Origin: an uncultured Verrucomicrobiota bacterium
GTDB taxonomy: Bacteria; Verrucomicrobiota; Verrucomicrobiia; Chthoniobacterales; JACTMZ01
Length of the DNA stretch: 64,000 nucleotides
Direction of reading: 5' to 3'
Assembly: GCA_903953565.1 (NCBI GenBank)
Contig: CAJBKE010000015.1
Span: forward strand, 62,001-126,000
Position numbers and translations under genes: made by a program. This document shows positions 1 through 64,000 of this stretch, one piece after another. Position 1 is the stretch's first letter; each line of letters opens with the position of its first letter. The notes below the pieces were generated by a model that had not been told where the DNA came from, made no database searches, and saw only the letters and a list, made by a program, of their open reading frames with translations.

Positions 1-483
1 GAACGCGAACGCTACACCTATCTCGTGGCCGGCAGTGTGGGTGAGTTCTGGTATGACCTTTGTCGGCTCAAACTCGGCGACTATGACACCGGTGCACCCG
101 ATGCCATGAGGTCGCGCGCGCGGCATTACGGTCAGGCCTTGCAACTTGTGAACATCATCCGCGACCGGAACATGGACCAAGCTCTCGGGCGCATTTACCT
201 CCCGTCCGACGACGTGCCGCGCGCTGCGCGGCAGGCGAGGGATTGGCTGGGCGAGGGCGCAGAGTATTGTGCGGCGTTGCGTTCGGGTCGCTTGCGTTAC
301 GCCACGCTCTTGCCGGCTTTGCTCGGTTTCCGGACGCTCAATCTGTGCGCCGCGCAGGAATCCGGAGACCTCACCCCGGTCAAAGTCCCGCGCGCCGAAG
401 TGCGCCGCTCGATGCGGCGCGCCCTCCCGGTTTGGTGGTCGAAAGCATCCGTCACCACCGTGGCCCGCTGCGCCGCGGGCTGA
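1..483 (+). CDS. squalene/phytoene synthase family protein, C-terminal part (5' end outside window)
   Basis: The reading frame is open from base 1, so the gene begins upstream and 160 C-terminal residues are visible. They match the trans-isoprenyl diphosphate synthases that join two prenyl diphosphates head to head (squalene or phytoene synthase). The run VAGSVGEFW, then GQALQLVNIIRD followed by RNMD and GRIYLP, is the conserved second half of the active site. The DxxxD pair in D-RNM-D is the second magnesium-diphosphate binding motif. The product would be a soluble or membrane-associated enzyme feeding hopanoid, squalene or carotenoid synthesis. No other pathway gene lies in the window. Whether squalene or phytoene is made cannot be decided from this fragment. 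The next gene is convergent. Confidence 0.85.
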   Translation, partial: ERERYTYLVAGSVGEFWYDLCRLKLGDYDTGAPDAMRSRARHYGQALQLVNIIRDRNMDQALGRIYLPSDDVPRAARQARDWLGEGAEYCAALRSGRLRYATLLPALLGFRTLNLCAAQESGDLTPVKVPRAEVRRSMRRALPVWWSKASVTTVARCAAG

Positions 484-514
484 GCTGGATCGTGCTCTCC
501 AAGCGCGATGTTCC

Positions 515-1396
515 TCAGAACAGAACCAGGGTCACCGCAACAAGAATCAATGCACACCCGACCGCGCGCACCGCGAGTGTGCCTCGGTCGAAGATGGCAT
601 CGCTGATCCCCCATGTTTTGGCGAAGAGCGCGAGGAGCAGCAGACTCCACAAACCGCGCGAGCCATAGACCACGTTCGCCGCGGTCGCATCGCCGAACAA
701 TCCGATGGCCGAGGCCATGCCCATGGCCTGCAGTCCGAGGAGAACAACGCCGGTAGCCAGCCATTTTCGCGCCCCGGCTTGGACTTCGCGTCGCGGAGCA
801 CGGAGAATATGCGGACGCACCAAAGGAAGGGACAGTGCCGTCACGGTTGCGAACATGACCGGCATGAAAAGCGTGAAGCCCGCGGCGGGCGCACCGATCT
901 GCACCACGATGTCCGCCGCGGCGAAACTCAGCGCGGCCATCAAGGCCCAAGCCAGCGTGGGCAGCGGGCGCGAAGCGGGACGCGACGGTCCGCGGTGCAG
1001 CAGGACCATGCCGGCCATGGTCAAAACAACCGCCAGCCACAAATCGGGATCGGGACGGCTGCCGGGAACGAGCAAGCTGAGCAACGCCACGAACACAACC
1101 TTGGCGGCGAGTGCGGGCGTGGCGATGGACACATCGCCGCTTTGCAGCGAACGGAAGGTTCCCACTTGGCCGAGGAAAAAGAGGAAGCCCGACAACAAGG
1201 CGAGCGGGGCACTCCCGAGATTCCATCCGGACGATCCCGCGAACAGCAGCGGTGCGAACAAGAGGCCGAGCATCAGGTTGCTGTAGAAAAGCACCGCCCA
1301 TGTGGTGATCCCGCGTCCGAGCGCGATCTTCAGACAGAGGGCGGCTATGGCGTAAACCACCGCCGCAGCGAGGGGCAACAAAAGGTAGGGCTGCAA
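515..1396 (-). CDS. DMT-superfamily (EamA-like) inner-membrane transporter
   Basis: This 293-residue protein is almost wholly hydrophobic, with about ten predicted transmembrane helices, which is the usual size and topology of drug/metabolite (EamA) permeases. It begins MQPYLLLPLAAAVVYAIAAL and shows the internal duplication feel of the family: two halves of about 140 residues separated by a short basic loop near residues 138-147 (GPSRPASRPL). The substrate cannot be predicted. It stands alone on the minus strand: the synthase gene converges on its 3' end and the porin gene diverges from its 5' end. No terminator with a T-run is visible in the 31-bp gap to the upstream convergent gene. Confidence 0.75.
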   Translation of the reverse strand: MQPYLLLPLAAAVVYAIAALCLKIALGRGITTWAVLFYSNLMLGLLFAPLLFAGSSGWNLGSAPLALLSGFLFFLGQVGTFRSLQSGDVSIATPALAAKVVFVALLSLLVPGSRPDPDLWLAVVLTMAGMVLLHRGPSRPASRPLPTLAWALMAALSFAAADIVVQIGAPAAGFTLFMPVMFATVTALSLPLVRPHILRAPRREVQAGARKWLATGVVLLGLQAMGMASAIGLFGDATAANVVYGSRGLWSLLLLALFAKTWGISDAIFDRGTLAVRAVGCALILVAVTLVLF

Positions 1397-1509
1397 AGTT
1401 CTCCGACTCTAGTCCCTTCCACTACGGTCGGCGAGCCCGAGCGAGCGGCCGTGGCTCCGATAATGCTTCACTTCATGCGCTGGCTTTGCAGACTGCTGCG
1501 CTCTTTTCG

Positions 1510-2784
1510 ATGATTCGTGCCCGTGTTTCCATCGTCGTCTTTCTCGCTTTGCTCGTGACCTCCGGCGCGGCGGAGCAGGAGGGCGCCGCCTTCGGGAAAT
1601 GGTGGAATTCGCAAACGGTGACCGGCGAACTGGGCGGCTTGCGTCCGGCGATGGCGGATCATGGGCTCTCTCTCGACGGTCGCTGGCGCGGAATTTATTA
1701 CGGCATCCTCTCGAGCGAGAATGGCTCGGGCAACGCCTTCCCGCAGGAGGTCGTTTTCAAAGGACGGCTCGACTTGGCCAAGGCGACAAAGTTCGGGGGA
1801 CTGCGCGGCCTCGGCGCCTTCGGCGAGGTGCGCTGGCGTGATCCGGCCTATGCCGCGAATCCGAACAACATCGTCGATGGCGACGGCTTCTTCAATCCGT
1901 CCCGCTATTCCGGCGGCGTCGGTTGGCGTTTGATGACCGCCGGTCTGGATTACATCGTGCCGGATATGTTCGGACGCGATGACGCGCTCGTGCTCCGCGG
2001 GGGATGGCTGCAACCGCAGCAGGAATTTATCGACCAACCGATGGCGCGCCTCTTCGCCAACAATCCGGTGGCCAGTGCCGACGGCCTCGGCGGCAATGTT
2101 CCCTTCTCTTCGAGCTTCTCGAGTTGGGGTGGAACAATCGGGATCAAGCCGGTCGACTGGCACTACACCAAGATGGGTTTGTTCATGTCGTTCCCGAATC
2201 CGACCGACCCGAACAACAACGGCCTGATGTTTCGCGGCGATTCCGATCCCGCGCAGAACGGATTGTTTTTCCTCGGCGAAACGGGAGTGTTGCCCGAGCT
2301 CGGACCGGACAAGCTCGGGGGAAAATACGCTTTCGGTGGTTACTACTACGGCGAAGAAAACGACGAATTCGGCAGCAGCAAGTTCGGGTTTTACTGGCAG
2401 GGCGATCAGATGGTGTGGCGCGAATCGGGCGAGCAGGGCCTGAGCGTGTTCAGTCTCTGGGTCTTTGCGCCGAAGTATAACAACGACTTTTCTTTCTACG
2501 CCCACGGTGGTCTCGTTTACCAGGGAGCGATCCCCACGCGCGACGAAGACCAACTGATGGCCGTCGCGGCCGTCGGACAATACAGCTACTATGACTTGGT
2601 CGAAGCGCGCGCGGCGGGCGAACCCGAACCGAATCAGACCGTGCTGATCGAAACCGGCTACCGTTTCAAATTGAACGGCTGGTCTTTCGTCCAACCATTC
2701 GCGCAATACATTGTGCAACCCGATGGCACCACCGCGGTGGCCAACGCCGCCATTCTCGGACTTTTCTTCGGCGTCGACTTCTGA
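1510..2784 (+). CDS. OprB-family outer-membrane porin (paralogue 1)
   Basis: The product is 424 residues. The ATG at 1510 is chosen over an in-frame one 24 bp upstream because MIRARVSIVVFLALLVTSGAAE is a good signal peptide. The mature protein has the alternating aromatic/polar pattern of a beta-barrel and OprB landmarks: GLSLDGRWRGIYYG near the start, GGWLQPQQEFIDQPMARLF mid-protein, GLGGNVPFSSSFSSWGG, and a C-terminal strand ending in GVDF. OprB porins are 16-stranded channels for sugars or other small solutes. The second paralogue at 9570-11036 shares the same landmarks. No sugar-utilisation genes are adjacent, so the substrate is unknown. proC follows 62 bp downstream. Confidence 0.85.
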   Translation: MIRARVSIVVFLALLVTSGAAEQEGAAFGKWWNSQTVTGELGGLRPAMADHGLSLDGRWRGIYYGILSSENGSGNAFPQEVVFKGRLDLAKATKFGGLRGLGAFGEVRWRDPAYAANPNNIVDGDGFFNPSRYSGGVGWRLMTAGLDYIVPDMFGRDDALVLRGGWLQPQQEFIDQPMARLFANNPVASADGLGGNVPFSSSFSSWGGTIGIKPVDWHYTKMGLFMSFPNPTDPNNNGLMFRGDSDPAQNGLFFLGETGVLPELGPDKLGGKYAFGGYYYGEENDEFGSSKFGFYWQGDQMVWRESGEQGLSVFSLWVFAPKYNNDFSFYAHGGLVYQGAIPTRDEDQLMAVAAVGQYSYYDLVEARAAGEPEPNQTVLIETGYRFKLNGWSFVQPFAQYIVQPDGTTAVANAAILGLFFGVDF

Positions 2785-2846
2785 GGCTTCCGTGCCGCGC
2801 GTGCTTTCCGCTTGCCCGGCGCGCGGGCGGTCTTACGCTTGTTCTT

Positions 2847-3659
2847 ATGAAAATTGGTTTCATCGGTTGCGGAAAAATGGGCTCTGCCCTGATCCAAGGT
2901 GTCCTCGCGGCCAAAGTCAGCGAACCTTCCGAAGTGATTGTGCACGACCGCCTTTCCGAGGCGGCGGAAATGCTTGGCACCGAGAGCGGGATCCGCGTGG
3001 CGCGCGGCAACCGTGAAGTGGCGGCCGCATCGGATGTCGTCCTGCTCTGCGTCAAACCGGAGGATGCCTTGGCCGCCTTGCGCGAAGCCGCACCCGATCT
3101 CGCGGGCAAGCTGCTCGTCTCCATCGTGGCCGGTATCACCATCGAGTCGCTGCAGGAGGCGGCCGGAGCAAAGTGCCACGTGGTGCGCGTCATGCCCAAC
3201 ACCGCCGCCCTCGTGCAAAAGGGCGCCTCGGCCTATGCCACCGGCGATGGCGTGACGGACAAAGACATCGCCGCCGTGCAGGAAATTTTCACCTCGGTCG
3301 GCCAGGCGTTCCATGTGAAGGAGTCGCTGCTTGATGCCGTCACCGGTCTCAGCGGCAGTGGACCCGCTTACGTTTATCTTTTCATCGAGGCGATGTCCGA
3401 CGGCGGCGTGCGCATGGGTTTGCCCCGTGATCTCGCGACCAAACTCGCCGTGCAAACCGTGGCGGGTGCCGCGGGCATGGTGTCCGAAACCGTCATGCAC
3501 CCCGCCCTGCTGCGCGAAATGGTGACCAGTCCCGGTGGCACGACCATCGCGGGTCTGGCCGAGTTGGAGCGCGCCGGTTTGCGTTCCGCCGTGATGGACG
3601 CGGTGCGCGCGGCCACCTTGCGTGCGCGCGAACTGGGCGGTGGCGATGCGCAGGACTGA
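2847..3659 (+). CDS. proC: pyrroline-5-carboxylate reductase
   Basis: This 270-residue enzyme performs the last step of proline synthesis, NAD(P)H-dependent reduction of 1-pyrroline-5-carboxylate, in the cytoplasm. It opens with a Rossmann glycine motif (MKIGFIGCGKMGSALIQG). It carries VRVMPNTAALVQKGASAY in the middle and the family signature around residues 170-190 (TGLSGSGPAYVYLFIEAMSDGG), followed by SPGGTTIAGLAELE at the C-terminus. The length matches the family (about 265-280). Its stop codon overlaps the start of the following TPR gene by 14 bp, suggesting cotranscription. Confidence 0.95.
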   Translation: MKIGFIGCGKMGSALIQGVLAAKVSEPSEVIVHDRLSEAAEMLGTESGIRVARGNREVAAASDVVLLCVKPEDALAALREAAPDLAGKLLVSIVAGITIESLQEAAGAKCHVVRVMPNTAALVQKGASAYATGDGVTDKDIAAVQEIFTSVGQAFHVKESLLDAVTGLSGSGPAYVYLFIEAMSDGGVRMGLPRDLATKLAVQTVAGAAGMVSETVMHPALLREMVTSPGGTTIAGLAELERAGLRSAVMDAVRAATLRARELGGGDAQD

Positions 3660-4398
3660 GCTTTCGCTGCTCGTCGCCCTTGTCGCGCCTTTCGCCGGTC
3701 TGCGCGCGGAGCAGGGGACGAACGAAGATGCCCGGCTGCCTTACCGCGGCTCGGTTGGTCCCGTCCGCGAGGTGGAAGCACCGCCCGCCATCCCGGCGCC
3801 CGTGCCGGTCAAAGTTCCGGACGAAGCCAAGCCGCCGGTGCAAACCGCGATCGTCGAAAAAATCGGCGGGGAAGGAGTCGAGGCGTTCCAGTCCGGCAAT
3901 TTCGAGGGCGCGCGCGAGGCCTATTTGCGCGTGCTGAAAATCGAGCCCGACAACCTTCCCGCTCTCGTTAATCTCGGCGCCACGGAATATCGGTTGGGCA
4001 ATTCGTCTGAGGCCGAGGGCTACCTGCGCCGCTCTTTGCAGATCAAGCCCGACAATCCGACGGCGTGGTTGAATCTCGGCATCCTTTACCTTGAGCGCGG
4101 CGAACCGATGCGCTCGTTGGCTGCCATCGCGCAGGCCGTTGTGCATGCACCCGATGATCCGGTGGCCCGCAATTACCTCGGCGTCGCGGCCGGACGCAAT
4201 CGCTGGTTCGATGCCGCCGAGGCCGAGCTGCGCCGCGCCATCGAACTCCAACCCGACTACGCCGACGCGCATTTCAATCTCGCTGTCTTCTGCCTCGAGC
4301 GCAATCCGCCCGCCGTCGAACTGGCGCGGCGCCATTACCAGAAAGCGCGCGACCTTGGCGCCGCCCCAGATCCCCTGATCGAGAAAGCCCTGCGTTAG
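3646..4398 (+). CDS. secreted or periplasmic TPR-repeat protein
   Basis: The start at 3646 is preferred to an in-frame one 24 bp upstream because MRRTELSLLVALVAPFAGLRAEQ reads as a signal peptide. This gives 250 residues and a 14-bp overlap with proC. A proline/valine-rich linker (residues ~45-65) is followed by at least four tetratricopeptide repeats between about residues 75 and 240, for example FEGAREAYLRVLKIEPDNLPALVNLG and the SEAEGYLRRSLQIKPDN repeat. TPRs are protein-protein interaction scaffolds, and no catalytic motif is seen. The partner is unknown, but the next gene acts on the cell wall, so a periplasmic role is plausible. Confidence 0.75.
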   Translation: MRRTELSLLVALVAPFAGLRAEQGTNEDARLPYRGSVGPVREVEAPPAIPAPVPVKVPDEAKPPVQTAIVEKIGGEGVEAFQSGNFEGAREAYLRVLKIEPDNLPALVNLGATEYRLGNSSEAEGYLRRSLQIKPDNPTAWLNLGILYLERGEPMRSLAAIAQAVVHAPDDPVARNYLGVAAGRNRWFDAAEAELRRAIELQPDYADAHFNLAVFCLERNPPAVELARRHYQKARDLGAAPDPLIEKALR

Positions 4399-4479
4399 CC
4401 GGCATATTGCACGGTGCGGAATGTCGGCCCGGGTCCCCGGTTGATTTGGGGTTTGAAAACAGGCATGTTAGCGGGTCGT

Positions 4480-5274
4480 ATGCGCGCCCTTCTGGTCCTC
4501 ACCATCGCCTGCCTTTGCGGTTGGCCGCTGCGCGCCGCCACGACTCTGCCCGAAGTTCACGGGGAAGCCTTCATCGTGGTCGACGTCCATACGGGACGCG
4601 TCCTCGGCCATCGCAACTCGCGGGCACCGCGTGCCGTGGCCAGCACGCAGAAACTTCTCACCGCGCTGATTATCGCCGAAAGCGGAAACCTCTGGGAAAC
4701 CGTGACCATCCGTCCGGAGGATACGACCGCGGCGCCGACCAAACTTTATCTCAAGCCCGGCCAGACCTATTCGCGCTTCGAGTTGCTCCAGGCCCTGCTC
4801 ATCAAGAGCCCCAACGATGTTGCCCTCGCTCTCGCCCGCGACAATGCCGGCAGTTACGAGGCCTTCGCCCGCAAGATGAACAGCCGTGCCCGCGACATGG
4901 GTGCGCGTTCGTCGCGCTTCATCAATCCCAACGGACTTCCCGCCGATGGGCAATTTTCCACTGCTCGCGATATGGCCATCATTGCCCGTAATGCCTACTC
5001 GAACCCGATCGTCCGCCGGATCGTGGCCACCCCGCGCGCCGAATTCCACTACGCCGACGGTCGCGTCCGCCAGTTGGTCAACACCAACCGCATCCTGCAC
5101 CAAGTCCCGTGGTGCACCGGCATGAAGACCGGTTTTACCAACGCGGCCGGGCATTGTCTTGTGTCGAGCGGACAAAGCAACGGACGCAACATCATTGCTG
5201 TCATACTCGGAAGCAACAAAGCAAACGTCTTCAGCGATTCCCGGCGGTTGCTCGAATGGGGGTTGCGGCTTTGA
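4480..5274 (+). CDS. D-alanyl-D-alanine carboxypeptidase (penicillin-binding protein, S11 family)
   Basis: This periplasmic serine peptidase trims the terminal D-Ala of peptidoglycan pentapeptides. All three active-site motifs are present: SxxK as STQK (ASTQKLLTALI), SxN as SPN (IKSPNDVALALARDN), and KTG as MKTGFTNAAGHCLV. The ATG at 4480 gives the signal peptide MRALLVLTIACLCGWPLRA; in-frame starts at 4414 and 4465 are less likely. At 264 residues it is short, ending soon after the KTG domain. It therefore lacks the C-terminal beta domain and membrane anchor of E. coli DacA, as in many minimal S11 enzymes. It overlaps the downstream helicase start by 19 bp. Confidence 0.88.
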   Translation: MRALLVLTIACLCGWPLRAATTLPEVHGEAFIVVDVHTGRVLGHRNSRAPRAVASTQKLLTALIIAESGNLWETVTIRPEDTTAAPTKLYLKPGQTYSRFELLQALLIKSPNDVALALARDNAGSYEAFARKMNSRARDMGARSSRFINPNGLPADGQFSTARDMAIIARNAYSNPIVRRIVATPRAEFHYADGRVRQLVNTNRILHQVPWCTGMKTGFTNAAGHCLVSSGQSNGRNIIAVILGSNKANVFSDSRRLLEWGLRL

Positions 5275-7289
5275 ATACGAATGTCCCTCCGTCCGGCGGC
5301 ACACGCATCGACTACGCGGCCGAGTTGAACGAGCAGCAACTCGGAGCCGTCACCTCGCCGGGCGGTGCCGCGTTGGTCATCGCCGGCGCCGGCAGCGGCA
5401 AGACGCGCACGCTCACTTACCGCGTTGCCTGGTTGCTCGAGCACGGGGTCAAGCCCTGGCAAATCCTCCTTCTTACCTTCACCAACAAAGCGTCCCGCGA
5501 AATGACCGGACGCGTTTCCGAATTGCTCGGACCCGATGCCGAGGGCATCTGGGGCGGCACCTTCCACTCCATCGGCAACCGCATCCTGCGCCGTCACGCG
5601 GATGTTATCGGATTCAAGCCCGGCTTCAGCATTCTCGACCGAGAGGATCAGTCCGATCTTTTGAAGAGCGTGGTCAACGACACCGGTGTGCCGCGCGACA
5701 AACGTTTTCCCAAACCCGATGTGCTCGCCGAGTTGTTCTCGCTCTCGTCGAACACCGGCGACCCGCTCGATGTCCTCGTGCATGATCGCTTCGGTTACTT
5801 CGACGGCATGGCCGACGCCATCGCATCCGTCCGCGCCGCCTACGAACGCCGCAAGGTCTCGGCCAACGCCATGGATTTCGACGACCTTCTCATCCGCACC
5901 AACCAATTGCTGCGCGATCATCCGGAGGTCGGCGATCACTACCGCAACCAGTTCCACCATGTGCTCGTCGACGAGTATCAGGACACCAACCTCGTCCAAG
6001 CCGACCTTGTCGATCTGCTCGGCTCCCAGCACGGCAACATCATGGTGGTGGGCGACGATGCCCAATCGATCTACTCGTGGCGCGGCGCGAATTTCGAAAA
6101 CATCCTCAAGTTCCCCGAGCGCTACGCCGGCGCGCAGACCTACCGCATCGAGACCAACTACCGCAGCGTGCCCGGAATCCTCGATGTGGCCAATGCCGCC
6201 ATCCGGGGCAATGTCCGCCAGTTCGAGAAAAACCTGCGCGCCTGGCGCAAGGCGGGCGGACGACCCGCGCTCGTCGAACTCCCGACCAACAACGACCAGG
6301 CCTCCTACGTCGCGCAGCAGATCCTCGAACTCAACCGCCAAGGCCTCGAATTCCGTGAGATGGCTGTGCTTTACCGTGCGCATTTCCACTCGATGGAAAT
6401 CCAGCTCGAATTGACCCGCCGCGGTATTCCCTTCGAAGTGACCAGCGGGCTGCGCTTCTTCGAGCAGGCCCACGTGAAGGACGTCGCCGCGTTTCTCAAA
6501 TTCGCGCTCAACCCGAGCGACGAAACCGCTTTCCGCCGCATGGTCCGATTGCTCCCCGGGGTCGGGGAGAAAACGGCCGACAGTCTTTGGTCCGTGGTCA
6601 AAGCCGGCGCCGAATCCGCCGCACCCTTCGGCGAAGTCCTGCGCATGGCCAAACCGCCGGCCCGCGCGGCAAAAGTCTGGGAGCAACTGGCCGCCACGCT
6701 CGACGAGATTGCTCCCGAGCGGAAACCCATCGCTCCCGATCTCGCCATCGAGACGGTGATGGAAGCCGTCTACGAGGACTACATGAAAGCCGAGTTCGCC
6801 AACTTCGAGAACCGGCGCGAGGATCTCCGCACGCTCGGCGGCTACGCTCGGCAATTTTCCTCGCTCGAGGAGTTCCTCGCCCAGATTGCGTTGCTAACCA
6901 ATGTCGACGGCGCCGGCGCGCGCGACGATACCGACACCGACCGCGTGGTGCTCTCCTCCGTTCACCAGGCCAAGGGCCTTGAGTGGCGCGCGGTCTTCGT
7001 CATCTGGTTGACCGAGGGAATGTTTCCCGGTTCGCGTTCGCTGGAAAAACCCGACTCGCTCGAGGAAGAGAGGCGGCTTTTCTATGTCGCCATTACGCGC
7101 GGACGCGACCACTTGCATCTTTGCTATCCGCTCATCCGTCTCAACAGCGGCTATGGCGAACCCTTCCAACGCCGCTCGCGCTTCCTCGCTGAAATTCCCG
7201 CCCATCTGATGGACAAGCCCGGCGCCGACGAAGCCCCGCGCGAAAGCAAGCCCACCAAAAAATCCACCGGCCGCGATTGGTGGTATTGA
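5256..7289 (+). CDS. UvrD/PcrA-type superfamily 1 DNA helicase
   Basis: This is an ATP-dependent 3'-5' helicase of 677 residues when started at the ATG at 5256. Motifs appear in order: Q-motif LNEQQLGAVTS; Walker A GAGSGKT (residues ~44-50); LTFTNKASREM; motif II VDEYQDTN; motif III GDDAQSIYSWRGA; motif IV ETNYRS; motif V SVHQAKGLEW; and motif VI RRLFYVAITRGRDHL. The protein is somewhat shorter than E. coli UvrD (720) and ends in a short basic tail (KPTKKSTGRDWWY). Its expected roles are nucleotide excision or mismatch repair and clearing of DNA of bound proteins. The first ~50 codons of a longer in-frame extension overlap dacA and look out of frame, so they are excluded. Confidence 0.92.
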   Translation: MGVAALNTNVPPSGGTRIDYAAELNEQQLGAVTSPGGAALVIAGAGSGKTRTLTYRVAWLLEHGVKPWQILLLTFTNKASREMTGRVSELLGPDAEGIWGGTFHSIGNRILRRHADVIGFKPGFSILDREDQSDLLKSVVNDTGVPRDKRFPKPDVLAELFSLSSNTGDPLDVLVHDRFGYFDGMADAIASVRAAYERRKVSANAMDFDDLLIRTNQLLRDHPEVGDHYRNQFHHVLVDEYQDTNLVQADLVDLLGSQHGNIMVVGDDAQSIYSWRGANFENILKFPERYAGAQTYRIETNYRSVPGILDVANAAIRGNVRQFEKNLRAWRKAGGRPALVELPTNNDQASYVAQQILELNRQGLEFREMAVLYRAHFHSMEIQLELTRRGIPFEVTSGLRFFEQAHVKDVAAFLKFALNPSDETAFRRMVRLLPGVGEKTADSLWSVVKAGAESAAPFGEVLRMAKPPARAAKVWEQLAATLDEIAPERKPIAPDLAIETVMEAVYEDYMKAEFANFENRREDLRTLGGYARQFSSLEEFLAQIALLTNVDGAGARDDTDTDRVVLSSVHQAKGLEWRAVFVIWLTEGMFPGSRSLEKPDSLEEERRLFYVAITRGRDHLHLCYPLIRLNSGYGEPFQRRSRFLAEIPAHLMDKPGADEAPRESKPTKKSTGRDWWY

Positions 7290-7557
7290 CGTTGTCCACG
7301 CCGACAACGTTGTGGCGGGTGGTGGGATCCAACTGATGAGTCATACCGGTTCCCAAAGGCTTTTAGAATTTTCCGTAGGGTGGATCGCGATGTCCCCATC
7401 GCGATTTCCCGACTGAACTATCGCGCCGGGACGGCGCGATCCACCTTTTCAGACGTCCAGAACCTTTTTGTGGTTGGTGTTACTCGCTCTTCGTTTGTCA
7501 CGGAAGTTTAACAATTGAGCAGTTGGCGAAAGGTGCGACGCGGTGTTTCTTGACGTC
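7290..7557. other. intergenic region holding a palindromic repeat
   Basis: About 270 bp lie between the helicase gene and a small ORF. Besides the nested palindrome at 7378-7445, I see no convincing gene. The flanking sequence is relatively AT-rich around 7450-7530. A TTGACG hexamer at 7550-7555 resembles a -35 box but has no clear -10 partner. Confidence 0.5.
7378..7445. repeat. nested palindromic repeat, family A, copy 1
   Basis: The element begins GGTGGATCGCG and ends CGCGATCCACC, so its ends are inverted repeats. Inside are two hairpins: TCGCGATG-TCCC-CATCGCGA, and ATCGCGCC-GGGAC-GGCGCGAT. A linker reading about ACTGAACT separates them. Five further copies are at 12201, 32221, 42201, 46210 and 51992. 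This copy sits 88 bp after the helicase stop. The design, two hairpins inside a terminal inverted repeat, resembles REP/BIME elements. Confidence 0.85.
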
Positions 7558-7716
7558 ATGCGCAAAGCACCTCCTTGGTTGGAGAAGTTGATGGATGCTT
7601 CCGTCTCTCCCTTTGCGCCAGTCGCACGAAAAGAAAGGGACGCATCTGCTCGACTTGCTGACGCCCATCGACTTTCCGCGGATCTCCTCCGCGGCCAGGA
7701 AAATCTGCCCCTATGA
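7558..7716 (+). CDS. possible small protein of 52 residues, unknown function
   Basis: An ATG at 7558 opens a 52-codon frame (MRKAPPWLEKLMDASVSPF...) ending at 7716. It is mildly basic and amphipathic, has no transmembrane segment, and I do not recognise it. Its stop codon overlaps an ATG at 7713 (ATGA) that is in frame with the small membrane peptide at 7776, so the two could be translationally coupled. No strong Shine-Dalgarno precedes it. It could equally be non-coding leader sequence for the downstream peptide. Confidence 0.35.
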   Translation: MRKAPPWLEKLMDASVSPFAPVARKERDASARLADAHRLSADLLRGQENLPL

Positions 7717-7775
7717 CGCCGCTCGCCGTATCTTTCCGTTCACCCCGGAACAAACCAACCGAAGGAGGTGAACCC

Positions 7776-7856
7776 ATGATGATTGCCACCATATTGATCG
7801 GCGCCGCGAGCCTCGCGGCCATGGTTGCCGGTTACGTTGTGATGATCAGAGATTGA
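7776..7856 (+). CDS. small single-span membrane peptide, 26 residues
   Basis: The frame encodes a 26-residue peptide that starts MMIATILIGAASLAAM and ends in VVMIRD, which is one hydrophobic helix with a charged C-terminus. A near-perfect Shine-Dalgarno (AAGGAGGTGA, 7762-7771) sits five bases before the ATG. A strong intrinsic terminator follows 48 bp after the stop. This arrangement is hard to explain other than by translation. An in-frame ATG at 7713 would add 21 residues but is far from the ribosome site. Size and topology recall small regulatory subunits such as KdpF, but there is no kdp operon here. The function is unknown. Confidence 0.6.
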   Translation: MMIATILIGAASLAAMVAGYVVMIRD

Positions 7857-7903
7857 CCGCTCGGTGGTGCTGTAACCGAAGCGCCACGGAATGGTCGGTT
7901 TCG

Positions 7904-7935
7904 GAAGGGCGGGAGCAATCCCGCCCTTCTTTTTT
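7904..7935 (+). terminator. intrinsic terminator after the small membrane peptide
   Basis: A perfect 11-bp stem (GAAGGGCGGGA / TCCCGCCCTTC) with a GCAA tetraloop is followed at once by six T residues (7930-7935). This is a textbook rho-independent terminator. It ends whatever transcript covers 7558-7856. Confidence 0.9.
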
Positions 7936-8024
7936 GGAGAGCAGAAGAATGGAATCACGCAGCGTCGCGGTGCTTGTCGTATCGGCATCCCGCCGATGTG
8001 ACGCAAATGTCACCATCCGGCACT

Positions 8025-8054
8025 TGTCGCGGTCCGCGGATTCGCTGTTATACA
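8025..8054 (+). promoter_or_regulatory. possible sigma-70 promoter of the phosphate transporter gene
   Basis: TTGTCG near 8025-8030 and TATACA at 8049-8054 are separated by about 18 bp. The predicted transcription start would fall at or next to the GTG start codon at 8059, so the message would be leaderless or nearly so. The call is speculative and based only on hexamer similarity. Confidence 0.25.
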
Positions 8055-8058
8055 CTGC

Positions 8059-9573
8059 GTGGAGTTCCTCGCCGCCGCAGTCAACGACCCGACATTCCTG
8101 ACCTATTTCCTGCTCGCGCTTGCCGTGGGGCTGGCGCTGGGTTTCGAATTCGTCAACGGTTTCCACGACACCGCCAACGCGGTGGCCACGGTCATCTACA
8201 CTCACACGCTCAAGCCCACGCCTGCCGTGGTCTGGTCTGGTATCTGGAACCTCATCGGCGTCCTCACTTCTTCCGGCGCGGTGGCCTTCGGCATTGTCGC
8301 GCTGCTACCGGTCGAATTGGTCATCAACATCGGATCTTCCGCCGGGTTCGCCATGGTCTTCTCCCTCCTCGTCTCGGCCATCGTGTGGAATCTCGGCACG
8401 TGGTATCTCGGCTTGCCCGCCTCCAGTTCGCACACGCTCATCGGTTCCATCCTCGGCGTCGGTCTGGCCAACGCACTGATGGGCCCCGACCACTCGGTGA
8501 CCGACGGCGTCAACTGGGCCAAGGCGCAGGAAGTCGGCCTCGGTTTGCTCATCTCGCCGGTCATCGGCTTCGTTGCCGCCGCGCTCCTCCTCATCGTGCT
8601 GAAAATCCTCGTGCGCAAACCCGAGCTTTACCGTGCGCCCGAGGGGAAAACCCCGCCGCCGCTCTGGATTCGCGCCATTCTCATGCTCACTTGCACCGGG
8701 GTGAGCTTCGCCCACGGCTCGAACGACGGACAGAAAGGCATGGGCCTCATCGTGCTCATCCTCGTCGGCATCCTCCCCGGCACTTACGCACTGAAAATGT
8801 CGGCCGACCACGAAACGGTGGCCGCCCTGTCCGCCGAGGCCGCGCAGCTGTCATCCGTCTTCGCCGCCGAGGCCGACGGCGCCGCGCTCAACGGGCGCGA
8901 GGCCAACGACGCGCTGACCGTTTTCCTCAAACCGAGCGGCCAGCCCTCGCCGGAAGTTTTCGCCGCCTTGGCCGGGATGACGGCCGATATCAGCGCGCGC
9001 CTGAGAAACGCCGAGACCTTCCAGGCGCTTCCTGCTTCGGAGCGCGGCGACGTGCGCACCGATCTTTATCTCGTCTCGAAAACCATCAACAAACTCGACA
9101 AAGCCGGCCGCCTCGACATGGACCCGCAAGTCCGCGCCGCGGAACAGGCGCTGGGCAAGCATGCCGATGCGCTGACCAATTACATTCCCGACTGGGTCAA
9201 ATACGCCGTGGCCCTCTCGCTCGGGCTCGGCACCATGATCGGCTACAAGCGCATCGTCAAAACGGTCGGCGAGAAAATCGGCAAGGACCACCTCACCTAT
9301 GGTCAGGGCGCCTCGGCCGAGGCCGTCGCCATGGGCACCATCATGGTGGCCGATCACTTCGGCTTGCCGGTCAGCACCACTCACGTTCTTTCGTCCGGTG
9401 TGGCCGGCACCATGGCGGCCAACAATTCCGGACTGCAGATGGCGACCGTGCGCAACATCCTCATGGCCTGGGTTCTTACGCTGCCGGTCTGCATTTTCCT
9501 CGGTGCGCTCCTCTTCGCCAGTGCGCTCAACGCCCTCGCACTGCTCGGTTTGGGCGGATCCTCCATGCCGTGA
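8059..9573 (+). CDS. PiT-family inorganic phosphate transporter
   Basis: This 504-residue membrane protein starts at a GTG. The PiT signature is near residues 29-46 (GFEFVNGFHDTANAVATV). Its inverted-repeat partner is near the C-terminus (ADHFGLPVSTTHVLSSGVAG). A second HGSNDGQKG motif lies near residue 215. PiT carriers move phosphate (often as a metal-phosphate complex) using the proton or sodium gradient. A hydrophilic segment at about residues 245-365 divides the two transmembrane halves, as in PitA. The stop codon overlaps the GTG start of an OprB-like porin (GTGA). This suggests the two are made together and that the porin supplies the periplasm with the PiT substrate. Confidence 0.93.
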   Translation: MEFLAAAVNDPTFLTYFLLALAVGLALGFEFVNGFHDTANAVATVIYTHTLKPTPAVVWSGIWNLIGVLTSSGAVAFGIVALLPVELVINIGSSAGFAMVFSLLVSAIVWNLGTWYLGLPASSSHTLIGSILGVGLANALMGPDHSVTDGVNWAKAQEVGLGLLISPVIGFVAAALLLIVLKILVRKPELYRAPEGKTPPPLWIRAILMLTCTGVSFAHGSNDGQKGMGLIVLILVGILPGTYALKMSADHETVAALSAEAAQLSSVFAAEADGAALNGREANDALTVFLKPSGQPSPEVFAALAGMTADISARLRNAETFQALPASERGDVRTDLYLVSKTINKLDKAGRLDMDPQVRAAEQALGKHADALTNYIPDWVKYAVALSLGLGTMIGYKRIVKTVGEKIGKDHLTYGQGASAEAVAMGTIMVADHFGLPVSTTHVLSSGVAGTMAANNSGLQMATVRNILMAWVLTLPVCIFLGALLFASALNALALLGLGGSSMP

Positions 9574-11036
9574 GCATCTTGAAAACGGAGCGCTTGGCCT
9601 TCGTCCTGGCGCTGTCTGTCGCGTGCACGCACGCCGCGCCGCGGCCTGTCCCGACGACCACCGCCGCGGCGGAGGCGCAGGCCAACCCCATTTTCGTCCG
9701 CAATCCGGAGGACATCACCTCGGGCGACGTCCTCGCCGGCACCGCCGGCACCACGGGCGGCGAGAGGCTCCCGTTGCGCGTGCGCATGGGCAGTGTCGTG
9801 AAGGACTGGTGGAACGGTCCGCACATGCTCGGTGGCGAGGGCAACCGCTACGGCCTGCGCCGCCCGGCCCGATGGCTCGCGGATCGCGGATTTTCCTTCG
9901 ACGGCAACTACCAGGGCGCCTATTTCGGCGTTGTCTCCAGCCAGAGCGGGTCGCGCGGATTCTGGGACGGGCAGCTCAATTTTTCCGGTCAGTTCAACCT
10001 CGGCGACGCCCTGCGCGACGAACGTTTCTCGGGCGTGCAGCTTTTCGGTGCGGGACGCTACCGCAGCAGTTGGGAGGAATCGAATCCGAACAATTTCGTC
10101 CTCGCCCAGACCATGTTCAACCCGTCGAACTGGCAATCCGGGACGCAATGGCGCCTGCTCAACTTCGGGTTGCTCCTCGACAGTGCGAAAAATCTCCCTG
10201 TTGAACACATGCTCACGCTCAAACTCGGCTGGCTCCAGCCGCAGCGCGAATTCGCCGACCAGCCGCTGAGCAAACTTTTCCTCAACAACGCGGTCAACAG
10301 TGCCAAGGGCCTCGGCGGCAACATCCCGTTTTCGTCCAGCGAATCGACCTGGGGCGGCACGCTCAACGTGCGTCCGCACGGCGACTTCTACGTGCGCAAC
10401 GCGCTCTTTATGACATTCCAGAACCCGACTTCGTCGCGGAACCACGGCCTCATGTTCCAAGGCTCGCTCGACCCCGCGCAAAACGGACTTTGGTATATGG
10501 GCGAGGGCGGATGGACACCGTCCTTCGGTCCGGAAAAACTCCCCGGCAAATACGCCCTCGGCGGATACTACTACGGCACGCCGTCCGGACAGCGCGCATG
10601 GAACGGCTCAACCGTCACCGGCCAATACGGTTTCTACGGGCAGGCCGACCAGATGCTCTACCGCGAGGCCTTGGCCGGGCCGGCCGAGGATCTCTCGCCG
10701 CAGGGGCTCAAGGTCTTCAACCTCTTCTACTTCACCCCCGGGGAGTCGAAGGCCGACGTTTATCCGTTCTACTTCCAGAGCGGAGTGGTCTATTCGGGCC
10801 TGCTCCCGCGGCGCGACTTCGACCTGACCATGGTTTCGATCGGGTGCGGCGTTTACAGTCAGGCGACCGGAGTGCCGGCGCGCACCCAGACCGCGGTGAT
10901 CGAGGGCGGCTACCGCTGGCAAGTCAACGGATGGCTCTACGCCCAGCCATTCTTCCAATACTTCTCCCGACCGAACGGCACGGCCGAGGTGGCCAACGCC
11001 GGAATCCTCGGGATACTCGTCGGGACGGTCTTTTGA
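9570..11036 (+). CDS. OprB-family outer-membrane porin (paralogue 2)
   Basis: The product is 488 residues. The GTG at 9570 overlaps the transporter stop by four bases; a TTG at 9579 is an alternative. The N-terminus (KTERLAFVLALSVACTHA) is a signal peptide. The mature part repeats the landmarks of the porin at 1510: FSFDGNYQGAYFGVVSSQ, LGWLQPQREFADQPLSKLF, GLGGNIPFSSSESTWGG, and a barrel-closing C-terminus ending in GTVF. OprB proteins are usually annotated as carbohydrate-selective, but coupling to a phosphate carrier makes an anion or phosphate-metal substrate more likely. A weak stem (GTCGCC/GGCGAC) follows the stop at 11039-11054. Confidence 0.85.
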   Translation: MSILKTERLAFVLALSVACTHAAPRPVPTTTAAAEAQANPIFVRNPEDITSGDVLAGTAGTTGGERLPLRVRMGSVVKDWWNGPHMLGGEGNRYGLRRPARWLADRGFSFDGNYQGAYFGVVSSQSGSRGFWDGQLNFSGQFNLGDALRDERFSGVQLFGAGRYRSSWEESNPNNFVLAQTMFNPSNWQSGTQWRLLNFGLLLDSAKNLPVEHMLTLKLGWLQPQREFADQPLSKLFLNNAVNSAKGLGGNIPFSSSESTWGGTLNVRPHGDFYVRNALFMTFQNPTSSRNHGLMFQGSLDPAQNGLWYMGEGGWTPSFGPEKLPGKYALGGYYYGTPSGQRAWNGSTVTGQYGFYGQADQMLYREALAGPAEDLSPQGLKVFNLFYFTPGESKADVYPFYFQSGVVYSGLLPRRDFDLTMVSIGCGVYSQATGVPARTQTAVIEGGYRWQVNGWLYAQPFFQYFSRPNGTAEVANAGILGILVGTVF

Positions 11037-11317
11037 GCGTCGCCCATCGGCGACCGGGAGTATTGTCAGTCTCCGAAACAAATGCCGACCGAACGCGCGG
11101 CGGCCACGGTTTCGGAATCGGGCGGCACGCACAGAGCTCTCTCGTTCTGCGCTCCAAGCCACGAAAACTTAGCCACATAAAACTCTTGCTGGCTCCACGC
11201 TTTCCTCGTGTGTCGAAAATTTAACATTTCGGCGGTTGGTGGCGGGACGATTTCGTGGCACCTGTTGACTGAGACAGCAACGACAGGAGACAGCCCAACC
11301 GAAACCCGTCCCCCAAC
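11037..11317. other. intergenic region upstream of the sigma factor gene
   Basis: About 280 bp without a credible gene. A short hairpin follows the porin stop. An AT-richer stretch at 11160-11230 with GAAAATTTAACATTTC (11215-11230) stands out from the surrounding GC-rich sequence and may be a promoter or operator region. No full -35/-10 pair is clear. Confidence 0.4.
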
Positions 11318-12196
11318 ATGCTCCCCAGCTATTTCCACGAGATCGGCAGGATTCCGCTGCTTACGGCGGAGGAAGAGGTCGAGCTTTCGCTGCGCGTGCA
11401 GGCAGGGTGCGAGGAAGCTCGGAACCGGATGATCGCGGCGAACCTGCGGCTTGTGGTGCGCATTGCCGGTGAATTCAATAATCTCGGCCTGCCGATGGCG
11501 GACCTCATTTCGGAGGGAAATCTTGGGCTGATCAAGGCGGTGGAGAAATTCCGTCCGTTCAAGGGCAGCAAATTCAGCAGCTATGCCTCCTGGTGGATCC
11601 GTCAGTCGATCCACCGCGCCTTGGGCGACCAAGCTCATGCCATCCGCCTCAGCCCGTTGGCCGTGAGCAAGCTTTCCCGTTTGCGCCGCATTGCGCACAT
11701 CATGACCGATTCGCTCGGACGCGAGCCGACCGATGAGGAGTTGGCCGAAGAACTTGGGATTGATTCATCCTCGGTGCAGCACTTGAAAAACGTCGGTGCG
11801 CGTCCGGCCTCGATGGATGCCGTAGTCTCGGAGGATGGTGGGACAACATTTGGCAGTCTGATTGTCGATGAAAGTGCGGAGGATCCCCTGGAAGCCCTGA
11901 GCGGGAAAGATCTCGGAGTCGAGGCGGCGGAATTGGTCGGCTTGCTCAAGACGCGGGAGCGGGCGGTGGTCGTGCGGCGGTTCGGTCTGGACGGACACCG
12001 TGCGATGACGCTCGAGGATATCGGTATGGAGCTGGGCTGCACTCGCGAGCGCGTGCGGCAGATCCAGGATGAAGGGCTCAAGCGCATGCGCCGCGCGTTC
12101 ACACGCCGGCAAGCTTTGCAGTTCCTCAATGTGGCGCTCAATCCGCCGCCGGCTCCGCGGTCCGGGCGTGCGTTGTCTCTCGGCGTTGCGGCGTGA
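11318..12196 (+). CDS. RNA polymerase sigma-70 family factor, group 2-like
   Basis: The 292-residue protein has region 1.2 (LPSYFHEIGRIPLLTAEEEVEL), region 2 (NLRLVVRIAGEFNNLGLPMADLISEGNLGL, then SSYASWWIRQSIHRAL), region 3 (GREPTDEELAEELGI) and region 4 (LEDIGMELGCTRERVRQIQ). It lacks the N-terminal region 1.1 and the non-conserved insertion of the housekeeping RpoD, so it fits the group 2 (RpoS/SigB/HrdB-paralogue) class. Such factors redirect RNA polymerase under stress or stationary phase. The gene stands alone, followed immediately by a dense cluster of palindromic repeats. Confidence 0.9.
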   Translation: MLPSYFHEIGRIPLLTAEEEVELSLRVQAGCEEARNRMIAANLRLVVRIAGEFNNLGLPMADLISEGNLGLIKAVEKFRPFKGSKFSSYASWWIRQSIHRALGDQAHAIRLSPLAVSKLSRLRRIAHIMTDSLGREPTDEELAEELGIDSSSVQHLKNVGARPASMDAVVSEDGGTTFGSLIVDESAEDPLEALSGKDLGVEAAELVGLLKTRERAVVVRRFGLDGHRAMTLEDIGMELGCTRERVRQIQDEGLKRMRRAFTRRQALQFLNVALNPPPAPRSGRALSLGVAA

Positions 12197-12200
12197 GCTG

Positions 12201-12261
12201 GGTCGCGCCGGCAGGCGCGATAGTTCATTCGGGAAATCGCGATGGGACATCGCGATCCACC
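12201..12261. repeat. nested palindromic repeat, family A, copy 2
   Basis: Inverse orientation relative to copy 1. It starts at GGTCGCGCC (a diverged left end), carries the hairpin around GGCAGG, then the linker TAGTTCATTCGGGAAATCGC. That linker matches the reverse complement of the copy 1 linker almost base for base. It ends with CGCGATGGGACATCGCGATC and CACC. It begins 4 bp after the sigma-factor stop. Confidence 0.8.
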
Positions 12262-12274
12262 TTGTGCAACCCTC

Positions 12275-12355
12275 GGTGGGGACGGCTGGCCCAGCCGTCC
12301 GCACGAAAAGTCAGCGGCTCCTGCAGGCGCGGAACAGGCGCGCCCTACCGCAACA
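12275..12355. repeat. tandem hairpin elements, family C
   Basis: Two GC-rich hairpins stand next to the family A copy. The first is a perfect inverted repeat GGACGGCTGG/CCAGCCGTCC with C-free spacing (12280-12300). The second is GGCGCG-gaacag-containing loop-CGCGCC (about 12334-12352). Together with copy A2 they fill the 164 bp between the sigma factor gene and the convergent DoxX-like gene. They have no T-run and look like REP-type repeats rather than terminators. Confidence 0.55.
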
Positions 12356-12360
12356 TCACC

Positions 12361-12735
12361 TCACGCCGGCCAGTGGCCGTAGGCGATGATGCCGCTGAGA
12401 ATGAGAATGGAAAGGGCGGGCAACGATTTCATGAACGGGTCGCCGACTTTGAGGTGCATGGCGACTGCGCCGGCCATGAGCACGGCTATGATAATCGCGG
12501 CGGGGAGAGCAACCGCGGGATAAATTAATCCGGCGAGCAGAGCGAAGGCCGAAGCGACTTTGAGAAATCCGACGAGGTAGCACGACCAGGCGGGGAGGCC
12601 GTAGGCGGCGAATTCTTCGAGCATGTTCGCCGCGGTGCCGCCGCGGTAAGCGGTGGGTTTTTTGAAGCGGAGCAGCCACACATTGAGCAGGCCGCAACCG
12701 ATGACGATTTGGCAGATTTGGACGAGAGTTTCCAT
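12361..12735 (-). CDS. DoxX-like small integral membrane protein
   Basis: The 124-residue protein has four predicted transmembrane helices and the DoxX-type layout: IVIGCGLLNVWLL, ANMLEEFAAYGLP, LVGFLKVASAFALLAGL and a final ILSGIIAYG. DoxX-family proteins are small quinone-linked or redox-associated membrane proteins whose exact biochemical role is usually unknown. It is divergent from a second DoxX-like gene 70 bp away, an uncommon head-to-head pair. No functional assignment beyond the family is justified. Confidence 0.6.
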   Translation of the reverse strand: METLVQICQIVIGCGLLNVWLLRFKKPTAYRGGTAANMLEEFAAYGLPAWSCYLVGFLKVASAFALLAGLIYPAVALPAAIIIAVLMAGAVAMHLKVGDPFMKSLPALSILILSGIIAYGHWPA

Positions 12736-12805
12736 GGATGAGAGGAACAGGTTGTTGCTTTGGAGCCTAAGCCGCTTCTAGGCTCGCGGTCAGGAGAAAT
12801 TTTCC

Positions 12806-13144
12806 ATGCCCGCCCCGATCGACATACTTACCGCCATCTCGGCTGTGGCTTTTTTATTCTACGGGTTGGCCTGCCTTTTCTCCGCCAAGCTTGTCGCGGA
12901 ATTCGAGCGCTACCGTTTGGCGCGGTGGCGTGTGATGGTCGGTGGTCTCGAGGTGGCGGGGGCGCTGGGACTGATTGCAGGCTGGTGGTTTCCATCTCTG
13001 CAAACGGCCGCGGCGGCGGGTCTGTTCGCCCTGATGATCTGCGGGCTTTGGGCGCGCTGGCGGATCCGTGATCCGTGGTATGTCATGGTTCCGGCCTTCG
13101 TCCTGGCCGTGGTGAATCTGGCGATCGTTTTGAGAGCGAATTGA
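12806..13144 (+). CDS. DoxX-like small integral membrane protein (second copy)
   Basis: The 112-residue protein has four predicted membrane helices (residues ~8-25, 45-65, 70-88 and 95-110). The motif GGLEVAGALGLIAGWW near the middle is typical of DoxX_2-type proteins. It is not closely similar to the neighbour at 12361-12735, so this is not a recent duplication. The two genes diverge from a 70-bp intergenic region that probably holds both promoters. A CxxC-containing protein gene follows 51 bp downstream. Confidence 0.6.
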   Translation: MPAPIDILTAISAVAFLFYGLACLFSAKLVAEFERYRLARWRVMVGGLEVAGALGLIAGWWFPSLQTAAAAGLFALMICGLWARWRIRDPWYVMVPAFVLAVVNLAIVLRAN

Positions 13145-13195
13145 GAAGGACGCTGCGCGATTGACGGATTCCCGGCGGTCGGGGCAGAATATTCC

Positions 13196-13603
13196 ATGTT
13201 TTTCACTGGGCGCCTGCGATTTGTCGGCCACGCCGTGGCTGCCGTGGGCATGTTTTTATTGGCCGGTGGGCATTGGGGTTCCCTGCAGACCGTGGCTTGG
13301 GCCGGGATGCTGTGGAACTACACGCAGGTGGATGGTTCGTTGCTTTCCGGTGTGAAAAAGACCTTCGACGGCGAGCACCCGTGCACGATGTGCGACTCGA
13401 TCAAGACGGCGAAGGAAAAGGAGCAATCCAAACCGGTGACTTTGGTTTCGGTGAAAAAAATCGAGTCTTTGCCCGCGCCGATGCGCGCGGCTTTGCCGCT
13501 TCCCGATTGCCGATATTTTGTTTTTCCCGCTGCGGCAGACGTGATGATTGTGGCGCGCGCTGACGCGCCTCCTGTTCCGGTCCCCATCACGGACCTCGTG
13601 TAA
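13196..13603 (+). CDS. unrecognised protein with CxxC motif, 135 residues
   Basis: The N-terminal 40 residues are hydrophobic (AVAAVGMFLLAGGHWG...) and form a signal anchor. A short segment follows with a GEHPCTMCD motif at about residues 59-67, a CxxC pair next to a histidine. The C-terminal half is Val/Ala/Pro rich. The His-Pro-Cys-x-x-Cys arrangement could bind a metal or redox partner. I know similar short proteins in Verrucomicrobiota next to metal-related genes but cannot name a family. It lies between DoxX-like genes and the PEP-CTERM/HxH cluster. Confidence 0.55.
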   Translation: MFFTGRLRFVGHAVAAVGMFLLAGGHWGSLQTVAWAGMLWNYTQVDGSLLSGVKKTFDGEHPCTMCDSIKTAKEKEQSKPVTLVSVKKIESLPAPMRAALPLPDCRYFVFPAAADVMIVARADAPPVPVPITDLV

Positions 13604-13716
13604 GTCCCGCGACGCGGACTGTTTCCGCGTTGTTTTTCCGAACGGCCCTCCGGCCGGTTCGCGCCACTTCACCCGCACCGCGCGTGCGCCCCACATGGCG
13701 CGAAAGGAATCAACCA

Positions 13717-14562
13717 ATGCATAGCAACAAAATGAAATCTCTAAATAAAATGAAATCTCTAAATTATCTTATCCTTACTCTGGCCGCGGCATGTGTCGCA
13801 CCTTCGGGCCTGCAGGCCCATATCGGCTACTCCGGACGCAACTTCGGCACGAATCCCGCGTCGGTGACGATCGGCAACCAAACAGCGAGCAGCGCCTTCG
13901 GCTGGGCCGATGCCACCGACGCCGATTGGGGGGACAGCCATCGCGGACGCTTCTTCCGCTTCACCCTGACCACCCCGGCCTCGGTGATGATCAGTGTATC
14001 GCGCGGCGGATCTGCGACGCAAACGGGCAACGGGGGCACGTTTCTTCCCGCGATCTCCTTGTTCGCGGGCTTGGCGCAGGTCGCGCCCGAGGCAGCGGCG
14101 CACGATTCCTCGACGCTCTCCGTTGCCTCGCGTCCGGTCGGAACCGAGGGTTCGTTCCGCTCGCTTACCGATTGGTCGATTGGCAACGATGACACCTACA
14201 ACACGACGGGTGACCCGACGAGCGGTGTGCTCTATGCCGCGCGTCTGGCCAACTTCACCTACATCGGGCATCTGGCCGATGGCACAAGCGCCAACTTCGG
14301 CAACGAGTCCGGCATCGTCGGCGACGGCGTCGCTGACGGAAGTGTCACCGCGACATTCAATGATCTCGCGGCGGGCGACTACTCGTTCTTCGTCGGCGGC
14401 GCGAACTATGACGCGCAGCTCACCGAGACCGGGCCGACCACCTATCCGACTTACGCCTTCACCGCGACGGTGCAGACCGTGCCCGAGCCCTCCACCTGGG
14501 CATTGCTGGCCCTCGGCGGCGCGACTTTGGGGGTTGCTCTGCGAAAGAAATTGCGTCGATGA
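13717..14562 (+). CDS. PEP-CTERM sorting domain protein, exported
   Basis: The protein is 281 residues from the ATG at 13717, which is preceded by GAAAGGAA (13702-13709). The signal peptide is MKSLNYLILTLAAACVAPSG. The C-terminus carries the PEP-CTERM signal: VPEPSTWALLALGGATLG followed by a basic tail, the substrate of an exosortase. The body is Ser/Thr/Gly rich with no cysteine and reads as a beta-sandwich surface protein (FFRFTLTTPASVMISVS). Two more in-frame ATGs (13732, 13750) lie within an 18-bp tandem duplication. The stop overlaps the next gene (ATGA), starting a three-gene translationally coupled operon. Confidence 0.8.
   Translation: MHSNKMKSLNKMKSLNYLILTLAAACVAPSGLQAHIGYSGRNFGTNPASVTIGNQTASSAFGWADATDADWGDSHRGRFFRFTLTTPASVMISVSRGGSATQTGNGGTFLPAISLFAGLAQVAPEAAAHDSSTLSVASRPVGTEGSFRSLTDWSIGNDDTYNTTGDPTSGVLYAARLANFTYIGHLADGTSANFGNESGIVGDGVADGSVTATFNDLAAGDYSFFVGGANYDAQLTETGPTTYPTYAFTATVQTVPEPSTWALLALGGATLGVALRKKLRR
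13729..13764 (+). repeat. perfect 18-bp tandem duplication at the 5' end of the PEP-CTERM gene
   Basis: The unit AAAATGAAATCTCTAAAT occurs twice head to tail (13729-13746 and 13747-13764) and encodes KMKSLN twice. Each copy carries an ATG, so it multiplies candidate start codons. The unit is AT-rich against its surroundings. It could change copy number by slippage without a frameshift. Confidence 0.9.
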
Positions 14563-15170
14563 AAAACACGGCCCCGGCCTTCACGTTGATCGAGTTGTTG
14601 GTCGTCATCGCCATCATCGCGGTGCTGGCTTCGCTCGCTTACGCGGGAGCCGGGGCCATGATCGGCAAGGGCCACGCCACGAAGTGCCTGTCGAATATGC
14701 GGCAGATCGGCGCAGCCATGCACCTTTTTGCCGGTGACAATGCCGGGCGTTTGCCCGGCACGTCCCACGGTGTTTCCTGGACAAATTCCCTGGGCGCTTA
14801 TCTCGGGACGAATTTCCTCGGGAAATGCCCGGCGGTGCCCCGCCACCGTGCGCGGGTTAGCTACGGATGGAACGACAGTCTGGCCGATGCGAGAGGCATA
14901 GGAATCAAGGTTGCAGTCTGTCGCACTCCGAGCGCGACAATGGCTTCCGCCGAGTTGGCGACCAACCAGTCGAGCGAGCATTTTCATTTTGCCGGTGTTC
15001 GCGGCGGCGCGGGTCGTCTCACGCCGAACCAATTCAAAGCCTCGGTCAATGTCGAGGTGCACAACGGCAGCGCGAATTATCTCTTCGTCGACGGCCACGC
15101 GGAAAATCTCGCTTGGACCGAAGTGCAGCGCCGGCTGCGCCAGCCGGGAACAACTTTCCTCGTGCCATGA
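14559..15170 (+). CDS. prepilin-type N-terminal cleavage/methylation protein with H-x9-DG C-terminus
   Basis: The 203-residue protein starts with a short leader followed by [20 protein letters not shown], the type IV prepilin/pseudopilin motif processed by prepilin peptidase (G/A-F-T-x-x-E). The C-terminal HNGSANYLFVDGHAE is the H-x9-DG motif frequent in Planctomycetota and Verrucomicrobiota pseudopilin-like proteins (DUF1559-related). It likely sits in the inner membrane or on the surface. It overlaps both neighbours by four bases (ATGA), so the PEP-CTERM, prepilin-like and HxH proteins are synthesised together. Confidence 0.85.
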   Translation: MKNTAPAFTLIELLVVIAIIAVLASLAYAGAGAMIGKGHATKCLSNMRQIGAAMHLFAGDNAGRLPGTSHGVSWTNSLGAYLGTNFLGKCPAVPRHRARVSYGWNDSLADARGIGIKVAVCRTPSATMASAELATNQSSEHFHFAGVRGGAGRLTPNQFKASVNVEVHNGSANYLFVDGHAENLAWTEVQRRLRQPGTTFLVP

Positions 15171-15925
15171 AAAAAATCGCTTTCATTTTGTTTTTGTCTG
15201 TCGCTCCTGTGTTCGCGCATGACCACGTGGAAGTCGGCAGTGATCCGGAAAACTCCGCACGGCTGGGACTGGATGGTCCGGGGTTCCAGTTGGGGTGTTA
15301 CGTGCCGGTCGGGGAGTTTTTCAGCGACTACACGCCGGTTTTTCCGGGAGGTTGGCATGCTTGCGAGTTGACCTTCACGACGGAGACGAATGCGCTGGAT
15401 TCGGCCGATGGGGCGAACCCGAAGATTGAATTGGTATCGGTCAGCGGACCTGCTGGCGGGAACTTCGGATTTTGGGAAGTTCGTGCGACCAATCCAACAT
15501 GGTTTCGCTCGACAGGATGGAATTCGAATCAGGGAAACATTCCTTCTTTTCCGGTTGTCTACAAAGGCGAAACACACGCCCACGGGCGTGTTTTCACCAT
15601 GGACAAACCGGGGGACTACACGGTGCGATTTCGTGCGGTGGACTCGAACGGTGCCTATGCCGCGAGCACGGATCTGACGATTGTTTTCCGTGCTCAGCAG
15701 CCACCGAATTTGTCCATCGGTATGGTGGGCGGGAATGTGTCACTTGCCTTCGCCAGCCTTTTGAACCTCCGTTATGACCTGCAGGTCTGCACGGATCTGG
15801 AGTCCGGGGTCTGGACCGGTGTTGAGTTGCACACATTCATCGATGGCGATGGCGATGTGAAAAACATGAGCGACCCGGTGGCGGGGCGACCACGGGCGTT
15901 TTACCGGTTGGTGGAGTATCCGTGA
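15167..15925 (+). CDS. exported HxH-domain protein (resembles choice-of-anchor M / TIGR03769)
   Basis: The protein is 252 residues with signal peptide MKKIAFILFLSVAPVFA. The mature N-terminus is HDHVEVG. Near residues 138-165 it has GETHAHGRVFTMDKPGDYTV: a histidine pair (HxH), an aromatic and a G-x-Y strand. The same order appears in the proteins at 17956-18648 and 18715-19890. I recognise this as resembling the actinobacterial surface-anchored domain (TIGR03769, choice-of-anchor M), which sits beside metal-type ABC transporters there. That family link is from memory. The C-terminal ~70 residues form a second beta-rich region. There is no anchor motif at the C-terminus, so it may be released or bound by partners. 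Confidence 0.7.
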   Translation: MKKIAFILFLSVAPVFAHDHVEVGSDPENSARLGLDGPGFQLGCYVPVGEFFSDYTPVFPGGWHACELTFTTETNALDSADGANPKIELVSVSGPAGGNFGFWEVRATNPTWFRSTGWNSNQGNIPSFPVVYKGETHAHGRVFTMDKPGDYTVRFRAVDSNGAYAASTDLTIVFRAQQPPNLSIGMVGGNVSLAFASLLNLRYDLQVCTDLESGVWTGVELHTFIDGDGDVKNMSDPVAGRPRAFYRLVEYP

Positions 15926-15986
15926 GGAGGATTTCGAACAGAAGGTAACGAAGGCGGGTGTCTTCTGTTTTCGGTCCTATTGCGGT

Positions 15987-16007
15987 CCCCTGACACAAGG
16001 TCAGGGG
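15987..16007. terminator. stem-loop between convergent operons
   Basis: An 8-bp perfect stem CCCCTGAC / GTCAGGGG with loop ACAAG lies between the stop codons of the plus-strand HxH gene (15925) and the minus-strand GTPase gene (16014). No T-run follows on either strand, so intrinsic termination is uncertain. It may protect 3' ends. Confidence 0.4.
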
Positions 16008-16013
16008 CGCCGC

Positions 16014-17225
16014 TCAATGCTGCTGCTCAGCTTGCGCTTGAGTGTGCCACTCCGGGAAGGGGTCGGGCAGTTTGCGCCAGACTTCCGGGCCGCGGACCAT
16101 TTCTTCGTCGGTGAGCAGGCAGCGGTCGAGTTCGGTGGTCATAGCGTCTTTCGGGAGATTTTGTCCGATGTAGACGATTTGCTGGCGGCGGTCGCCGAAG
16201 GGTTCCTTCCAATCCTTCATGATCGACTTAAGGGTTTCCTCGTCGTCCGGCCAGCGGGACTTGGACGCAGCGGCCCACCAATAGCCGACGGGTTTGTATT
16301 CCGCGCTGCCGCCGGCCTGGCTCCACAGGCCGATCATGTCGTGGCGCGTGGCCAGCCAGAAATGTCCTTTGGAACGGAGGAGTCCGGGCCATTCGGTGTG
16401 GAGGAAATCCCAGAAGCGTTGCGGATGGAAAGGGCGGCGCGCGCGGTAGACGAAGTTGCCGATGCCGTATTCCTCGGTTTCCGGGGTGTGGACGTTGTTG
16501 AGTTCCTTGATCCATCCGGCCGAGGCCTGGGCTTTTTCCATGTCGAAGCGTTTGGTGTCCAACACGCGGTCGAGCGGAATGCTGCCGCGCTCGGCCTCGA
16601 CGATTACCGCGTCGCGGTTGAATTGGCGGAGGATGGCGCGGAGTTGGGCCAGTTCGTCCGGGCTGACGAGATCGGTCTTGTTGATGATGATGACATCGGC
16701 GAATTCGACCTGGTCGATGAAGAGGTCGGCGATGGTGCGTTCGTCGCCCTCGCCGGCGGCCATGTTGCGGTCCTTGAGGTAATCGGCGGCGTTGAATTGT
16801 TGGAGGAAATTGGCCGCGTCGACCACCGTGACCATGGTGTCGAGGCGGGTGATTTCCTGCAGTCCATTGCCTTCCTTGTCGGCGAAGGTGAAGGTCTGCG
16901 CGACGGGGAGCGGTTCGGAAATGCCGGTTGACTCGATGAGAAGGTAATCGAAGCGTCCTTCGCGGGCGAGGCGCGAGACTTCCTTGAGCAGGTCGTCACG
17001 CAGGGTGCAGCAAATGCAGCCGTTGGACATCTCGACGAGTTTCTCCTCGGTGCGGCTGAGTTCGGCGCCGCCGTCGCGGACGAGTTCGGCGTCGATGTTG
17101 ACCTCGCTCATGTCGTTGACAATGACCGCGACGCGCCGGCCTTCACGGTTGTTGAGGACGTGGTTGAGTAGGGTGGTTTTTCCGGCGCCGAGGAAGCCGG
17201 AGAGGACGGTGACGGGAAGTTTCAT
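16014..17225 (-). CDS. COG0523 (CobW/P47K) GTPase, zinc-metallochaperone type
   Basis: The 403-residue G3E-family GTPase begins [10 protein letters not shown]. It has Walker A GFLGAGKT (residues 10-17), the metal-binding GCICC (Cys70, Cys72, Cys73), an ESTG Walker B-like segment (98-101) and NKTD (182-185). The C-terminal CobW_C domain has long Trp/His-rich stretches. It resembles the YciC/ZigA/YeiR branch rather than cobalamin CobW or UreG. Members of that branch deliver zinc to client proteins and are often Zur-regulated. It is the last gene of the minus-strand metal-locus series. Longer in-frame upstream sequence lacks a sensible start and is excluded. Confidence 0.88.
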
Positions 17226-17298
17226 AAGCGAAGGATGAAGGATAGAAGAGAGGGTGGAGACTTGAGTTGGAAACTTGAGTGAGAGGGTGAGGCGGGGC

Positions 17299-17895
17299 CT
17301 AGCGGACCGAAGTAGAAGCGCGAAGAATTTCCCGCGGGCGTTGTTGGGTGTGCGGGTTTTCGAGGAACTCGAGGAGCCAGTCGACGGCTTGGGGTGGGGT
17401 GAGCCAAGGGCGGGCGCGGCGGAGTTTGACATAGTCGCGCCAGCAATTGGTGCGCCAAGCGGCGCCGAGTTCGCCGAGGGCCCATTGTTCGTAGTCGGCC
17501 CACCAGCGGAGAAATGGATTGTAAGCAGTGGCGAGTTCCTCGATCGTGCCGCTGCGGAGGCGGGACGTGTCATAGCGCCCGGGGGTCATCGAGCCTTGTG
17601 CGAGGAAAATGCGGTGGCAGCGGCGGATGTAGAGTATGCCGCTAGCTTGCGGATCGTGCGGACGCCATCCGGCGCAGAATCCGTGGAGTTCGATCCATCC
17701 GCTTTCGCGTCCGATGCGATAAAGACTCGTGCCTTCGCCTTCATTGTCGATCCGTGCGATGCGTTGCAGACCGGCGCGGACGAGCGCGTTGCCGTCCGGG
17801 TGACGCACATCGCGTCCCCAGAGATACATCTGCTGGGCGAGTCCGTTGGTCAGGTCGCGGATCAGTCCGCGCAGGCGAGAGTCAGGTGCGGTCAT
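17299..17895 (-). CDS. unrecognised protein, 198 residues, beside the COG0523 GTPase
   Basis: The product is a soluble-looking protein rich in Arg and Trp ([22 protein letters not shown]...). It contains [17 protein letters not shown], an R-x-G-x-E patch ([19 protein letters not shown]) and a C-terminal [14 protein letters not shown] segment. There is no signal peptide or membrane helix. I cannot place it in a known family. The gene lies 73 bp upstream of the GTPase and 60 bp downstream of the HxH PEP-CTERM gene on the same strand. It could be an accessory or client of the GTPase. The ATG is 14 bp beyond a strong hairpin. Confidence 0.6.
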
Positions 17896-17909
17896 GGATC
17901 AGGATGGAG

Positions 17910-17935
17910 GGGCGGGAGGCTGGTGCCTCCCGCCC
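17910..17935 (-). terminator. strong stem-loop between HxH PEP-CTERM gene and the unknown gene
   Basis: An 11-bp perfect GC-rich stem GGGCGGGAGGC / GCCTCCCGCCC with a TGGT loop. On the minus strand it follows the stop of 17956-18648 by about 20 bp and precedes the ATG of the next gene by 14 bp. With no T-run it may act as an attenuating or 3'-protecting structure that lowers expression of the two downstream genes. Confidence 0.6.
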
Positions 17936-17955
17936 GACAACCAACGTTGTTGCGA

Positions 17956-18648
17956 TCAGCTCTGACGGCTGCGTTTGCGCCAGCGCAGAAGCGCGAGCGC
18001 ACCGGCACCGAGTCCGAGCAGGGCGTAAGTGGAAGGCTCGGGCACGACATTGAAGGTGTAGGTGGCAGGTTCCCCGCCGACCGGTGCACCGTCGTTGCCG
18101 CTGGCGACGAGGGTGATTTTGTAAAGGCCTTCGTCGCTGAAGCCGAATTCACCGTGCCCGTGCTGGCCGGTATTGACGCTGAATGATCCGTAGTTTCCCG
18201 GTCCCGCGGTGGAATCCCAGAAAAGGTCCTCGCCTTCGAAGAGGTAGACGTTGCCGGTTCCGGAGCCGGTATAGCTGAATCCCGTCATGGTGAAGGTGAC
18301 CGGTCCCGTGAAGGGTGCGAGCAGTTCCTCGGCGCTGAAACCGATGAAGGGCATGCCTTTTTCGTCGGCCTCGACCTCGTTCGCCGGAGAGACCCAGAGC
18401 ATTCCGAGGTTATTGGCGCCGATGATGACTTCGGTTTTGGCGTTGGTGCCGAAGTTGTAGCTGATGGTTGAGCCTTGGAGTGGCTCCTCCAGCGCGGCGT
18501 CATGGTTGTGGAGGCTCAACTCGAGGAGGCCGTCATGGGCATGGGCGGAAATATCCCAGTGGCCCGAGGTGACATTGGTTTGCGCGAGGGCAACGGGAGC
18601 GAACCCGAGGACCAGCAGCGCGAACGAACTGATTGCTAGTTTTTTCAT
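17956..18648 (-). CDS. exported HxH-domain protein with PEP-CTERM signal
   Basis: The protein is 230 residues. The signal peptide is MKKLAISSFALLVLGFAPVALA. The mature region begins with a His-rich stretch (SGHWDISAHAHDG, then LSLHNHD). It ends with the common HxH module TGQHGHGEFGFSDEGLYKIT around residues 165-184. The C-terminus VVPEPSTYALLGLGAGALAL plus a basic tail is an exosortase-type PEP-CTERM signal. It is thus the anchored member of the family and carries more histidines in its N-terminal part than its relatives. It is in the minus-strand series, 66 bp after the 18715-19890 gene. Confidence 0.75.
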   Translation of the reverse strand: MKKLAISSFALLVLGFAPVALAQTNVTSGHWDISAHAHDGLLELSLHNHDAALEEPLQGSTISYNFGTNAKTEVIIGANNLGMLWVSPANEVEADEKGMPFIGFSAEELLAPFTGPVTFTMTGFSYTGSGTGNVYLFEGEDLFWDSTAGPGNYGSFSVNTGQHGHGEFGFSDEGLYKITLVASGNDGAPVGGEPATYTFNVVPEPSTYALLGLGAGALALLRWRKRSRQS

Positions 18649-18714
18649 TGGTTGTCTTTCGTGTGTGTTTTGGTTGCTGTGTCATATCCGGTCGTCACGC
18701 GACGGCCGGGAAAT

Positions 18715-19890
18715 TCAGGGAGCGGCGAGTTGCATTCGCACGCGGAGGAAGGCGCGCTCGGTCAGACCGCTGTCGAGCAGGTAAGTAAACTCGTCAATAC
18801 CCGTGGCCACGCTGCGCGGTTGGCCGTGGGGTGTGAGTAGGTCGGCACGCCAATCGGCAAGGCCGGTCTGCAGGTTGGCCGAGGCTTGCGGGGAAATGGT
18901 CAGTCCCGAGCCGTTGGTGCGTTGGCGCACGGTGAAGATCCAAGAATTTCCGCTGCGCTGCAGGTGCGGCGTGAGGAGACTGGCGTCGGGCACGAGCGGA
19001 TCACCGCCGAAGGCGAATTCCTGGAGGTTGGTGAAGCCGTCGCGATCGGGGTCAGCGTTTGTGCCGGCGATCGTGGGATCGGCGGCTTGCTGGGCGGTGA
19101 ATTCGGTATCGCGCCATGCGGTGTATGACACGGTCGAGGCGGGAATCCTCCATTCCTCGATGCCGAAGTAGACCGGAACGAGGTTGCTGAATTCTTGTCC
19201 TGTTGAGACAAGCGTTCCGCGCACACGAAAGGTAATGCGATACATTCCGGTGGTTTTGAAGAGGAGGTTGAGGTGGGTGTGGCCGTTGGCCAGCATGACC
19301 ATTTCGCTGTTCGGGTAGGCAGGATCGAGGGTGAGCTGCATATTCACCGTGCCGGCGGATACGCTGTACCCGTAAAAGGCGGTGGCGGCAGGCGTTGTAA
19401 GGTTTTCCACGGAGTGGACGTTCCAGCGGATGCGGTTGTCGGCGAAAGTCGGTGGGGTGTTGTTGTTGGTCCCTGGAACGCCGTAAGCAGAAAGGCCCAG
19501 ATAAAGCGTTTGGGCGTTGTTACTGGATGGTGCGCTGGAGGGGAAAATCCAATAGGTCGCTCCCATGGGGCCCTGAAAGTCGTATTGCGAATCGGTGCTG
19601 TTGCGCGCCCTTCTCCCAAGCGGCGGAAGATAGGCAACGGCGGAGTCGACAGCATACGGCACCGGCGTCGATACATCTGCCGTGCGAAATCCGGCCGTGA
19701 AGATTTGATTGGTGGAATTCCAAGTAATGTTTAAGTCCACGTGCGGCGCAGGGCGGACAACATAGCCGGGGCCGACAACGGGATTGTTTGTCGTTGCAGC
19801 GACACTGCTCACGAGCACATTGACGTCCTGAGCCCGCAGGTTTCCGGTCGTCAAAGTGATGCTGATGACAAACATTGCAAATCTCTTCAT
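18715..19890 (-). CDS. exported HxH-domain protein with EF-hand/thrombospondin-3-like segment
   Basis: The protein is 391 residues. Signal peptide: MKRFAMFVISITLTTGNLRA. The N-terminal ~230 residues form an extracellular beta-rich domain containing ANGHTHLNLLFKTTGMYRIT (residues ~190-210), the same HxH-F-G-x-Y module as its two relatives. Near residues 270-290, TNADPDRDGFTNLQEFAFGG is a calcium-loop (DxDxDG) segment like those before C-terminal domains in many secreted Verrucomicrobiota proteins. A final beta domain of ~100 residues follows. It lies 3 bp after the prepilin-like gene, hence translationally linked. Confidence 0.75.
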   Translation of the reverse strand: MKRFAMFVISITLTTGNLRAQDVNVLVSSVAATTNNPVVGPGYVVRPAPHVDLNITWNSTNQIFTAGFRTADVSTPVPYAVDSAVAYLPPLGRRARNSTDSQYDFQGPMGATYWIFPSSAPSSNNAQTLYLGLSAYGVPGTNNNTPPTFADNRIRWNVHSVENLTTPAATAFYGYSVSAGTVNMQLTLDPAYPNSEMVMLANGHTHLNLLFKTTGMYRITFRVRGTLVSTGQEFSNLVPVYFGIEEWRIPASTVSYTAWRDTEFTAQQAADPTIAGTNADPDRDGFTNLQEFAFGGDPLVPDASLLTPHLQRSGNSWIFTVRQRTNGSGLTISPQASANLQTGLADWRADLLTPHGQPRSVATGIDEFTYLLDSGLTERAFLRVRMQLAAP

Positions 19891-19893
19891 TCG

Positions 19894-20610
19894 TCAGAAT
19901 TCGACGGTGATGTCGTTGCCGGACTCGACGCGTTCTTTGATGGCGGCTGCGGCGATGTTTTGCACGTGTCCGTCGGCAAAAAGGTAGTTGGCGGAACCGG
20001 CGGTTCCGTCGGGTGCGCCGCCGCCAAAGGCATCGGGCCAGATTTCGCTGCGCACACCGCCCCAGGATCTCATCACGCCGGAGTGGATGTGGTCCGTGCC
20101 GGTGGCGGTTTTGTTGGTGTTGCCGAGGAACATGATGATGGCGTGCGAGGGATTGGGGATATTGACCAAGCGGTTGAAGACGGCTTCGCCGGGGACGGGT
20201 TGCCCGTTTTCGTCGACGAATGAGTCGGCCTCGACCCGTTCGTTCATGAGGTAGCTGGTGGCGTGGGTGGTCTGGAGTTTCTGCGCGGCGGACGGGTCGG
20301 CGGGGCAAACGCGGACGGTGGTGTAGTTGGTGCCGAGGTAGGGTTGGAGTTGCTCGATCCAGGTCGACTCGGGGTTGATGCAATTGATGCTGGGGAGACA
20401 ACCGTTGTTCTCGGCGGCGTAGAGATGGATGCCGGCACCGATGGACTTCATGTTCGAAGCGCACTTGGAGCGCTGGCCTGAGGACATGGCGCCGTTCACG
20501 GCTGGGACGGCCAAGGCGGCGAGCAGGGCAATGATGGCGATGACCACCAGCAGCTCGATCAAGGTGAAGGCGCAATGATTACCATTCGAGTATCGAAAAG
20601 AAGCGCTCAT
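19894..20610 (-). CDS. prepilin-type cleavage/methylation protein (second copy)
   Basis: The start is taken at the ATG at 20610 ([20 protein letters not shown]), giving 238 residues. Longer in-frame starts at 20616 and 20661 exist. [20 protein letters not shown] is the type IV prepilin signal and helix. The C-terminal [12 protein letters not shown] keeps the DG of the H-x9-DG motif, but the histidine position is Thr. It pairs with the HxH gene downstream (3-bp gap), as the plus-strand copy pairs with its own HxH gene. It could form a pseudopilin that exports or displays the HxH proteins. Confidence 0.8.
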
Positions 20611-20667
20611 TATCATTCTGCAGCGCAAAAGAGGCCTGTTAGCGGACTTTTCCATGGGCAATGGGGC

Positions 20668-21582
20668 CTAGTAAGCGAAGCTCAGGCCAACGTTGGCCCA
20701 GACGACGTTGTCTTGGTCGATTTGCTGCAGTGCTTCGAGGGCGACGGAGTAGTTCACTCCGGCGAAGACGGAAAAGTATTCGTTTAGCGCGTAGGTCGCT
20801 TGTGCGCCGAACTGGAAGTTGTTCCAGCCGGAATAATCGGCGTTGTTGTACCCGAAGTTCAGACCGAGAAGCGCGTAGGGCTGGAGGCTGACGATGTCCT
20901 CGTAGACCGGGACGTCACCGTCCAAACGCAATTCCATGAAGCCGCCGGGGTTGTTATTGAGGTCCCAAATGAGGTTGGCGCTGGGAACGACGTAGGGAAT
21001 GAGGTTCGTGCCGACGGCAATGAAGAGCTCGTTGCCGTAAGTGTTGTGCACATGGCCGCCGTGGTCGTCACTGTTTTCTTCGGCGTGTTCCTCTTCACCG
21101 TGCTCTTCCTCGGCATGTTCTTCGCCACCATGATCGTCTCCACCCACTGCATAGGAAGGGACATAGCGGAAATTGTATCCGGGAACGATGAAGACCGGAC
21201 CGAGGTCGATGTTGTAAGCGACCGTGAAATCCCATTCCAAGAAAGCGTTGCCGGTGCCTATACCATTCCAAACGCTGACCGAGAAATCGCCGAGTTGGAT
21301 GCCGACCTCATTGACGTACGCGCCATCGGGACCTGTCTCGTCCACACCGTAATGAACGTGGCGACTCTCCCAGCCGGTGGTGACATTCACCCCCCACCAG
21401 CGGTCGGCGGCATCGGCTCCTTCGACAGGGATGGCCGTCTCTTGGAGGCCAAGCGTCTCATTGACCGCGGCACGCTCTGTGGCCCGCTCCGATGGACGGT
21501 TAGCATGGGCTGGACCGTGGGACCAAGAGGCAGAAGTCGTTACTAATAAGAGAGCTAAAAGTAATAATGAATTGATTTTCAT
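20668..21582 (-). CDS. putative outer-membrane beta-barrel with His/Glu-rich loop
   Basis: The 304-residue protein has a signal peptide (MKINSLLLLALLLVTTSASW). The mature N-terminus is SHGPAHANRP. Alternating aromatic strands (VNVTTGWESRHVHYGV; LGDFSVSVWNGIG) run to a C-terminal aromatic residue (VGLSFAY), the outer-membrane barrel signature. At residues ~150-180 is a loop made almost only of His, Glu, Asp and Gly (DDHGGEEHAEEEHGEEEH, then HGGHVHN), a probable divalent-metal binding cluster. It may be a metal-specific channel or receptor. It is the first gene of the minus-strand series, and a 16-bp palindrome covers its start. Confidence 0.7.
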   Translation of the reverse strand: MKINSLLLLALLLVTTSASWSHGPAHANRPSERATERAAVNETLGLQETAIPVEGADAADRWWGVNVTTGWESRHVHYGVDETGPDGAYVNEVGIQLGDFSVSVWNGIGTGNAFLEWDFTVAYNIDLGPVFIVPGYNFRYVPSYAVGGDDHGGEEHAEEEHGEEEHAEENSDDHGGHVHNTYGNELFIAVGTNLIPYVVPSANLIWDLNNNPGGFMELRLDGDVPVYEDIVSLQPYALLGLNFGYNNADYSGWNNFQFGAQATYALNEYFSVFAGVNYSVALEALQQIDQDNVVWANVGLSFAY

Positions 21583-21597
21583 AATGCACTACCATTA
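21582..21597. promoter_or_regulatory. 16-bp palindrome at the start codon of the His-rich barrel gene (possible metalloregulator operator)
   Basis: The plus-strand sequence is TAATGCACTACCATTA, with perfect 5-bp arms TAATG and CATTA around a 6-bp centre. Its first base is the A of the start codon on the minus strand. The arms match the TAATG-n6-CATTA core of proteobacterial Zur sites. A protein bound here would block transcription or ribosome access. The Zur assignment is an inference from the neighbours. Confidence 0.4.
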
Positions 21598-21689
21598 ATT
21601 AGTAGGATTTAGACCACGAAGCTGTCAAGCGGTTCCCGCAAACTTTCCGGCTCCTCTGAGCGATTCGGCGTGTTCTTTTGGGTGCCGTT

Positions 21690-23972
21690 TTAGCGAGTTG
21701 GCAGCAGCGAAAAGTCGCCGTCGAGGAAGCCGCGGATTTCCAGGCCGCGCGATGTCGCAGTGAGGATGACGGCGCCGCATTTTTCTTGGTCGAAAACTTT
21801 GGCACCCGTAGCGGCCAAGCGGGAGCGGAGGGCGGGTTCGTCCGATCCGTCGCGGAAGGGATCGGCGCGGTTGAGCACGATCGCGTCGGGTTGTGTGGCG
21901 CGCAGGAAGGCTTCGCTTGCGGTGATGTCTTCGCCATGGCGTCCGAAGACCACGACATTGCTGCGCAGAGTTTTGCCGTAGCGCCGGACAAGGGCGTCCT
22001 CGGTGGCGGCGCCCGCGTCGGACATGAGGAGAACACGGAAGCGGCCTACCTCGATGCGCGCGACAAGGGTTTGGTCATCCGCTGTGCGCGAACCGGCACG
22101 CGAGGGCGGATACAGAATGTGCACCGCGGCATCCGTGCCGAGTCGGTCGGTATCTCCGGGCAAGACAAGCGATTTACCGCGTCCGGTCGACCGGATGGCG
22201 GCTTGCAGGTTTCTCCGTGCGCGGGAGCGATCGGTCAGGACGGAATCCATGATGCGCCGTGGCCGCGTGGCCTCCATGGTCATGATCGCGCCGCCGATGT
22301 GGTCGGCATCGCCATGGGTGACGACGAGGGCATCGAGGTGTGTGATCCCGGCGGCGCGCAAAGCGGGATCGATGATCCGGCGGAAATCATCGGCGGATCC
22401 GCTGTCAAAGAGCCACGCCTTCTGCGGGGTGCGAAGGAGTTGGGCGCCACCCTCGCCGAGATCGAAAACCGTGAGGCGCGCGGGTGGCTGCAACCAACCG
22501 GGTGGGAACCGCACGTAGGATCCAGGCAGGGCGGCGGTGCTTTCGACCACGGCAACGAGAACCGAGGCGAGTCCCCATGAGGTGTTGTTGAAGACGCTGG
22601 TCAGCCATGCGGAAAAGGGTCCCGCAAGCAGTGCGAGCATGGAAACCGCAAGGATGCCGAAGGCGAGGGGAACGGAGAGCATGTTGGCCGGGATGGCCAG
22701 CACGGGCAAAAGATGAAAAACAACCAGGGTCAGGGGCAGACTTCCGAGCCACGCGGCGCTGGAAACTCCGAGGGTCGAGGCCAAGCCATGGCCGGCGTCG
22801 GCGGCGAATTCCTGCCGGCGAGTGTAGAGGCGGCGCGGCAGAAACGGATCCGGGCGCAACCGGCGTGAGAACCATTCCTGCAGGGGTGGTGAGAGCAGGA
22901 AGATGGCGGCGACGATGCTGAAAGACATCTGGAAACCGGGCGAGAAGAGCTGATTGGTGTCATAGCCGAGCAGCAACAATGCGGCCGCTGCGAGGCTGTT
23001 GGCCGGGGAAACGGGCCGGTCGAGGAGAAATCCGGCAAAGGCAACCGAGAGCATGACGGCCGCGCGGATGCTCGGGGGCGAAGCACCGGTGATCAGTGCA
23101 TAGAAAAAGAGCGAAGGAATGATGACGAGCACGGCCCGGCGGCGGCTCAGCCCGAGAGGGCGCAGCACGAGCCAGAGCAGGAGGGCGACCATGCCGACAT
23201 GAAGTCCGCTCACAGAGAACAGATGGAAGGTGCCGGTCTGTCGGAAAGCATCGGCGAATTCGTCCGCGCCGGTGTCGCGCACGCCAAGGGTGAGGCCGGC
23301 GATGAGCGCGCGGATTTGCGGGGCGTTGTCGAGTCCGAGACCGAGGGTGTGCAGCATCCACCCACGGGCGGAAAGCGCGGCGCTTTGCAGTGGCGAACCG
23401 GCATGGCGGGCAAGGAGCTTCGGAGGCGTGTCTTTGCCGCCACGGAGTTCGAGAAAAACACCGCGTCTACCCCACCAGTCCGCGGCGTTGAATTCCGCAG
23501 GATTGCGCGGCGGCGGGATGTGTGAAATGACGCCGCTGATGTCCCAGCGGTCGCCGTAGCGGGGTGTTTTTTCCGGCGACCAGCGGACAATGACCTCGGA
23601 GGTCAGATCGATGCGTTGGCTGCCGAGCTGCCAACGTTCGACGCGCAGCGGGGCGCGGTAAACGCCGGGAGGATTTTCTTTGGGCTCCTCGGCGAGGACA
23701 CCGATGACGCGGACTTCACGCGATTCCGGTGCGAGTTGCGCCGCCCATTGGCGTGCGGGAGTGTCGCGCCATTGCCAGCCATGAGCGAGGGCAAAGGCGG
23801 ATGCCGCCGCGACCAGCAACGCGGGAGTGCCCGGTCGCACGAGTGCGGCCATCAGCGCAATGATGGTTAGGGCGATGAGCCAAGCGGACGGGATGGAAAC
23901 GTGTTCCGCGACGAGGATGCCGGCGATTGCCGCGATGGCCAGTCCGAGCAGAGGCAAGCGGGGGATAGACAA
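21690..23972 (-). CDS. comEC: ComEC/Rec2 family DNA-uptake channel
   Basis: The 760-residue protein has a hydrophobic N-terminus and a DUF4131-like segment (residues ~30-170). The Competence domain follows with many helices (~215-460, e.g. FHLFSVSGLHVGMVALLLWL). The C-terminal metallo-beta-lactamase-like domain is marked by VTHGDADHIGGA near residue 560. ComEC forms the inner-membrane pore that takes up single-stranded DNA during transformation, and the C-terminal domain may degrade the non-transported strand. The length is normal for the full three-domain form. With the two prepilin-type genes nearby this hints at competence, but no pilus machinery genes are in the window. Confidence 0.92.
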   Translation of the reverse strand: MSIPRLPLLGLAIAAIAGILVAEHVSIPSAWLIALTIIALMAALVRPGTPALLVAAASAFALAHGWQWRDTPARQWAAQLAPESREVRVIGVLAEEPKENPPGVYRAPLRVERWQLGSQRIDLTSEVIVRWSPEKTPRYGDRWDISGVISHIPPPRNPAEFNAADWWGRRGVFLELRGGKDTPPKLLARHAGSPLQSAALSARGWMLHTLGLGLDNAPQIRALIAGLTLGVRDTGADEFADAFRQTGTFHLFSVSGLHVGMVALLLWLVLRPLGLSRRRAVLVIIPSLFFYALITGASPPSIRAAVMLSVAFAGFLLDRPVSPANSLAAAALLLLGYDTNQLFSPGFQMSFSIVAAIFLLSPPLQEWFSRRLRPDPFLPRRLYTRRQEFAADAGHGLASTLGVSSAAWLGSLPLTLVVFHLLPVLAIPANMLSVPLAFGILAVSMLALLAGPFSAWLTSVFNNTSWGLASVLVAVVESTAALPGSYVRFPPGWLQPPARLTVFDLGEGGAQLLRTPQKAWLFDSGSADDFRRIIDPALRAAGITHLDALVVTHGDADHIGGAIMTMEATRPRRIMDSVLTDRSRARRNLQAAIRSTGRGKSLVLPGDTDRLGTDAAVHILYPPSRAGSRTADDQTLVARIEVGRFRVLLMSDAGAATEDALVRRYGKTLRSNVVVFGRHGEDITASEAFLRATQPDAIVLNRADPFRDGSDEPALRSRLAATGAKVFDQEKCGAVILTATSRGLEIRGFLDGDFSLLPTR

Positions 23973-24007
23973 GGCAGAGACCGGAGTGAGAAGTTCGAGT
24001 GAAGGTT

Positions 24008-24032
24008 CCTTCGGTCATAGACCGCTGTTATA
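24008..24032. repeat. partial copy of hairpin repeat family B
   Basis: The sequence TTCGGTCATAGACCGCTGTT contains the CGGTC-ATA-GACCG hairpin of the longer element at 54030-54101. It lies just beyond the 3' end of the minus-strand gene at 24038-24577. The second hairpin and outer inverted repeat are missing, so it is a remnant or half unit. Confidence 0.5.
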
Positions 24033-24037
24033 TTTCT

Positions 24038-24577
24038 TCATTGCCCGGCGAATTTGAGCAGGGCGAGTTCGACGCGCTGGTCTTCGTCGAAATAAAAACG
24101 CACGGCGCCGTCGCGTCCGCGCAGGTCTGTCTCGACGCTGGCGCTGGCGCGGCGCGAGTGGATTTGGTGGAGTCCGGGTTGCGCGCGATGGTAGGGAACG
24201 CCCCAGGCCTCGATGCGCCGGCAATTGGCGCAACGCAGGGCGAAGTATTCCTCCATGGCGGTGCGTTCGAGGACGCGGTATTCGACATTCTCGATGAGTT
24301 CGACGGTGTCATAGTCGAAAAATTCGAGCGGATACAATCCGCGCGGCGGAAGATGGGTCCACCGCCAGCGCAGGATCCCGAGGCGGATGCGCGGGTCGTG
24401 TCCGGCCAAGCGGTTGCGGAAAGAGAGGGTGTTGAGGGAGAGGGTTACCGGAGCCTGCAGTCCGGCGTCGATGGCGGCGTAGACGTGATCGACGTTTTCC
24501 TCGCGCTGTGAATTCTCGATGTCGAAACGGACGACATCACCCGCGACACGGGCCATGGGCGTCGCGGGAAAGGCCAC
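24038..24577 (-). CDS. DUF2278-like protein
   Basis: The 179-residue protein starts at a GTG at 24577; an ATG at 24556 is an alternative. The C-terminus, GLHQIHSRRAS followed by DGAVRFYFDEDQRVELALLK, recalls the end of the DUF2278/YukJ family (I-H-x-x-H then DG-x-x-x-x-F). A CxxC pair (RCANC) lies near residue 116. The function of the family is unknown. It is 28 bp downstream of the lipoprotein gene on the same strand, so the two may be cotranscribed. The assignment is tentative and based on remembered motif order. Confidence 0.45.
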   Translation of the reverse strand: MAFPATPMARVAGDVVRFDIENSQREENVDHVYAAIDAGLQAPVTLSLNTLSFRNRLAGHDPRIRLGILRWRWTHLPPRGLYPLEFFDYDTVELIENVEYRVLERTAMEEYFALRCANCRRIEAWGVPYHRAQPGLHQIHSRRASASVETDLRGRDGAVRFYFDEDQRVELALLKFAGQ

Positions 24578-24605
24578 GCCGTGGGGAGCCGCGGCCGCCG
24601 CGCGA

Positions 24606-25088
24606 TCACTCGTATGAGAAAGGCGAGTAGAGGTTGTCTTCGTAAGCCGAGTTGAAGAAGGTGTCCGCCATGGGCGGTTCGTAGGCGAAGGGCGCCTCGA
24701 GTTGGTAGCGCTCTTCGTTGAAATACGGATGTTTCTGGTTCACCGCTTTCGGGCCGCTGGTGAAGTAACCGTAGGAGCGCTGCATGTAGTTGATGACCGG
24801 GGCGGGGGTGCCGGCGGCGCGCAGGGTGGTGATATCCGCGTTGCTCAGGTTGTAGGCCTTGCGCGTGCTCTGCATGTAACTGATGAGGCCGGGTCCGGGG
24901 ACGCCTTTTTGGGAAGCTTCGGCGACCTGACCGACAGTGAGTGGGAGGCCGTTTCGCACCTTGAGGAGGGTGGCGTCAGAGACACCGCGGGAGTCGAAAG
25001 CATTGAGGATTTTCGGGTCGACCTGGGCCGGATCGATCGTGGCGCAGCCGGCTAGGGCCAGCAGGGCAAGGAGGAGAACAGACTTCAT
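24606..25088 (-). CDS. predicted lipoprotein of unknown function
   Basis: The 160-residue protein begins with a lipoprotein signal peptide and lipobox (MKSVLLLALLALAGC, Cys15). The body has a helical repeat-like stretch (LKVRNGLPLTVGQVAEASQKG; then ITTLRAAGTPAPVINYMQRS), in which a regulator-like fold is repeated twice. The C-terminal 50 residues are Tyr/Phe/Pro rich. I do not recognise the family. The start codon shares an unusual upstream sequence with the His-rich barrel gene (see findings). It is divergent from rplU. Confidence 0.65.
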   Translation of the reverse strand: MKSVLLLALLALAGCATIDPAQVDPKILNAFDSRGVSDATLLKVRNGLPLTVGQVAEASQKGVPGPGLISYMQSTRKAYNLSNADITTLRAAGTPAPVINYMQRSYGYFTSGPKAVNQKHPYFNEERYQLEAPFAYEPPMADTFFNSAYEDNLYSPFSYE

Positions 25089-25210
25089 AATGTGCTACCA
25101 TGGTGTCTGCGCGGGCCACTGCTGGCAAACGGAAAACGCCATCGGGAAAACTTCTTGCCATGGTCAGGCGGAGGCGGTAGCCTTCCCGACCCTTTTCCGA
25201 GGAGAAATTT

Positions 25211-25528
25211 ATGTCTTACGCAATCATCCAAACCGGCGGTCGTCAGTTCCGCGTGCAGCCGGGCGACGTCATCGACGTCGAACTGCTCGGCGTCGAAGCC
25301 GGCAAGAAAACTTCCTTCGACGAGGTTCTGTTGGCCAGCGACGGCACGGCCGTGAAGATCGGCGATCCTGTGATCAAAGGCGCGAAGGTCACCGCCGAGG
25401 TGCTTGAGGATGCGCGCAAGGCTCCCAAAGTTGTTTCCTACAAGTTCAAACGCCGCAAAGGCTACCACCGCACCGTCGGTCACCGTCAAAAGCACACACG
25501 GGTGAAGATCGGCGAAATCCAACTCTAA
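25211..25528 (+). CDS. rplU: 50S ribosomal protein bL21
   Basis: The 105-residue protein is a full-length bL21 ([18 protein letters not shown], then [20 protein letters not shown]). It binds 23S rRNA in the large subunit. A clean Shine-Dalgarno (GAGGAG, 25199-25204) sits six bases before the ATG. It forms the conserved pair with rpmA six bases downstream. Confidence 0.97.
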
Positions 25529-25534
25529 ACGCAT

Positions 25535-25789
25535 ATGGCCCATAAAAAAGGACAAGGCAGCGTCAAGAACGGACGCGACAGCGTCAGCAAGCGTCTCGGC
25601 GTGAAAAAATACGGCGGGCAGGAAGTGCTCGCCGGCAACATTCTCATTCGCCAGCGCGGGCGCAAATTCCTGCCGGGCCGCAATGTCGGTCTCGGCCGCG
25701 ACTTCACGCTCTTCGCGCTGGAGAGCGGCACGGTGCTGTTCGACCGCGGTGGACGCCGGGTGAACATCGTGACGGTCGCCGCCAATTGA
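25535..25789 (+). CDS. rpmA: 50S ribosomal protein bL27
   Basis: The 84-residue bL27 ([20 protein letters not shown]...). Its N-terminal tail reaches the peptidyl-transferase centre. It starts directly with AHKKG, so it lacks the cleavable N-terminal extension seen in Firmicutes. The typical rplU-rpmA-obgE order is broken: obgE is 19 kb away at 45122. Confidence 0.97.
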
Positions 25790-25807
25790 TCGGATTTCCT
25801 CCTCGGG

Positions 25808-25845
25808 AAAGACCGGAGCCCGTCGCGGGTTCCGGTCTTTGTCTT
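25808..25845 (+). terminator. intrinsic terminator of the rplU-rpmA operon
   Basis: A 10-bp outer stem AAAGACCGGA / TCCGGTCTTT with an inner CCCG/CGGG stem is followed by GTCTTTG. It lies 19 bp after the rpmA stop. Confidence 0.85.
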
Positions 25846-25894
25846 TGTAGCGGCGACCCGCAAATCGGGATTGCCGCGGGCCCCATCCGTTTTA

Positions 25895-26566
25895 ATGATG
25901 CAGGGCATGCTTGAGTTGATGCAAAAAGGCGGTCCCGCCATGTGGGTGATCCTCGCGGTCAGCGTGGTGGGGGTGGCTGTTTTCCTCGAGCGCCTCATTT
26001 ATCTGCACCGTGCCCAGGTGCGCGTCGGGGAATTCCTCCGCGGCCTGGCCAATCTCGTGAAGGGGGACCGCTACGAGGAGGCGCGCAAGCAGTGTCTCTC
26101 CACGCCGGGTCCGGTGGCCCGCGTGGCCTTGAGTGCCGTGCTGGCGCGGGAATGTCCGCGGACCGAATTGCGCGACATCGTGCAGGAGGCAGGCCAGCTT
26201 GAGGTGCCAAGGCTCGAGCGTCATCTCGGTTTGCTCACCGGTCTGGCCTACACCGCGCCGCTGCTCGGGTTGCTCGGCACGGTGCTCGGATTGCTCGAAG
26301 CATTTTATCTCGTATCCACGCAGGGAGGTTATGCCACGGTGGCTGATGTGTCGGGCGCGGTTTACCAGAGTCTCATTTCAGCGGCGGCGGGTCTGGCGGT
26401 GGCCATTCCGGCGCTGATCGGCGCGGCCTATCTCTCGTCCCGCGTCAAAGACCTTCTGCATGACATGGAGCGCGCCGGCATCGAGATGGTCAATCTGCTG
26501 AAGAATCGCACGCTGCCCGCGGCGGAAATCCTTGCCGTCGACGGCGAGCCGGTCGAAAGCGCATGA
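25895..26566 (+). CDS. exbB: MotA/TolQ/ExbB proton channel family protein
   Basis: The protein is 223 residues from the ATG at 25895; the following ATG at 25898 is also possible. Three membrane helices are visible: residues ~13-33 ([20 protein letters not shown]), ~115-140 ([20 protein letters not shown]) and ~160-185 ([18 protein letters not shown]). The cytoplasmic loop between the first two is typical. With ExbD it forms the proton-driven motor that energises TonB. It overlaps exbD by four bases. Confidence 0.85.
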
Positions 26567-26970
26567 GGCTCGAGCCGACGGTGTGCGTGCGCGGGTTGGT
26601 GCCGGTTTTTGCCGGCACGATCACGGTGGTGCTGCTCCTCGTCTTTTTCCTGCTGCTCTCCACGTCGTTCATGATGCAGCCGGGCGTCGCGGTGGATTTG
26701 CCTGTCTCTCGTTTCCTCCTGCCGGCCATGCAGGACCCTCTGGTTGTTTCGGTCACGGGTGGTCCGGGCGCGGCGGTCTTCTTCGAGGATCGTGTGATAA
26801 AAACCTCCGAGCTGGGGGGACGTCTCGAGGCGCGCCGCACAGCTTCGCGTCAGGTGGTGATCAAAGCCGATGAAGATGCCCCGGTCTCCCTTGTCTCTGC
26901 GGTGACCGAGTTGGCCCTCGAACGCGGATTCGGTGTGGCCTTGGCCGCCACGCGCCGCCCGGAACCATGA
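26563..26970 (+). CDS. exbD: ExbD/TolR family protein
   Basis: The 135-residue protein has one N-terminal helix (VPVFAGTITVVLLLVFFLLL) and a periplasmic domain of the ExbD type (QVVIKADEDAPVSLVSAV). The motor aspartate normally found at the start of the ExbD helix is not obvious here (LVPVFAGTIT), a deviation worth noting. The stop overlaps the next start (ATGA). Confidence 0.75.
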   Translation: MRLEPTVCVRGLVPVFAGTITVVLLLVFFLLLSTSFMMQPGVAVDLPVSRFLLPAMQDPLVVSVTGGPGAAVFFEDRVIKTSELGGRLEARRTASRQVVIKADEDAPVSLVSAVTELALERGFGVALAATRRPEP

Positions 26971-27686
26971 TCCTCGCCGACCGCCTGCTGCAGGTTTTCC
27001 ATTGGCCGGCGGTGCACCAAATCCGTCTGGTGCTGCCAGCCATGATTCTGGTCTCCATCCTTGTGCACGCCGCGGGCCTTTATCTTGTCCGCGCGAAGAC
27101 TCCGCCACGCGCCGTGACGTTGCCGCCGCTACCGGGAAAAGTGACGATCATTTCCGCGGAAGATTCCGTCCTCCTCGCCGCGCGCGATCCGTCGTGGTTG
27201 CAGCCGGGGAGGTTCCGCGATCGTTTGTTGCCGCCGCCGCAGGTGCAACGTCCGCCCCGGGCGCTGCAACCGGAGTTACCGCCGCTGGCCCAGGTGCCAC
27301 CGGAACCTTTACCCGAGAAATGGGTACCCGCGCTGCCGCCGCTCGCCGTGCAATCGAGATTCGAGCCGCGGGCCACCGCTTCGGCGCCGTTGCTCGCCCC
27401 GGTCACGGCGCGCTTCGAGGCGGGTGGACCGGAAGTGACGAGCGATGTCCTTGTGCGTTTGGCTGATACCGCCCCGGCGCAACCGCCCGGTCTGCCGACT
27501 GAGCTGCTCGTGGTGCTCGATGCTTCGGGCGAAGCGCGTCATGTCTGGCTGGTGCGCAGCTGCGGCGATCCGGCCTTGGATGCGGCGGCTCGCCGTGCCG
27601 TGCAACTTTCGCGTTTCGGATCGTCGGAAAATGGCTACCGGGGCGTTTTGCGCGTTGTGTGGGGAGCGGCGAAGAAGGCGTTATGA
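26967..27686 (+). CDS. TonB-like energy transducer
   Basis: The 239-residue protein has an N-terminal membrane anchor (residues ~18-38, LVLPAMILVSILVHAAGLYLV) and a long proline-rich periplasmic spacer (residues ~70-150, many PPL/PPP). A compact C-terminal domain with the TonB-type fold pattern follows (LLVVLDASGEARHVWLVRS and DPALDAAARRAVQLSRF). The C-terminus is the region that contacts the TonB box of outer-membrane receptors. With exbB and exbD it forms a complete TonB system. No TonB-dependent receptor is in the window. It overlaps the next small gene (ATGA). Confidence 0.8.
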   Translation: MILADRLLQVFHWPAVHQIRLVLPAMILVSILVHAAGLYLVRAKTPPRAVTLPPLPGKVTIISAEDSVLLAARDPSWLQPGRFRDRLLPPPQVQRPPRALQPELPPLAQVPPEPLPEKWVPALPPLAVQSRFEPRATASAPLLAPVTARFEAGGPEVTSDVLVRLADTAPAQPPGLPTELLVVLDASGEARHVWLVRSCGDPALDAAARRAVQLSRFGSSENGYRGVLRVVWGAAKKAL

Positions 27687-27919
27687 TCCGGATGGAAATT
27701 TCCTTTTTGCCGCTGCTCTATGCGGCGGTTTTGCTGGTGGCTGTCCTTGTCGTCTGGTTGGCCGGCGCATGGCGCGAGTGGCGGCGGCGCCGCCGTGAAT
27801 GGCGCGAACTAGGCCAGTGCCGTCTGTGCGCGACGTGGGTGCGGCCCGCCGCGACGGAGCTTTGGCGGTGTCCCTCCTGCCGCGCCCTGAACGAGCGCAC
27901 CGTCCCGGCCGACCTCTGA
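27683..27919 (+). CDS. small membrane protein with zinc-ribbon tail
   Basis: The protein is 78 residues. One N-terminal helix (FLPLLYAAVLLVAVLVVWLA) is followed by a highly basic segment (WREWRRRRREWREL). A C-terminal zinc ribbon with two CxxC pairs (CRLCATW, then CPSC) completes it. The ATG overlaps the stop of the tonB-like gene by four bases, so it is part of the same operon. The family is not known to me. Its position suggests an accessory or regulator of the TonB motor. Confidence 0.7.
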   Translation: MIRMEISFLPLLYAAVLLVAVLVVWLAGAWREWRRRRREWRELGQCRLCATWVRPAATELWRCPSCRALNERTVPADL

Positions 27920-27982
27920 ACAGAAAGCCATTTGGCCTCGCCAAAGCTCGGCGGGATGTTTTAGAAAATACGGCTCAATTTT

Positions 27983-29224
27983 ATGAGCGAGCGTCGCGTC
28001 GTCATCACAGGAATCGGAGTGGTCAGCCCGGTGGGCAATAATCTCGTGTCTTTCTGGGACAGTCTCAAAGCTGGGCGCAGCGGTATCGGTCGCATCGGGG
28101 CGTTCGACACGGAGAAATTCGACTGCAAGATCGCCGGCGAGGTGCGCGGCTATGACGCGACGCCTTATTATAAAACGCCCAAGGACGTGCGTCGCACGGA
28201 CCGCTACACGCAGCTTGCGGTGGGCGCAGCCAAGATGAGCCTCGACGACTCGGGACTTGATTTGGAATCGATCGATCGCGACCGCGCCGGCGTCATGATC
28301 GGCAGCGGGGTCGGCGGTCTCGCCACCATGGAAACGCAGGTCAGCCAGATGATAACGAAGGGCCCGGACCGCACTTCGCCCTTCATGATCCCGATGATGA
28401 TCAGCAACATGGCGAGCGGCTTTATTTCCATGGAGCACGGGTTGCGCGGACCGAACATGGCGATCGTCACGGCTTGTGCCACGGCCAATCACTGCATGGG
28501 CGAAGCCTGGCGCATCATCAAGTTCGGCGATGCCGACATCATTCTGGCGGGCGGCAGCGAAGCCTGCATCGTGCCGGTGGGGGTCGCGGGTTTTGCCGCC
28601 ATGCGCGCCTTGAGTCTGCGCAACGACGAGCCGGAGCGCGCCTCACGTCCGTTCGACAAAGACCGCAACGGTTTCGTCATGGGCGAAGGCGCCGGCGTGA
28701 TCATTCTCGAGGAATACGAGCATGCGAAAAAACGCGGGGCGAAAATTTATTGCGAGCTGGCCGGCTACGGTCTGACTGCCGATGCCTATCACATGAGCGC
28801 GCCCAATCCGGAAGGCGAAGGTGCCGCGCGGTGCATGCGCATGGCGATGAAGCACGCCAAGGTCAATCCGGAGGACGTCGATTATATCAATGCCCACGGA
28901 ACATCGACGCCGATCGGCGACGCTTGCGAGACGAAAGCGGTCAAACGCGCCTTCGGGGAGAGCGCGCGCCAAGTGGCGGTGAGTTCGACCAAATCAATGA
29001 CCGGCCACCTGCTCGGCGCAGCCGGCGCGATCGAGATGGCGGCCTGCGTCATGGCCATGCGCGATAGTCTCCTGCCGCCGACGATCAACCTCGAAAATGC
29101 GGATCCCGAGTGCGATCTCGACTACGTGCCGAACACGGCGCGGGAGAAAAAGGTGAAGGTCGCAATCAGCAATTCTTTCGGCTTTGGCGGACACAATTCC
29201 TCGGTGGTGATCAAAGCGATCTGA
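27983..29224 (+). CDS. fabF: 3-oxoacyl-[acyl-carrier-protein] synthase II
   Basis: The 413-residue condensing enzyme elongates acyl-ACP by two carbons. The catalytic triad is intact: Cys165 in VTACATANH, His305 in INAHGTSTP, and His342 in GHLLGAAGAIE, with Lys337 in STKSMTG. The length matches FabF. It is cytoplasmic. No acpP gene is adjacent. It is followed 4 bp later by the nucleoside phosphorylase, suggesting cotranscription of unrelated housekeeping genes. Confidence 0.95.
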   Translation: MSERRVVITGIGVVSPVGNNLVSFWDSLKAGRSGIGRIGAFDTEKFDCKIAGEVRGYDATPYYKTPKDVRRTDRYTQLAVGAAKMSLDDSGLDLESIDRDRAGVMIGSGVGGLATMETQVSQMITKGPDRTSPFMIPMMISNMASGFISMEHGLRGPNMAIVTACATANHCMGEAWRIIKFGDADIILAGGSEACIVPVGVAGFAAMRALSLRNDEPERASRPFDKDRNGFVMGEGAGVIILEEYEHAKKRGAKIYCELAGYGLTADAYHMSAPNPEGEGAARCMRMAMKHAKVNPEDVDYINAHGTSTPIGDACETKAVKRAFGESARQVAVSSTKSMTGHLLGAAGAIEMAACVMAMRDSLLPPTINLENADPECDLDYVPNTAREKKVKVAISNSFGFGGHNSSVVIKAI

Positions 29225-29228
29225 GGCC

Positions 29229-30044
29229 ATGTCCGAGCCTTCCCACCTCCGCGCCGAGTTCCCCGCGGTGCCGGCCGAGTTGGCGTCATTCCGTCCGCGC
29301 GCCGCGCTGGTGCTCGGCTCGGGTTTGGGCGGATTCGCAGATTCCTGTGAGAAACTTTTCGAAGTGTCCTACGCGGATATCCCGGGGTTGCCGGAATCGA
29401 AAGTGCCCGGCCACGCCGGAAAATTCATCGGGGCGACCCTCGGAGGAGTGCCGCTGCTGCTCGCCATGGGCCGCGTGCATTATTACGAGGGGCACTCGGC
29501 ACGTCAGACGGCGGCGCATGTGCGTTTCATGGCATCGCTCGAACCTCAGGTGCTCGTGTTGACCAATGCGGCGGGCACTTTGAACCGCGATTTTGCTCCC
29601 GGCGGTTGGATGATGCTGTCCGACCACCTCAACCTCACCGCGGCATCGCCGCTGGCGGGTGGACCGAATTTTTTCGACATGTCGGAAGTTTACGATGCGG
29701 ACCTGCGCGCCCGGTTCCGCGCTGTGGCCTCGGAGTCGGGCGTTTCTTTGCACGAGGGGGTCTATGCCTGCGTGCCCGGACCTCAATACGAGACGCCGGC
29801 AGAAGTCAGGATGCTGCGGGCACTCGGGGCGGACGCGGTGGGCATGTCCACGGTCTTCGAGGCGATCCAGGCCCGGGCGCTCGGTCTGCGTGTCGTGGCC
29901 TTTTCCTGCCTGACGAACTGGGCGGCGGGGGTCACTGGCGAGACGCTATCGCACCATGAGGTCATGGAAACCGGACGCCGCGCGGCGGCCGTGCTGGGCG
30001 GATTGCTCGAGACGGGTCTCCGGCGCGGGTTGGTCGCTGGCTGA
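29229..30044 (+). CDS. purine nucleoside phosphorylase (trimeric type)
   Basis: The 271-residue enzyme cleaves purine nucleosides with phosphate to base and ribose-1-phosphate. Signature segments: LVLGSGLGGFAD (phosphate loop), GHAGKFIGATLGG, GRVHYYEGH, VLTNAAGTLN, GPNFFDMSEVYD and FSCLTNWAAG. These indicate the trimeric PNP I class, like human PNP or the xanthosine phosphorylase XapA. It lies directly after fabF. Confidence 0.92.
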   Translation: MSEPSHLRAEFPAVPAELASFRPRAALVLGSGLGGFADSCEKLFEVSYADIPGLPESKVPGHAGKFIGATLGGVPLLLAMGRVHYYEGHSARQTAAHVRFMASLEPQVLVLTNAAGTLNRDFAPGGWMMLSDHLNLTAASPLAGGPNFFDMSEVYDADLRARFRAVASESGVSLHEGVYACVPGPQYETPAEVRMLRALGADAVGMSTVFEAIQARALGLRVVAFSCLTNWAAGVTGETLSHHEVMETGRRAAAVLGGLLETGLRRGLVAG

Positions 30045-30060
30045 CGGGCGCATACAGCTT

Positions 30061-30073
30061 CCCCCTGAGGGGG
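30061..30073 (+). terminator. small perfect stem-loop upstream of the ECF sigma gene
   Basis: CCCCCTGAGGGGG is a 5-bp stem with a TGA loop, 17 bp after the stop of the phosphorylase gene and before the ECF sigma gene. With no T-run it could act as a weak terminator or leader structure. Confidence 0.3.
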
Positions 30074-30099
30074 CGCGCTGGTAAGGTCTCCGTTTCCCC

Positions 30100-30696
30100 A
30101 TGTCTGAAACCCGCGAGGAACAGGAGATCAATGATGTCGACCTGGTGGCTCGCACCCAGGCGGGCGACCCGCGGGCGTTCGATGACTTGGTGCGCAAATA
30201 CAGTCCGCGCCTCTACGGTTTGGTCTACAACATGACTTCAAACCACGAGGACACGAACGACCTGCTCCAGGACATTTTTGCCAAGGCCTACCGTTCGATC
30301 AAAGGCTTCAAGGGCAAATCGAGCTTCTACACTTGGCTGCACACCATCGGGACAAACATGACGATCAATTTCCTGAAGAAGCGGTCCCGGACCTACAAGA
30401 TGAGCCTGGACGACGTGGATAATGGCATTCACAACGACCCTGAGTTCTTGGAACTGACCTCGGGGCCGGACGCAAGGCGAGAAGTTAATCTCAAAGAGCT
30501 GCAGGTTAGATTGAACGAGGCCATGATGAAGCTGTCGAATGAACACAGAGCAGTCGTCACTATGTTCGATATTCAAGGCATGCCGCACGCGGAAATTGGT
30601 AAAATCCTCGGAATCTCCGAGGGAACCGTTCGCTCGCGCCTTTTTTACGCCCACCGCCAGCTGCAAAACTACCTGCAGGAATTCCTGGTCAATTAG
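30100..30696 (+). CDS. extracytoplasmic-function (ECF) RNA polymerase sigma factor
   Basis: The 198-residue sigma factor has region 2 (DDLVRKYSPRLYGLVYNMTS, then DLLQDIFAKAYRSIKGFKGK) and a region 4 helix-turn-helix (HAEIGKILGISEGTVRSRLFYAHRQLQNYL). The central part FYTWLHTIGTNMTINFLKKR is region 2.4. It belongs to the RpoE-like group. It is followed by a small membrane protein (4-bp gap) and an HtrA-like protein, the gene order of sigmaE-RseA-DegS envelope-stress systems. Confidence 0.93.
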   Translation: MSETREEQEINDVDLVARTQAGDPRAFDDLVRKYSPRLYGLVYNMTSNHEDTNDLLQDIFAKAYRSIKGFKGKSSFYTWLHTIGTNMTINFLKKRSRTYKMSLDDVDNGIHNDPEFLELTSGPDARREVNLKELQVRLNEAMMKLSNEHRAVVTMFDIQGMPHAEIGKILGISEGTVRSRLFYAHRQLQNYLQEFLVN

Positions 30697-30699
30697 CCT

Positions 30700-31122
30700 A
30701 TGAACGCAGACATCCACAAACTCCTCCGCCTCAAACGCTACGAGGCCCCGACGTCCGACTATTTCGAGCGCTTTCTCGATCAATTCAACGAGCGCCAGCG
30801 CGCCGAACTGCTCCGTCAACCGACTTGGAGCCTGGTCTGGGAGCGCTTTGTGGGTGTATTTCCCGACTTTCATGTGCCGCGGTTGGCTTATGCAGGGGTG
30901 GCCGCCGCCGCCGTGATCCTTTCCGCGGTCATTCTGCTCAACCAGCAGGGCGTGACGCCGGCCGGCCCGAGCTTCGCGCTCAACGATCCGCGGCCTTCCG
31001 CGACGGTTCTACCCTCCGGTCGTGGTGACGTACGCATGCCGGTCACCTCGCGTTCCGACTTCCCGCCTCATTATGTTTTGGAGGCGAGGCCGGTGAGCTA
31101 TGAGTCGCCGTATAGTTTTTAA
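30700..31122 (+). CDS. putative membrane partner (anti-sigma-like) of the ECF sigma factor
   Basis: The 140-residue protein has a cytoplasmic N-terminus of ~60 residues (MNADIHKLLRLKRYEAPTSD), one membrane helix around residues 65-82 (YAGVAAAAVILSAVILL) and a periplasmic tail. This is the topology of RseA-like anti-sigma factors. The zinc HxxxCxxC motif is absent (no cysteine at all), so it would be a non-ZAS type if it is an anti-sigma factor. Its stop overlaps the next start by 23 bp. Confidence 0.6.
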   Translation: MNADIHKLLRLKRYEAPTSDYFERFLDQFNERQRAELLRQPTWSLVWERFVGVFPDFHVPRLAYAGVAAAAVILSAVILLNQQGVTPAGPSFALNDPRPSATVLPSGRGDVRMPVTSRSDFPPHYVLEARPVSYESPYSF

Positions 31123-32143
31123 TCTTTGTGCCGCGCTGGCTGGCGCGGTGCTGGCAGGCCCCGTCGGAGCAAATCCGGCGGGGTCGCCGCAGCTTCCGGA
31201 GACCGAGGGCTCCGAAGTAGCCGATGCCATCCAGGGCGCGGTCGATAATGTTTTCAAATCCGCGGCTCCGTCGGTCGTGCGGGTCGAATCGGAGGACGAA
31301 CTCGGCAAAGTGTCCGGGACCGGCTTCTTTGCCGATGCGACAGGAACCGTGTACACTCTGGCTTCGGTTGTCGGCGACGGTCTCGGTCTCTCCGTCTCGC
31401 GTGGCGATCAGCGCTGGCCGGCGAAATTGGTGACCAAGGACACGCGTAGCGGCATCGCTCTGATCCGTGTCGATGGAGCCGGCGCCACCCCGTTTCTCAA
31501 GCAGGGTGATTGCCTCAAGGTGCAGGCCGCTTCGCCACTTGTTGTTGTCGGCTTTCCCTTCGACCACGATGTTTCGCCGAGTTTCGGCGTGGTCGGAGGC
31601 CTCGATCGCAAGTCCCAGGGAAAATTTTTCGCCACCACGCACATCCGGGCCAACATTCCCGTGCAGCGCGGACAAGGTGGCAGTCCCGCCCTGAATCTCG
31701 ACGGCGAGGTTGTCGGTGTGCTGGTCAGTGGCATGGAGGATGGTGCCGGTTGCTTCGTGTTGCCCATCCGCGCCGCGGAGAAAGTGCGGTCGGATTTCGC
31801 GCGTTTCGGTGACGTGCGGCACGGTTGGGCCGGGGTCACGGTGCAGGAGATGCCTGTGGCGGTGAAGGGCTCGCGCATGATGATCGATGTGGTCGACCCG
31901 AACGGACCCGCGGCGAGCCAGTTCCGTTCGGGTGACGTGGTTCTCCAAGTGGGCGACATTGCCATTCGCGAACCGGAAGACGCCCTCGATGCATCGTTTT
32001 TTCTCACGGCTGGTGAACAGGTCGAGGTTCGCGTCGCGCGCGGCGAAGAGGTCATCACGGTTCCCTTCACTCCGGCCGAGCATCCGCTCGACCGCAAAGA
32101 CGAACTGCAGGCCCTTGGTCCCGGCAGCTTGATTGCACCTTAA
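31100..32143 (+). CDS. HtrA/DegS-like periplasmic protein lacking the catalytic triad (pseudo-protease)
   Basis: The 347-residue protein has a signal peptide (MSRRIVFNLCAALAGAVLA), a trypsin-like domain (residues ~50-215) and a PDZ domain (~240-320; SRMMIDVVDPNGPA, RSGDVVLQVGDI). In active HtrA proteins the catalytic residues lie in NAHVV, DIAL and GNSGGP. Here the matching positions read TLASVV (Ser89 for His), SGIALI (Gly118 for Asp) and GQGGSP (Gly193 for Ser). All three catalytic residues are therefore replaced while the fold remains. It may sense or bind, rather than cleave. The ORF is intact, so it is not a decayed gene. Confidence 0.75.
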   Translation: MSRRIVFNLCAALAGAVLAGPVGANPAGSPQLPETEGSEVADAIQGAVDNVFKSAAPSVVRVESEDELGKVSGTGFFADATGTVYTLASVVGDGLGLSVSRGDQRWPAKLVTKDTRSGIALIRVDGAGATPFLKQGDCLKVQAASPLVVVGFPFDHDVSPSFGVVGGLDRKSQGKFFATTHIRANIPVQRGQGGSPALNLDGEVVGVLVSGMEDGAGCFVLPIRAAEKVRSDFARFGDVRHGWAGVTVQEMPVAVKGSRMMIDVVDPNGPAASQFRSGDVVLQVGDIAIREPEDALDASFFLTAGEQVEVRVARGEEVITVPFTPAEHPLDRKDELQALGPGSLIAP

Positions 32144-32220
32144 GCGATCTGGCGCGATTCTTCGCACCCGTCGTGGTTGCTGGTTGTAAAAGTGACCTCT
32201 AAAGGGTCCAGGCTTTGGAC

Positions 32221-32291
32221 GGTAGGTTGATCGTGATGTCCCTATCGCGATTTATCGATTGAAACATCGCGCCGGGACGGCGCGATCCACC
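32221..32291. repeat. nested palindromic repeat, family A, copy 3
   Basis: Same orientation as copy 1: the left end GGTAGGTTGATCG is diverged, then hairpin, linker TTTATCGATTGAAACATCGC, second hairpin and a perfect CGCGATCCACC end. It lies in the 167-bp gap between the HtrA-like gene stop and the minus-strand accA stop. Confidence 0.8.
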
Positions 32292-32310
32292 CTGCGAAGG
32301 CGCCGGTTTT

Positions 32311-33270
32311 CTACTCGCCGCTGAAAACGCCCATCGCGCGGAACTTTTCGTAGCGCGCGGCGAGCATTTTTCCGGTGTTCTGTTTGGCGAGTTCGTCGAG
32401 GTTGTCGACGATGGCTTTTTTCAGCATCCCCGCTGCTGCGGCGTGGTCTTGGTGCGCCCCGCCCTGCGGTTCCGGCACGATGCCGTCGACGAGGCCCAAT
32501 TCTTTGAGATGAGCCGCAGTGAGCTTCAGCGCTTCGGCCGCCTCCGGGGCATGGCTGCGGTGTTTCCAGAGGATGGCGGCACATCCTTCCGGGCTGATGA
32601 CCGAGTAATACGCGTTCTCCATGATGAGGACGCGATCGGCAACGCCAATGCCGAGTGCGCCGCCGGACCCGCCTTCGCCGATGATTACGGCGACAATAGG
32701 CGTCTCGAGCAGCATCATTTCGCGGAGGTTGACCGCAATGGATTCGGCGATGTGGCGCTCTTCCGCGCCGATGCCGGGGAAGGCGCCCGGGGTATCGACC
32801 AAGGCAACGATGGGTAGTCCGAATTTTTCGGCCATGCGCATGACGCGCAGAGCCTTGCGGTAACCCTCGGGGTGGGCGCTGCCGAAGTTGCGGAGGATGT
32901 TTTCCTTCGTGTCGCGCCCTTTCTGATTGGTGACCACAGCGACGGGCCGGCCGTCGATCTTGGCCAGACCGCAGGGCATGGAGGCGTCGTCGCCGAAGAG
33001 GCGGTCGCCGTGCAGTTCGGTGAAGTCCTCGAAGCAGAGGGAAAGGTAGTCCAAGGCGAACGGGCGGGCCGTGTGCCGGGCGATTTGCACGCGCTGCCAA
33101 GCGGTCAGGTTCTCGTAGATTTCCTTCCGCATGCCGCCGATTTTCTTTTCGATCTTTCCGACCTCCGAGTCGACACCGAGGTCCGTGCCATTGGCCTTTT
33201 CACGCAACCGCTCCAGTTGCTCTTCCAGCTCGGCGATGGGTTTTTCGAAATCCAGCGGTTGGACTTTCAT
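32311..33270 (-). CDS. accA: acetyl-CoA carboxylase carboxyltransferase alpha subunit
   Basis: The 319-residue subunit transfers the carboxyl group from biotin to acetyl-CoA to make malonyl-CoA, in complex with AccD. It has the N-terminal coiled segment (LEFEKPIAEL-type start, MKVQPLDFEKPIAELEEQLE), GDRLFGDDASM, KGRDTKENILRNFG, and VDTPGAFPGIGAEER with GEGGSGGALGIG. The length is typical (about 315-320). accD is not in the window. Confidence 0.95.
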   Translation of the reverse strand: MKVQPLDFEKPIAELEEQLERLREKANGTDLGVDSEVGKIEKKIGGMRKEIYENLTAWQRVQIARHTARPFALDYLSLCFEDFTELHGDRLFGDDASMPCGLAKIDGRPVAVVTNQKGRDTKENILRNFGSAHPEGYRKALRVMRMAEKFGLPIVALVDTPGAFPGIGAEERHIAESIAVNLREMMLLETPIVAVIIGEGGSGGALGIGVADRVLIMENAYYSVISPEGCAAILWKHRSHAPEAAEALKLTAAHLKELGLVDGIVPEPQGGAHQDHAAAAGMLKKAIVDNLDELAKQNTGKMLAARYEKFRAMGVFSGE

Positions 33271-33330
33271 GGGAGGGCATTTTGGCCGGTTCCGCGCGGC
33301 GTGGGCAGCATAAAAATCAGCCGGTTGGCC

Positions 33331-33852
33331 TCAGATCAGTCCGCGCCGCTTCCATTCCTCCACATTGCCGCCGGCCGAGCGGCGGGCCGTATCGACCGCC
33401 AGCTTGAGGAGTGATACTTCCCACGCATCGTCGATGCTCTCCACAACGGCGCGGCGCGTCTCGCCCTCGTCGCGGGCGTGGCGGACAGCCTCGGCCACGA
33501 CATGGTCGAGGTGGCCGCTGACGATTTCCTCGCGCAAGTTGCTCTTGGTGATTTGGAACCCGTAACGCAGGAACTTCAGTTCCTCGCCGTGCTGTTCGAG
33601 CCAGTCGGCAAACTCGCGCGCTTTTTCCCCGAAGCCATCGAGCATGATTTTGGCGTAATGCTCCGGCGTGACAATCCGCGGGCGCTCGGCCTGCAGTGTG
33701 CCGTGACGCAAACGTACGCGATTCACCTCGTCCATCAGTTCACTGACCAGGACAAAGTCGAATGCCGTCGACCCGAAAGTCTCGATAAGCCCCGCCGGTT
33801 CCAGGTGGGTCTTCGTGTTTTCCAGAGCGTAGAAGAAGCTGTCGCGGTCCAT
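33331..33852 (-). CDS. conserved-looking protein of unknown function, 173 residues
   Basis: The ATG at 33852 starts a soluble, acidic and helical protein (MDRDSFFYALENTKTHLEPA...). It has a segment ITKSNLREEIVSGHLDHVVAEAVRH and a C-terminal VEEWKRRGLI. A longer in-frame extension to 34488 overlaps ispH and is rejected. I do not recognise the family. It lies between accA and ispH, with a 60-bp gap to accA, and could be cotranscribed with accA. Confidence 0.6.
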   Translation of the reverse strand: MDRDSFFYALENTKTHLEPAGLIETFGSTAFDFVLVSELMDEVNRVRLRHGTLQAERPRIVTPEHYAKIMLDGFGEKAREFADWLEQHGEELKFLRYGFQITKSNLREEIVSGHLDHVVAEAVRHARDEGETRRAVVESIDDAWEVSLLKLAVDTARRSAGGNVEEWKRRGLI

Positions 33853-33951
33853 GGAGAAAGGTGTGAGAAGATAGGCCGGGGCGTGCCGGATGCAAGGCAG
33901 GTGAAGGTTGGCGTTGGACGGACAGCGGCGTGGCGTTACATTCGATTCCGC

Positions 33952-35157
33952 ATGCCGCCCGCCTCTCCGACCAAGCGCGTCAATCTCCGCACCCCCGAGG
34001 TGATGGAGGAAGTGCAGGCTGCCGTGGAGTCGCACTATCACAGTCCGATGGTCGAGCGCCTGCGGGCCACGGGCGGTGTCGGCCGCTTCGGGGACGTGAC
34101 GGTGCGCTTGGCCAAGCAGTTCGGCTTCTGCTACGGCGTGGAGCGCGCCATCGATTTGGCCTACGCGGCGCGCAAGGTTTTCGCCGATCGCAACATCTAT
34201 CTCGTCGGCGAAATCATCCATAATCCGGACGTCAATGCGCAGCTCACGGCCATGGGTATCCGCACACTGAGCGGGCCCTGCAAACTGACCGATATCGACA
34301 GCCTTTCGCCGGACGACGTCGTCATCATTCCAGCCTTCGGCGCCGAGGTCTCCGTGCAGGAGCGCATCAAGGCGCGCGGATGCCAGATCGTCGACACGAC
34401 GTGCGGCGATGTGATGAGTGTGTGGAAACGGGTGCGGCAATACGCGAACGACGGGGTCACTTCCATTATCCACGGCAAAGCGGATCACGAGGAAACGCGC
34501 GCGACCAGTTCACGGGCGCGGTCGACAGGCGGCGCCGGTCACTTTCTGGTCGTGTACAACCTCGCGGAAACGGACGCGGTCTGTTCCTATCTGCGTCAAG
34601 GCGGCGACCGCGAAGAATTTCTGGCCAAGTTCCGCCACGCATGCTCCGAGGGATTCGATCCGGATGTGCATTTGCAAAAAATCGGCGTCGCCAACCAGAC
34701 AACCATGCTGCGCTCCGAAACCGAGGAGGTGCAGCGGCGTTTGCGTGCGGCGGTGCTGGCGCGCGATGGGGCGGATGACAACTTCCGCGTTTTCGACACC
34801 ATTTGCGGGGCAACCCAGGAGCGGCAGGATGCCTTGCTCGAAATGCTGGTTGCCCCGCCCGACTTGATGCTGGTGGTCGGCGGCTACAACAGCTCGAACA
34901 CCACGCATTTGGCCGATATGGCCAAAGAAAAAGCGCCCACTTACTTCATCCTCAATGCCGGCTGCCTCGAGTCGGCGGACCGGATTCGCCATTTTGACAC
35001 CCAGGCCTGCCAAGAGGTAAATGCTTCTGGTTGGCTGCCTTGCGGCCCGATCTGCGTCGGTATCACTGCCGGGGCCTCCTGTCCGAGCAACCTGATCGAG
35101 GACGTGCTTCTGAGACTTCTCGAACTGAAGGGCGTTCCGGGACCCGCCACGGTTTGA
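33952..35157 (+). CDS. ispH: 4-hydroxy-3-methylbut-2-enyl diphosphate reductase, long form
   Basis: The 401-residue [4Fe-4S] enzyme makes IPP and DMAPP, the last step of the MEP pathway. The three cluster cysteines are in FCYGVERA, DTTCGDV and FDTICGATQ. Other landmarks: GEIIHNPDVN and VVGGYNSSNTTHLADMA. It belongs to the long (~400-residue) type known from cyanobacteria, chloroplasts and some Verrucomicrobiota, with an insertion between the first two cysteines. Its product feeds the squalene/phytoene synthase seen at the window start. The ATG at 33952 is chosen, since the upstream frame overlaps the opposite-strand gene. Confidence 0.92.
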   Translation: MPPASPTKRVNLRTPEVMEEVQAAVESHYHSPMVERLRATGGVGRFGDVTVRLAKQFGFCYGVERAIDLAYAARKVFADRNIYLVGEIIHNPDVNAQLTAMGIRTLSGPCKLTDIDSLSPDDVVIIPAFGAEVSVQERIKARGCQIVDTTCGDVMSVWKRVRQYANDGVTSIIHGKADHEETRATSSRARSTGGAGHFLVVYNLAETDAVCSYLRQGGDREEFLAKFRHACSEGFDPDVHLQKIGVANQTTMLRSETEEVQRRLRAAVLARDGADDNFRVFDTICGATQERQDALLEMLVAPPDLMLVVGGYNSSNTTHLADMAKEKAPTYFILNAGCLESADRIRHFDTQACQEVNASGWLPCGPICVGITAGASCPSNLIEDVLLRLLELKGVPGPATV

Positions 35158-35226
35158 AGGTTAGGCTGCAAGATACCCCTTGCGCAGCGCCACGGGCAGG
35201 CTTATAGCCAAGGAAGAACTGAAGCC

Positions 35227-35772
35227 ATGAAAGCCAAATTCCCCTTCATAACTTTTCTCGCCTTGGTGCTTGGCTTGATGCCTTTTTTCAATGCCCAGGC
35301 TCAGGATAGCTTGCCTGAATTCGCATTTCCTCCGGGGGTTGATTGGAGCAGCGCCACCCCGGACCAAATCGCGGATGCTGTCTTCAATGCGGTCAAAAGC
35401 AATCCGAATGCCGCCCCTGAAATCGCCGTGGCAGGCTTGCAATCGGCGGCAGCCACCGGGCGTTGGGCTCGAACTGCGGATCGGGACGGAAAGCAGAGCG
35501 TTGACCCCGATGGTTCTGCTGGTGATCCCGGAATCGAGGATATCGCCAACGTGATTTCCGATGCCGCCTCGCGGGCCAATCCCGCGATGGCTCCGCAGAT
35601 CAATTCTGCTATTGCCAATTCTTTGTCCAGCCTGCCGCCGGCTGGTAGCGGAAGCTCGGGCGGTGGCGGCGAAGGTGGTGGCGGCGGTGGAGGAGCTGTC
35701 GCTCCTGCCCCGATCCCCGGTGGCGGTGGCGGTGGCGGTGGTGGTGGCGGTCAGCAGCCAGCAAGCCAGTAA
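35227..35772 (+). CDS. exported protein with Gly-rich C-terminus, unknown function
   Basis: The 181-residue protein has a signal peptide (MKAKFPFITFLALVLGLMPFFNAQA). The central part contains TPDQIADAVFNAVKSNPNAAPEIAVAGLQSA, a helical region, with repeated Ala-rich helices after it. The final ~45 residues are Gly and Ser runs coded by GGT/GGC repeats (35650-35757). It is probably a surface or periplasmic protein. There is no homologue that I can name. The gene is between ispH and the convergent cysI gene, with a weak stem-loop (GTCGGC/GCCGAC) after the stop. Confidence 0.6.
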   Translation: MKAKFPFITFLALVLGLMPFFNAQAQDSLPEFAFPPGVDWSSATPDQIADAVFNAVKSNPNAAPEIAVAGLQSAAATGRWARTADRDGKQSVDPDGSAGDPGIEDIANVISDAASRANPAMAPQINSAIANSLSSLPPAGSGSSGGGGEGGGGGGGAVAPAPIPGGGGGGGGGGGQQPASQ

Positions 35773-35787
35773 TTAAGTCCGACCCCG

Positions 35788-35806
35788 TCGGCCTGCAGCC
35801 GACGCC
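35788..35806. terminator. weak stem-loop between convergent genes
   Basis: CGTCGGC-CTGCA-GCCGACG is a 7-bp stem between the Gly-rich protein stop (35772) and the cysI stop (35807). No T-run. Confidence 0.35.
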
Positions 35807-37522
35807 TCAACTCATGATCTCTTCGTGGAAGAGTCGGCCTTCGGTTGTCGCTTTGACATAGCCCGCGCGAATGGTGAAATCACCAAAGCGTTCGCCTTCC
35901 TGACGCTCGGTGGCGTAACGGCGGATGATCGGGGCGAGTTCGTTGACGATCTCCTCCGATTTGACCGACGGTTTGTAGAGTTTGTTGAGGCGTGAACCGT
36001 CGAAGGCGGCACCGAGGTAGATGTTGTATTTGCCCGGGGCCCGGCCGACGAAACCGATTTCGCCGAGATACGGACGCGCGCAACCGTTCGGGCAACCCGT
36101 CATGCGGATGACAATCTCGCTTTCGCGCAGTCCGCATTCCTCGATGACTTGGTCGAGTTCGCTGATGAGCTGCGGCAGATAGCGTTCGCTTTCCGCGAGT
36201 GCGAGGCCGCAGGTGGGCAGGGCGACGCAGGCCATCGAACTCAAACGCAGGCCGGTGATGTGCTCGGGGATATCGAGCTTGTATTGGGCCAGCAATGCCT
36301 CGATGTGCGGCTTTTGCTCCTCGGTCACGCCGCCGATGATCAGATTCTGGTTCGCGGTGAGACGGAAATCGCCGGTATGGATTTTGGCAATCTCGCGCAG
36401 ACCGGTCTTCGCCGGTTGTTCCTCGGTATCGCGCAGGCGGCCGTTCTGGATGAAAAGGGTGTAATGCCAGTGGCCGTCGGTGCCTTTGGTCCAGCCGTAG
36501 CGGTCGCCGGAACTGGTGAATTCGAACGGGCGCGTCTCGCCGAGCTTCCAACCGAGACGGGATTCGAGTTCGTTTTTGAACCAGTCCACTCCGCGGTCCT
36601 CGATGGTGTATTTGAGGCGCGCGTGCTTGCGGTTGGTACGGTCGCCGAAATCGCGTTGCACGGTGAGAACTTTTTCCGCCACCTCGACGACTTTTTCGCG
36701 GGGAAGGTAACCGATCACGTTGGCGAGACGCGGATAGGTCTTGGTGTCGCCGTGCGACATGCCAAGGCCGCCGCCGACGGAGAGATTGTAGCCGAGGAGT
36801 TTCCCGTCTTCCCCGATGGCGATGAAACCGAGGTCCTGCGTGTAGACGTCGATATCGTTGCTCGGCGGCACGGCGAAGCCGGTTTTGAATTTGCGCGGGA
36901 GATAAGTTTTGCCGTAGATCGGTTCTTCCTCGTCGTCGTTGGAGATCTTTTCGCCGTCCAACCAGACCTCATGGTACGCGCGGGTGCTCGGGGTGAGATG
37001 GGCGCTGACTGCACGCGCATCATCGAGCACCGGGCCGTGCAAGGCGGATTGCCATGGGTTCGGATTGGCCATGACATTGCGGTTCACGTCGCCGCAGGCC
37101 GCGATGCAGTCCATCACCGCATCGTTGATGCCCTGCATGGTCGTTTTGAGAACTTCCTTCGTGATGAAGTGCAACTGGAAGGCCTGTCGCGTGGTCAGCT
37201 TGAGCGTGTGGCTGCCATATTGATCGGCCAGCGCGTCGATCTTGAGCCATTGCTCCGGAGTGCAGACGCCGCCGGGCACGCGGATGCGGATCATGAAAAT
37301 GAAGGCTTTTTCCGCTCCGGATCTCTTGCGCTCAATGCGCTGGTCCCGGTTGTCCTGCTGGTAGATGCCGTGGAACTTGGACACCGTTGTGTCATCGTCC
37401 GAGATGGCCCCGGTCGAACGGTCTTCCAGACTGGCGATCAGCGTGCCGCGGAGGTAATTGCTGGTCTCTTTGATGCCCTCGACCTTGGAGAGGGACGGCG
37501 GATTGGCGTTGTCGGAAATCAT
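35807..37522 (-). CDS. cysI: assimilatory sulfite reductase (CysI-like hemoprotein)
   Basis: The 571-residue siroheme / [4Fe-4S] enzyme reduces sulfite to sulfide. It has [20 protein letters not shown], then the duplicated ferredoxin-like half ([14 protein letters not shown]). The [4Fe-4S]-siroheme cysteines are in [11 protein letters not shown] and [12 protein letters not shown]. The length matches CysI (~570). No flavoprotein CysJ is near, so the electron donor could be ferredoxin or a distant CysJ. It is divergent from aat with 101 bp between, likely promoter sequence. Confidence 0.9.
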
Positions 37523-37623
37523 GTTTTTGTGATCGTGTGAAATTAAAGCCCAACCGCGCGCCGGGCAACCGCCGAATGCGCGTGTTGCGTCCGGGGCCGG
37601 TTTGCGGCAAACGTTACGTTGCC

Positions 37624-38283
37624 ATGTCGGATCTGGTTTCCCAGTCCTTTCCCCCAGAGAGGCTGACTGCGGTGTCGGTGCTGCGCGCCTACCGCGATGG
37701 GTTTTTTCCCATGGCCTGCGGGGACGGACGGCTGCGCTGGTTTTCGCCCGATCCTCGCGGAGTCCTGCCGCTGGACGGGTTTCATCTGCCGCACGGCTTC
37801 CGGCGTGTCTTGCCGCGGGTTGCTTTCACGGTAACGGTCAATACCGCCTTCGACGATGTGGTCTCCGGTTGCGCGGATCGTCCGGAGACGTGGATCGATC
37901 CGGCCATTGCGCGCGTTTACACGGAGCTGCATGCGCAACGTTCGGCCCACAGTGTGGAAGTATGGTCGGGCGGGCGTCTGGCCGGCGGCCTTTACGGCGT
38001 GCAGTTGGGCGGGGCATTTTTCGGCGAGTCGATGTTCTCGCGCGTCCGCGAAGCTTCGAAGGTCGCTCTGCTCGCGCTGGTCGGCATCCTGCGCGCCCGG
38101 GGTTTCGGGTTGCTCGATATCCAATGGGTCACCGATCACCTGGAAAATTTCGGCGCAGTGGAAATCCGGCGTCCGGTTTATTTGAATTATTTGCGCGAGG
38201 CCATGATGACCCCGTGCTTTTTCCCCGCACCGGGCGAGGTGCAAGTGGCGGAAATGCCGCGGCAGCGGGTGGGCGTAATGTAG
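37624..38283 (+). CDS. aat: leucyl/phenylalanyl-tRNA-protein transferase
   Basis: The 219-residue enzyme transfers Leu or Phe from tRNA to N-terminal Arg/Lys of proteins (N-end rule degradation). Typical segments: [39 protein letters not shown], and [17 protein letters not shown]. The ATG at 37624 is preferred to an upstream in-frame start at 37537 because the extension lacks family similarity. A 16-bp hairpin (GTAGCG/CGCTAC, 38280-38295) covers its stop and the stop of the convergent xseA. Confidence 0.9.
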
Positions 38284-38291
38284 CGGCGACG

Positions 38292-39674
38292 CTACAACGG
38301 CTTCGATTTCACCTCGCCGTCGGCGAAAAGAGTGACGATTTCCTTTTCTTCCGCCGCGCGGTCCGCCGAGGTGAGCGGACGGTGCCGCGCATCCATGGTG
38401 ATGGTGAATCCGCGGGCCAGCGTCTGGCGCGGTCCGAGCAACTCGAGAGCGTGCGCATGGCGATCATGTCGCTCACGGCGCTGGCGAAGGAGGGCGGATG
38501 TTGCTTGGTCCTGACGGTGACGCAGCGCTGCAAGGCGGTCGGAGAGCGAGGCGAGTCGCGCAGCCGGGGAACGAGCGGCAAGAACCGCGCGGGCCTTGTC
38601 TCGGCTTTGCTTCAGCTGACCGAGACGTGACAACACCGCCGAATTCGTGCGTTCGTGCAGATCGTCGGTTTTCTGACGAAGGTCCCCGATCACGCGCAGC
38701 GGAATGCGGAAGACGCCCGAGGCTGTGCGCAATTCAAGTTGCCCCCGGTGAGAGGCCAGATGCACCGCAGCGTCGCGGTGGAGTCGGCGCAGAAATGACC
38801 GCAACCGGTCGAGCGTCTCGGCGCGGTCGCTGCTCAGGATTTCCGCGGCCGCGCTCGGCGTGGCGGCACGGACATCCGCGGCGAGGTCGGACGTGGTGAA
38901 ATCGATTTCGTGCCCGACGGCGGAAATGACCGGCACCGCACTGGCCGCGATGGCGCGGGCGACAATCTCTTCGTTGAATTCCCACAAGTCTTCGAGGCTG
39001 CCGCCGCCGCGGGTCACGACGATGACATCGACTGCGGGGAATCCGCTGCGCGCCGGATCGGAGAGTTGTGCAATGGCCTGCGCGATTTCCCCCGCAGCTC
39101 CGCGTCCCTGCACGCGAACGGGCGCAATGAAGACGGCCATATGCGGCGCACGCCTCTGCAAAACGTGAAGAAAATCACGGATGGCTGCGCCGGTCGGAGA
39201 GGTCACGACTCCGATCCGGACGGGGTGCGGCGGAAGCGGTTTTTTGCGCTTCTGGTCGAAAAGTCCCTCGGCGCGGAGTTTTTCCTGCAAGGCGCGGAGG
39301 CGCGCTTCGAGTTCGCCGACCCCGCGCGGTTGCACGCGGCGGACGATAATTTGGTATTGTCCGCGCGGCTCGTAGACCGAAATGTCGCCGAATATCTCGA
39401 CCTTGAGTCCGTCGCGCAGGGCGGGCGCGCCGGCGCCGGCGCTGCGGAAGATGACGCATGAGACCTGCGCGGCTTCATCCTTGAGGCTGAAGTATTGGTG
39501 TCCTGACGGCTGGCGACGGAGGTTCGAGATTTCGCCCTGCACCCATACGTTGCCGAGCCGGCCTTCGAGGCATTCGCGGACCTCGCGGTTCAATCGTGCC
39601 ACCGTCCACGGAGCCTTTGACGGCACGGCTTCGTCGCTGTCCTCGGGAAAGTGCAATGTGCCTTGTCGACTCAT
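38292..39674 (-). CDS. xseA: exodeoxyribonuclease VII large subunit
   Basis: The 460-residue subunit degrades single-stranded DNA in a complex with XseB. It has the OB-fold N-terminus (VWVQGEISNLRRQPSGHQYF), the core with VTSPTGAAIRDFLHVLQRR and RGGGSLEDLWEFNEE, and a helical C-terminal domain ending in TLARGFTITMD. The length is normal. The start is at MSRQGTLHFPEDS, five bases after the LON-domain gene stop, so the two are cotranscribed. No xseB is visible in the window. Confidence 0.93.
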   Translation of the reverse strand: MSRQGTLHFPEDSDEAVPSKAPWTVARLNREVRECLEGRLGNVWVQGEISNLRRQPSGHQYFSLKDEAAQVSCVIFRSAGAGAPALRDGLKVEIFGDISVYEPRGQYQIIVRRVQPRGVGELEARLRALQEKLRAEGLFDQKRKKPLPPHPVRIGVVTSPTGAAIRDFLHVLQRRAPHMAVFIAPVRVQGRGAAGEIAQAIAQLSDPARSGFPAVDVIVVTRGGGSLEDLWEFNEEIVARAIAASAVPVISAVGHEIDFTTSDLAADVRAATPSAAAEILSSDRAETLDRLRSFLRRLHRDAAVHLASHRGQLELRTASGVFRIPLRVIGDLRQKTDDLHERTNSAVLSRLGQLKQSRDKARAVLAARSPAARLASLSDRLAALRHRQDQATSALLRQRRERHDRHAHALELLGPRQTLARGFTITMDARHRPLTSADRAAEEKEIVTLFADGEVKSKPL

Positions 39675-39679
39675 CGCGT

Positions 39680-40303
39680 TCAGGAGGGGAATTGCTGCCA
39701 CTCCTTGCGCAGCGTGTCGACCAATGTGCCGAGGCGGCGGGAGAGATTGGGCTCGGACAAAATCTGCTGCGCAGCGAGGGGATCGCGAACCAGGTGCTGG
39801 GCGAAAAGATCCCCGAGCGTGGCGGGATCGTGCATCTCGCCGGCGGCTTTGACAAAGGTGTCCGGCAGTTCGATACCGCGTGAAACAAGACCGGTGCAGA
39901 TTTCCTGCAGTTCGCGACGCAAGCCATGACAGGCTTCCTCGTTGTCGACGACGGTTTGCAGCGGTTTGGCACGGCCGATGAGGTAGGGTTCTTTTTGCTC
40001 GAATCCGGTGAACTCGACGCGGCCTAGTCCTTGGAGGATGAGTTGGCTCGTGCCGTCGGCTTGCCCGACACACGCGCGCACCAAGCCTGCGCCGGCCACG
40101 GGAAAGACGGATTCCTCGCCAGTATCCGGCCGCACCATACCGACGGCAAAGATGCGCTCGCCGGCCAGGACCGTGGATAGCATCTCGCGGTAGCGGGGCT
40201 CGAAAATATAGAGCGGAAGCAGGGCGTTCGGGAACAGGGTCACCCCGGAGAGAGCCATGACCGGCATCGAGGGCGGAAGCTGGATGGAGTCCGTGTTCAC
40301 CAT
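39680..40303 (-). CDS. LON substrate-binding domain protein
   Basis: The 207-residue protein corresponds to the N-terminal domain of Lon protease alone (MPVMALSGVTLFPNALLPLY, FEPRYREMLSTVLAG and LILQGLGRVEFTGF). It has no ATPase or protease domain. Such stand-alone LON-domain proteins are widespread with unclear function, probably protein binding. The ATG at 40303 is used since upstream sequence overlaps pyrH. The promoter region (90 bp) is shared with the divergent pyrH. Confidence 0.85.
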   Translation of the reverse strand: MVNTDSIQLPPSMPVMALSGVTLFPNALLPLYIFEPRYREMLSTVLAGERIFAVGMVRPDTGEESVFPVAGAGLVRACVGQADGTSQLILQGLGRVEFTGFEQKEPYLIGRAKPLQTVVDNEEACHGLRRELQEICTGLVSRGIELPDTFVKAAGEMHDPATLGDLFAQHLVRDPLAAQQILSEPNLSRRLGTLVDTLRKEWQQFPS

Positions 40304-40393
40304 GACCAATTTACGCCGGATTTGGCCCGCCGGGATCTTTTTTCGCGGCTTTTTCGCTTCAAGAGGCGCGGGCAGCGTGGCTAGGCTCAATCC

Positions 40394-41119
40394 ATGTCGT
40401 CCGAGCCAAAATACCGCCGCATCGTCCTTAAACTCAGCGGCGAGGCTTTGCGGGAGCCGGGCAGCAAGGACGCCATTTCGCCGCAGATCGTCAACCGCCT
40501 CGCCCTGGAAATCAAAGAGGTCCAGGCCCTCGGCGTGCAAGTGGCCGTCGTCGTCGGCGGCGGCAACATCTGGCGCGGCTTGGCCGCATCGCACCGCGGG
40601 ATGAACCGCACCACAGCCGACTACATGGGCATGCTGGCCACCGTCATCAATGGCATGGCGCTGATGAGCGGACTGGAAGACATCGGCCTGACGACCCGTG
40701 TGCAGACAGCCATCGAAATGAACAACGTGGCCGAGCCGTTCATTCTGCGTCGCGCCCTTCATCATCTGGAAAAAGGCTATGTCGTCATCTTCGTGGCCGG
40801 CACGGGTAATCCGTTTTTTTCCACCGACACGACCGCCGCGCTGCGCGCCAACGAAATCGGCGCCGATGCCATCCTCAAGGCGACCAAAGTCGATGGTATC
40901 TACGACGCCGATCCGCAGAAAAATCCTGACGCGAAAAAATTCGAACACATCACCTTCTCCGACGCCCTGCAGCGGCGCCTGCAGGTCATGGACTCGACCG
41001 CTTTCAGCCTCTGCTTGGACAACAAAATGCCGATCGTGGTGTTCAACATCGGGGATTCTGGCAATATCAAACGCGCCGTCCTTGGCGAACCGGTGGGAAC
41101 GCTGGTCACGGGAGGCTGA
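40394..41119 (+). CDS. pyrH: uridylate kinase (UMP kinase)
   Basis: The 241-residue hexameric UMP kinase of the amino-acid-kinase superfamily phosphorylates UMP to UDP. It has [56 protein letters not shown] and [10 protein letters not shown]. The gene pairs with frr, separated by 6 bp, the conserved order. rpsB-tsf, which usually precede it, are not in the window. Confidence 0.96.
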
Positions 41120-41125
41120 TCATTT

Positions 41126-41680
41126 ATGGACGAACTACTTCTCAACGCGGAAGAGGGCATGGAGAAAGCCTTCGATTTCATGAAGCACGAATTTTCCAGC
41201 GTGCGCACCGGCAAAGCGTCGCCCTCGCTGGTCGACGGCATCGATGTCGACGCCTACGGCTCGGTAATGAAGCTCAAACAACTTGCGCTCATCAGCACGC
41301 CCGAACCTCGACTCATCGTCATCCAGCCGTTCGATGCCACGACGATGAAGCCGATCGAGAAAGCGATCAACGAGTCGAAGATCGGGATCTCCCCGGTGGT
41401 CGACGGGAAAATTATCCGTCTTCCCATCCCCGAGCTGAGCGAGGAACGCCGCAAGGATCTGGTCAAAACGATCAAGACCATGGCCGAGGAAACCCGGGTG
41501 CGCATCCGCGCCGCCCGCCGTCATGCCATGGATACGGCCAAGAAAATGCAGAAAGACGGGGATCTGACCGAAGATGACCTCAAGAGCGGGGAGACGCAGA
41601 TCCAAAAACTCACCGACAAATACGTCGCCGATGTGGACAGCCAAGTGGTTTCCAAAGAGGCTGACATCATGAAGATCTGA
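41126..41680 (+). CDS. frr: ribosome recycling factor
   Basis: The 184-residue RRF dissociates ribosomes after termination together with EF-G. It has the typical coiled three-helix bundle and signature segments (MKHEFSSVRTGKASPSLVD, ISPVVDGKIIRLPIPELSEE and RRKDLVKTIKTMAEE). Length and position after pyrH are canonical. Its stop shares one base with the next ATG. Confidence 0.97.
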   Translation: MDELLLNAEEGMEKAFDFMKHEFSSVRTGKASPSLVDGIDVDAYGSVMKLKQLALISTPEPRLIVIQPFDATTMKPIEKAINESKIGISPVVDGKIIRLPIPELSEERRKDLVKTIKTMAEETRVRIRAARRHAMDTAKKMQKDGDLTEDDLKSGETQIQKLTDKYVADVDSQVVSKEADIMKI

Positions 41681-42174
41681 TGAGGCCCGTTCCCTGCCGC
41701 TGGCTGGTTTTGTCTCTCGTTTTTGCCGCTTTTGCGGCCGCGGATGCCAATGTGGTTCGTTGGGCCCCGGACTTCGGTTGGATCAAGTCCGGAGGCAACC
41801 GTGCCTCGCTGAAGTCTCTGCGCGGTCAACCGGTGGTCCTCGTCGTAGCCCCTTCGCCCCGCCACGGCAAATTCCGCAAACAGGCGAAAGAACTCCAAAA
41901 AACCTACCAACTGCTCGGCAATGACAAAGCCGTTATGGTGGCTGCGTTCACCGAGGAACCGGGCGTGATCCGGTCAAACATTCCCTTTGTGCTCGCCGCC
42001 AATCCCGGCGCAGTTGCCCAGTCTTACGGCGTGGCCGGCGAATTCGCGGTCTTCGTCATCGGCCGCGACGGCAATCTCGATGAGATTTCCGATCGCGTGC
42101 TCGCAGGGCAGCGTGTGCTTGACATCATCAACAATTCCTTCGTTGCGCAGCGCGACAATCGGCGGGCGGAGTAA
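41680..42174 (+). CDS. exported thioredoxin-fold protein without catalytic cysteines
   Basis: The 164-residue protein has a signal peptide (CRWLVLSLVFAAFAAADA). The mature part, with LRGQPVVLVVAPSPRHGKFR, FVLAANPGAVAQSYGVAGEF and VFVIGRDGNLDEISDRVLAG, matches an AhpC/TSA-like or DUF4174-like thioredoxin fold. No cysteine occurs after the signal peptide, so no redox chemistry is possible. It is coupled to frr (TGATG). The function is unknown. The stop is followed by a family A repeat. Confidence 0.6.
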   Translation: MRPVPCRWLVLSLVFAAFAAADANVVRWAPDFGWIKSGGNRASLKSLRGQPVVLVVAPSPRHGKFRKQAKELQKTYQLLGNDKAVMVAAFTEEPGVIRSNIPFVLAANPGAVAQSYGVAGEFAVFVIGRDGNLDEISDRVLAGQRVLDIINNSFVAQRDNRRAE

Positions 42175-42200
42175 GCGGCTTTTTCCGAGTTGCCTCTCAG

Positions 42201-42264
42201 GGTGGATCGCGCCCTCCGAGCGCGATGTTTCAAGCCATATCGCGATGGGACATCGCGATCCACC
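42201..42264. repeat. nested palindromic repeat, family A, copy 4
   Basis: Inverse orientation to copy 1. It has perfect ends GGTGGATCGCG and CGCGATCCACC, a GC hairpin (ATCGCGCCCTCCGAGCGCGA), then linker and CGCGATGGGACATCGCGA hairpin. It starts 26 bp after the stop of 41680-42174, and its last base is the first base of the glmM stop codon on the other strand. Confidence 0.85.
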
Positions 42265-43589
42265 TAAAGACTCTGGCGAACCGCGGACGCGATGCGATCG
42301 GCGTGGTCTTCCAGCACAACGGCGTCGCGGCCTTCGAGGAGGATACGGAGTTTCGGTTCGGTGCCGCTGTAGCGCACGAGGACGCGGCCGCGCGGGGCAA
42401 GAGCCTGTTCGGCGGCGGTGATGGCGGCGTGGATCTCGGGGACGGTTTCGAGCGGGGGTTTGGACTTCACGGCGACGGCGCGTTGGGCTTGCGGGTATTT
42501 GTGGAGGACCTTGCGCAATTCGCTCAATGGCTTGCCGCTCTCGGCCATGAGGCGGAAAATTTGTAGGGCCGAGACCAATCCGTCGCCCGTCGTGCCGTGG
42601 CGCAGGAAAATCATGTGTCCGCTCTGCTCCCCGCCGAGAACGAAACCTTTCGCGCGCATGGCTTCGAGCACGTAGCGGTCGCCCACGCCGGTGCGGACCA
42701 CTTTGCCGCCGGCTTGTTCGATGGCCTCGTCCAGTCCGAGATTGCTCATCACGGTGGCCACCACGGTGTCCCCGCCCAACTCGCCGCGGCGCAGCAAGTC
42801 CAGACCGGCCATGGCGAGCAGTTCGTCACCATCGAGCGGGTCGCCGTCTTCGTCGCAAAGAAGCAGGCGGTCGGCGTCGCCGTCATGGGAGAGTCCGACC
42901 TGTGCCCCGGTCTCTTTGACCAACCGGCTGATTTCGCCGGCCACGGTGCTACCGCAGCCCGCATTGATGTTGAGCCCGTCGGGTGCGGCGTGGAAAATAT
43001 GCACGTCCGCGCCGAGGGCACGCAGTGCCTGCGGAGTCGTCTCGTGGGCGGCGCCATTGGCGCAATCGACGGTGATCTTGAGTCCGCGCAGGGAGAAACC
43101 CGGAGGCAGGGATTTCAGTGCGTGGGCGACGTAGCGCGACACGGCATCGTCGACCTTGCCGATGGTACCCGGAGCGACGGCCGTCGCGGACGCATCGAGT
43201 TCCTGTTCGATGGCCAGTTCGGTTTCATCGGGCAGTTTGAACCCGTCCCCGGAGAAAAATTTGATGCCATTGTCGTGCGCCGGGTTGTGCGAGGCGGAAA
43301 TAACGGCGCCGGCGGCCAGTCTGTTTTCCACGACATAGGCAGCCACGCCGGGGGTCGGGAGAACGCCGAGCAGGCACACGTCGCCACCCGCGGAGGTGAT
43401 GCCCCGAGCGAGAGCATCTTCGAGCATGGGGCCGGAGGCGCGGGTGTCGCGACCGATGGCGATGACCGGACGGTCTACGCCGAGCACTTTGACCAGAGCG
43501 CGGCCCAGATTTTCGGCAAACTCCGCGGTGATCGGTGATTCGCCGGCGCGGCCCCGGATGCCGTCCGTCCCGAAATAACGGCGGGTCAT
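42264..43589 (-). CDS. glmM: phosphoglucosamine mutase
   Basis: The 441-residue enzyme converts glucosamine-6-phosphate to glucosamine-1-phosphate for cell-wall precursor synthesis. It begins YFGTDGIRGRAGESPITAEF. The phosphoserine loop is ISASHNPAHDNGIKFFSG, and the metal loop is DGDADRLLLCDEDG. The C-terminal phosphate loop is VRYSGTEPKLRI. It forms the third gene of the cdaA-ybbR-glmM group, and its ATG overlaps the stop of the YbbR-like small gene (ATGA). Confidence 0.95.
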   Translation of the reverse strand: MTRRYFGTDGIRGRAGESPITAEFAENLGRALVKVLGVDRPVIAIGRDTRASGPMLEDALARGITSAGGDVCLLGVLPTPGVAAYVVENRLAAGAVISASHNPAHDNGIKFFSGDGFKLPDETELAIEQELDASATAVAPGTIGKVDDAVSRYVAHALKSLPPGFSLRGLKITVDCANGAAHETTPQALRALGADVHIFHAAPDGLNINAGCGSTVAGEISRLVKETGAQVGLSHDGDADRLLLCDEDGDPLDGDELLAMAGLDLLRRGELGGDTVVATVMSNLGLDEAIEQAGGKVVRTGVGDRYVLEAMRAKGFVLGGEQSGHMIFLRHGTTGDGLVSALQIFRLMAESGKPLSELRKVLHKYPQAQRAVAVKSKPPLETVPEIHAAITAAEQALAPRGRVLVRYSGTEPKLRILLEGRDAVVLEDHADRIASAVRQSL

Positions 43590-43726
43590 TTTTTGGCGCG
43601 CTCCGAGGTGCCGCTGCGACGTTCGCCGCCGGGGTTCACGTTGTGCTGTATGAGATACCACACGACCGCGGCAAGGATGAGGCAGGTCAGCTTAACTTTC
43701 CAATTGTGCAGGAGAATCTGTTTCAT
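43586..43726 (-). CDS. 46-residue YbbR/CdaR-like membrane stub between cdaA and glmM
   Basis: The gene starts inside the 3' end of cdaA (overlap 35 bp) and ends overlapping glmM (4 bp). The product MKQILLHNWKVKLTCLILAA followed by VVWYLIQHNV is the N-terminal transmembrane helix typical of CdaR/YbbR, including the K-N-W-x-K-L start. The remaining ~16 residues are a basic tail (NPGGERRSGTSERAKK). All extracytoplasmic YbbR repeats, which in Firmicutes CdaR regulate CdaA, are missing. The conserved gene position argues for a reduced CdaR, not chance. It is far shorter than any CdaR I know. Confidence 0.65.
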   Translation of the reverse strand: MKQILLHNWKVKLTCLILAAVVWYLIQHNVNPGGERRSGTSERAKK

Positions 43727-44486
43727 ACTTCTCGAGGAGGAGGAGTTGGTTGAGACGGCGGCGGAAGCGGTCCACGTTGAGGTTGCGTTCGAGGATGCCG
43801 CGGTGGCAGAGCGAGACATGGCCGGTTTCCTCGGAGACAAGGATAGCGATGGCGTCGGATTCCTCGGTGATACCGATGCCGGCGCGGTGGCGCAGGCCGA
43901 GACTGCGGTCGAGGTCTTCGCGCGCGGTCAGCGGAAAAATGCAGGCGGCGGCGGCGATGCGGTCGTTCTGAACGATGACACCGCCGTCGTGCAGGACGGT
44001 CTTGGGATGGAAAATGGTCAGGACGAGTTCCTTGGAGAAAGCGGCGTCGAGATCGACACCGGTCGAGGCAAATTGGCGGATGCTGATGTCGCGCTCGAGG
44101 GCGATGAGCGCGCCAAATTGGCGGCGGGCGAGATCGAAGACGGTATCGACGAGCAGATCGATCGATTCTTTTTTCTGCAGTGCGGAACGGAAGAAATGCT
44201 GGCTGCCGAGTTCGTTCAGGGCGCGGCGGAGTTCCGGTTGGAAAATGACGACCAGCGCGATGGCGAGAAAAACGGAGAAACTGCGCAGCAGCCAGCCGAT
44301 GACGTGGAGGTCGAGGAGTTGCGAGGCGAGGGTGAGACTGATGAAGACCAGCGCGAGGCCGACGAGGATTTTCGCGCCGGGCGTGCCGCGGAAGTAGAGG
44401 TAACTGTAATAAAGGAGCACGGCGAGCAGCACGATCTCGACCGCGCCGGTCCAATGCGTGCTGACAAAATCGACCACCTGCTCCAT
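43692..44486 (-). CDS. cdaA: membrane-bound diadenylate cyclase (CdaA)
   Basis: The 264-residue protein makes c-di-AMP from two ATP. Three N-terminal helices (residues ~14-80) are followed by a DisA_N catalytic domain. Its motifs are HDGGVIV (DGA motif as DGG, residues 167-169) and GLRHRAGIGITEESDA (RHR, 199-201). The Ala-to-Gly change in the DGA motif is mild. It lies before a YbbR remnant and glmM, the same order as cdaA-cdaR-glmM of Firmicutes, where CdaA, CdaR and GlmM form a regulatory complex. Confidence 0.92.
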   Translation of the reverse strand: MEQVVDFVSTHWTGAVEIVLLAVLLYYSYLYFRGTPGAKILVGLALVFISLTLASQLLDLHVIGWLLRSFSVFLAIALVVIFQPELRRALNELGSQHFFRSALQKKESIDLLVDTVFDLARRQFGALIALERDISIRQFASTGVDLDAAFSKELVLTIFHPKTVLHDGGVIVQNDRIAAAACIFPLTAREDLDRSLGLRHRAGIGITEESDAIAILVSEETGHVSLCHRGILERNLNVDRFRRRLNQLLLLEKYETDSPAQLES

Positions 44487-44593
44487 AAGACGCGATGCTG
44501 CCCGATCCGATCCCGCAGGGCGAGCGCGGAGTCCCGGGGATGGCAGGGTTTTTGCCTCTGGATTTGGCGGCGGGGCAGGCGTAATTTGGATGG

Positions 44594-45085
44594 ATGGCGC
44601 AGCAACAGGTCGTTCCGGTGCATCTCAAAGCCGTTGTTCCGACGGCCAACGGGGCGGCTTTGTTTCTCGGCACGGAGGAGAAAACGTTCGTCATCTATGT
44701 CGATGCGACCGTCGGTCACGCGATCAACATGTTTCTCGCCGGCACGGAGAAAGAGCGTCCGCTAACCCATGATCTCATGGCGCACGTGCTGGCTGCTTTC
44801 GGTGCCAAGGTGGATCGCGCGGTAATCAATGACGTGAAAAACAGCACGTTCTATGCGCGGCTCATCGTTTCGGCGGAAAACGAATTGCACCAAAAGAAAA
44901 TCATCGAGCTGGATGCGCGCCCGAGCGATTGCATCGCCATGGCCATCCAGCAGAAGGCGCCCATTCTGGTCAGTCGCATGGTGCTCGACGAAGTGGACGA
45001 TGCCTCCGATGCGCTCAAGCAACTCGAAGCGACCAAAGAGGAGGGCGGCGAAGTGCCGCCCGGGGAAGAGGGCGAAGAAGAATAA
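44594..45085 (+). CDS. bifunctional nuclease family protein (DUF151)
   Basis: The 163-residue protein has the DUF151/BFN fold: LFLGTEEKTFVIYVDATVGHAI, NDVKNSTFYARLIV, and IIELDARPSDCIAMAIQQKAPI. In plants such proteins have RNase and DNase activity, while in bacteria the role is less clear. The C-terminus is strongly acidic (KEEGGEVPPGEEGEEE). The gene lies 36 bp before obgE on the same strand and is divergent from cdaA. Confidence 0.9.
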   Translation: MAQQQVVPVHLKAVVPTANGAALFLGTEEKTFVIYVDATVGHAINMFLAGTEKERPLTHDLMAHVLAAFGAKVDRAVINDVKNSTFYARLIVSAENELHQKKIIELDARPSDCIAMAIQQKAPILVSRMVLDEVDDASDALKQLEATKEEGGEVPPGEEGEEE

Positions 45086-45121
45086 ACCCGCGCGCCGCCC
45101 AGCCGCCGCGCTCCACCACCC

Positions 45122-46195
45122 ATGTTCGTCGACCAAATCCGCATCCAAGCCAAAGCCGGCGACGGCGGCAACGGCTGTTCCAGTTTCCGCCGCGAAAAAT
45201 TCGTGCCGAAGGGCGGACCGGACGGCGGTGATGGCGGCGATGGTGGCAGCATCATCCTGCGCGCCGATCCGCAGGTCGACACGCTGGTCACCCTCTACTA
45301 CGAGCCGATCGTCCGCGCCAAAGGCGGCGAGAACGGCATGGGGAAGCAGAAATACGGAAAGTCCGCGCCGGACAAAATCGTTCCCGTGCCGGTGGGCACT
45401 CTTGTTTACCGTCTGCCCGATGTCGCTCCGCATGATCCGTTGAATTTTACCGAAGAGGACGAAGCGCCGCCGCGCCGGCGGAAGATCGATCCGAAGGATC
45501 TAGAACTGCTCGCCGACCTCGAGACGGCCGGTGCCGAATTCCTCCTCGGCCAAGGCGGTCGCGGCGGCAAAGGGAATATTCATTTCAAAAGTTCGCGCAA
45601 CCGCGCTCCGCGCCAATTCACCGAAGGCACGCCGGGCGAGGAGGGATGGTTTTTCCTCGAGCTGCGCATGATTGCGGACGCCGGGCTGGTCGGTTACCCG
45701 AATGCCGGCAAGTCGACGCTGCTCGGAGCGCTTTCCGCCGCGCATCCGAAAGTTGCGGCGTATCCTTTCACCACGCTCCATCCGATGGTCGGCGTGATGG
45801 ATTTCCCGGGGTTTCGCCGCGCGACGGTGGCCGACATTCCGGGACTCATCGAGGGCGCGCACCTTGATGTCGGACTGGGGCATGATTTCCTGCGTCACAT
45901 CGTGCGCTGTCGCACGCTACTGCTCGTCGTCGATGCGGCCGGCAGCGAGGGACGTGACCCGGTGGAAGACGCGAAAAAAATCCGCGAGGAACTGCGGCTT
46001 TACGATCCGCTGCTCGCGCGGCGTCCGTGGGCGCTGGTGGCGAACAAGACGGATTTACCGGGAGCGGCGGATAATTTGCCGCGTCTAGCCCAAGAGTTTC
46101 CCGGTGTGCCCCTCATCGCCATCTCGGCGCAACAGAAGGGAAACTTGGAAGAACTGCGAAAGTTCCTCGATGCCGAGGTCGGCCACCCGGGCTGA
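45122..46195 (+). CDS. obgE: Obg GTPase, ribosome assembly / stress
   Basis: The 357-residue GTPase has the glycine-rich N-terminal Obg fold (MFVDQIRIQAKAGDGGNGCS, GGNGGDGGS-like runs near residues 30-45). The G domain has GYPNAGKST (Walker A), DIPGLIEGAH and NKTDLPGA. The C-terminal OCT domain is missing. The length is normal for Obg without that domain. The protein acts in 50S maturation and growth control. Unusually it is not beside rplU-rpmA. Confidence 0.95.
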   Translation: MFVDQIRIQAKAGDGGNGCSSFRREKFVPKGGPDGGDGGDGGSIILRADPQVDTLVTLYYEPIVRAKGGENGMGKQKYGKSAPDKIVPVPVGTLVYRLPDVAPHDPLNFTEEDEAPPRRRKIDPKDLELLADLETAGAEFLLGQGGRGGKGNIHFKSSRNRAPRQFTEGTPGEEGWFFLELRMIADAGLVGYPNAGKSTLLGALSAAHPKVAAYPFTTLHPMVGVMDFPGFRRATVADIPGLIEGAHLDVGLGHDFLRHIVRCRTLLLVVDAAGSEGRDPVEDAKKIREELRLYDPLLARRPWALVANKTDLPGAADNLPRLAQEFPGVPLIAISAQQKGNLEELRKFLDAEVGHPG

Positions 46196-46209
46196 GTTCG
46201 TAGCAGTTT

Positions 46210-46238
46210 GGTGGATCGCGATGTCCCATCGCGATTTC
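46210..46238. repeat. nested palindromic repeat, family A, half copy 5
   Basis: GGTGGATCGCGATG followed by TCCCATCGCGATTTCC is the first end and first hairpin of the family. The second hairpin is replaced by CGGCGGGCTTAGCCCG. It begins 15 bp after the obgE stop. Confidence 0.75.
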
Positions 46239-46256
46239 CGGCGGGCTTAGCCCGAC

Positions 46257-46292
46257 AAAAAAATGCCGCCGCGGCCGGGGCCGCGACGGCAT
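46257..46292 (-). terminator. intrinsic terminator of aqpZ
   Basis: On the minus strand a 12-14 bp GC-rich stem (ATGCCGTCGCGG / CCGCGGCGGCAT) is followed directly by seven T residues (A run at 46257-46263 on the plus strand). It lies 16 bp downstream of the aqpZ stop. Confidence 0.9.
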
Positions 46293-46307
46293 GGTGAAGG
46301 AGCAGGA

Positions 46308-47030
46308 TTATTCCTGATCTGTCTTGATGACTTTGTAAGCCACCACGCCGACGAGTGCCCCGACGAGCGGTGCAGCCCAGAACAGCCAAAGCTGCGAGAC
46401 AGCCCAGTCACCGACGAACAAGGCGACGCCCGTGCTGCGCGCGGGGTTTACCGAGGTGTTGGTCACCGGGATGCTGATGAGGTGAATCAAGGTGAGCGAC
46501 AAACCGATGGCGACCGGCGCGAAGCCGGCGGGGACGCGTTTTTCCGTGGCGGCGAGGATGATGAGGATGAAGAACGCCGTCATGATGATTTCGATGACCA
46601 GTGCTGCTTGGAGGGAATACCCGCCGGGCGAATGCTCACCGTAGCCGTTGGAAGCGAATCCCTTTGTCACGTCGAACCCTGCCGCACCGCTGGCAATGAT
46701 ATAGAGCACGCCGCCCGCAGCGATGCCGCCGAGAACCTGCGCTATGATGTAAGGCGCCAGTTTTCCGGCGGGAAAACGCCCGGCCGCCCACAAGCCGAGG
46801 GAAACGGCCGGGTTGATGTGACAGCCCGAGATGGGGCCGATGGCGTAAGCCATGGTGAGGAGGGTGAGGCCAAAGGCGAGTGACACTCCGACGAAGCCGA
46901 TGCCGGCTCCGGGGAAGTTGCAGGCCAAGACCGCGCTTCCGCACCCGCCAAGGACGAGCCAGAAGGTTCCGATGAATTCCGCTAAGGTTGGTTTCATATG
47001 TTTTTGTTTTTCAGTTTGGTTGGTTGACAT
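46308..47030 (-). CDS. aqpZ: aquaporin Z-like water channel (MIP family)
   Basis: The 240-residue MIP channel has two NPA boxes: [11 protein letters not shown] near residue 72, and [12 protein letters not shown] near residue 190. Six helices are visible. The aromatic/Arg selectivity pattern (His in the fifth helix region, R after the second NPA) indicates water selectivity (AqpZ) rather than glycerol. An alternative start at the ATG at 46997 would drop the first eleven residues. The gene has its own terminator downstream. Confidence 0.93.
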
Positions 47031-47142
47031 GGCGCTGCCGGGGCAGTGCCGCTGGCTGTATTACAGCTTCCGCCGGGAATGGCAACGCCAGCAAATCATT
47101 GCCCAAGGCGCCCCGTAAAGGCAGGATGTCCCGCCAGCATCC

Positions 47143-48438
47143 ATGCGCGAAATAGGCATAGGTTTGGCCGGATTTGGAACGGTCGGAGCCGGAGTTTTCC
47201 TCAATTTGGAAAAAAACCGGGCGCTTCTCCGTGAACGGATCGGGCGCGATCTCGTCGTCCGGAAGATCGCAGTGAAAGATCCGGCCAAGAAACGCGCCGT
47301 GTCGGTCCCGCCCGGCTTGCTCGCCAAAAGTTGGCGCGATTTGCTCGAAGATACTGCAGTCCAGGTCGTGGTCGAACTGATGGGCGGCATCGACGAGCCG
47401 CGCGAGCTGATCCTCGAAGCCATCCGCCGCGGAAAAATCGTCGTCACCGGCAACAAGGCTCTTCTCGCCGAGCATGGCGCGGAAATTTTTCAACTCGCCA
47501 CGGAAAAACGCGTGCCCGTTTTCTACGAGGCGGCGGTGGCTGGCGGCATTCCGATTATCAAGGCCGTGCGCGAGGCTTTCGTTGCGAATCATTTTCTGCG
47601 CGTTCGCGGGATTATCAACGGAACGAGCAATTACATCCTCACGCGCATGACCGAGAGCGGGATGGATTTTGCCTCTGCCTTGGCCGAGGCTCAGGCGGCC
47701 GGCTATGCCGAAGCAGATCCGACGCTTGACGTGAACGGATGGGATGCCGGTCACAAGGCGATCATTCTCGCTTCGCTCGCCTACGGATTCTGGGTGCCTT
47801 CGAAAGATGTCCTCGTGGAAGGCATCGATCGTGTCACGCCGGGGGATATCCGTTTTGCCGCGCAACTCGGCTACACGATCAAGCTGCTCGGTTTCATCGA
47901 TGCCTGCGCCGATGGATCGGTCGAAGTAAGCGTGCAACCCTCACTGGTGCCGAACGAGAACATCCTTGCCTCGGTCCGCGGTGTCTTCAACGCCATCGCT
48001 GTGCGCGGCGATGTGGTGGGCGATGCGCTGTTCTACGGGCGCGGGGCCGGACAAGACCCGACGGCCAGTTCAGTGATCAGCGATTTGGCCGATGCGGCAC
48101 TCGCTCTCGAATCCTCCTGCGAATCCTTCGGCTTCATCCCGCACGCACTCTACGGAAAACTGCGGTCGGCCGACGATGTGGTTAGTCCGTTTTACCTGCG
48201 CCTCGGCGTTGACGACAAACCGGGCGTCCTTGCCCGTATCGCCGGCGTGCTCGGCGAGGCGGGTATCGGCATTTCCTCGGTCATCCAACCCGAGGCAAGC
48301 GAAGGCGAACTCGCCGCGCTCGTGCTCATGATCCATGACGCACCGCGCGGACGCGTTCTTTCGGCGTTGCAAAAAATCCGTGGTCTCGATTGCGTGCACG
48401 GCGAACCGGCTCTCTACCGCGTGGAGGTTGCGTCGTGA
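47143..48438 (+). CDS. hom: homoserine dehydrogenase
   Basis: The 431-residue NAD(P)-dependent enzyme reduces aspartate semialdehyde to homoserine. It has a Rossmann start (IGIGLAGFGTVGAGVFLNLE), GNKALLAEHGAEIF, the family signature IINGTSNYILTRMTESGMDF, and a C-terminal ACT domain (DDKPGVLARIAGVLGEAGIG) for feedback regulation by threonine. The stop overlaps thrC (GTGA). It is the first gene of hom-thrC-lysC. Confidence 0.95.
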   Translation: MREIGIGLAGFGTVGAGVFLNLEKNRALLRERIGRDLVVRKIAVKDPAKKRAVSVPPGLLAKSWRDLLEDTAVQVVVELMGGIDEPRELILEAIRRGKIVVTGNKALLAEHGAEIFQLATEKRVPVFYEAAVAGGIPIIKAVREAFVANHFLRVRGIINGTSNYILTRMTESGMDFASALAEAQAAGYAEADPTLDVNGWDAGHKAIILASLAYGFWVPSKDVLVEGIDRVTPGDIRFAAQLGYTIKLLGFIDACADGSVEVSVQPSLVPNENILASVRGVFNAIAVRGDVVGDALFYGRGAGQDPTASSVISDLADAALALESSCESFGFIPHALYGKLRSADDVVSPFYLRLGVDDKPGVLARIAGVLGEAGIGISSVIQPEASEGELAALVLMIHDAPRGRVLSALQKIRGLDCVHGEPALYRVEVAS

Positions 48439-49526
48439 CGAATCTGCACGATCGCGGCGTGATCAGCCGCTACCGGCAGTATTTGCCGGTGACCGATGCG
48501 ACGCCTGTGGTCTCTCTCAACGAAGGCTCCACCCCGCTCATCTACTCGCCCAAGTTGAGCAAACTTGTCGGCCGCGGTGCCGAGGTCTACGTGAAATACG
48601 AAGGCCTGAATCCCACGGGATCCTTCAAAGACCGCGGCATGACCATGGCCATCTCGAAAGCGGTCGAGCGCGGAGCCAAAGCGGTCATCTGCGCCTCGAC
48701 CGGGAACACATCTGCTGCCGCGGCTGCTTACGCCGCGCGGGCCAACCTTTCGTGCGCCGTGCTCCTCCCCGCCGGAAAAATTGCCGCGGGCAAACTGCTC
48801 CAGGCCTTCATCTACGGCGCGAAAGTGGTGGCCATCCGCGGCAATTTCGACGACGCCCTGCGACTGGTGCGCGAACTCGGCGCCGACGGACGTTTCGAAA
48901 TCGTCAACTCGATCAATCCTTTCCGCATTGAAGGTCAAAAAACCGCATCCTTTGAAATCATCGAGGAACTTGGCGACGCGCCCGACATCCACATCCTGCC
49001 GGTCGGCAACGCCGGCAATATCACGGCTTACTGGCAGGGCTACCGCGAATACCGCGAGCTGGGCAAGGCGACGAAGTTGCCGCGCATGACCGGATTCCAG
49101 GCGTCCGGCTCGGCCCCCATTTTCTTCGGTCATCCGGTCGACAAACCCGAGACCATCGCCACGGCGATCCGCATCGGCAACCCGGCCAGCTGGCAGGGTG
49201 CGAGCAATGCAGTCAAAGACTCCGGCGGCTGCATCGACATCGTCACCGACGCGCAAATTCTCGAGGCCCAGCGCTGGTTGGCCGCGGAGGAGGGAATTTT
49301 CGTCGAACCGGCCAGCGCCGCTTCGGTCGCGGGATTGATGAAATGTTTTTCCAATGACCGGTGCGCCACGTGTCCTTTCCATAAATATCCGGAAGGCGCG
49401 AAAATTGTCCTCACCGTGACTGGTCACGGACTGAAAGATCCCGAGGCGCCGATGGTGCACGGATTCAAAGCGCTCGAGGCGGATGCCACCATGGAGGCGG
49501 TCGCGCAGGTTTTGGGGGTCGGTTGA
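48435..49526 (+). CDS. thrC: threonine synthase
   Basis: The 363-residue PLP enzyme makes threonine from O-phosphohomoserine. GSTPLIYSPKLSKL, VKYEGLNPTGSFKDRGMTMA (PLP lysine in SFKDRGM) and ICASTGNTSAAAAAYAAR are visible. The start is a GTG at 48435 with a GGAGG ribosome site at 48423-48427, and it overlaps hom by four bases. Near the C-terminus is a CATC cluster (RCATCPFHKYPEGA), a feature of some bacterial ThrC proteins. Confidence 0.95.
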   Translation: MTNLHDRGVISRYRQYLPVTDATPVVSLNEGSTPLIYSPKLSKLVGRGAEVYVKYEGLNPTGSFKDRGMTMAISKAVERGAKAVICASTGNTSAAAAAYAARANLSCAVLLPAGKIAAGKLLQAFIYGAKVVAIRGNFDDALRLVRELGADGRFEIVNSINPFRIEGQKTASFEIIEELGDAPDIHILPVGNAGNITAYWQGYREYRELGKATKLPRMTGFQASGSAPIFFGHPVDKPETIATAIRIGNPASWQGASNAVKDSGGCIDIVTDAQILEAQRWLAAEEGIFVEPASAASVAGLMKCFSNDRCATCPFHKYPEGAKIVLTVTGHGLKDPEAPMVHGFKALEADATMEAVAQVLGVG

Positions 49527-49527
49527 T

Positions 49528-50742
49528 ATGGCGATCATCGTCCAGAAATACGGTGGCACGTCGGTCGGAAATCCCGAGCGGATCAAGAACGTCGCGCGCC
49601 GCGTGCTCGAAACCCAGCAAGCCGGCAACAAAGTCGTTGTGGTTGTTTCGGCGATGTCGGGTGTGACCGATTCTTTGATCAAGCTCTCGCGCGAAGTGTG
49701 CCCGACGCCGAGCGAGCGCGAGATGGACGTGCTGCTCTCCACCGGCGAGCAGACGACCATCGCGCTTTTGGCCATGGCCCTGCAGGGGCTCGGGGCCAAG
49801 GCCGTGTCCTTGACCGGCGCGCAGGCCGGCATCGTGACGGACGGAGTCCACACCAAAGCGAAAATTTTCAACATCACGCCGAAGCAAATCCACACGCACC
49901 TTGACGGCGGATCGATCGTCATCGTGGCCGGCTTCCAGGGTCAGACTTCCGCGGGCGACATCACCACGCTGGGCCGCGGAGGATCGGATCTCACCGCCAT
50001 CGCCTTGGCCGCCGCGCTCGAGGCGGACAAATGCGAAATTTGCACCGACGTGGACGGCGTTTACACCTGCGACCCGCGCGTTGTGCCCGACGCGAGGAAG
50101 ATCGATACGATCAGCTACGAGGAGATGCTCGAAATGGCGTCATCCGGCTCGAAGGTCATGCAATCGCGCTCGGTCGAGTTCGCCAACAAATTCAACGTGC
50201 TCTTCGAAGTGCGCAGCAGTTTCAATCAGAACCCGGGAACCATCGTGAAAGCAGAAACACCAGGCATGGAGGACGTCGTCATCCGCGGCGTCAGCATCGA
50301 ACGCAACCAGGCGAAAGTCACCATCGAGGGCGTGCCGGACAAGACCGGCACCGCGGCGAAAATTTTCAACGCGCTGGCCGCGGCCAATGTGGTGGTCGAC
50401 GTCATTGTGCAGACCGCGCCGCACGAGGGGATGACTGACATCTCTTTCACCACGAACAAAGACGAACTGAAAAAGGCCGAGCCCGTGCTCAAAGCGGTGG
50501 CCGATGAGATCGGCGCCCGCGGGGTCACCCAGACTGCCGGCGTGGCCAAGCTCAGCGTTGTCGGTATCGGTATGCGCACCCATTCCGGTGTGGCCGCCAA
50601 GCTTTTCGATGTTCTGGCCAAGGGTGGCTACAACATCCAGATGATCTCCACCTCCGAGATCAAAATCGCCGTCATCCTCGACGAAGACCGCATCGCCGAC
50701 GCGGCCAAGGCCGTGCATGCGGGATTCGGTCTGGCCGCCTGA
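49528..50742 (+). CDS. lysC: aspartate kinase
   Basis: The 404-residue enzyme commits aspartate to the Lys/Thr/Met pathway. It has IVQKYGGTSVGNPERI and the amino-acid kinase core (TLGRGGSDLTAIALA, CTDVDGVYTCDPRV). The C-terminus has tandem ACT domains (DKTGTAAKIFNALAAANVVV and RTHSGVAAKLFDVLAKGGYN) for feedback control. It is one base after the thrC stop. This completes hom-thrC-lysC on one transcript, while the remaining genes (asd, thrB) are elsewhere. Confidence 0.96.
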   Translation: MAIIVQKYGGTSVGNPERIKNVARRVLETQQAGNKVVVVVSAMSGVTDSLIKLSREVCPTPSEREMDVLLSTGEQTTIALLAMALQGLGAKAVSLTGAQAGIVTDGVHTKAKIFNITPKQIHTHLDGGSIVIVAGFQGQTSAGDITTLGRGGSDLTAIALAAALEADKCEICTDVDGVYTCDPRVVPDARKIDTISYEEMLEMASSGSKVMQSRSVEFANKFNVLFEVRSSFNQNPGTIVKAETPGMEDVVIRGVSIERNQAKVTIEGVPDKTGTAAKIFNALAAANVVVDVIVQTAPHEGMTDISFTTNKDELKKAEPVLKAVADEIGARGVTQTAGVAKLSVVGIGMRTHSGVAAKLFDVLAKGGYNIQMISTSEIKIAVILDEDRIADAAKAVHAGFGLAA

Positions 50743-50749
50743 CCCCGGC

Positions 50750-51244
50750 TCAGTCGCTTTCCGCGGTGTCGGCCAGGTAATCCTCGACCGCGAGGATGTT
50801 CTTCTCGCCGGCCCGCTGGACGAGACGCAGAAATTGATCAGCGGACGAAATCTCCTCCACCTGCTCGGTGATGAACCATTGCAACATGGCCACCGTGGCG
50901 TGGTCTTTCTCCTCGATGGCCAAGTCCATGATCTTGTTGATCGATTTGGTTACTGCCATTTCGCTGTCGAGCGCGGCCTGTGCGGCGGCTTCGGATGATT
51001 TGTAGGTGTGCGGCGGGGCGGGGATTTCGGGAATTTGCGCGCGTCCGCCGGCATCGAGCACGTAGCGGAGGAATTTGTGCGCATGCTCCCGCTCCTCGCC
51101 GGCCTGTTTGAAGAAACGATTGGCGGCTTGGGGCAGGGCCTCGGCCTCGAAGTGCGCGGCCATCGCGTCGTATTTCATGGCGGCAGCGAATTCCATTCCG
51201 ATTTGCGCGTTGAGCGCCTTTTGCATTTTGGAGGAGATCATCAT
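50750..51244 (-). CDS. ferritin (FtnA-like)
   Basis: The 164-residue ferritin has the four-helix bundle with ferroxidase residues: Glu18 in AQIGMEFAAAMKYD, Glu/His in AGEEREHAHKF, Glu in LDSEMAVTKSINK and Gln-Glu in LQWFITEQVEE. It stores iron as ferric mineral in a 24-mer. The usual Tyr near the first Glu is replaced by Phe/Ala. It is convergent with lysC and lies 8 bp from its stop. Confidence 0.92.
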   Translation of the reverse strand: MMISSKMQKALNAQIGMEFAAAMKYDAMAAHFEAEALPQAANRFFKQAGEEREHAHKFLRYVLDAGGRAQIPEIPAPPHTYKSSEAAAQAALDSEMAVTKSINKIMDLAIEEKDHATVAMLQWFITEQVEEISSADQFLRLVQRAGEKNILAVEDYLADTAESD

Positions 51245-51274
51245 GGCTTCAGCATAAGGCGGACTGGACTGTGG

Positions 51275-51982
51275 TCAATCCACCGGAATTCCCGGAACGG
51301 TCAGAGCCTTTCCGTTGTCCTTGGGTCCGAGCTTCAGCAAATACGGTCCGGCGGCCTCTGCCCATTGCTGCGCTGACGGATATTGCGCAGCGCCTTCTTT
51401 GCCGAAGCAGCGTTGCAACATCTCTGTATTGATGACTCCGGGATTAAGTGCGACCGCGGCCAGACCACGCGGCAATTCCTGCGCCAGCGCCTGCGTCATG
51501 CCCTCGATGGCCCACTTGCTCGCACAATAAGCCGCGACTTCCGGCGAAGTGGAGCGTCCCCAACCTGAACTGACATTGACCACCACGCCGGAACCACGAT
51601 GTATCATGGCCGGGAGAAAATGACGCAATACATGCGCGGTGCCTTTGATGTTCACATCGATCACGTCGTCGAATTCATACACGGGGATCTCCCAGAGCGG
51701 GGCATTCTCGGCGATCACGGCCGCATTGTTGACCAGTAGGTCTGGAGCGCCGAAATGGGCGAGCACATCGCAGGTCCAGACCCGCACTGCTTCGTCGTCG
51801 GCCACGTCGACTGCGGCAAAGTGATGGAGTGGTCCGTGTTCGGCGCGCAACTCCTCGACAATTTCCTGTGTGCGCGCACACCCAGCGACACGATGCCCTT
51901 GAGCCAGATAATGCTCGGCGAGCGCGCGTCCACATCCGCGCGAGATGCCGGTGATGACGATGTTGCGGCCGTCGTTTTTCAT
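51275..51982 (-). CDS. short-chain dehydrogenase/reductase (SDR)
   Basis: The 235-residue classical SDR shows the cofactor motif TGISRGCG, NNAAV, the catalytic Ser in VVNVSSGWG and Tyr-x-x-x-Lys as YCASK. It would use NAD(H) or NADP(H). The substrate is unknown. There is a 31-bp gap to ferritin on the same strand and a family A repeat just upstream, between it and lipA. Confidence 0.9.
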   Translation of the reverse strand: MKNDGRNIVITGISRGCGRALAEHYLAQGHRVAGCARTQEIVEELRAEHGPLHHFAAVDVADDEAVRVWTCDVLAHFGAPDLLVNNAAVIAENAPLWEIPVYEFDDVIDVNIKGTAHVLRHFLPAMIHRGSGVVVNVSSGWGRSTSPEVAAYCASKWAIEGMTQALAQELPRGLAAVALNPGVINTEMLQRCFGKEGAAQYPSAQQWAEAAGPYLLKLGPKDNGKALTVPGIPVD

Positions 51983-51991
51983 GACTCAAGA

Positions 51992-52058
51992 GGTGGATCG
52001 CGCCGTCCCGGCGCGATATTCGAGATGAAAAATCGCGATGGGGACATCGCGATCCACC
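51992..52058. repeat. nested palindromic repeat, family A, copy 6
   Basis: Inverse orientation to copy 1: perfect ends GGTGGATCGCG / CGCGATCCACC, a GCGCCGTCCCGGCGCG hairpin, linker, and CGCGATGGGGACATCGCG hairpin. It fills almost exactly the gap between the lipA stop (52059) and the SDR start (51982), touching the former. Confidence 0.88.
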
Positions 52059-52949
52059 TTACTTTTTCTCCAACGGATTGAAATCCGCCGCGTGGTAAGA
52101 ACTGCGCACGAGCGGTCCGCTGGCCACGTGGGTGAATCCCTTCTTGCGGGCGATCTCGCCGTAGAGGTCGAAGACTTCCGGGTGGATGTATTCGACCACT
52201 GGCAGGTGTTGCGGCGTGGGGCGCAGGTATTGACCCATGGTCAGCACCTCGACGCCGTGCTCGCGCAGGTCGTCCATCGCCTGGAAAACTTCCGTCTCCG
52301 TTTCGCCGAGGCCGAGCATGATGCCGCTTTTCGTGGTGATATCGGGGTGCAGCTCCTTGGCGCGGGCGAGGAATTCGAGGGACAATTTGTATTTGGCCCG
52401 TGAGCGCACAACCGGCGTGAGGCGTTCGACCGTCTCGAGGTTGTGGTTGAAAATATGCGGCGCGGCTTCGAGCACGGTGCGCAGCGAGTCATCCTTGCCG
52501 TTGAAGTCAGGGACAAGGACTTCGATGATGATCTCCGGGTCGCGCTCGCGGATGGCCTCGATCGTCCGGGCGAAGTGCAGCGCGCCGCCGTCCGGCACGT
52601 CGTCGCGGGCCACCGCAGTGATGACCACGTGTTTCAATTTCATCCGCATGACGGCCTCGGCCACGCGTTGGGGTTCGTCTTGCTCGAGGGCGAAGGGTTT
52701 TGCCGTGGTCACCGCGCAGAACCCGCAGGCGCGGGTGCAACGGTCGCCGGCGATCATGAAAGTGGCCGTGCCCTGGCTCCAGCATTCCCAGCGGTTCGGG
52801 CATTGCGCGCTTTCGCAGACCGTGTGCAGGCGGAGGTCCGAGACCAGTGCCTTGGTCGAAAAAAAGACCGGGTTGGAAGGCAGGCGGACCTTGATCCAGT
52901 CCGGCTTCTTGGCCTTGTGCAATTCCGGGTCGATTTTGACGCGCGACAT
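52059..52949 (-). CDS. lipA: lipoyl synthase
   Basis: The 296-residue radical-SAM enzyme inserts sulfur into protein-bound octanoyl chains. Both [4Fe-4S] motifs are intact: CESAQCPNRWEC (Cx4Cx5C, auxiliary cluster) and CTRACGFC (Cx3Cx2C, radical SAM). It also has the conserved VITAVARDDVPDGGALHF. The octanoyltransferase lipB is not in the window. Confidence 0.96.
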   Translation of the reverse strand: MSRVKIDPELHKAKKPDWIKVRLPSNPVFFSTKALVSDLRLHTVCESAQCPNRWECWSQGTATFMIAGDRCTRACGFCAVTTAKPFALEQDEPQRVAEAVMRMKLKHVVITAVARDDVPDGGALHFARTIEAIRERDPEIIIEVLVPDFNGKDDSLRTVLEAAPHIFNHNLETVERLTPVVRSRAKYKLSLEFLARAKELHPDITTKSGIMLGLGETETEVFQAMDDLREHGVEVLTMGQYLRPTPQHLPVVEYIHPEVFDLYGEIARKKGFTHVASGPLVRSSYHAADFNPLEKK

Positions 52950-53068
52950 TTTGGTAAATTTACACTGAGGAAACGCCGGCGAAAGGGGAAAAGATGCCGG
53001 GTGCTGTGTGGCGACTTGTCCACTCTGTCGGCTTGACGAACAGCCAGCCAGATGGCTAGATTGTCAGC

Positions 53069-53320
53069 ATGCAGGCGGGACAAACGTATTCCTTGGGCAC
53101 GTTCGAGGCGAAGAACAAGCTCTCCTCCCTCGTCGACCTCGCGGCCAAGGGCAGTCGTATCTGGATCACCAAGCGCGGACGCCGTCTGGCACTTCTTTCC
53201 TCCGGAACCGAGGGGCAGGAGGTGACGGGTGATTTGGTGGCCGCTTTCCGCGGCATCCGATCACGGGCGAAATCGGGTAAGGGATCGATCAAGTCGCTCA
53301 TCGAGGAAGGCCGCCGGTGA
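53069..53320 (+). CDS. Phd/YefM-type antitoxin
   Basis: The 83-residue protein has the Phd/YefM N-terminal DNA-binding pattern (LGTFEAKNKLSSLVDLAAKG, WITKRGRRLALLSS). A C-terminal positively charged toxin-binding tail follows (KSGKGSIKSLIEEGRR). The stop overlaps the GTG of the downstream PIN-domain toxin by four bases. The pair is a complete type II toxin-antitoxin module. Confidence 0.85.
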   Translation: MQAGQTYSLGTFEAKNKLSSLVDLAAKGSRIWITKRGRRLALLSSGTEGQEVTGDLVAAFRGIRSRAKSGKGSIKSLIEEGRR

Positions 53321-53730
53321 AACAGGCGGTGGCAGACGCCTCTTTTTGCGGGGCCTGGATATTGCCCGACGAATGGTCTGCCGAGGCCGACCGCCTCCTC
53401 ACGCGGACAGTCAAAGGCTCGGTGCAATTGGTGGTTCCCGCCCTCTGGCACTACGAGATGGGAAATCTTCTGCGCTCCGCCCTTCGCCGGAAAAGGCTCA
53501 CCGTGGAAGATATGTGGCTGGGACTGGAAGCGGTCAATCGTGTGCCCCTTTCGATGGAAGATCTCCCCGGCGCACCCGCGCGGCGCAGGATCCTTCATCT
53601 CGCACTGCAGTTCGATTTGTCCTTTTACGATGCTTCGTATCTGGAATTGGCTGATCGACTGAAAGTTCCACTGCACACTTCGGATGCCTGTTTGAAAGCC
53701 GCAACGAAGCAGTTGGGCTTGGGCGAGTGA
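53317..53730 (+). CDS. PIN-domain toxin (VapC-like RNase)
   Basis: The 137-residue PIN domain has acidic active-site residues: Asp7 in VADASF, Glu in LWHYEMGN, Asp in FYDASYLELA and Asp in HTSDACLK. The start is a GTG overlapping the antitoxin stop. Members cleave tRNA or rRNA when freed from the antitoxin. Confidence 0.88.
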   Translation: MKQAVADASFCGAWILPDEWSAEADRLLTRTVKGSVQLVVPALWHYEMGNLLRSALRRKRLTVEDMWLGLEAVNRVPLSMEDLPGAPARRRILHLALQFDLSFYDASYLELADRLKVPLHTSDACLKAATKQLGLGE

Positions 53731-53762
53731 CCAATCGATCGATCGTTGTATCGTATAACCGC

Positions 53763-53969
53763 ATGGAAACCGTAACCATCTCGCCGAAGTTCCAGTTCGT
53801 CATTCCGCAAAAGGTGCGCGAGGAGATGGGATTGCGGGCCGGCGAGGAGATGAAGGTCTTTTCTTTCCGTAACCGCATCGAGATTGTTCCGGTTCGTGAC
53901 ATCCGCACGCTGCGCAGCTCCCTCAAGGGAATCGACACGTCGTCTGTCCGCGAAGGCGACCGGTTGTGA
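53763..53969 (+). CDS. AbrB/SpoVT-type antitoxin, orphan
   Basis: The 68-residue protein is a complete AbrB-fold swapped-hairpin DNA-binding domain (METVTISPKFQFVIPQKVRE, GLRAGEEMKVFSFRNRIEIV). Such proteins pair with VapC-type PIN toxins. The start is ATG 53763; an upstream in-frame ATG at 53727 is also possible. Directly after it is a 9-codon frame that matches the start of a VapC and then stops, so the toxin is gone. Confidence 0.8.
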   Translation: METVTISPKFQFVIPQKVREEMGLRAGEEMKVFSFRNRIEIVPVRDIRTLRSSLKGIDTSSVREGDRL

Positions 53970-53995
53970 ACTTGATCGACTCGTCGTGGCGGTAA
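53966..53995 (+). pseudogene. truncated VapC toxin, 9 codons left
   Basis: GTG at 53966 overlaps the antitoxin stop by four bases (GTGA), as expected for the second gene of the pair. The frame reads VNLIDSSWR then TAA. The sequence LIDSS is the usual VapC start (MKLIDSSGWIEYF-type), including the first active-site Asp. After nine codons it stops and the following sequence is non-coding, so the toxin was deleted or decayed. This identification rests on a short match plus gene order. Confidence 0.6.
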
Positions 53996-54029
53996 GCGGA
54001 GTGTGCCATGAGGACAAATTTTAAGGGGT

Positions 54030-54101
54030 TGTAGCGGCGGTCTGTGACCGTCGGTGGCTTGTATTTTGGAAATGTTCCGGCGGTCATAGACCGCCGCTGC
54101 A
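54030..54101. repeat. nested palindromic repeat, family B
   Basis: The element has outer inverted ends (TGTAGCGGCGGTCT / AGACCGCCGCTGCA). Inside are the hairpins GCGGTCTGTGACCGTC and GGCGGTCATAGACCGCC, with a linker TGGCTTGTATTTTGGAAATG. The architecture is the same as family A with different sequence. A half copy lies at 24008-24032. It is between the vapC remnant and the 3' end of the FtsX-type gene. Confidence 0.75.
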
Positions 54102-54121
54102 AGATCAGGAATATCGCATGA

Positions 54122-56680
54122 CTACTCGGATCGTAGCGCTGTGGCGGGCCGGATGCGGGCGGCGCGGGTCGCGGGGAGGAGACCGGCCAAGGCCGCGGCG
54201 GCGATGATCCAGACGGGGGTCCACGCCATGAGATCCCATGGATAGCGCAACTGCACGGTCCAACCGAAGAAGGCGAGGTTGATTACCCAGGTGAGGACCA
54301 TGGCCAGGCAGGCGCCGGCGGCCAGGCCGACGACGCTGGCGAGGAGTCCGATGAGCGCGGATTCGGCGAGGAAGGCGCGGCGGACTTGGCCGGACGAACT
54401 GCCAATAGCGCGCATGATGCCGATCTCGCGTTCGCGTTCGGTGACCAGGGTCGTGAGCGTGAGGGATACGCCGAGCACGGCGACGATGACAGAGATGGTG
54501 CGCAGGACGTAGGTGACGGCGAAGGTTTGGTCGAAGATTTCGAAGATGCGCTGGCGCAGGGAGGCGTTCGAATAGATGGCGTATTCGGTGTCGCGTCCGA
54601 ATTTTTCGCGCAGTTCGGTGCCGAGCGCATCGGCTTGCTGCGGATGGTGCAGATGGACACCGCTGGTGTGCGCGCCGGGGTCGGGCCAATGGGCGAGGTA
54701 GTTGTCGCGGTCCATAAGGATGACGCCTTGGTCGCGGGTGTAATCAAGGTAGATGCCGGCGATGCGGAAAGTTTGCCGTCCGGTGGGTGCGGCGAGTTCG
54801 ATTGGGTCGCCTTCGGCGACTTTGTGACGTCGGGCGAAGCTTTCGGAGACGGCGACGTGTCCGGGCGAGCGGAGCAGTTTCGCTTTGCCTTCGCTGTCGC
54901 CGCCGATGAATTCGAGTTCGCCGCGCATGCGGCCGCGGATGACGCCGAGAAAAACTTCTTCGCCGCGGAAGGGGACGCGTTTTTCGTGGAAGGTGTCGAC
55001 GGACTCGACGAGTGGATGATTTTCCAGCCACGCGATGACTTGGTCGGGGATGGTCGTCTGGAATCCGGCCACTTCATTGGCCGCGAGGGTGACGAAGAGG
55101 TCGGCCTGGATGGTGCGGTTGATCCACGTGTCCACGCTGGCGCGGAAGGAATAAATCATGACGGACACACCGACGGTCATGGCAATGGCGGCCATGAGGG
55201 CGGCGGTGGTCAGCGAGTTGCGGTGCATGGCTCGGACCAGATTGCGCGCGGCAAGACGCCACGCGGTGCCGCGGGGGAGAAAGTTGACGAGCGGGGAGAC
55301 GAGACGTCCGGCCGCGGTGGTGGCGGCGGGGACGAGGAAGGCGAAGCCTATGATGACAAGAAACGCGGCGGCGAATCCGAGCAGGGCAGGGCCGGTGTGC
55401 AGCGCGAACCATGACGCGGCGAAGGCGAGCACGAGGGACGCGAGTCCGTAAACGAGCCAACGATGCGGAATGGTCGCGTAGTGCTCCATGGCGGTGCCGA
55501 GGTGGAGGGCGCGGGTCACTTCGATTTTGGTCGCCTCGCCCGACGGGATCCATGCGGCGGCGAGGACGGAGGCGAGTCCGGCCAGTGCGGCAGTGGCGAT
55601 TTGCCACGGAGTGACGGCGAGTTTTTCGATGCTGACCAGCACGTAGAGCGAGCTGATAGTTTCGCCGACGGCGCCGACGAGGAGTCCGGCCAGCGGGAAG
55701 GCGGCGAGGATGCCGAGGATGATGCCCGGAATCCCGAACACGAGGGCTTCGCCGAGAAAGAGAGCGCGGATTTCGCGGCGCGAGGTGCCGATGGCGCGGA
55801 GGATGCCGATTTCACGGCGTCCGCGCACCACGGCGGCGGAGACCGTGTTGTAGATGAGGAACATGCCGACGAGGAGCGAGACGAGGCTGAGGGCGGTAAG
55901 ATTGAGTTGGAAGCTGGCCAGCATTTTTCCGATCTGCTCGCTGCGTTGCTGCGGCGCGGCGACGACCACATCGGCTGGCACGAGGGCGCGCGCGGCGGCG
56001 GCTATGGCGGCGGGGTCGGCGTCTTCGGCGAGAAGAAGTTGAATCGAATCGAGTCGGCCGACAGTGCCGAGCAATTCCTGCGCCCAGCCGATGTCCATCG
56101 AGGCGGTGCGGATGTCGGACAGCGCGGCGGGATCGTCGGGTTCGAGGACAAAGCGGACACGGAGGTCGGCGGTGCGTCCGTTGGCATTCACGCGCAGGAT
56201 GTCGCCTTGTTGTAGTCCGAACTTTTGCGCAAAGGCACGGGTCAAAGCGATGGCGTCGCGCTCGCGCAGCCAGGCTTCGACATCGACGGGCGAGCCGTCA
56301 GGCCAGACCATGCGGAAGGTTTCGAACGGCGGGTTGGTGAAAGGATCGACGCCGAGGAGGCGGAGGTATTCGCCGGGGTGATCGGGCAAGGTGAGGATGC
56401 CTTGCACGACGGGGGTGGCGGCGGAGACGCCGGGAATTTTCGCGAGAGCGGGGAAGAGGGTGTCGTCGAGCGGTCCGCGCACTTCGAGGTTGGCTTTGCC
56501 GGCGAGGAGTTCGACGCCGGCGCGGAACGAGCGGTTGGCGCTGTGGTTGGCGATCATGATCGCCAGGAAGACGCAGACACCGAGGGCCACGCTGAGGATG
56601 TTGAGCGCGGCGAGGAGTTTGTGGCGCCGGGCGTGGCGCAGGACCTGCCGGAGCAGGATGGACGGCCAGTGGCGCGTCAT
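54122..56680 (-). CDS. FtsX-type ABC transporter permease (two FtsX domains)
   Basis: The 852-residue protein has an N-terminal helix (LAALNILSVALGVCVFLAIM) and two copies of the FtsX core, each with three helices (residues ~255-385 and ~720-840). Between and before them are large periplasmic domains. Cores: LVGMFLIYNTVSAAVVRGRR with REIGILRAIGTSRREIRALFL, and VTERERE-IGIMRAIGSSSGQ. This is the MacB/LolCE-like permease class for lipoprotein or lipid export. No ABC ATPase gene is adjacent, so it must partner with a distant one. It overlaps glnD by four bases (ATGA). Confidence 0.85.
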   Translation of the reverse strand: MTRHWPSILLRQVLRHARRHKLLAALNILSVALGVCVFLAIMIANHSANRSFRAGVELLAGKANLEVRGPLDDTLFPALAKIPGVSAATPVVQGILTLPDHPGEYLRLLGVDPFTNPPFETFRMVWPDGSPVDVEAWLRERDAIALTRAFAQKFGLQQGDILRVNANGRTADLRVRFVLEPDDPAALSDIRTASMDIGWAQELLGTVGRLDSIQLLLAEDADPAAIAAAARALVPADVVVAAPQQRSEQIGKMLASFQLNLTALSLVSLLVGMFLIYNTVSAAVVRGRREIGILRAIGTSRREIRALFLGEALVFGIPGIILGILAAFPLAGLLVGAVGETISSLYVLVSIEKLAVTPWQIATAALAGLASVLAAAWIPSGEATKIEVTRALHLGTAMEHYATIPHRWLVYGLASLVLAFAASWFALHTGPALLGFAAAFLVIIGFAFLVPAATTAAGRLVSPLVNFLPRGTAWRLAARNLVRAMHRNSLTTAALMAAIAMTVGVSVMIYSFRASVDTWINRTIQADLFVTLAANEVAGFQTTIPDQVIAWLENHPLVESVDTFHEKRVPFRGEEVFLGVIRGRMRGELEFIGGDSEGKAKLLRSPGHVAVSESFARRHKVAEGDPIELAAPTGRQTFRIAGIYLDYTRDQGVILMDRDNYLAHWPDPGAHTSGVHLHHPQQADALGTELREKFGRDTEYAIYSNASLRQRIFEIFDQTFAVTYVLRTISVIVAVLGVSLTLTTLVTEREREIGIMRAIGSSSGQVRRAFLAESALIGLLASVVGLAAGACLAMVLTWVINLAFFGWTVQLRYPWDLMAWTPVWIIAAAALAGLLPATRAARIRPATALRSE

Positions 56681-59439
56681 GGGTCCGTCCCGGGCACCGC
56701 CACGGCGGCATCGTGCAGGGCGCGTTGCAGTTCACGCACGTCGTGATCGCCGGAGATCTTGGCGCCGTCCGCGGCACGGCTTAGGTAGAACGTGTCCATG
56801 GCGACTTCTTTTTCCGTGGTGATACGCGCCAGTTCGAGATTCAGATCCCGGCGGTCGAGCACGGCAAAGAGATCGTAGAGCAGTCCGAGACGGTCCGGGG
56901 TTTCGATGTCGACGATGGTGAAGGATGGATGGCTTCGGTTGTCCACCGTGATGCGCGTCGGGATATCGGCTTCCTGCGACATGTGGTAGCCGCTGCGCGT
57001 GCGGGCTTTGGCGATGTGCGGGGCGAAGTCGAAGTCGGGATCCTGCAGCGATTCGTCGAGGAGGCGCTCGAACAGGCGGTGGTCGCGCTCGCTGTCCACC
57101 GGCTCGTGGCGTGTGTCGCAGACGCGGAAGATGTCGAGGACGAGGTTGTCGGTGCGCGTGTGGATGTCGGCACTGAGGATGTTGACGCGGGCGGCGAGGA
57201 AGGCGCCGCACATGCGAACGATGAGCCCGGGATGATCCCATCCGCAGAGCAGAACCTCGCTGTGGCCTTGTTCGGGATGGTGCATCCATTTGACCGCGGG
57301 GCAGACGCCGCTGGTGCCCTCTTTGCTCTGGGTGGCAAAAAATTTGCGGAAGAGGCGGACGTGTCCGGCGATTTCCGAGGCGCTGAACGTGCGGAAGTAG
57401 CGTTCGGGCATGTGGGCGAAGTGGGCCGCGGCCTCGTCACCGTAATCCGAGGCGAGTTTGCGGAGGACCTCGTTTTTCAAGCCCTCGAAATCCACGCGGC
57501 GTTTCTCGAAGAACGCGGCGCCTTCCTCCAGGTAGGATTTGGACGAGCGGTAAAGTTGCCAGACGAGGCCTTCTTTCCAGTCCGACCAACTCGTGTCGCT
57601 CGTGCCCTGTCCGTCGGCCAGCGTGACGAGCATGAGCGCGTCGAGGTCCTCGACGGACTGGATCATGTCGGTGAAATGCTCGACGGTCGCGGGGTCGTCG
57701 AGATTGCGCGACTGGGCGGTCTTGGAGAGTAGTCCGTGGTTGTCGACGAGGAGGATCAGCGCGCGGCGCTGGGCGGACGAAAGTTGCAGGCGCTTGGCCA
57801 CACGGGTGGCCAGCGTGGCGCTGGCTTCCTCGTGGTGACGGCGGTGTTCGGCCTTGCCGGTGTCGTGCATGAGCAGGGCGAGGTAGAGCGTCGCGGGGTC
57901 GTCGTTTTCCTGGAATAGGTCACGGTAACCGGTGAATTTGGCCTCTTCACTGGTGATGAGCTGGTCGAGTTTGTCGATGCAGACCAGCGTGTGCTCATCG
58001 GCCGTGTAACGATGGAAAAATTCGTGCTGCACGAGGCAGGTGAGCCGTCCGAATTCCGGCAGGTAGCGTCCGAGAAAATCCGTCTCGTGCATGAGCCGCA
58101 GGATGCGTCCGACTTGGCCCTTGCGGGAGAGGATGGAGAGGAACACTTCGCGGGCGCCGCGCGAGTATTGGAAAGTGCGGTCGACGAGCGCGAGCCGGCG
58201 CCGCACCAGATCGCGCAGCTCGGGCGAGAGGTCGAGTCCGCGCACTTGCGCGTGCTGGAAGAGGCGCATGAGGCGTTGCGGGTCTTGGGTGAAGATGGAT
58301 GGCGAGTCGGCGTAGAGGAGGCCGTTTTTCGCGTGGAAGCCGTCGAATTTCTCGGTGCGCGGTTTTTTCGCGCCGAGAACACCGAAGAGGTTGCGGTAAC
58401 CGCGGACGGGTTCGAGTTCCGGCACCATGCGGTGCACGGCCGTCTCGGTGATGCGTTGGATGTTGCGCGTGTGCTGGTAGTAATCGCGCATGAAGGCCTC
58501 GACGCGGGCCAGCATGTGCTTCTGCGGGTATTCCAGCCGCGTGGCCACCTGTCCCTGCAGATAGAGGGTCAGTGAGTCGATCGGGCGCTTGTTGATAAAA
58601 TGCATCTCGGTGCGTACGCGCAGGAGAAAGTCATAAGCTTTCTCGAGCAGTCGGCGCTCGCTTTCGGTGAGGATTTTCTTCTCGACCAGCTTGGCCGTGG
58701 TCATGGCGCGCGCGTGGAAGTAGCCGTTCCACACGAGATTCTGGTAATCGCGGAGTCCGCCGGCGCCGTGTTTCACGTTCGGTTCCTGCATCGAGACGAT
58801 GCGTCCGTATTGCTCGTGGAGTTCCTTCTGGTTGACGAGGCGCCACGCGATGTAGGCGGCCTCCTGACGTTTGACACATTTGCGTTCGAATTCATCGCGG
58901 AATTTCGTGACCAGATCCCGGTCGCCGGCCAGCCAGCGCGATTCGAGCATGGAGGTCTTGGTTTGCAGGTCGGCGTTGGCTTGGGTGATGGCTTCGCGCA
59001 GGGACCGGACGGAGTGGCCGACCTTGAAGCCGGTGTCCCAGAGGAGGTGGATGATTTCCTGCACGGCGGCGGTTTCCTTGGCGTCGGGCTTGCTGCGCGC
59101 GTGGAGAAACATGATGTCCACATCGCTGAAGGGATTCATCTCGCGGCGTCCGTAACCGCCGAAGGCGACGACCGCGAGGCCTTCGGGTTTCGGTTTGCCG
59201 AATTGCTCCGTGCAAACTTGCGCGAAAATGCGGCGGAACAGGATGTCGACGAGGTCGCTGCGCTGGCGCACGACCTCGCGTCCGCCCGCGCCGCTCGAAA
59301 TGCGCAGGCGCAGACGGTGTTCCTCGAGGCGGCGGAAACGGCGGTAGGCTTCGAGGGATTCGGATGCGGTTTTGCCCTTCGTGCCGCGCTCGAGATCTTC
59401 GGAAGCGCGCGTCAGGACTTTTTCTAGGTCGTAACTCAT
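56677..59439 (-). CDS. glnD: [protein-PII] uridylyltransferase / uridylyl-removing enzyme
   Basis: The 920-residue sensor of glutamine uridylylates or deuridylylates PII proteins. The nucleotidyltransferase motif VAFGGYGRREMNPFSDVDIM is near residue 95. An HD domain follows (LALLMHDTGKAEHRRHHEE). Two ACT domains occupy the C-terminus (LIVRMCGAFLAARVNILSAD and DRLGLLYDLFAVLDRRDLNL). The length matches GlnD (~890-950). No glnB or glnA is in the window. It follows the OmpA-domain gene with a 20-bp gap and precedes the FtsX gene. Confidence 0.95.
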   Translation of the reverse strand: MSYDLEKVLTRASEDLERGTKGKTASESLEAYRRFRRLEEHRLRLRISSGAGGREVVRQRSDLVDILFRRIFAQVCTEQFGKPKPEGLAVVAFGGYGRREMNPFSDVDIMFLHARSKPDAKETAAVQEIIHLLWDTGFKVGHSVRSLREAITQANADLQTKTSMLESRWLAGDRDLVTKFRDEFERKCVKRQEAAYIAWRLVNQKELHEQYGRIVSMQEPNVKHGAGGLRDYQNLVWNGYFHARAMTTAKLVEKKILTESERRLLEKAYDFLLRVRTEMHFINKRPIDSLTLYLQGQVATRLEYPQKHMLARVEAFMRDYYQHTRNIQRITETAVHRMVPELEPVRGYRNLFGVLGAKKPRTEKFDGFHAKNGLLYADSPSIFTQDPQRLMRLFQHAQVRGLDLSPELRDLVRRRLALVDRTFQYSRGAREVFLSILSRKGQVGRILRLMHETDFLGRYLPEFGRLTCLVQHEFFHRYTADEHTLVCIDKLDQLITSEEAKFTGYRDLFQENDDPATLYLALLMHDTGKAEHRRHHEEASATLATRVAKRLQLSSAQRRALILLVDNHGLLSKTAQSRNLDDPATVEHFTDMIQSVEDLDALMLVTLADGQGTSDTSWSDWKEGLVWQLYRSSKSYLEEGAAFFEKRRVDFEGLKNEVLRKLASDYGDEAAAHFAHMPERYFRTFSASEIAGHVRLFRKFFATQSKEGTSGVCPAVKWMHHPEQGHSEVLLCGWDHPGLIVRMCGAFLAARVNILSADIHTRTDNLVLDIFRVCDTRHEPVDSERDHRLFERLLDESLQDPDFDFAPHIAKARTRSGYHMSQEADIPTRITVDNRSHPSFTIVDIETPDRLGLLYDLFAVLDRRDLNLELARITTEKEVAMDTFYLSRAADGAKISGDHDVRELQRALHDAAVAVPGTDP

Positions 59440-59459
59440 GGCCGAGGGAGACGCTGCTT

Positions 59460-60452
59460 TTAGCGTCCGCCGTCGGCGCGGAGAATGACAATTTCCACCC
59501 GGCGGTTGAGTTGCTGTTCCTCGACCGTGCCGGTGGCTGGAGCCAGCGGGCGGGTGCTGCCCAGCCCTCGGGTGTCGATGCGGGCGGGATCGATGGACAT
59601 GGTTTCGGCGAGCCAGCGTTTGACCGAATCGGCGCGGGCCAAGCTCAGCTGCGCGTTGTAGTCGGCGCCGCCGAAGGAATCGGTGTGCCCTTCGATGCGG
59701 AAGCGGGCTTCCGGATTGCGGCGGATGAGTTCGCCGAGTTTTTCCAAGCTGGTGATGGCTTCCGGGCGGAGGAAGGACTCGTTGTATCCGAAAAGGACGT
59801 CGGAGGGCATGAAGACGGGCCCGGCCGAAGCGGAAATTCCGCCGGTCTGCGCGAGGAGATCGTCGAGGTCGCTGTATCCGGCCGGAACGCTGTCACTGCC
59901 CGCGGCTCCGCTGCGTCCGGCAGCCGCGGCCAACTCGATGGCCGGTTGGGCGGCTGATGAAGCTTCGTCGGCAAGCAACGCTTCGCGCATCGAGGTGAGA
60001 TCCTCTTCAAGGGCAGCCGCGGTGGCGGCTTCCAAATTCAGGGCTGCTTCGCTGGCCGCGATACCGATCTGCGGTGCAGGCTCCGCGTCCATACCAAGTT
60101 GACCGGGGCGGGCCGGCGCGGCACGCATCTCCGCTTTCTCGGACGCAATGTCTTCTTGCGGCAGGTCCACCGGGGCGGGAGTGACTGTCCGGGTTGTCTC
60201 GGCTTCGACGGCCGCATTTTCATCGAGCAGGCTCGAGTCGATTTCCACGCGATCGACTTTGAAAGCGCGCGGCACGATGCGATCGTAATAGGCATCGCTG
60301 AACGCAGGAACGTCGTAGGATCGAGCCCACCAGATGAAAGCCAGATGCCCGGCGAGCGAGAGAACCAGGGCGAAAAGGATCCAGCGACCGCGCGTGTCTT
60401 GGCGGGGAGGTTCGTCCTCCAATTCGTCGAGCACCGAAGAGCGGTTCATCAA
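59460..60452 (-). CDS. OmpA-domain envelope protein
   Basis: The 330-residue protein has a short cytoplasmic N-terminus, one membrane helix (residues ~23-41, [20 protein letters not shown]) and a long Ala/Glu/Ser-rich spacer (~90-200). The C-terminal OmpA-like peptidoglycan-binding domain has [33 protein letters not shown] and [14 protein letters not shown]. The layout is that of TolR/TonB-like proteins with an OmpA tail rather than a barrel. It probably tethers the inner membrane to the wall. It is divergent from hisG. Confidence 0.85.
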
Positions 60453-60548
60453 AGCCGAAGATTAAGTCGGGCTGCTTCTGATGCAAACCCGCAAGAACGG
60501 AAGATCTTGACCGCAGGGACGCCTCTTCTACGTTCGACCATCCGTCTC

Positions 60549-61427
60549 ATGAAGGAAAACAGCCTCAGACTCGGCCTGCCCACCGGCAGCCTGATGGAGC
60601 CAACCTTGGCCCTTTTCGCCAAGGCGGGCTTCGCCGTGTCCGGAGCCAGTCGCTCCTATCGTCCGACGGTGGACGATCCGGAGTTGGTCATCCGTCTGCT
60701 GCGTGCCCAGGAAATCAGCCGCTATGTCGAGCAAGGCTTCCTTGATTGCGGCATCACCGGACGCGACTGGGTGGCGGAAAACGCATCGGATGTCGCGTCG
60801 TTGTGCGATCTGCCCTACAGCAAGGCAACGGCCGCGCCGACACGCTGGGTGGTCGTTGTTCCCGAGGACTCGCCGGTGCAAAAAGTCGAGGATTTGGCCG
60901 GGAAACGCGTGGCCACCGAGGCTGTCGGTCTGACCAAGGAATTTTTCCGCCGCCGCGGTGTGGACGCCGAAGTCGAGTTCAGCTGGGGCGCCACCGAGGT
61001 GAAAGTGCCCGATTTGGTCGATGCCATTGTCGATATCACCGAGACCGGTTCTTCCCTGCGCGCCAACAAACTCCGTGTGGTCGAGACCATCATGGAATCT
61101 TATCCGGTCTTCATCGCCAACCGCGCCGCCTACTCCGACGAGTGGAAGCGCGGCAAGATGGACCGCATCGTTCTCCTACTCCAAGGCGCCCTGGCCGCCC
61201 GGGACAAAGTGGGCCTGAAAATGAACCTTCCGCAGGCCAGTTTGGAGAATTTGCTTGAGGACCTGCCCGCACTCCGGAATCCTACCGTTTCGCCTCTGGC
61301 GCATGATGGCTGGGTTGCCGTCGAGACAGTCATCGATGAGAAGGTTGTCCGCGAAATTATCCCGCAATTGAAAGCGCTCGGGGCCGAGGGGATCATAGAA
61401 TATCCCCTCAACAAGTTGGTTTACTGA
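60549..61427 (+). CDS. hisG: ATP phosphoribosyltransferase, long form
   Basis: The 292-residue enzyme starts histidine synthesis by condensing ATP and PRPP. It has [32 protein letters not shown], the PRPP loop [19 protein letters not shown] and a C-terminal regulatory domain ([20 protein letters not shown]). It is the long, HisZ-independent form that is feedback-inhibited by histidine. No other his gene is nearby. A longer in-frame upstream extension overlaps the OmpA gene and is rejected. A bS22-like gene follows 8 bp later. Confidence 0.93.
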
Positions 61428-61435
61428 CGCAACCC

Positions 61436-61540
61436 ATGGGATCCATCAAAAAGAGGCGGAAAGCAAAAATCGCTAAGCACAAGCGCCGCAAGCGCATGAA
61501 GCTTAACCGCCACAAGAAGCGTTTGCGCTACAAGAGCTAA
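61436..61540 (+). CDS. tiny basic protein of the bS22/mS38 (AURKAIP1/COX24 domain) type
   Basis: The 34-residue protein begins MGSIKKRRKAKIAKHKRRKR and ends LRYKS; 19 of 34 residues are Lys or Arg. This fits the bacterial AURKAIP1/COX24-domain proteins, known as ribosomal protein bS22 in mycobacteria and mS38 in mitochondria (K-K-R-R-x-x-K-x-x-K-H-x-x-x-K-x-x-R pattern). In those ribosomes it binds near the decoding centre of the small subunit. It is between hisG and the TPR gene. It is easily missed because of its size. Confidence 0.75.
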   Translation: MGSIKKRRKAKIAKHKRRKRMKLNRHKKRLRYKS

Positions 61541-61557
61541 AGGCTATCTTTGGCCTC

Positions 61558-63294
61558 ATGTTCGCGCGTTTCCGGTTGCGCTTAGCCGCTGCCTGGTCGC
61601 TGCTTGCCCTTGCCTCTTGCATCGGGCCGTCGTTCGCCCGTGCCCTCGTGGCCGATGCCGGGTGGAGCGAAGGCAGTCAGGCCGGGCGCCCGGCCACGTT
61701 ATCCGAACCGGCCGAAAAACGCGCCGAGTCCATGGCCCGGGTGGTCACCGGCTTCCTCGCGTCCGAGAACGATCCGGACCTGTCCTTCCGCGAATACCGC
61801 AGCGCGCTGGACATCGATCCCGGCAATGTTTCTTTGGCCGAGGAGATCTCGCGCGTGCATTTGCAGCGCGAGGAAATTCCCGAAGCGCTCGCCGTGCTCA
61901 AGGACGCACTCAAGCTCAACCCCAAGTCATCCGCATTGGCTCTGCGCATCGCCGGGATCTACATCGTGAGCCTGCGCAAGTTCGAGCCCGCGGAACGGTA
62001 TGCGCACCAGGCGTTGGAGTCATCCCCGGATGACATCGAGTCCTACCAGATGCTCTACAGCATCCACCGCGCCAGCGGGCGCGCGGAGCAGGCGGCTGCA
62101 ACCCTCCAGCGGGCCGCGCAGCGCTCCAATAAAAGCCCCGAATTCTGGGCCGGCCTCGGCGATCTTTCCGTCCGTCAGTTGCTCATGGAGGGGAAACTGC
62201 GCGACTCTGAAAAAACAGCCGTCGCGCTCGCCCACTACCGCCGCGCCGCGGAATACGGCCGGCAAGATTCTGCGGTCCTCTTGCGTGCCCTGAATTTCTT
62301 TTTCGCCGGCAACCACCTCGAGGACGCGGTTGCCGCCGCGCGACGTTTGCTCGTGCTTCAACCATCCGACGCGCAATCGCGCGAGAAACTGGCGCTGGCC
62401 CTCGCCGCACTCGGGCGCGAAGACGAGGCACAGGCCGAACTCGAGGCGGTCACGGCCGAAAATCCGGCCAGCTTGCTGGCCTACCGCGCGCACGGGGAAC
62501 TCCTGCTCAAGCGCGGCGATGCCTCGGGGGCGCTCGAAAAGTTTGAAAAAGCCCTCCTCCTCCACGATGAAGATCCGCGTCTTTACCTCGAGATTGTCGA
62601 TCTTTGCGTGAAGACGGAGAACCCCGAGCGGGCGGCATCGTGGTTGTCGCGTGCGCGCGAGAAATTCACCAACCTCCCCGACCTGCCGTTCTACGAGGCG
62701 CAATTGCTCGGTCATCTCAAGCGCTGGCGCGAGGCGCTCAATGCCATGGATGTCGCCGCCGCGCTCGCCGCGCGGTATCAGCCTTCGTTTCTCAATGCCG
62801 AATTTTATTTCCAGCACGGCGTGGTCGCCGAACGCGCCGGCCAGCACGAGGACGCGGTGAAACATTTTCTTTCGTGTCTCGAAATGGATGACCGGAATGC
62901 AGCCGCCCTCAATTACCTAGGTTATATGTGGACCGAGCGCGGGGAAAACCTGGCCGACGCGGAGAAATTCATTCGTCGCGCCCTCGAATCGGAGCCCGAC
63001 AATGCCGCTTATCTGGACAGTCTCGGCTGGGCCCTCTACCAGCAGGGTCGTTTCCACGAGGCGCTCGAACCGCTTGAGCGTGCCGCGAAACTTTCCCTCG
63101 CGGATCCGGACCCGACGATCGAGGAGCACCTCGGCGATGTCTTCGAAAAACTCGGCCGCCGCAAAGAGGCGGTCGAAGCGTGGGAGCGCGCCGCCGCACT
63201 CGAAGGCGCTTCGGAGGGACTCGCCGGAAAGCTGCAAGCTGCCCGCGCGGGCAAGGCCGCATCATCCGAAGAGGCGAAGGCCGCCAAACCCTGA
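61558..63294 (+). CDS. TPR-repeat lipoprotein or exported protein
   Basis: The 578-residue protein has a signal peptide with a possible lipobox (WSLLALASC, Cys20). At least eight tetratricopeptide repeats follow (residues ~60-560), e.g. PEALAVLKDALKLNPKSSAL, then NLADAEKFIRRALESEPDN and EALEPLERAAKLSLADPD. The C-terminus is charged. It is probably a large periplasmic or outer-membrane scaffold, similar to BamD-like or cell-envelope assembly TPR proteins, although no specific role is assigned. It follows the bS22-like gene by 17 bp. Confidence 0.8.
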   Translation: MFARFRLRLAAAWSLLALASCIGPSFARALVADAGWSEGSQAGRPATLSEPAEKRAESMARVVTGFLASENDPDLSFREYRSALDIDPGNVSLAEEISRVHLQREEIPEALAVLKDALKLNPKSSALALRIAGIYIVSLRKFEPAERYAHQALESSPDDIESYQMLYSIHRASGRAEQAAATLQRAAQRSNKSPEFWAGLGDLSVRQLLMEGKLRDSEKTAVALAHYRRAAEYGRQDSAVLLRALNFFFAGNHLEDAVAAARRLLVLQPSDAQSREKLALALAALGREDEAQAELEAVTAENPASLLAYRAHGELLLKRGDASGALEKFEKALLLHDEDPRLYLEIVDLCVKTENPERAASWLSRAREKFTNLPDLPFYEAQLLGHLKRWREALNAMDVAAALAARYQPSFLNAEFYFQHGVVAERAGQHEDAVKHFLSCLEMDDRNAAALNYLGYMWTERGENLADAEKFIRRALESEPDNAAYLDSLGWALYQQGRFHEALEPLERAAKLSLADPDPTIEEHLGDVFEKLGRRKEAVEAWERAAALEGASEGLAGKLQAARAGKAASSEEAKAAKP

Positions 63295-63369
63295 TCACCT
63301 TTGGTGAAAGTCCTTGAGTCCTCAGGTGATCCCTGCGACCGCCTCGGTTGAGTTCCAAGACTGCGCAAA

Positions 63370-63443
63370 GGGCTCTTAGCTCAGCTGGTTAGAGCATGCG
63401 ACTCTTAATCGCCAGGTCCTGGGTTCGAATCCCAGAGGGCCAG
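63370..63443 (+). tRNA. tRNA-Lys, anticodon CTT
   Basis: The sequence folds as a cloverleaf: acceptor GGGCTCT, D arm GCTC-AGCTGGTTA-GAGC, anticodon loop CTCTTAA with anticodon CTT (reads AAG), variable loop AGGTC, and T arm CTGGG-TTCGAAT-CCCAG, then AGGGCCA and G73. No CCA is encoded. Two pairs deviate: G1-A72 in the acceptor and T27-C43 in the anticodon stem, with a U-G wobble at 5-68. It could be functional, or have diverged at its 3' end. No rRNA or other tRNA is nearby. Confidence 0.85.
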
Positions 63444-64000
63444 AAATTCGTGGACACATTTCCCCTAAGCTTTAGGTCGCCGTTCAGTAGCCTCATCGGG
63501 AAACAGATCGAGGCGTGGTGCTGACGCGGTGAGGGTCGAAGAGAAAACAGCCATTGCCACTGCTCGCGCGGTGATTGTTTTCGTCGCGAGTTTTCTAGCC
63601 TGCGACTCCAGCCTACGGCACCGGCTGCTTATCGCACCGGCGGGTATATCTCGCAGACCTAGTTCGGCGAGGCGGGATCGGACGATGGGCGCGACTGAAT
63701 GATTTGCCACCCTACGGTAATGTCCGTGGGCGGAGATTTTTCTAGGGCTGGAGCCTAACTTTTTGTCCGAAAAGTGTTCGGAGGATGGGGAATTTGAGGG
63801 GGATTTCCGGGGTGTTACCCCATTGTTATTGACAACCCCCAAAAGCAACATTTTTTCCTCTGTCGGACGGGCGCGATCCTGGACAAGTGCCAAGGCGCGT
63901 TCAGCGCAGAAATTCCAATCCAACCGCGACCGAAACTGCCGAGTCGAGCGTGCTTCCTGTCGGCAGATTCGGTCCTGTCACGAAACGCTCTGAGAACTCG
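63444..64000. other. downstream of tRNA-Lys: no convincing gene
   Basis: About 550 bp follow the tRNA. A 152-codon minus-strand frame exists (63465-63923), but its composition (Ser/Arg-rich, no domain) argues against coding. The region is less GC-rich than the rest. It contains short hairpins (GTCCGAAAA-GTG-TTCGGA near 63763; GGGGT-GTT-ACCCC near 63811) and a T-rich stretch (63850-63860). Such a patch behind a tRNA could be remnant integration sequence, but no integrase or attachment duplication is visible in this window. Confidence 0.45.

Follow-up and report, generated by a model that had tools for sequence, protein, structure and literature searches.

The window, by which we mean the whole stretch of 64,000 nucleotides of DNA that was analysed, carries a three-gene operon for an ECF sigma factor, a one-helix membrane protein and an HtrA-like protein. 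Alignment and profile searches show that the last of these is an exported HtrA fold with a PDZ domain, a conserved pseudo-protease without the catalytic triad. What is new here is its membrane partner, which looks like an anti-sigma factor and has a tail that looks like an OMP-type ligand of HtrA PDZ domains. From these sequence features we tentatively suggest, short of holding it probable, that the dead HtrA caps the anti-sigma tail in the manner of RseB and that unfolded OMPs may displace it, exposing the anti-sigma factor to an active HtrA and to RseP. The features of the locus are as follows.

30058..30084, + strand: promoter-like element CTTCCCC-N13-GCTGGTA, upstream of the sigma gene
30100..30696, + strand: ECF sigma factor gene, 198 aa, regions 2 and 4 (Pfam, NCBIfam)
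30700..31122, + strand: one-helix membrane protein, 140 aa, proposed anti-sigma factor
30883..30939, + strand: predicted membrane helix, residues 62-80, LAYAGVAAAAVILSAVILL, a hydrophobic stretch found by eye
31066..31119, + strand: conserved C-terminal tail PHYVLEARPVSYESPYSF-COOH, last 18 residues of the membrane protein, proposed PDZ ligand
31100..32143, + strand: triad-less HtrA-like protein, 347 aa, with signal peptide, trypsin-fold domain at about 60-237 and PDZ at about 238-326
31364..31366, + strand: Ser89 (TCG) at the catalytic His position, by alignment to active HtrAs of the same order
31451..31453, + strand: Gly118 (GGC) at the catalytic Asp position, by alignment; Gly in 90/90 order copies
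31676..31678, + strand: Gly193 (GGT) at the catalytic Ser position, by alignment; GQGGSP replaces GNSGGP
31811..32077, + strand: PDZ domain (Pfam PDZ_2) with the carboxylate-loop-like motif R-x-G-W-x-G-[VI]

The three genes are co-directional on the + strand, and the membrane-protein and HtrA-like genes share a 23-nt overlap. The gene 5' of the sigma gene encodes a purine nucleoside phosphorylase (Pfam PNP_UDP_1) and the ORF 3' of the HtrA-like gene lies on the opposite strand. The sigma factor matched Sigma70_r2 (4.8e-18) and Sigma70_r4_2 (2.6e-13) in Pfam and exceeded the cut-off of the NCBIfam family sigma70-ECF (1.3e-31). It has regions 2 and 4 without region 3, as members of the ECF group do, and its identity across relatives is 63-93%. 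The order of sigma factor, one-helix membrane protein and HtrA-like protein, pointed out in the first-pass annotation, is conserved as an operon across the Chthoniobacterales (Verrucomicrobiota; 90 distinct copies) and in other families of the same class, in bacteria of soil and water. Orthologues were present in ten genomes of the same genus and in most other genomes of the order that were sampled, and orthologues of the HtrA-like gene were found in 80 named Chthoniobacterales loci, including one of the cultured Chthoniobacter flavus Ellin428 (L104). Two small genomes within the order (G017, G027; 0.9 Mb) have neither the membrane protein nor the dead HtrA, which would be in keeping with reduced symbionts. 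At L081:2688-3368, on the same contig as the L013 locus, genes for an anti-sigma-like protein and a dead HtrA are not preceded by a sigma gene; the closest gene on their 5' side looks like one for a response regulator. Elsewhere in the window, positions 35227-35772 encode a short secreted protein, without a Pfam match, whose C-terminal half is long and rich in glycine, and positions 26967-27686 encode a TonB-like protein (TonB_C below the cut-off), upstream of a FabF-like gene.

The promoter-like element, as CTTYCCC-N13-CTGKTA, is kept in 11/11 genomes of the genus, among them those with a different gene upstream. The pattern CTTYCCCN{13,15}TCTGKTA had a single occurrence in 8 of the 11 genomes, always just upstream of the sigma operon, and its reverse had none in the genus genomes; the element of the source genome differs from this pattern by a one-base mismatch. 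The element may be the sigma factor's own promoter. A regulon search with the motif in the genus genomes returned the sigma operon itself and no further targets.

The HtrA-like protein matched Trypsin_2 (7.1e-15) and PDZ_2 (4.1e-8) in Pfam, and a sequence search against solved structures led to HtrA proteases. Its top curated family in NCBIfam was 'Do family serine endopeptidase' with 112 bits against a cut-off of 416; it stayed below the cut-offs for DegS (57 vs 423 bits) and for MamO (31 vs 800 bits). A trypsin fold followed by a PDZ domain is thus present and the His-Asp-Ser triad is absent. The first-pass annotation had placed Ser, Gly and Gly where His, Asp and Ser should be, and alignment to active HtrAs gave exactly these residues, Ser89, Gly118 and Gly193; the PDZ domain and signal peptide that it had described were also recovered. 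In the PDZ motif, W243 is kept in 89/90 and G245 in 90/90 order copies. We modelled the homologue L020 joined by read-through to the product of the preceding gene, and the model had a pLDDT of 92-98 over the protease and PDZ domains. It matched DegP with a Z of 31.1 over 284 residues at 2.5 A; other matches were DegQ, AlgW with peptides and DegS with YQF or YRF peptides. Because the model is of L020, which is about 40% identical to the window protein, the geometry of the latter rests on the alignment. Read by eye, the HtrA-like protein offered no alternative set of His, Asp and Ser. Its sole well conserved histidine, H181 ('TTHIRAN'), appears by eye to lie in the strand before the Ser loop, opposite a Phe of the active enzymes.

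The loss of the triad is neither a local oddity nor a matter of chance. Alignment of the relatives extended it class-wide, and among 90 distinct copies from the Chthoniobacterales not one keeps the catalytic His or Asp. The His site is occupied by S in 41 copies, T in 32, G in 8, A in 4, D in 3, E in 1 and Y in 1; the Asp site is G in all 90; the Ser site is A in 55, G in 33, S in 1 and Q in 1, and the one copy with Ser lacks His and Asp. Outside the order, the HtrA-like genes adjoining homologues of the membrane protein were all triad-less, as was L199 of another family. By contrast, the triad is intact in the ordinary HtrA paralogues that were sampled from the same genomes (L193-L198, L200-L228), with L196, which has Glu for Asp, as the sole exception. 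IQ-TREE, run on 27 pseudo and 23 active HtrA sequences, placed the two sets on either side of a single branch (100/100). The dead HtrAs likely share one ancient origin, a conclusion that falls short of proof because some branches of the tree are long.

The 140-aa membrane protein had no Pfam match at E values up to 1, including the Pfam anti-sigma-E families to which RseA belongs, and no NCBIfam match. Its gene lies directly behind the sigma gene in 106/110 loci of the order; of the four exceptions, two are cut by contig ends and two are one contig counted twice. The protein consists of a conserved basic segment, LLRLKRYEQPPxxYFxxFLxEFHRRQR, one helix, a variable linker and the tail, and its topology is inferred to be N-in, C-out, with the basic segment in the cytoplasm. 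A profile search found homologues in 82 of the 289 Verrucomicrobiota genomes sampled. In two distant homologues, L154 and L189, the conserved segment is immediately preceded by an N-terminal HX3CX2C zinc motif, which the window protein does not have; the zf-HC2 match of L154 in Pfam (E 0.12) was not significant. HX3CX2C is a hallmark of zinc-type anti-sigma domains. On the strength of its operon position, its topology and these two homologues, the membrane protein is very probably an anti-sigma factor, so that the identity proposed in the first-pass annotation gains indirect support. When sigma and membrane protein were modelled together as a read-through of the TAG stop, the pTM was 0.31 with no confident arrangement. 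An apparent fusion of the two, at L106:835-2025, was set aside as a probable frameshift of metagenome assembly, the sigma region 4 end being out of frame. In family f17 the homologue of the anti-sigma factor is longer, about 280-340 aa, and has no adjoining HtrA-like gene (L146, L148, L149, L155, L157, L159, L162-L164, L170, L172, L176-L178, L180, L183, L184); its C-terminus is mostly conserved, of the type LSDERLY..GDRLTLKF.

The tail of the window protein ends in ..SYESPYSF. Across relatives the last 18 residues follow the consensus PRYVLDxxPVSYExxFRF. All 90 distinct sequences from the order have Phe at position 0, and position -2 is F in 52, L in 13, Y in 12, R in 8, I in 2, V in 2 and S in 1, that is, aromatic or aliphatic in 81 of 90. 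The PDZ domains of HtrA proteins recognise positions 0 and -2, with a preference for aromatic residues there, as with YQF for DegS and WVF for AlgW (PMC8545111). The tail has aromatic or hydrophobic residues at both positions of a free C-terminus, as OMP-type ligands of HtrA PDZs do. The BamA of the source genome ends in ..FNIGYQF and another barrel in ..NLNYAF. In the AlphaFold model of the L020 read-through fusion the HtrA part was excellent and the tail was disordered and undocked; since the fused tail has no free carboxylate, this is no evidence against binding.

Class-wide, the membrane protein ends in F, Y or M in 125/125 distinct pairs of anti-sigma factor and dead HtrA, the sequences being related and hence not independent. 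The last seven codons of the tail overlap the start of the HtrA gene in most copies, which puts an added constraint on the tail. The pairs without gene overlap were inspected for this reason, and all 31 of them (of the 125) also end in F, Y or M. Outside the order, where a dead HtrA adjoins the sigma operon, 35 sampled homologues end in F (18), M (11) or Y (6), and position -2 is often non-aromatic (I, Q, L, V). Among the 34 sampled homologues that have the sigma gene but no adjacent HtrA, the last residue is F or Y in 26 and R, Q, E or K in the other 8. In genome G035 the tail Phe is kept though no copy of the dead HtrA was found. A strict co-occurrence of the F tail and the dead HtrA was therefore rejected, the tail being found more widely; since F or Y tails also occur without an adjacent HtrA, it either predates the dead HtrA or has a broader distribution. 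Loci with a dead HtrA always retain the tail. Six loci of family f18 (L036-L040, L044) have no dead HtrA in the operon, nor, judging by the best genome-wide matches, elsewhere, and their tails end in R, R, R, Y, R and Q.

Covariation between tail and HtrA was examined over 90 pairs by reduced-alphabet MI with APC. There was no enrichment of PDZ columns, and the top columns tracked phylogeny. In one clade with Arg at -2 (L021, L026, L028 and relatives), Glu247 and Glu249 stand in the PDZ strand in 8/8 sequences; Glu at 247 accompanies an aromatic -2 in 1/64. This is suggestive of a charge swap, in a single event.

A search for proteases elsewhere in the source genome found two RseP homologues (L229, L230) and at least three triad-bearing HtrAs (L236, L237, L239), which could do the cutting. 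The first-pass annotation had suggested a pseudo-protease that binds misfolded proteins or another protease; the tail, which it had not described, gives such binding a concrete candidate partner. We propose that the operon would work as an envelope-stress circuit like RpoE-RseA-RseB. Judging by the tail signature, the PDZ of the dead HtrA would bind the periplasmic C-terminus of the anti-sigma factor, a mimic of an OMP C-terminus. In unstressed cells the dead HtrA would cap and shield the anti-sigma factor, much as RseB protects RseA from DegS (PMC8103513). Unfolded OMPs with the same C-terminal signature would compete for the PDZ and free the anti-sigma factor, which would then be cut by an active HtrA (L236, L237 or L239) at site 1 and by RseP (L229 or L230) at site 2. 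The two cuts together would release the sigma factor. The dead HtrA would thus do the job of RseB on a DegS-like scaffold. This capping is suggested by the class-wide triad-less state, by a PDZ that outlasts the protease domain and by the ligand-like tail, and the f18 tails, which end in R, Y or Q where the dead HtrA is absent, also speak for it. Weighing against it are the broader occurrence of the tail, the lack of a covariation signal in the PDZ, the often non-aromatic -2 outside the order and the constraint that gene overlap puts on the tail.

The main rival to capping has the opposite sign. The pseudo-HtrA would be an activating adaptor that docks either on the tail of the anti-sigma factor or on misfolded OMPs. 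From there it would bring in or switch on an active HtrA, perhaps as part of a mixed oligomer, and thereby favour cutting. We think this rather unlikely. The retained HtrA fold seen in the L020 model and the active HtrAs of the same genome agree with such a role, and MamO, which promotes MamE-dependent proteolysis (PMC4794232), is a precedent. However, mixed oligomers are without direct evidence, and in part of family f15 the protease domain is no longer matched by Pfam and the PDZ still is. A PDZ that outlasts a decayed protease domain suggests that binding alone suffices. The tail might instead be read by the PDZs of active proteases, a DegS-like HtrA or RseP, with the pseudo-HtrA as a competitor or as a separate chaperone made under stress. 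Both RseP homologues bear PDZs, several active HtrAs are at hand, and F or Y tails persist in lineages in which no pseudo-HtrA was found (f17, G035). Against this stand the strict association that ties the pseudo-HtrA to the operon of sigma and anti-sigma factor, which argues for a dedicated role, and the loss of the tail in f18, a family without pseudo-HtrA. We consider this explanation unlikely.

That the membrane protein is an anchor or cofactor of the HtrA-like protein and no anti-sigma factor would fit the lack of a match to any curated anti-sigma family and the unconfident model of its fusion to sigma; its constant place behind the sigma gene, the basic cytoplasmic segment and the two HX3CX2C homologues make it improbable. 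It is very improbable that the tail is a BAM-type beta-signal which senses how busy the OMP assembly machine is. The terminal signature is indeed shared with BamA and another barrel of the source genome, but the tail has no glycine at the usual place, has a frequent proline at the fifth residue from the end (37/90), and is separated from the membrane helix by about 40 residues, a short span for contact with the outer membrane. Finally, degeneration of the protease domain in several families might make the dead HtrA a decaying relic without function. There are, however, 29 invariant columns over 27 sequences, the frames are open throughout, the operon is constant and the origin is probably single and ancient, and a relic is hardly credible.

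Compared with RpoE-RseA-RseB-DegS-RseP of E. coli and AlgU-MucA-MucB-AlgW-MucP of Pseudomonas, the operon has in common an ECF sigma factor, a one-helix anti-sigma factor, a periplasmic modulator and an HtrA fold with a PDZ. OMP C-termini as the likely signal and a site-2 protease in the genome are further likenesses. In contrast to those systems, the HtrA-like protein of the operon is triad-less and cannot cut, no RseB/MucB-type protein is encoded in the operon, and the putative anti-sigma factor has no Pfam anti-sigma match and ends in a putative OMP-like PDZ ligand. DegS and AlgW share with the HtrA-like protein the trypsin-like domain and one PDZ, and are among the closest solved folds (DegS-YQF/YRF, AlgW-tripeptide/decapeptide); the HtrA-like protein differs in having lost His, Asp and Ser and in being apparently secreted by a signal peptide. 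With RseB and MucB it would share the role of capping the anti-sigma factor against site-1 cleavage. It matches neither in Pfam or NCBIfam and has an HtrA fold, whereas RseB has another fold. MucE of Pseudomonas is not an OMP, yet an HtrA PDZ recognises its C-terminus, ..RWVF (PMC8545111); in the present operon a dead HtrA would do the reading, and the anti-sigma factor would itself supply the ligand.

The first-pass annotation had called pseudo-HtrA regulators little described, and our literature search agrees, with the exception of MamO of magnetotactic bacteria. MamO is likewise related to HtrA, has a degenerate triad and acts non-catalytically; it is a proven inactive protein that binds metal, activates MamE and acts in magnetite formation (PMC4794232). 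Unlike the dead HtrA, it has no link to a sigma/anti-sigma pair. In the open-access literature searched, no pseudo-HtrA tied to a sigma/anti-sigma operon and no anti-sigma factor with an OMP-type C-terminus was reported. ECF classification work could list the operon without comment.

The RpoE paradigm combines a cutting sensor, DegS, with a separate shield, RseB. More tentatively than for capping itself, we put forward as a possibility a class-wide switch in which the anti-sigma factor mimics an unfolded OMP in the PDZ of the dead HtrA, real OMP C-termini compete with it, and a pseudo-protease stands in for the DegS sensor as well as for the RseB shield. The model of dead HtrA and tail yields simple peptide-binding predictions. 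If it is true, a PDZ alone can sense, through competition rather than catalytic activation, and the operon would offer a first way into the control of envelope stress in Verrucomicrobiota, the cultured Chthoniobacter among them.
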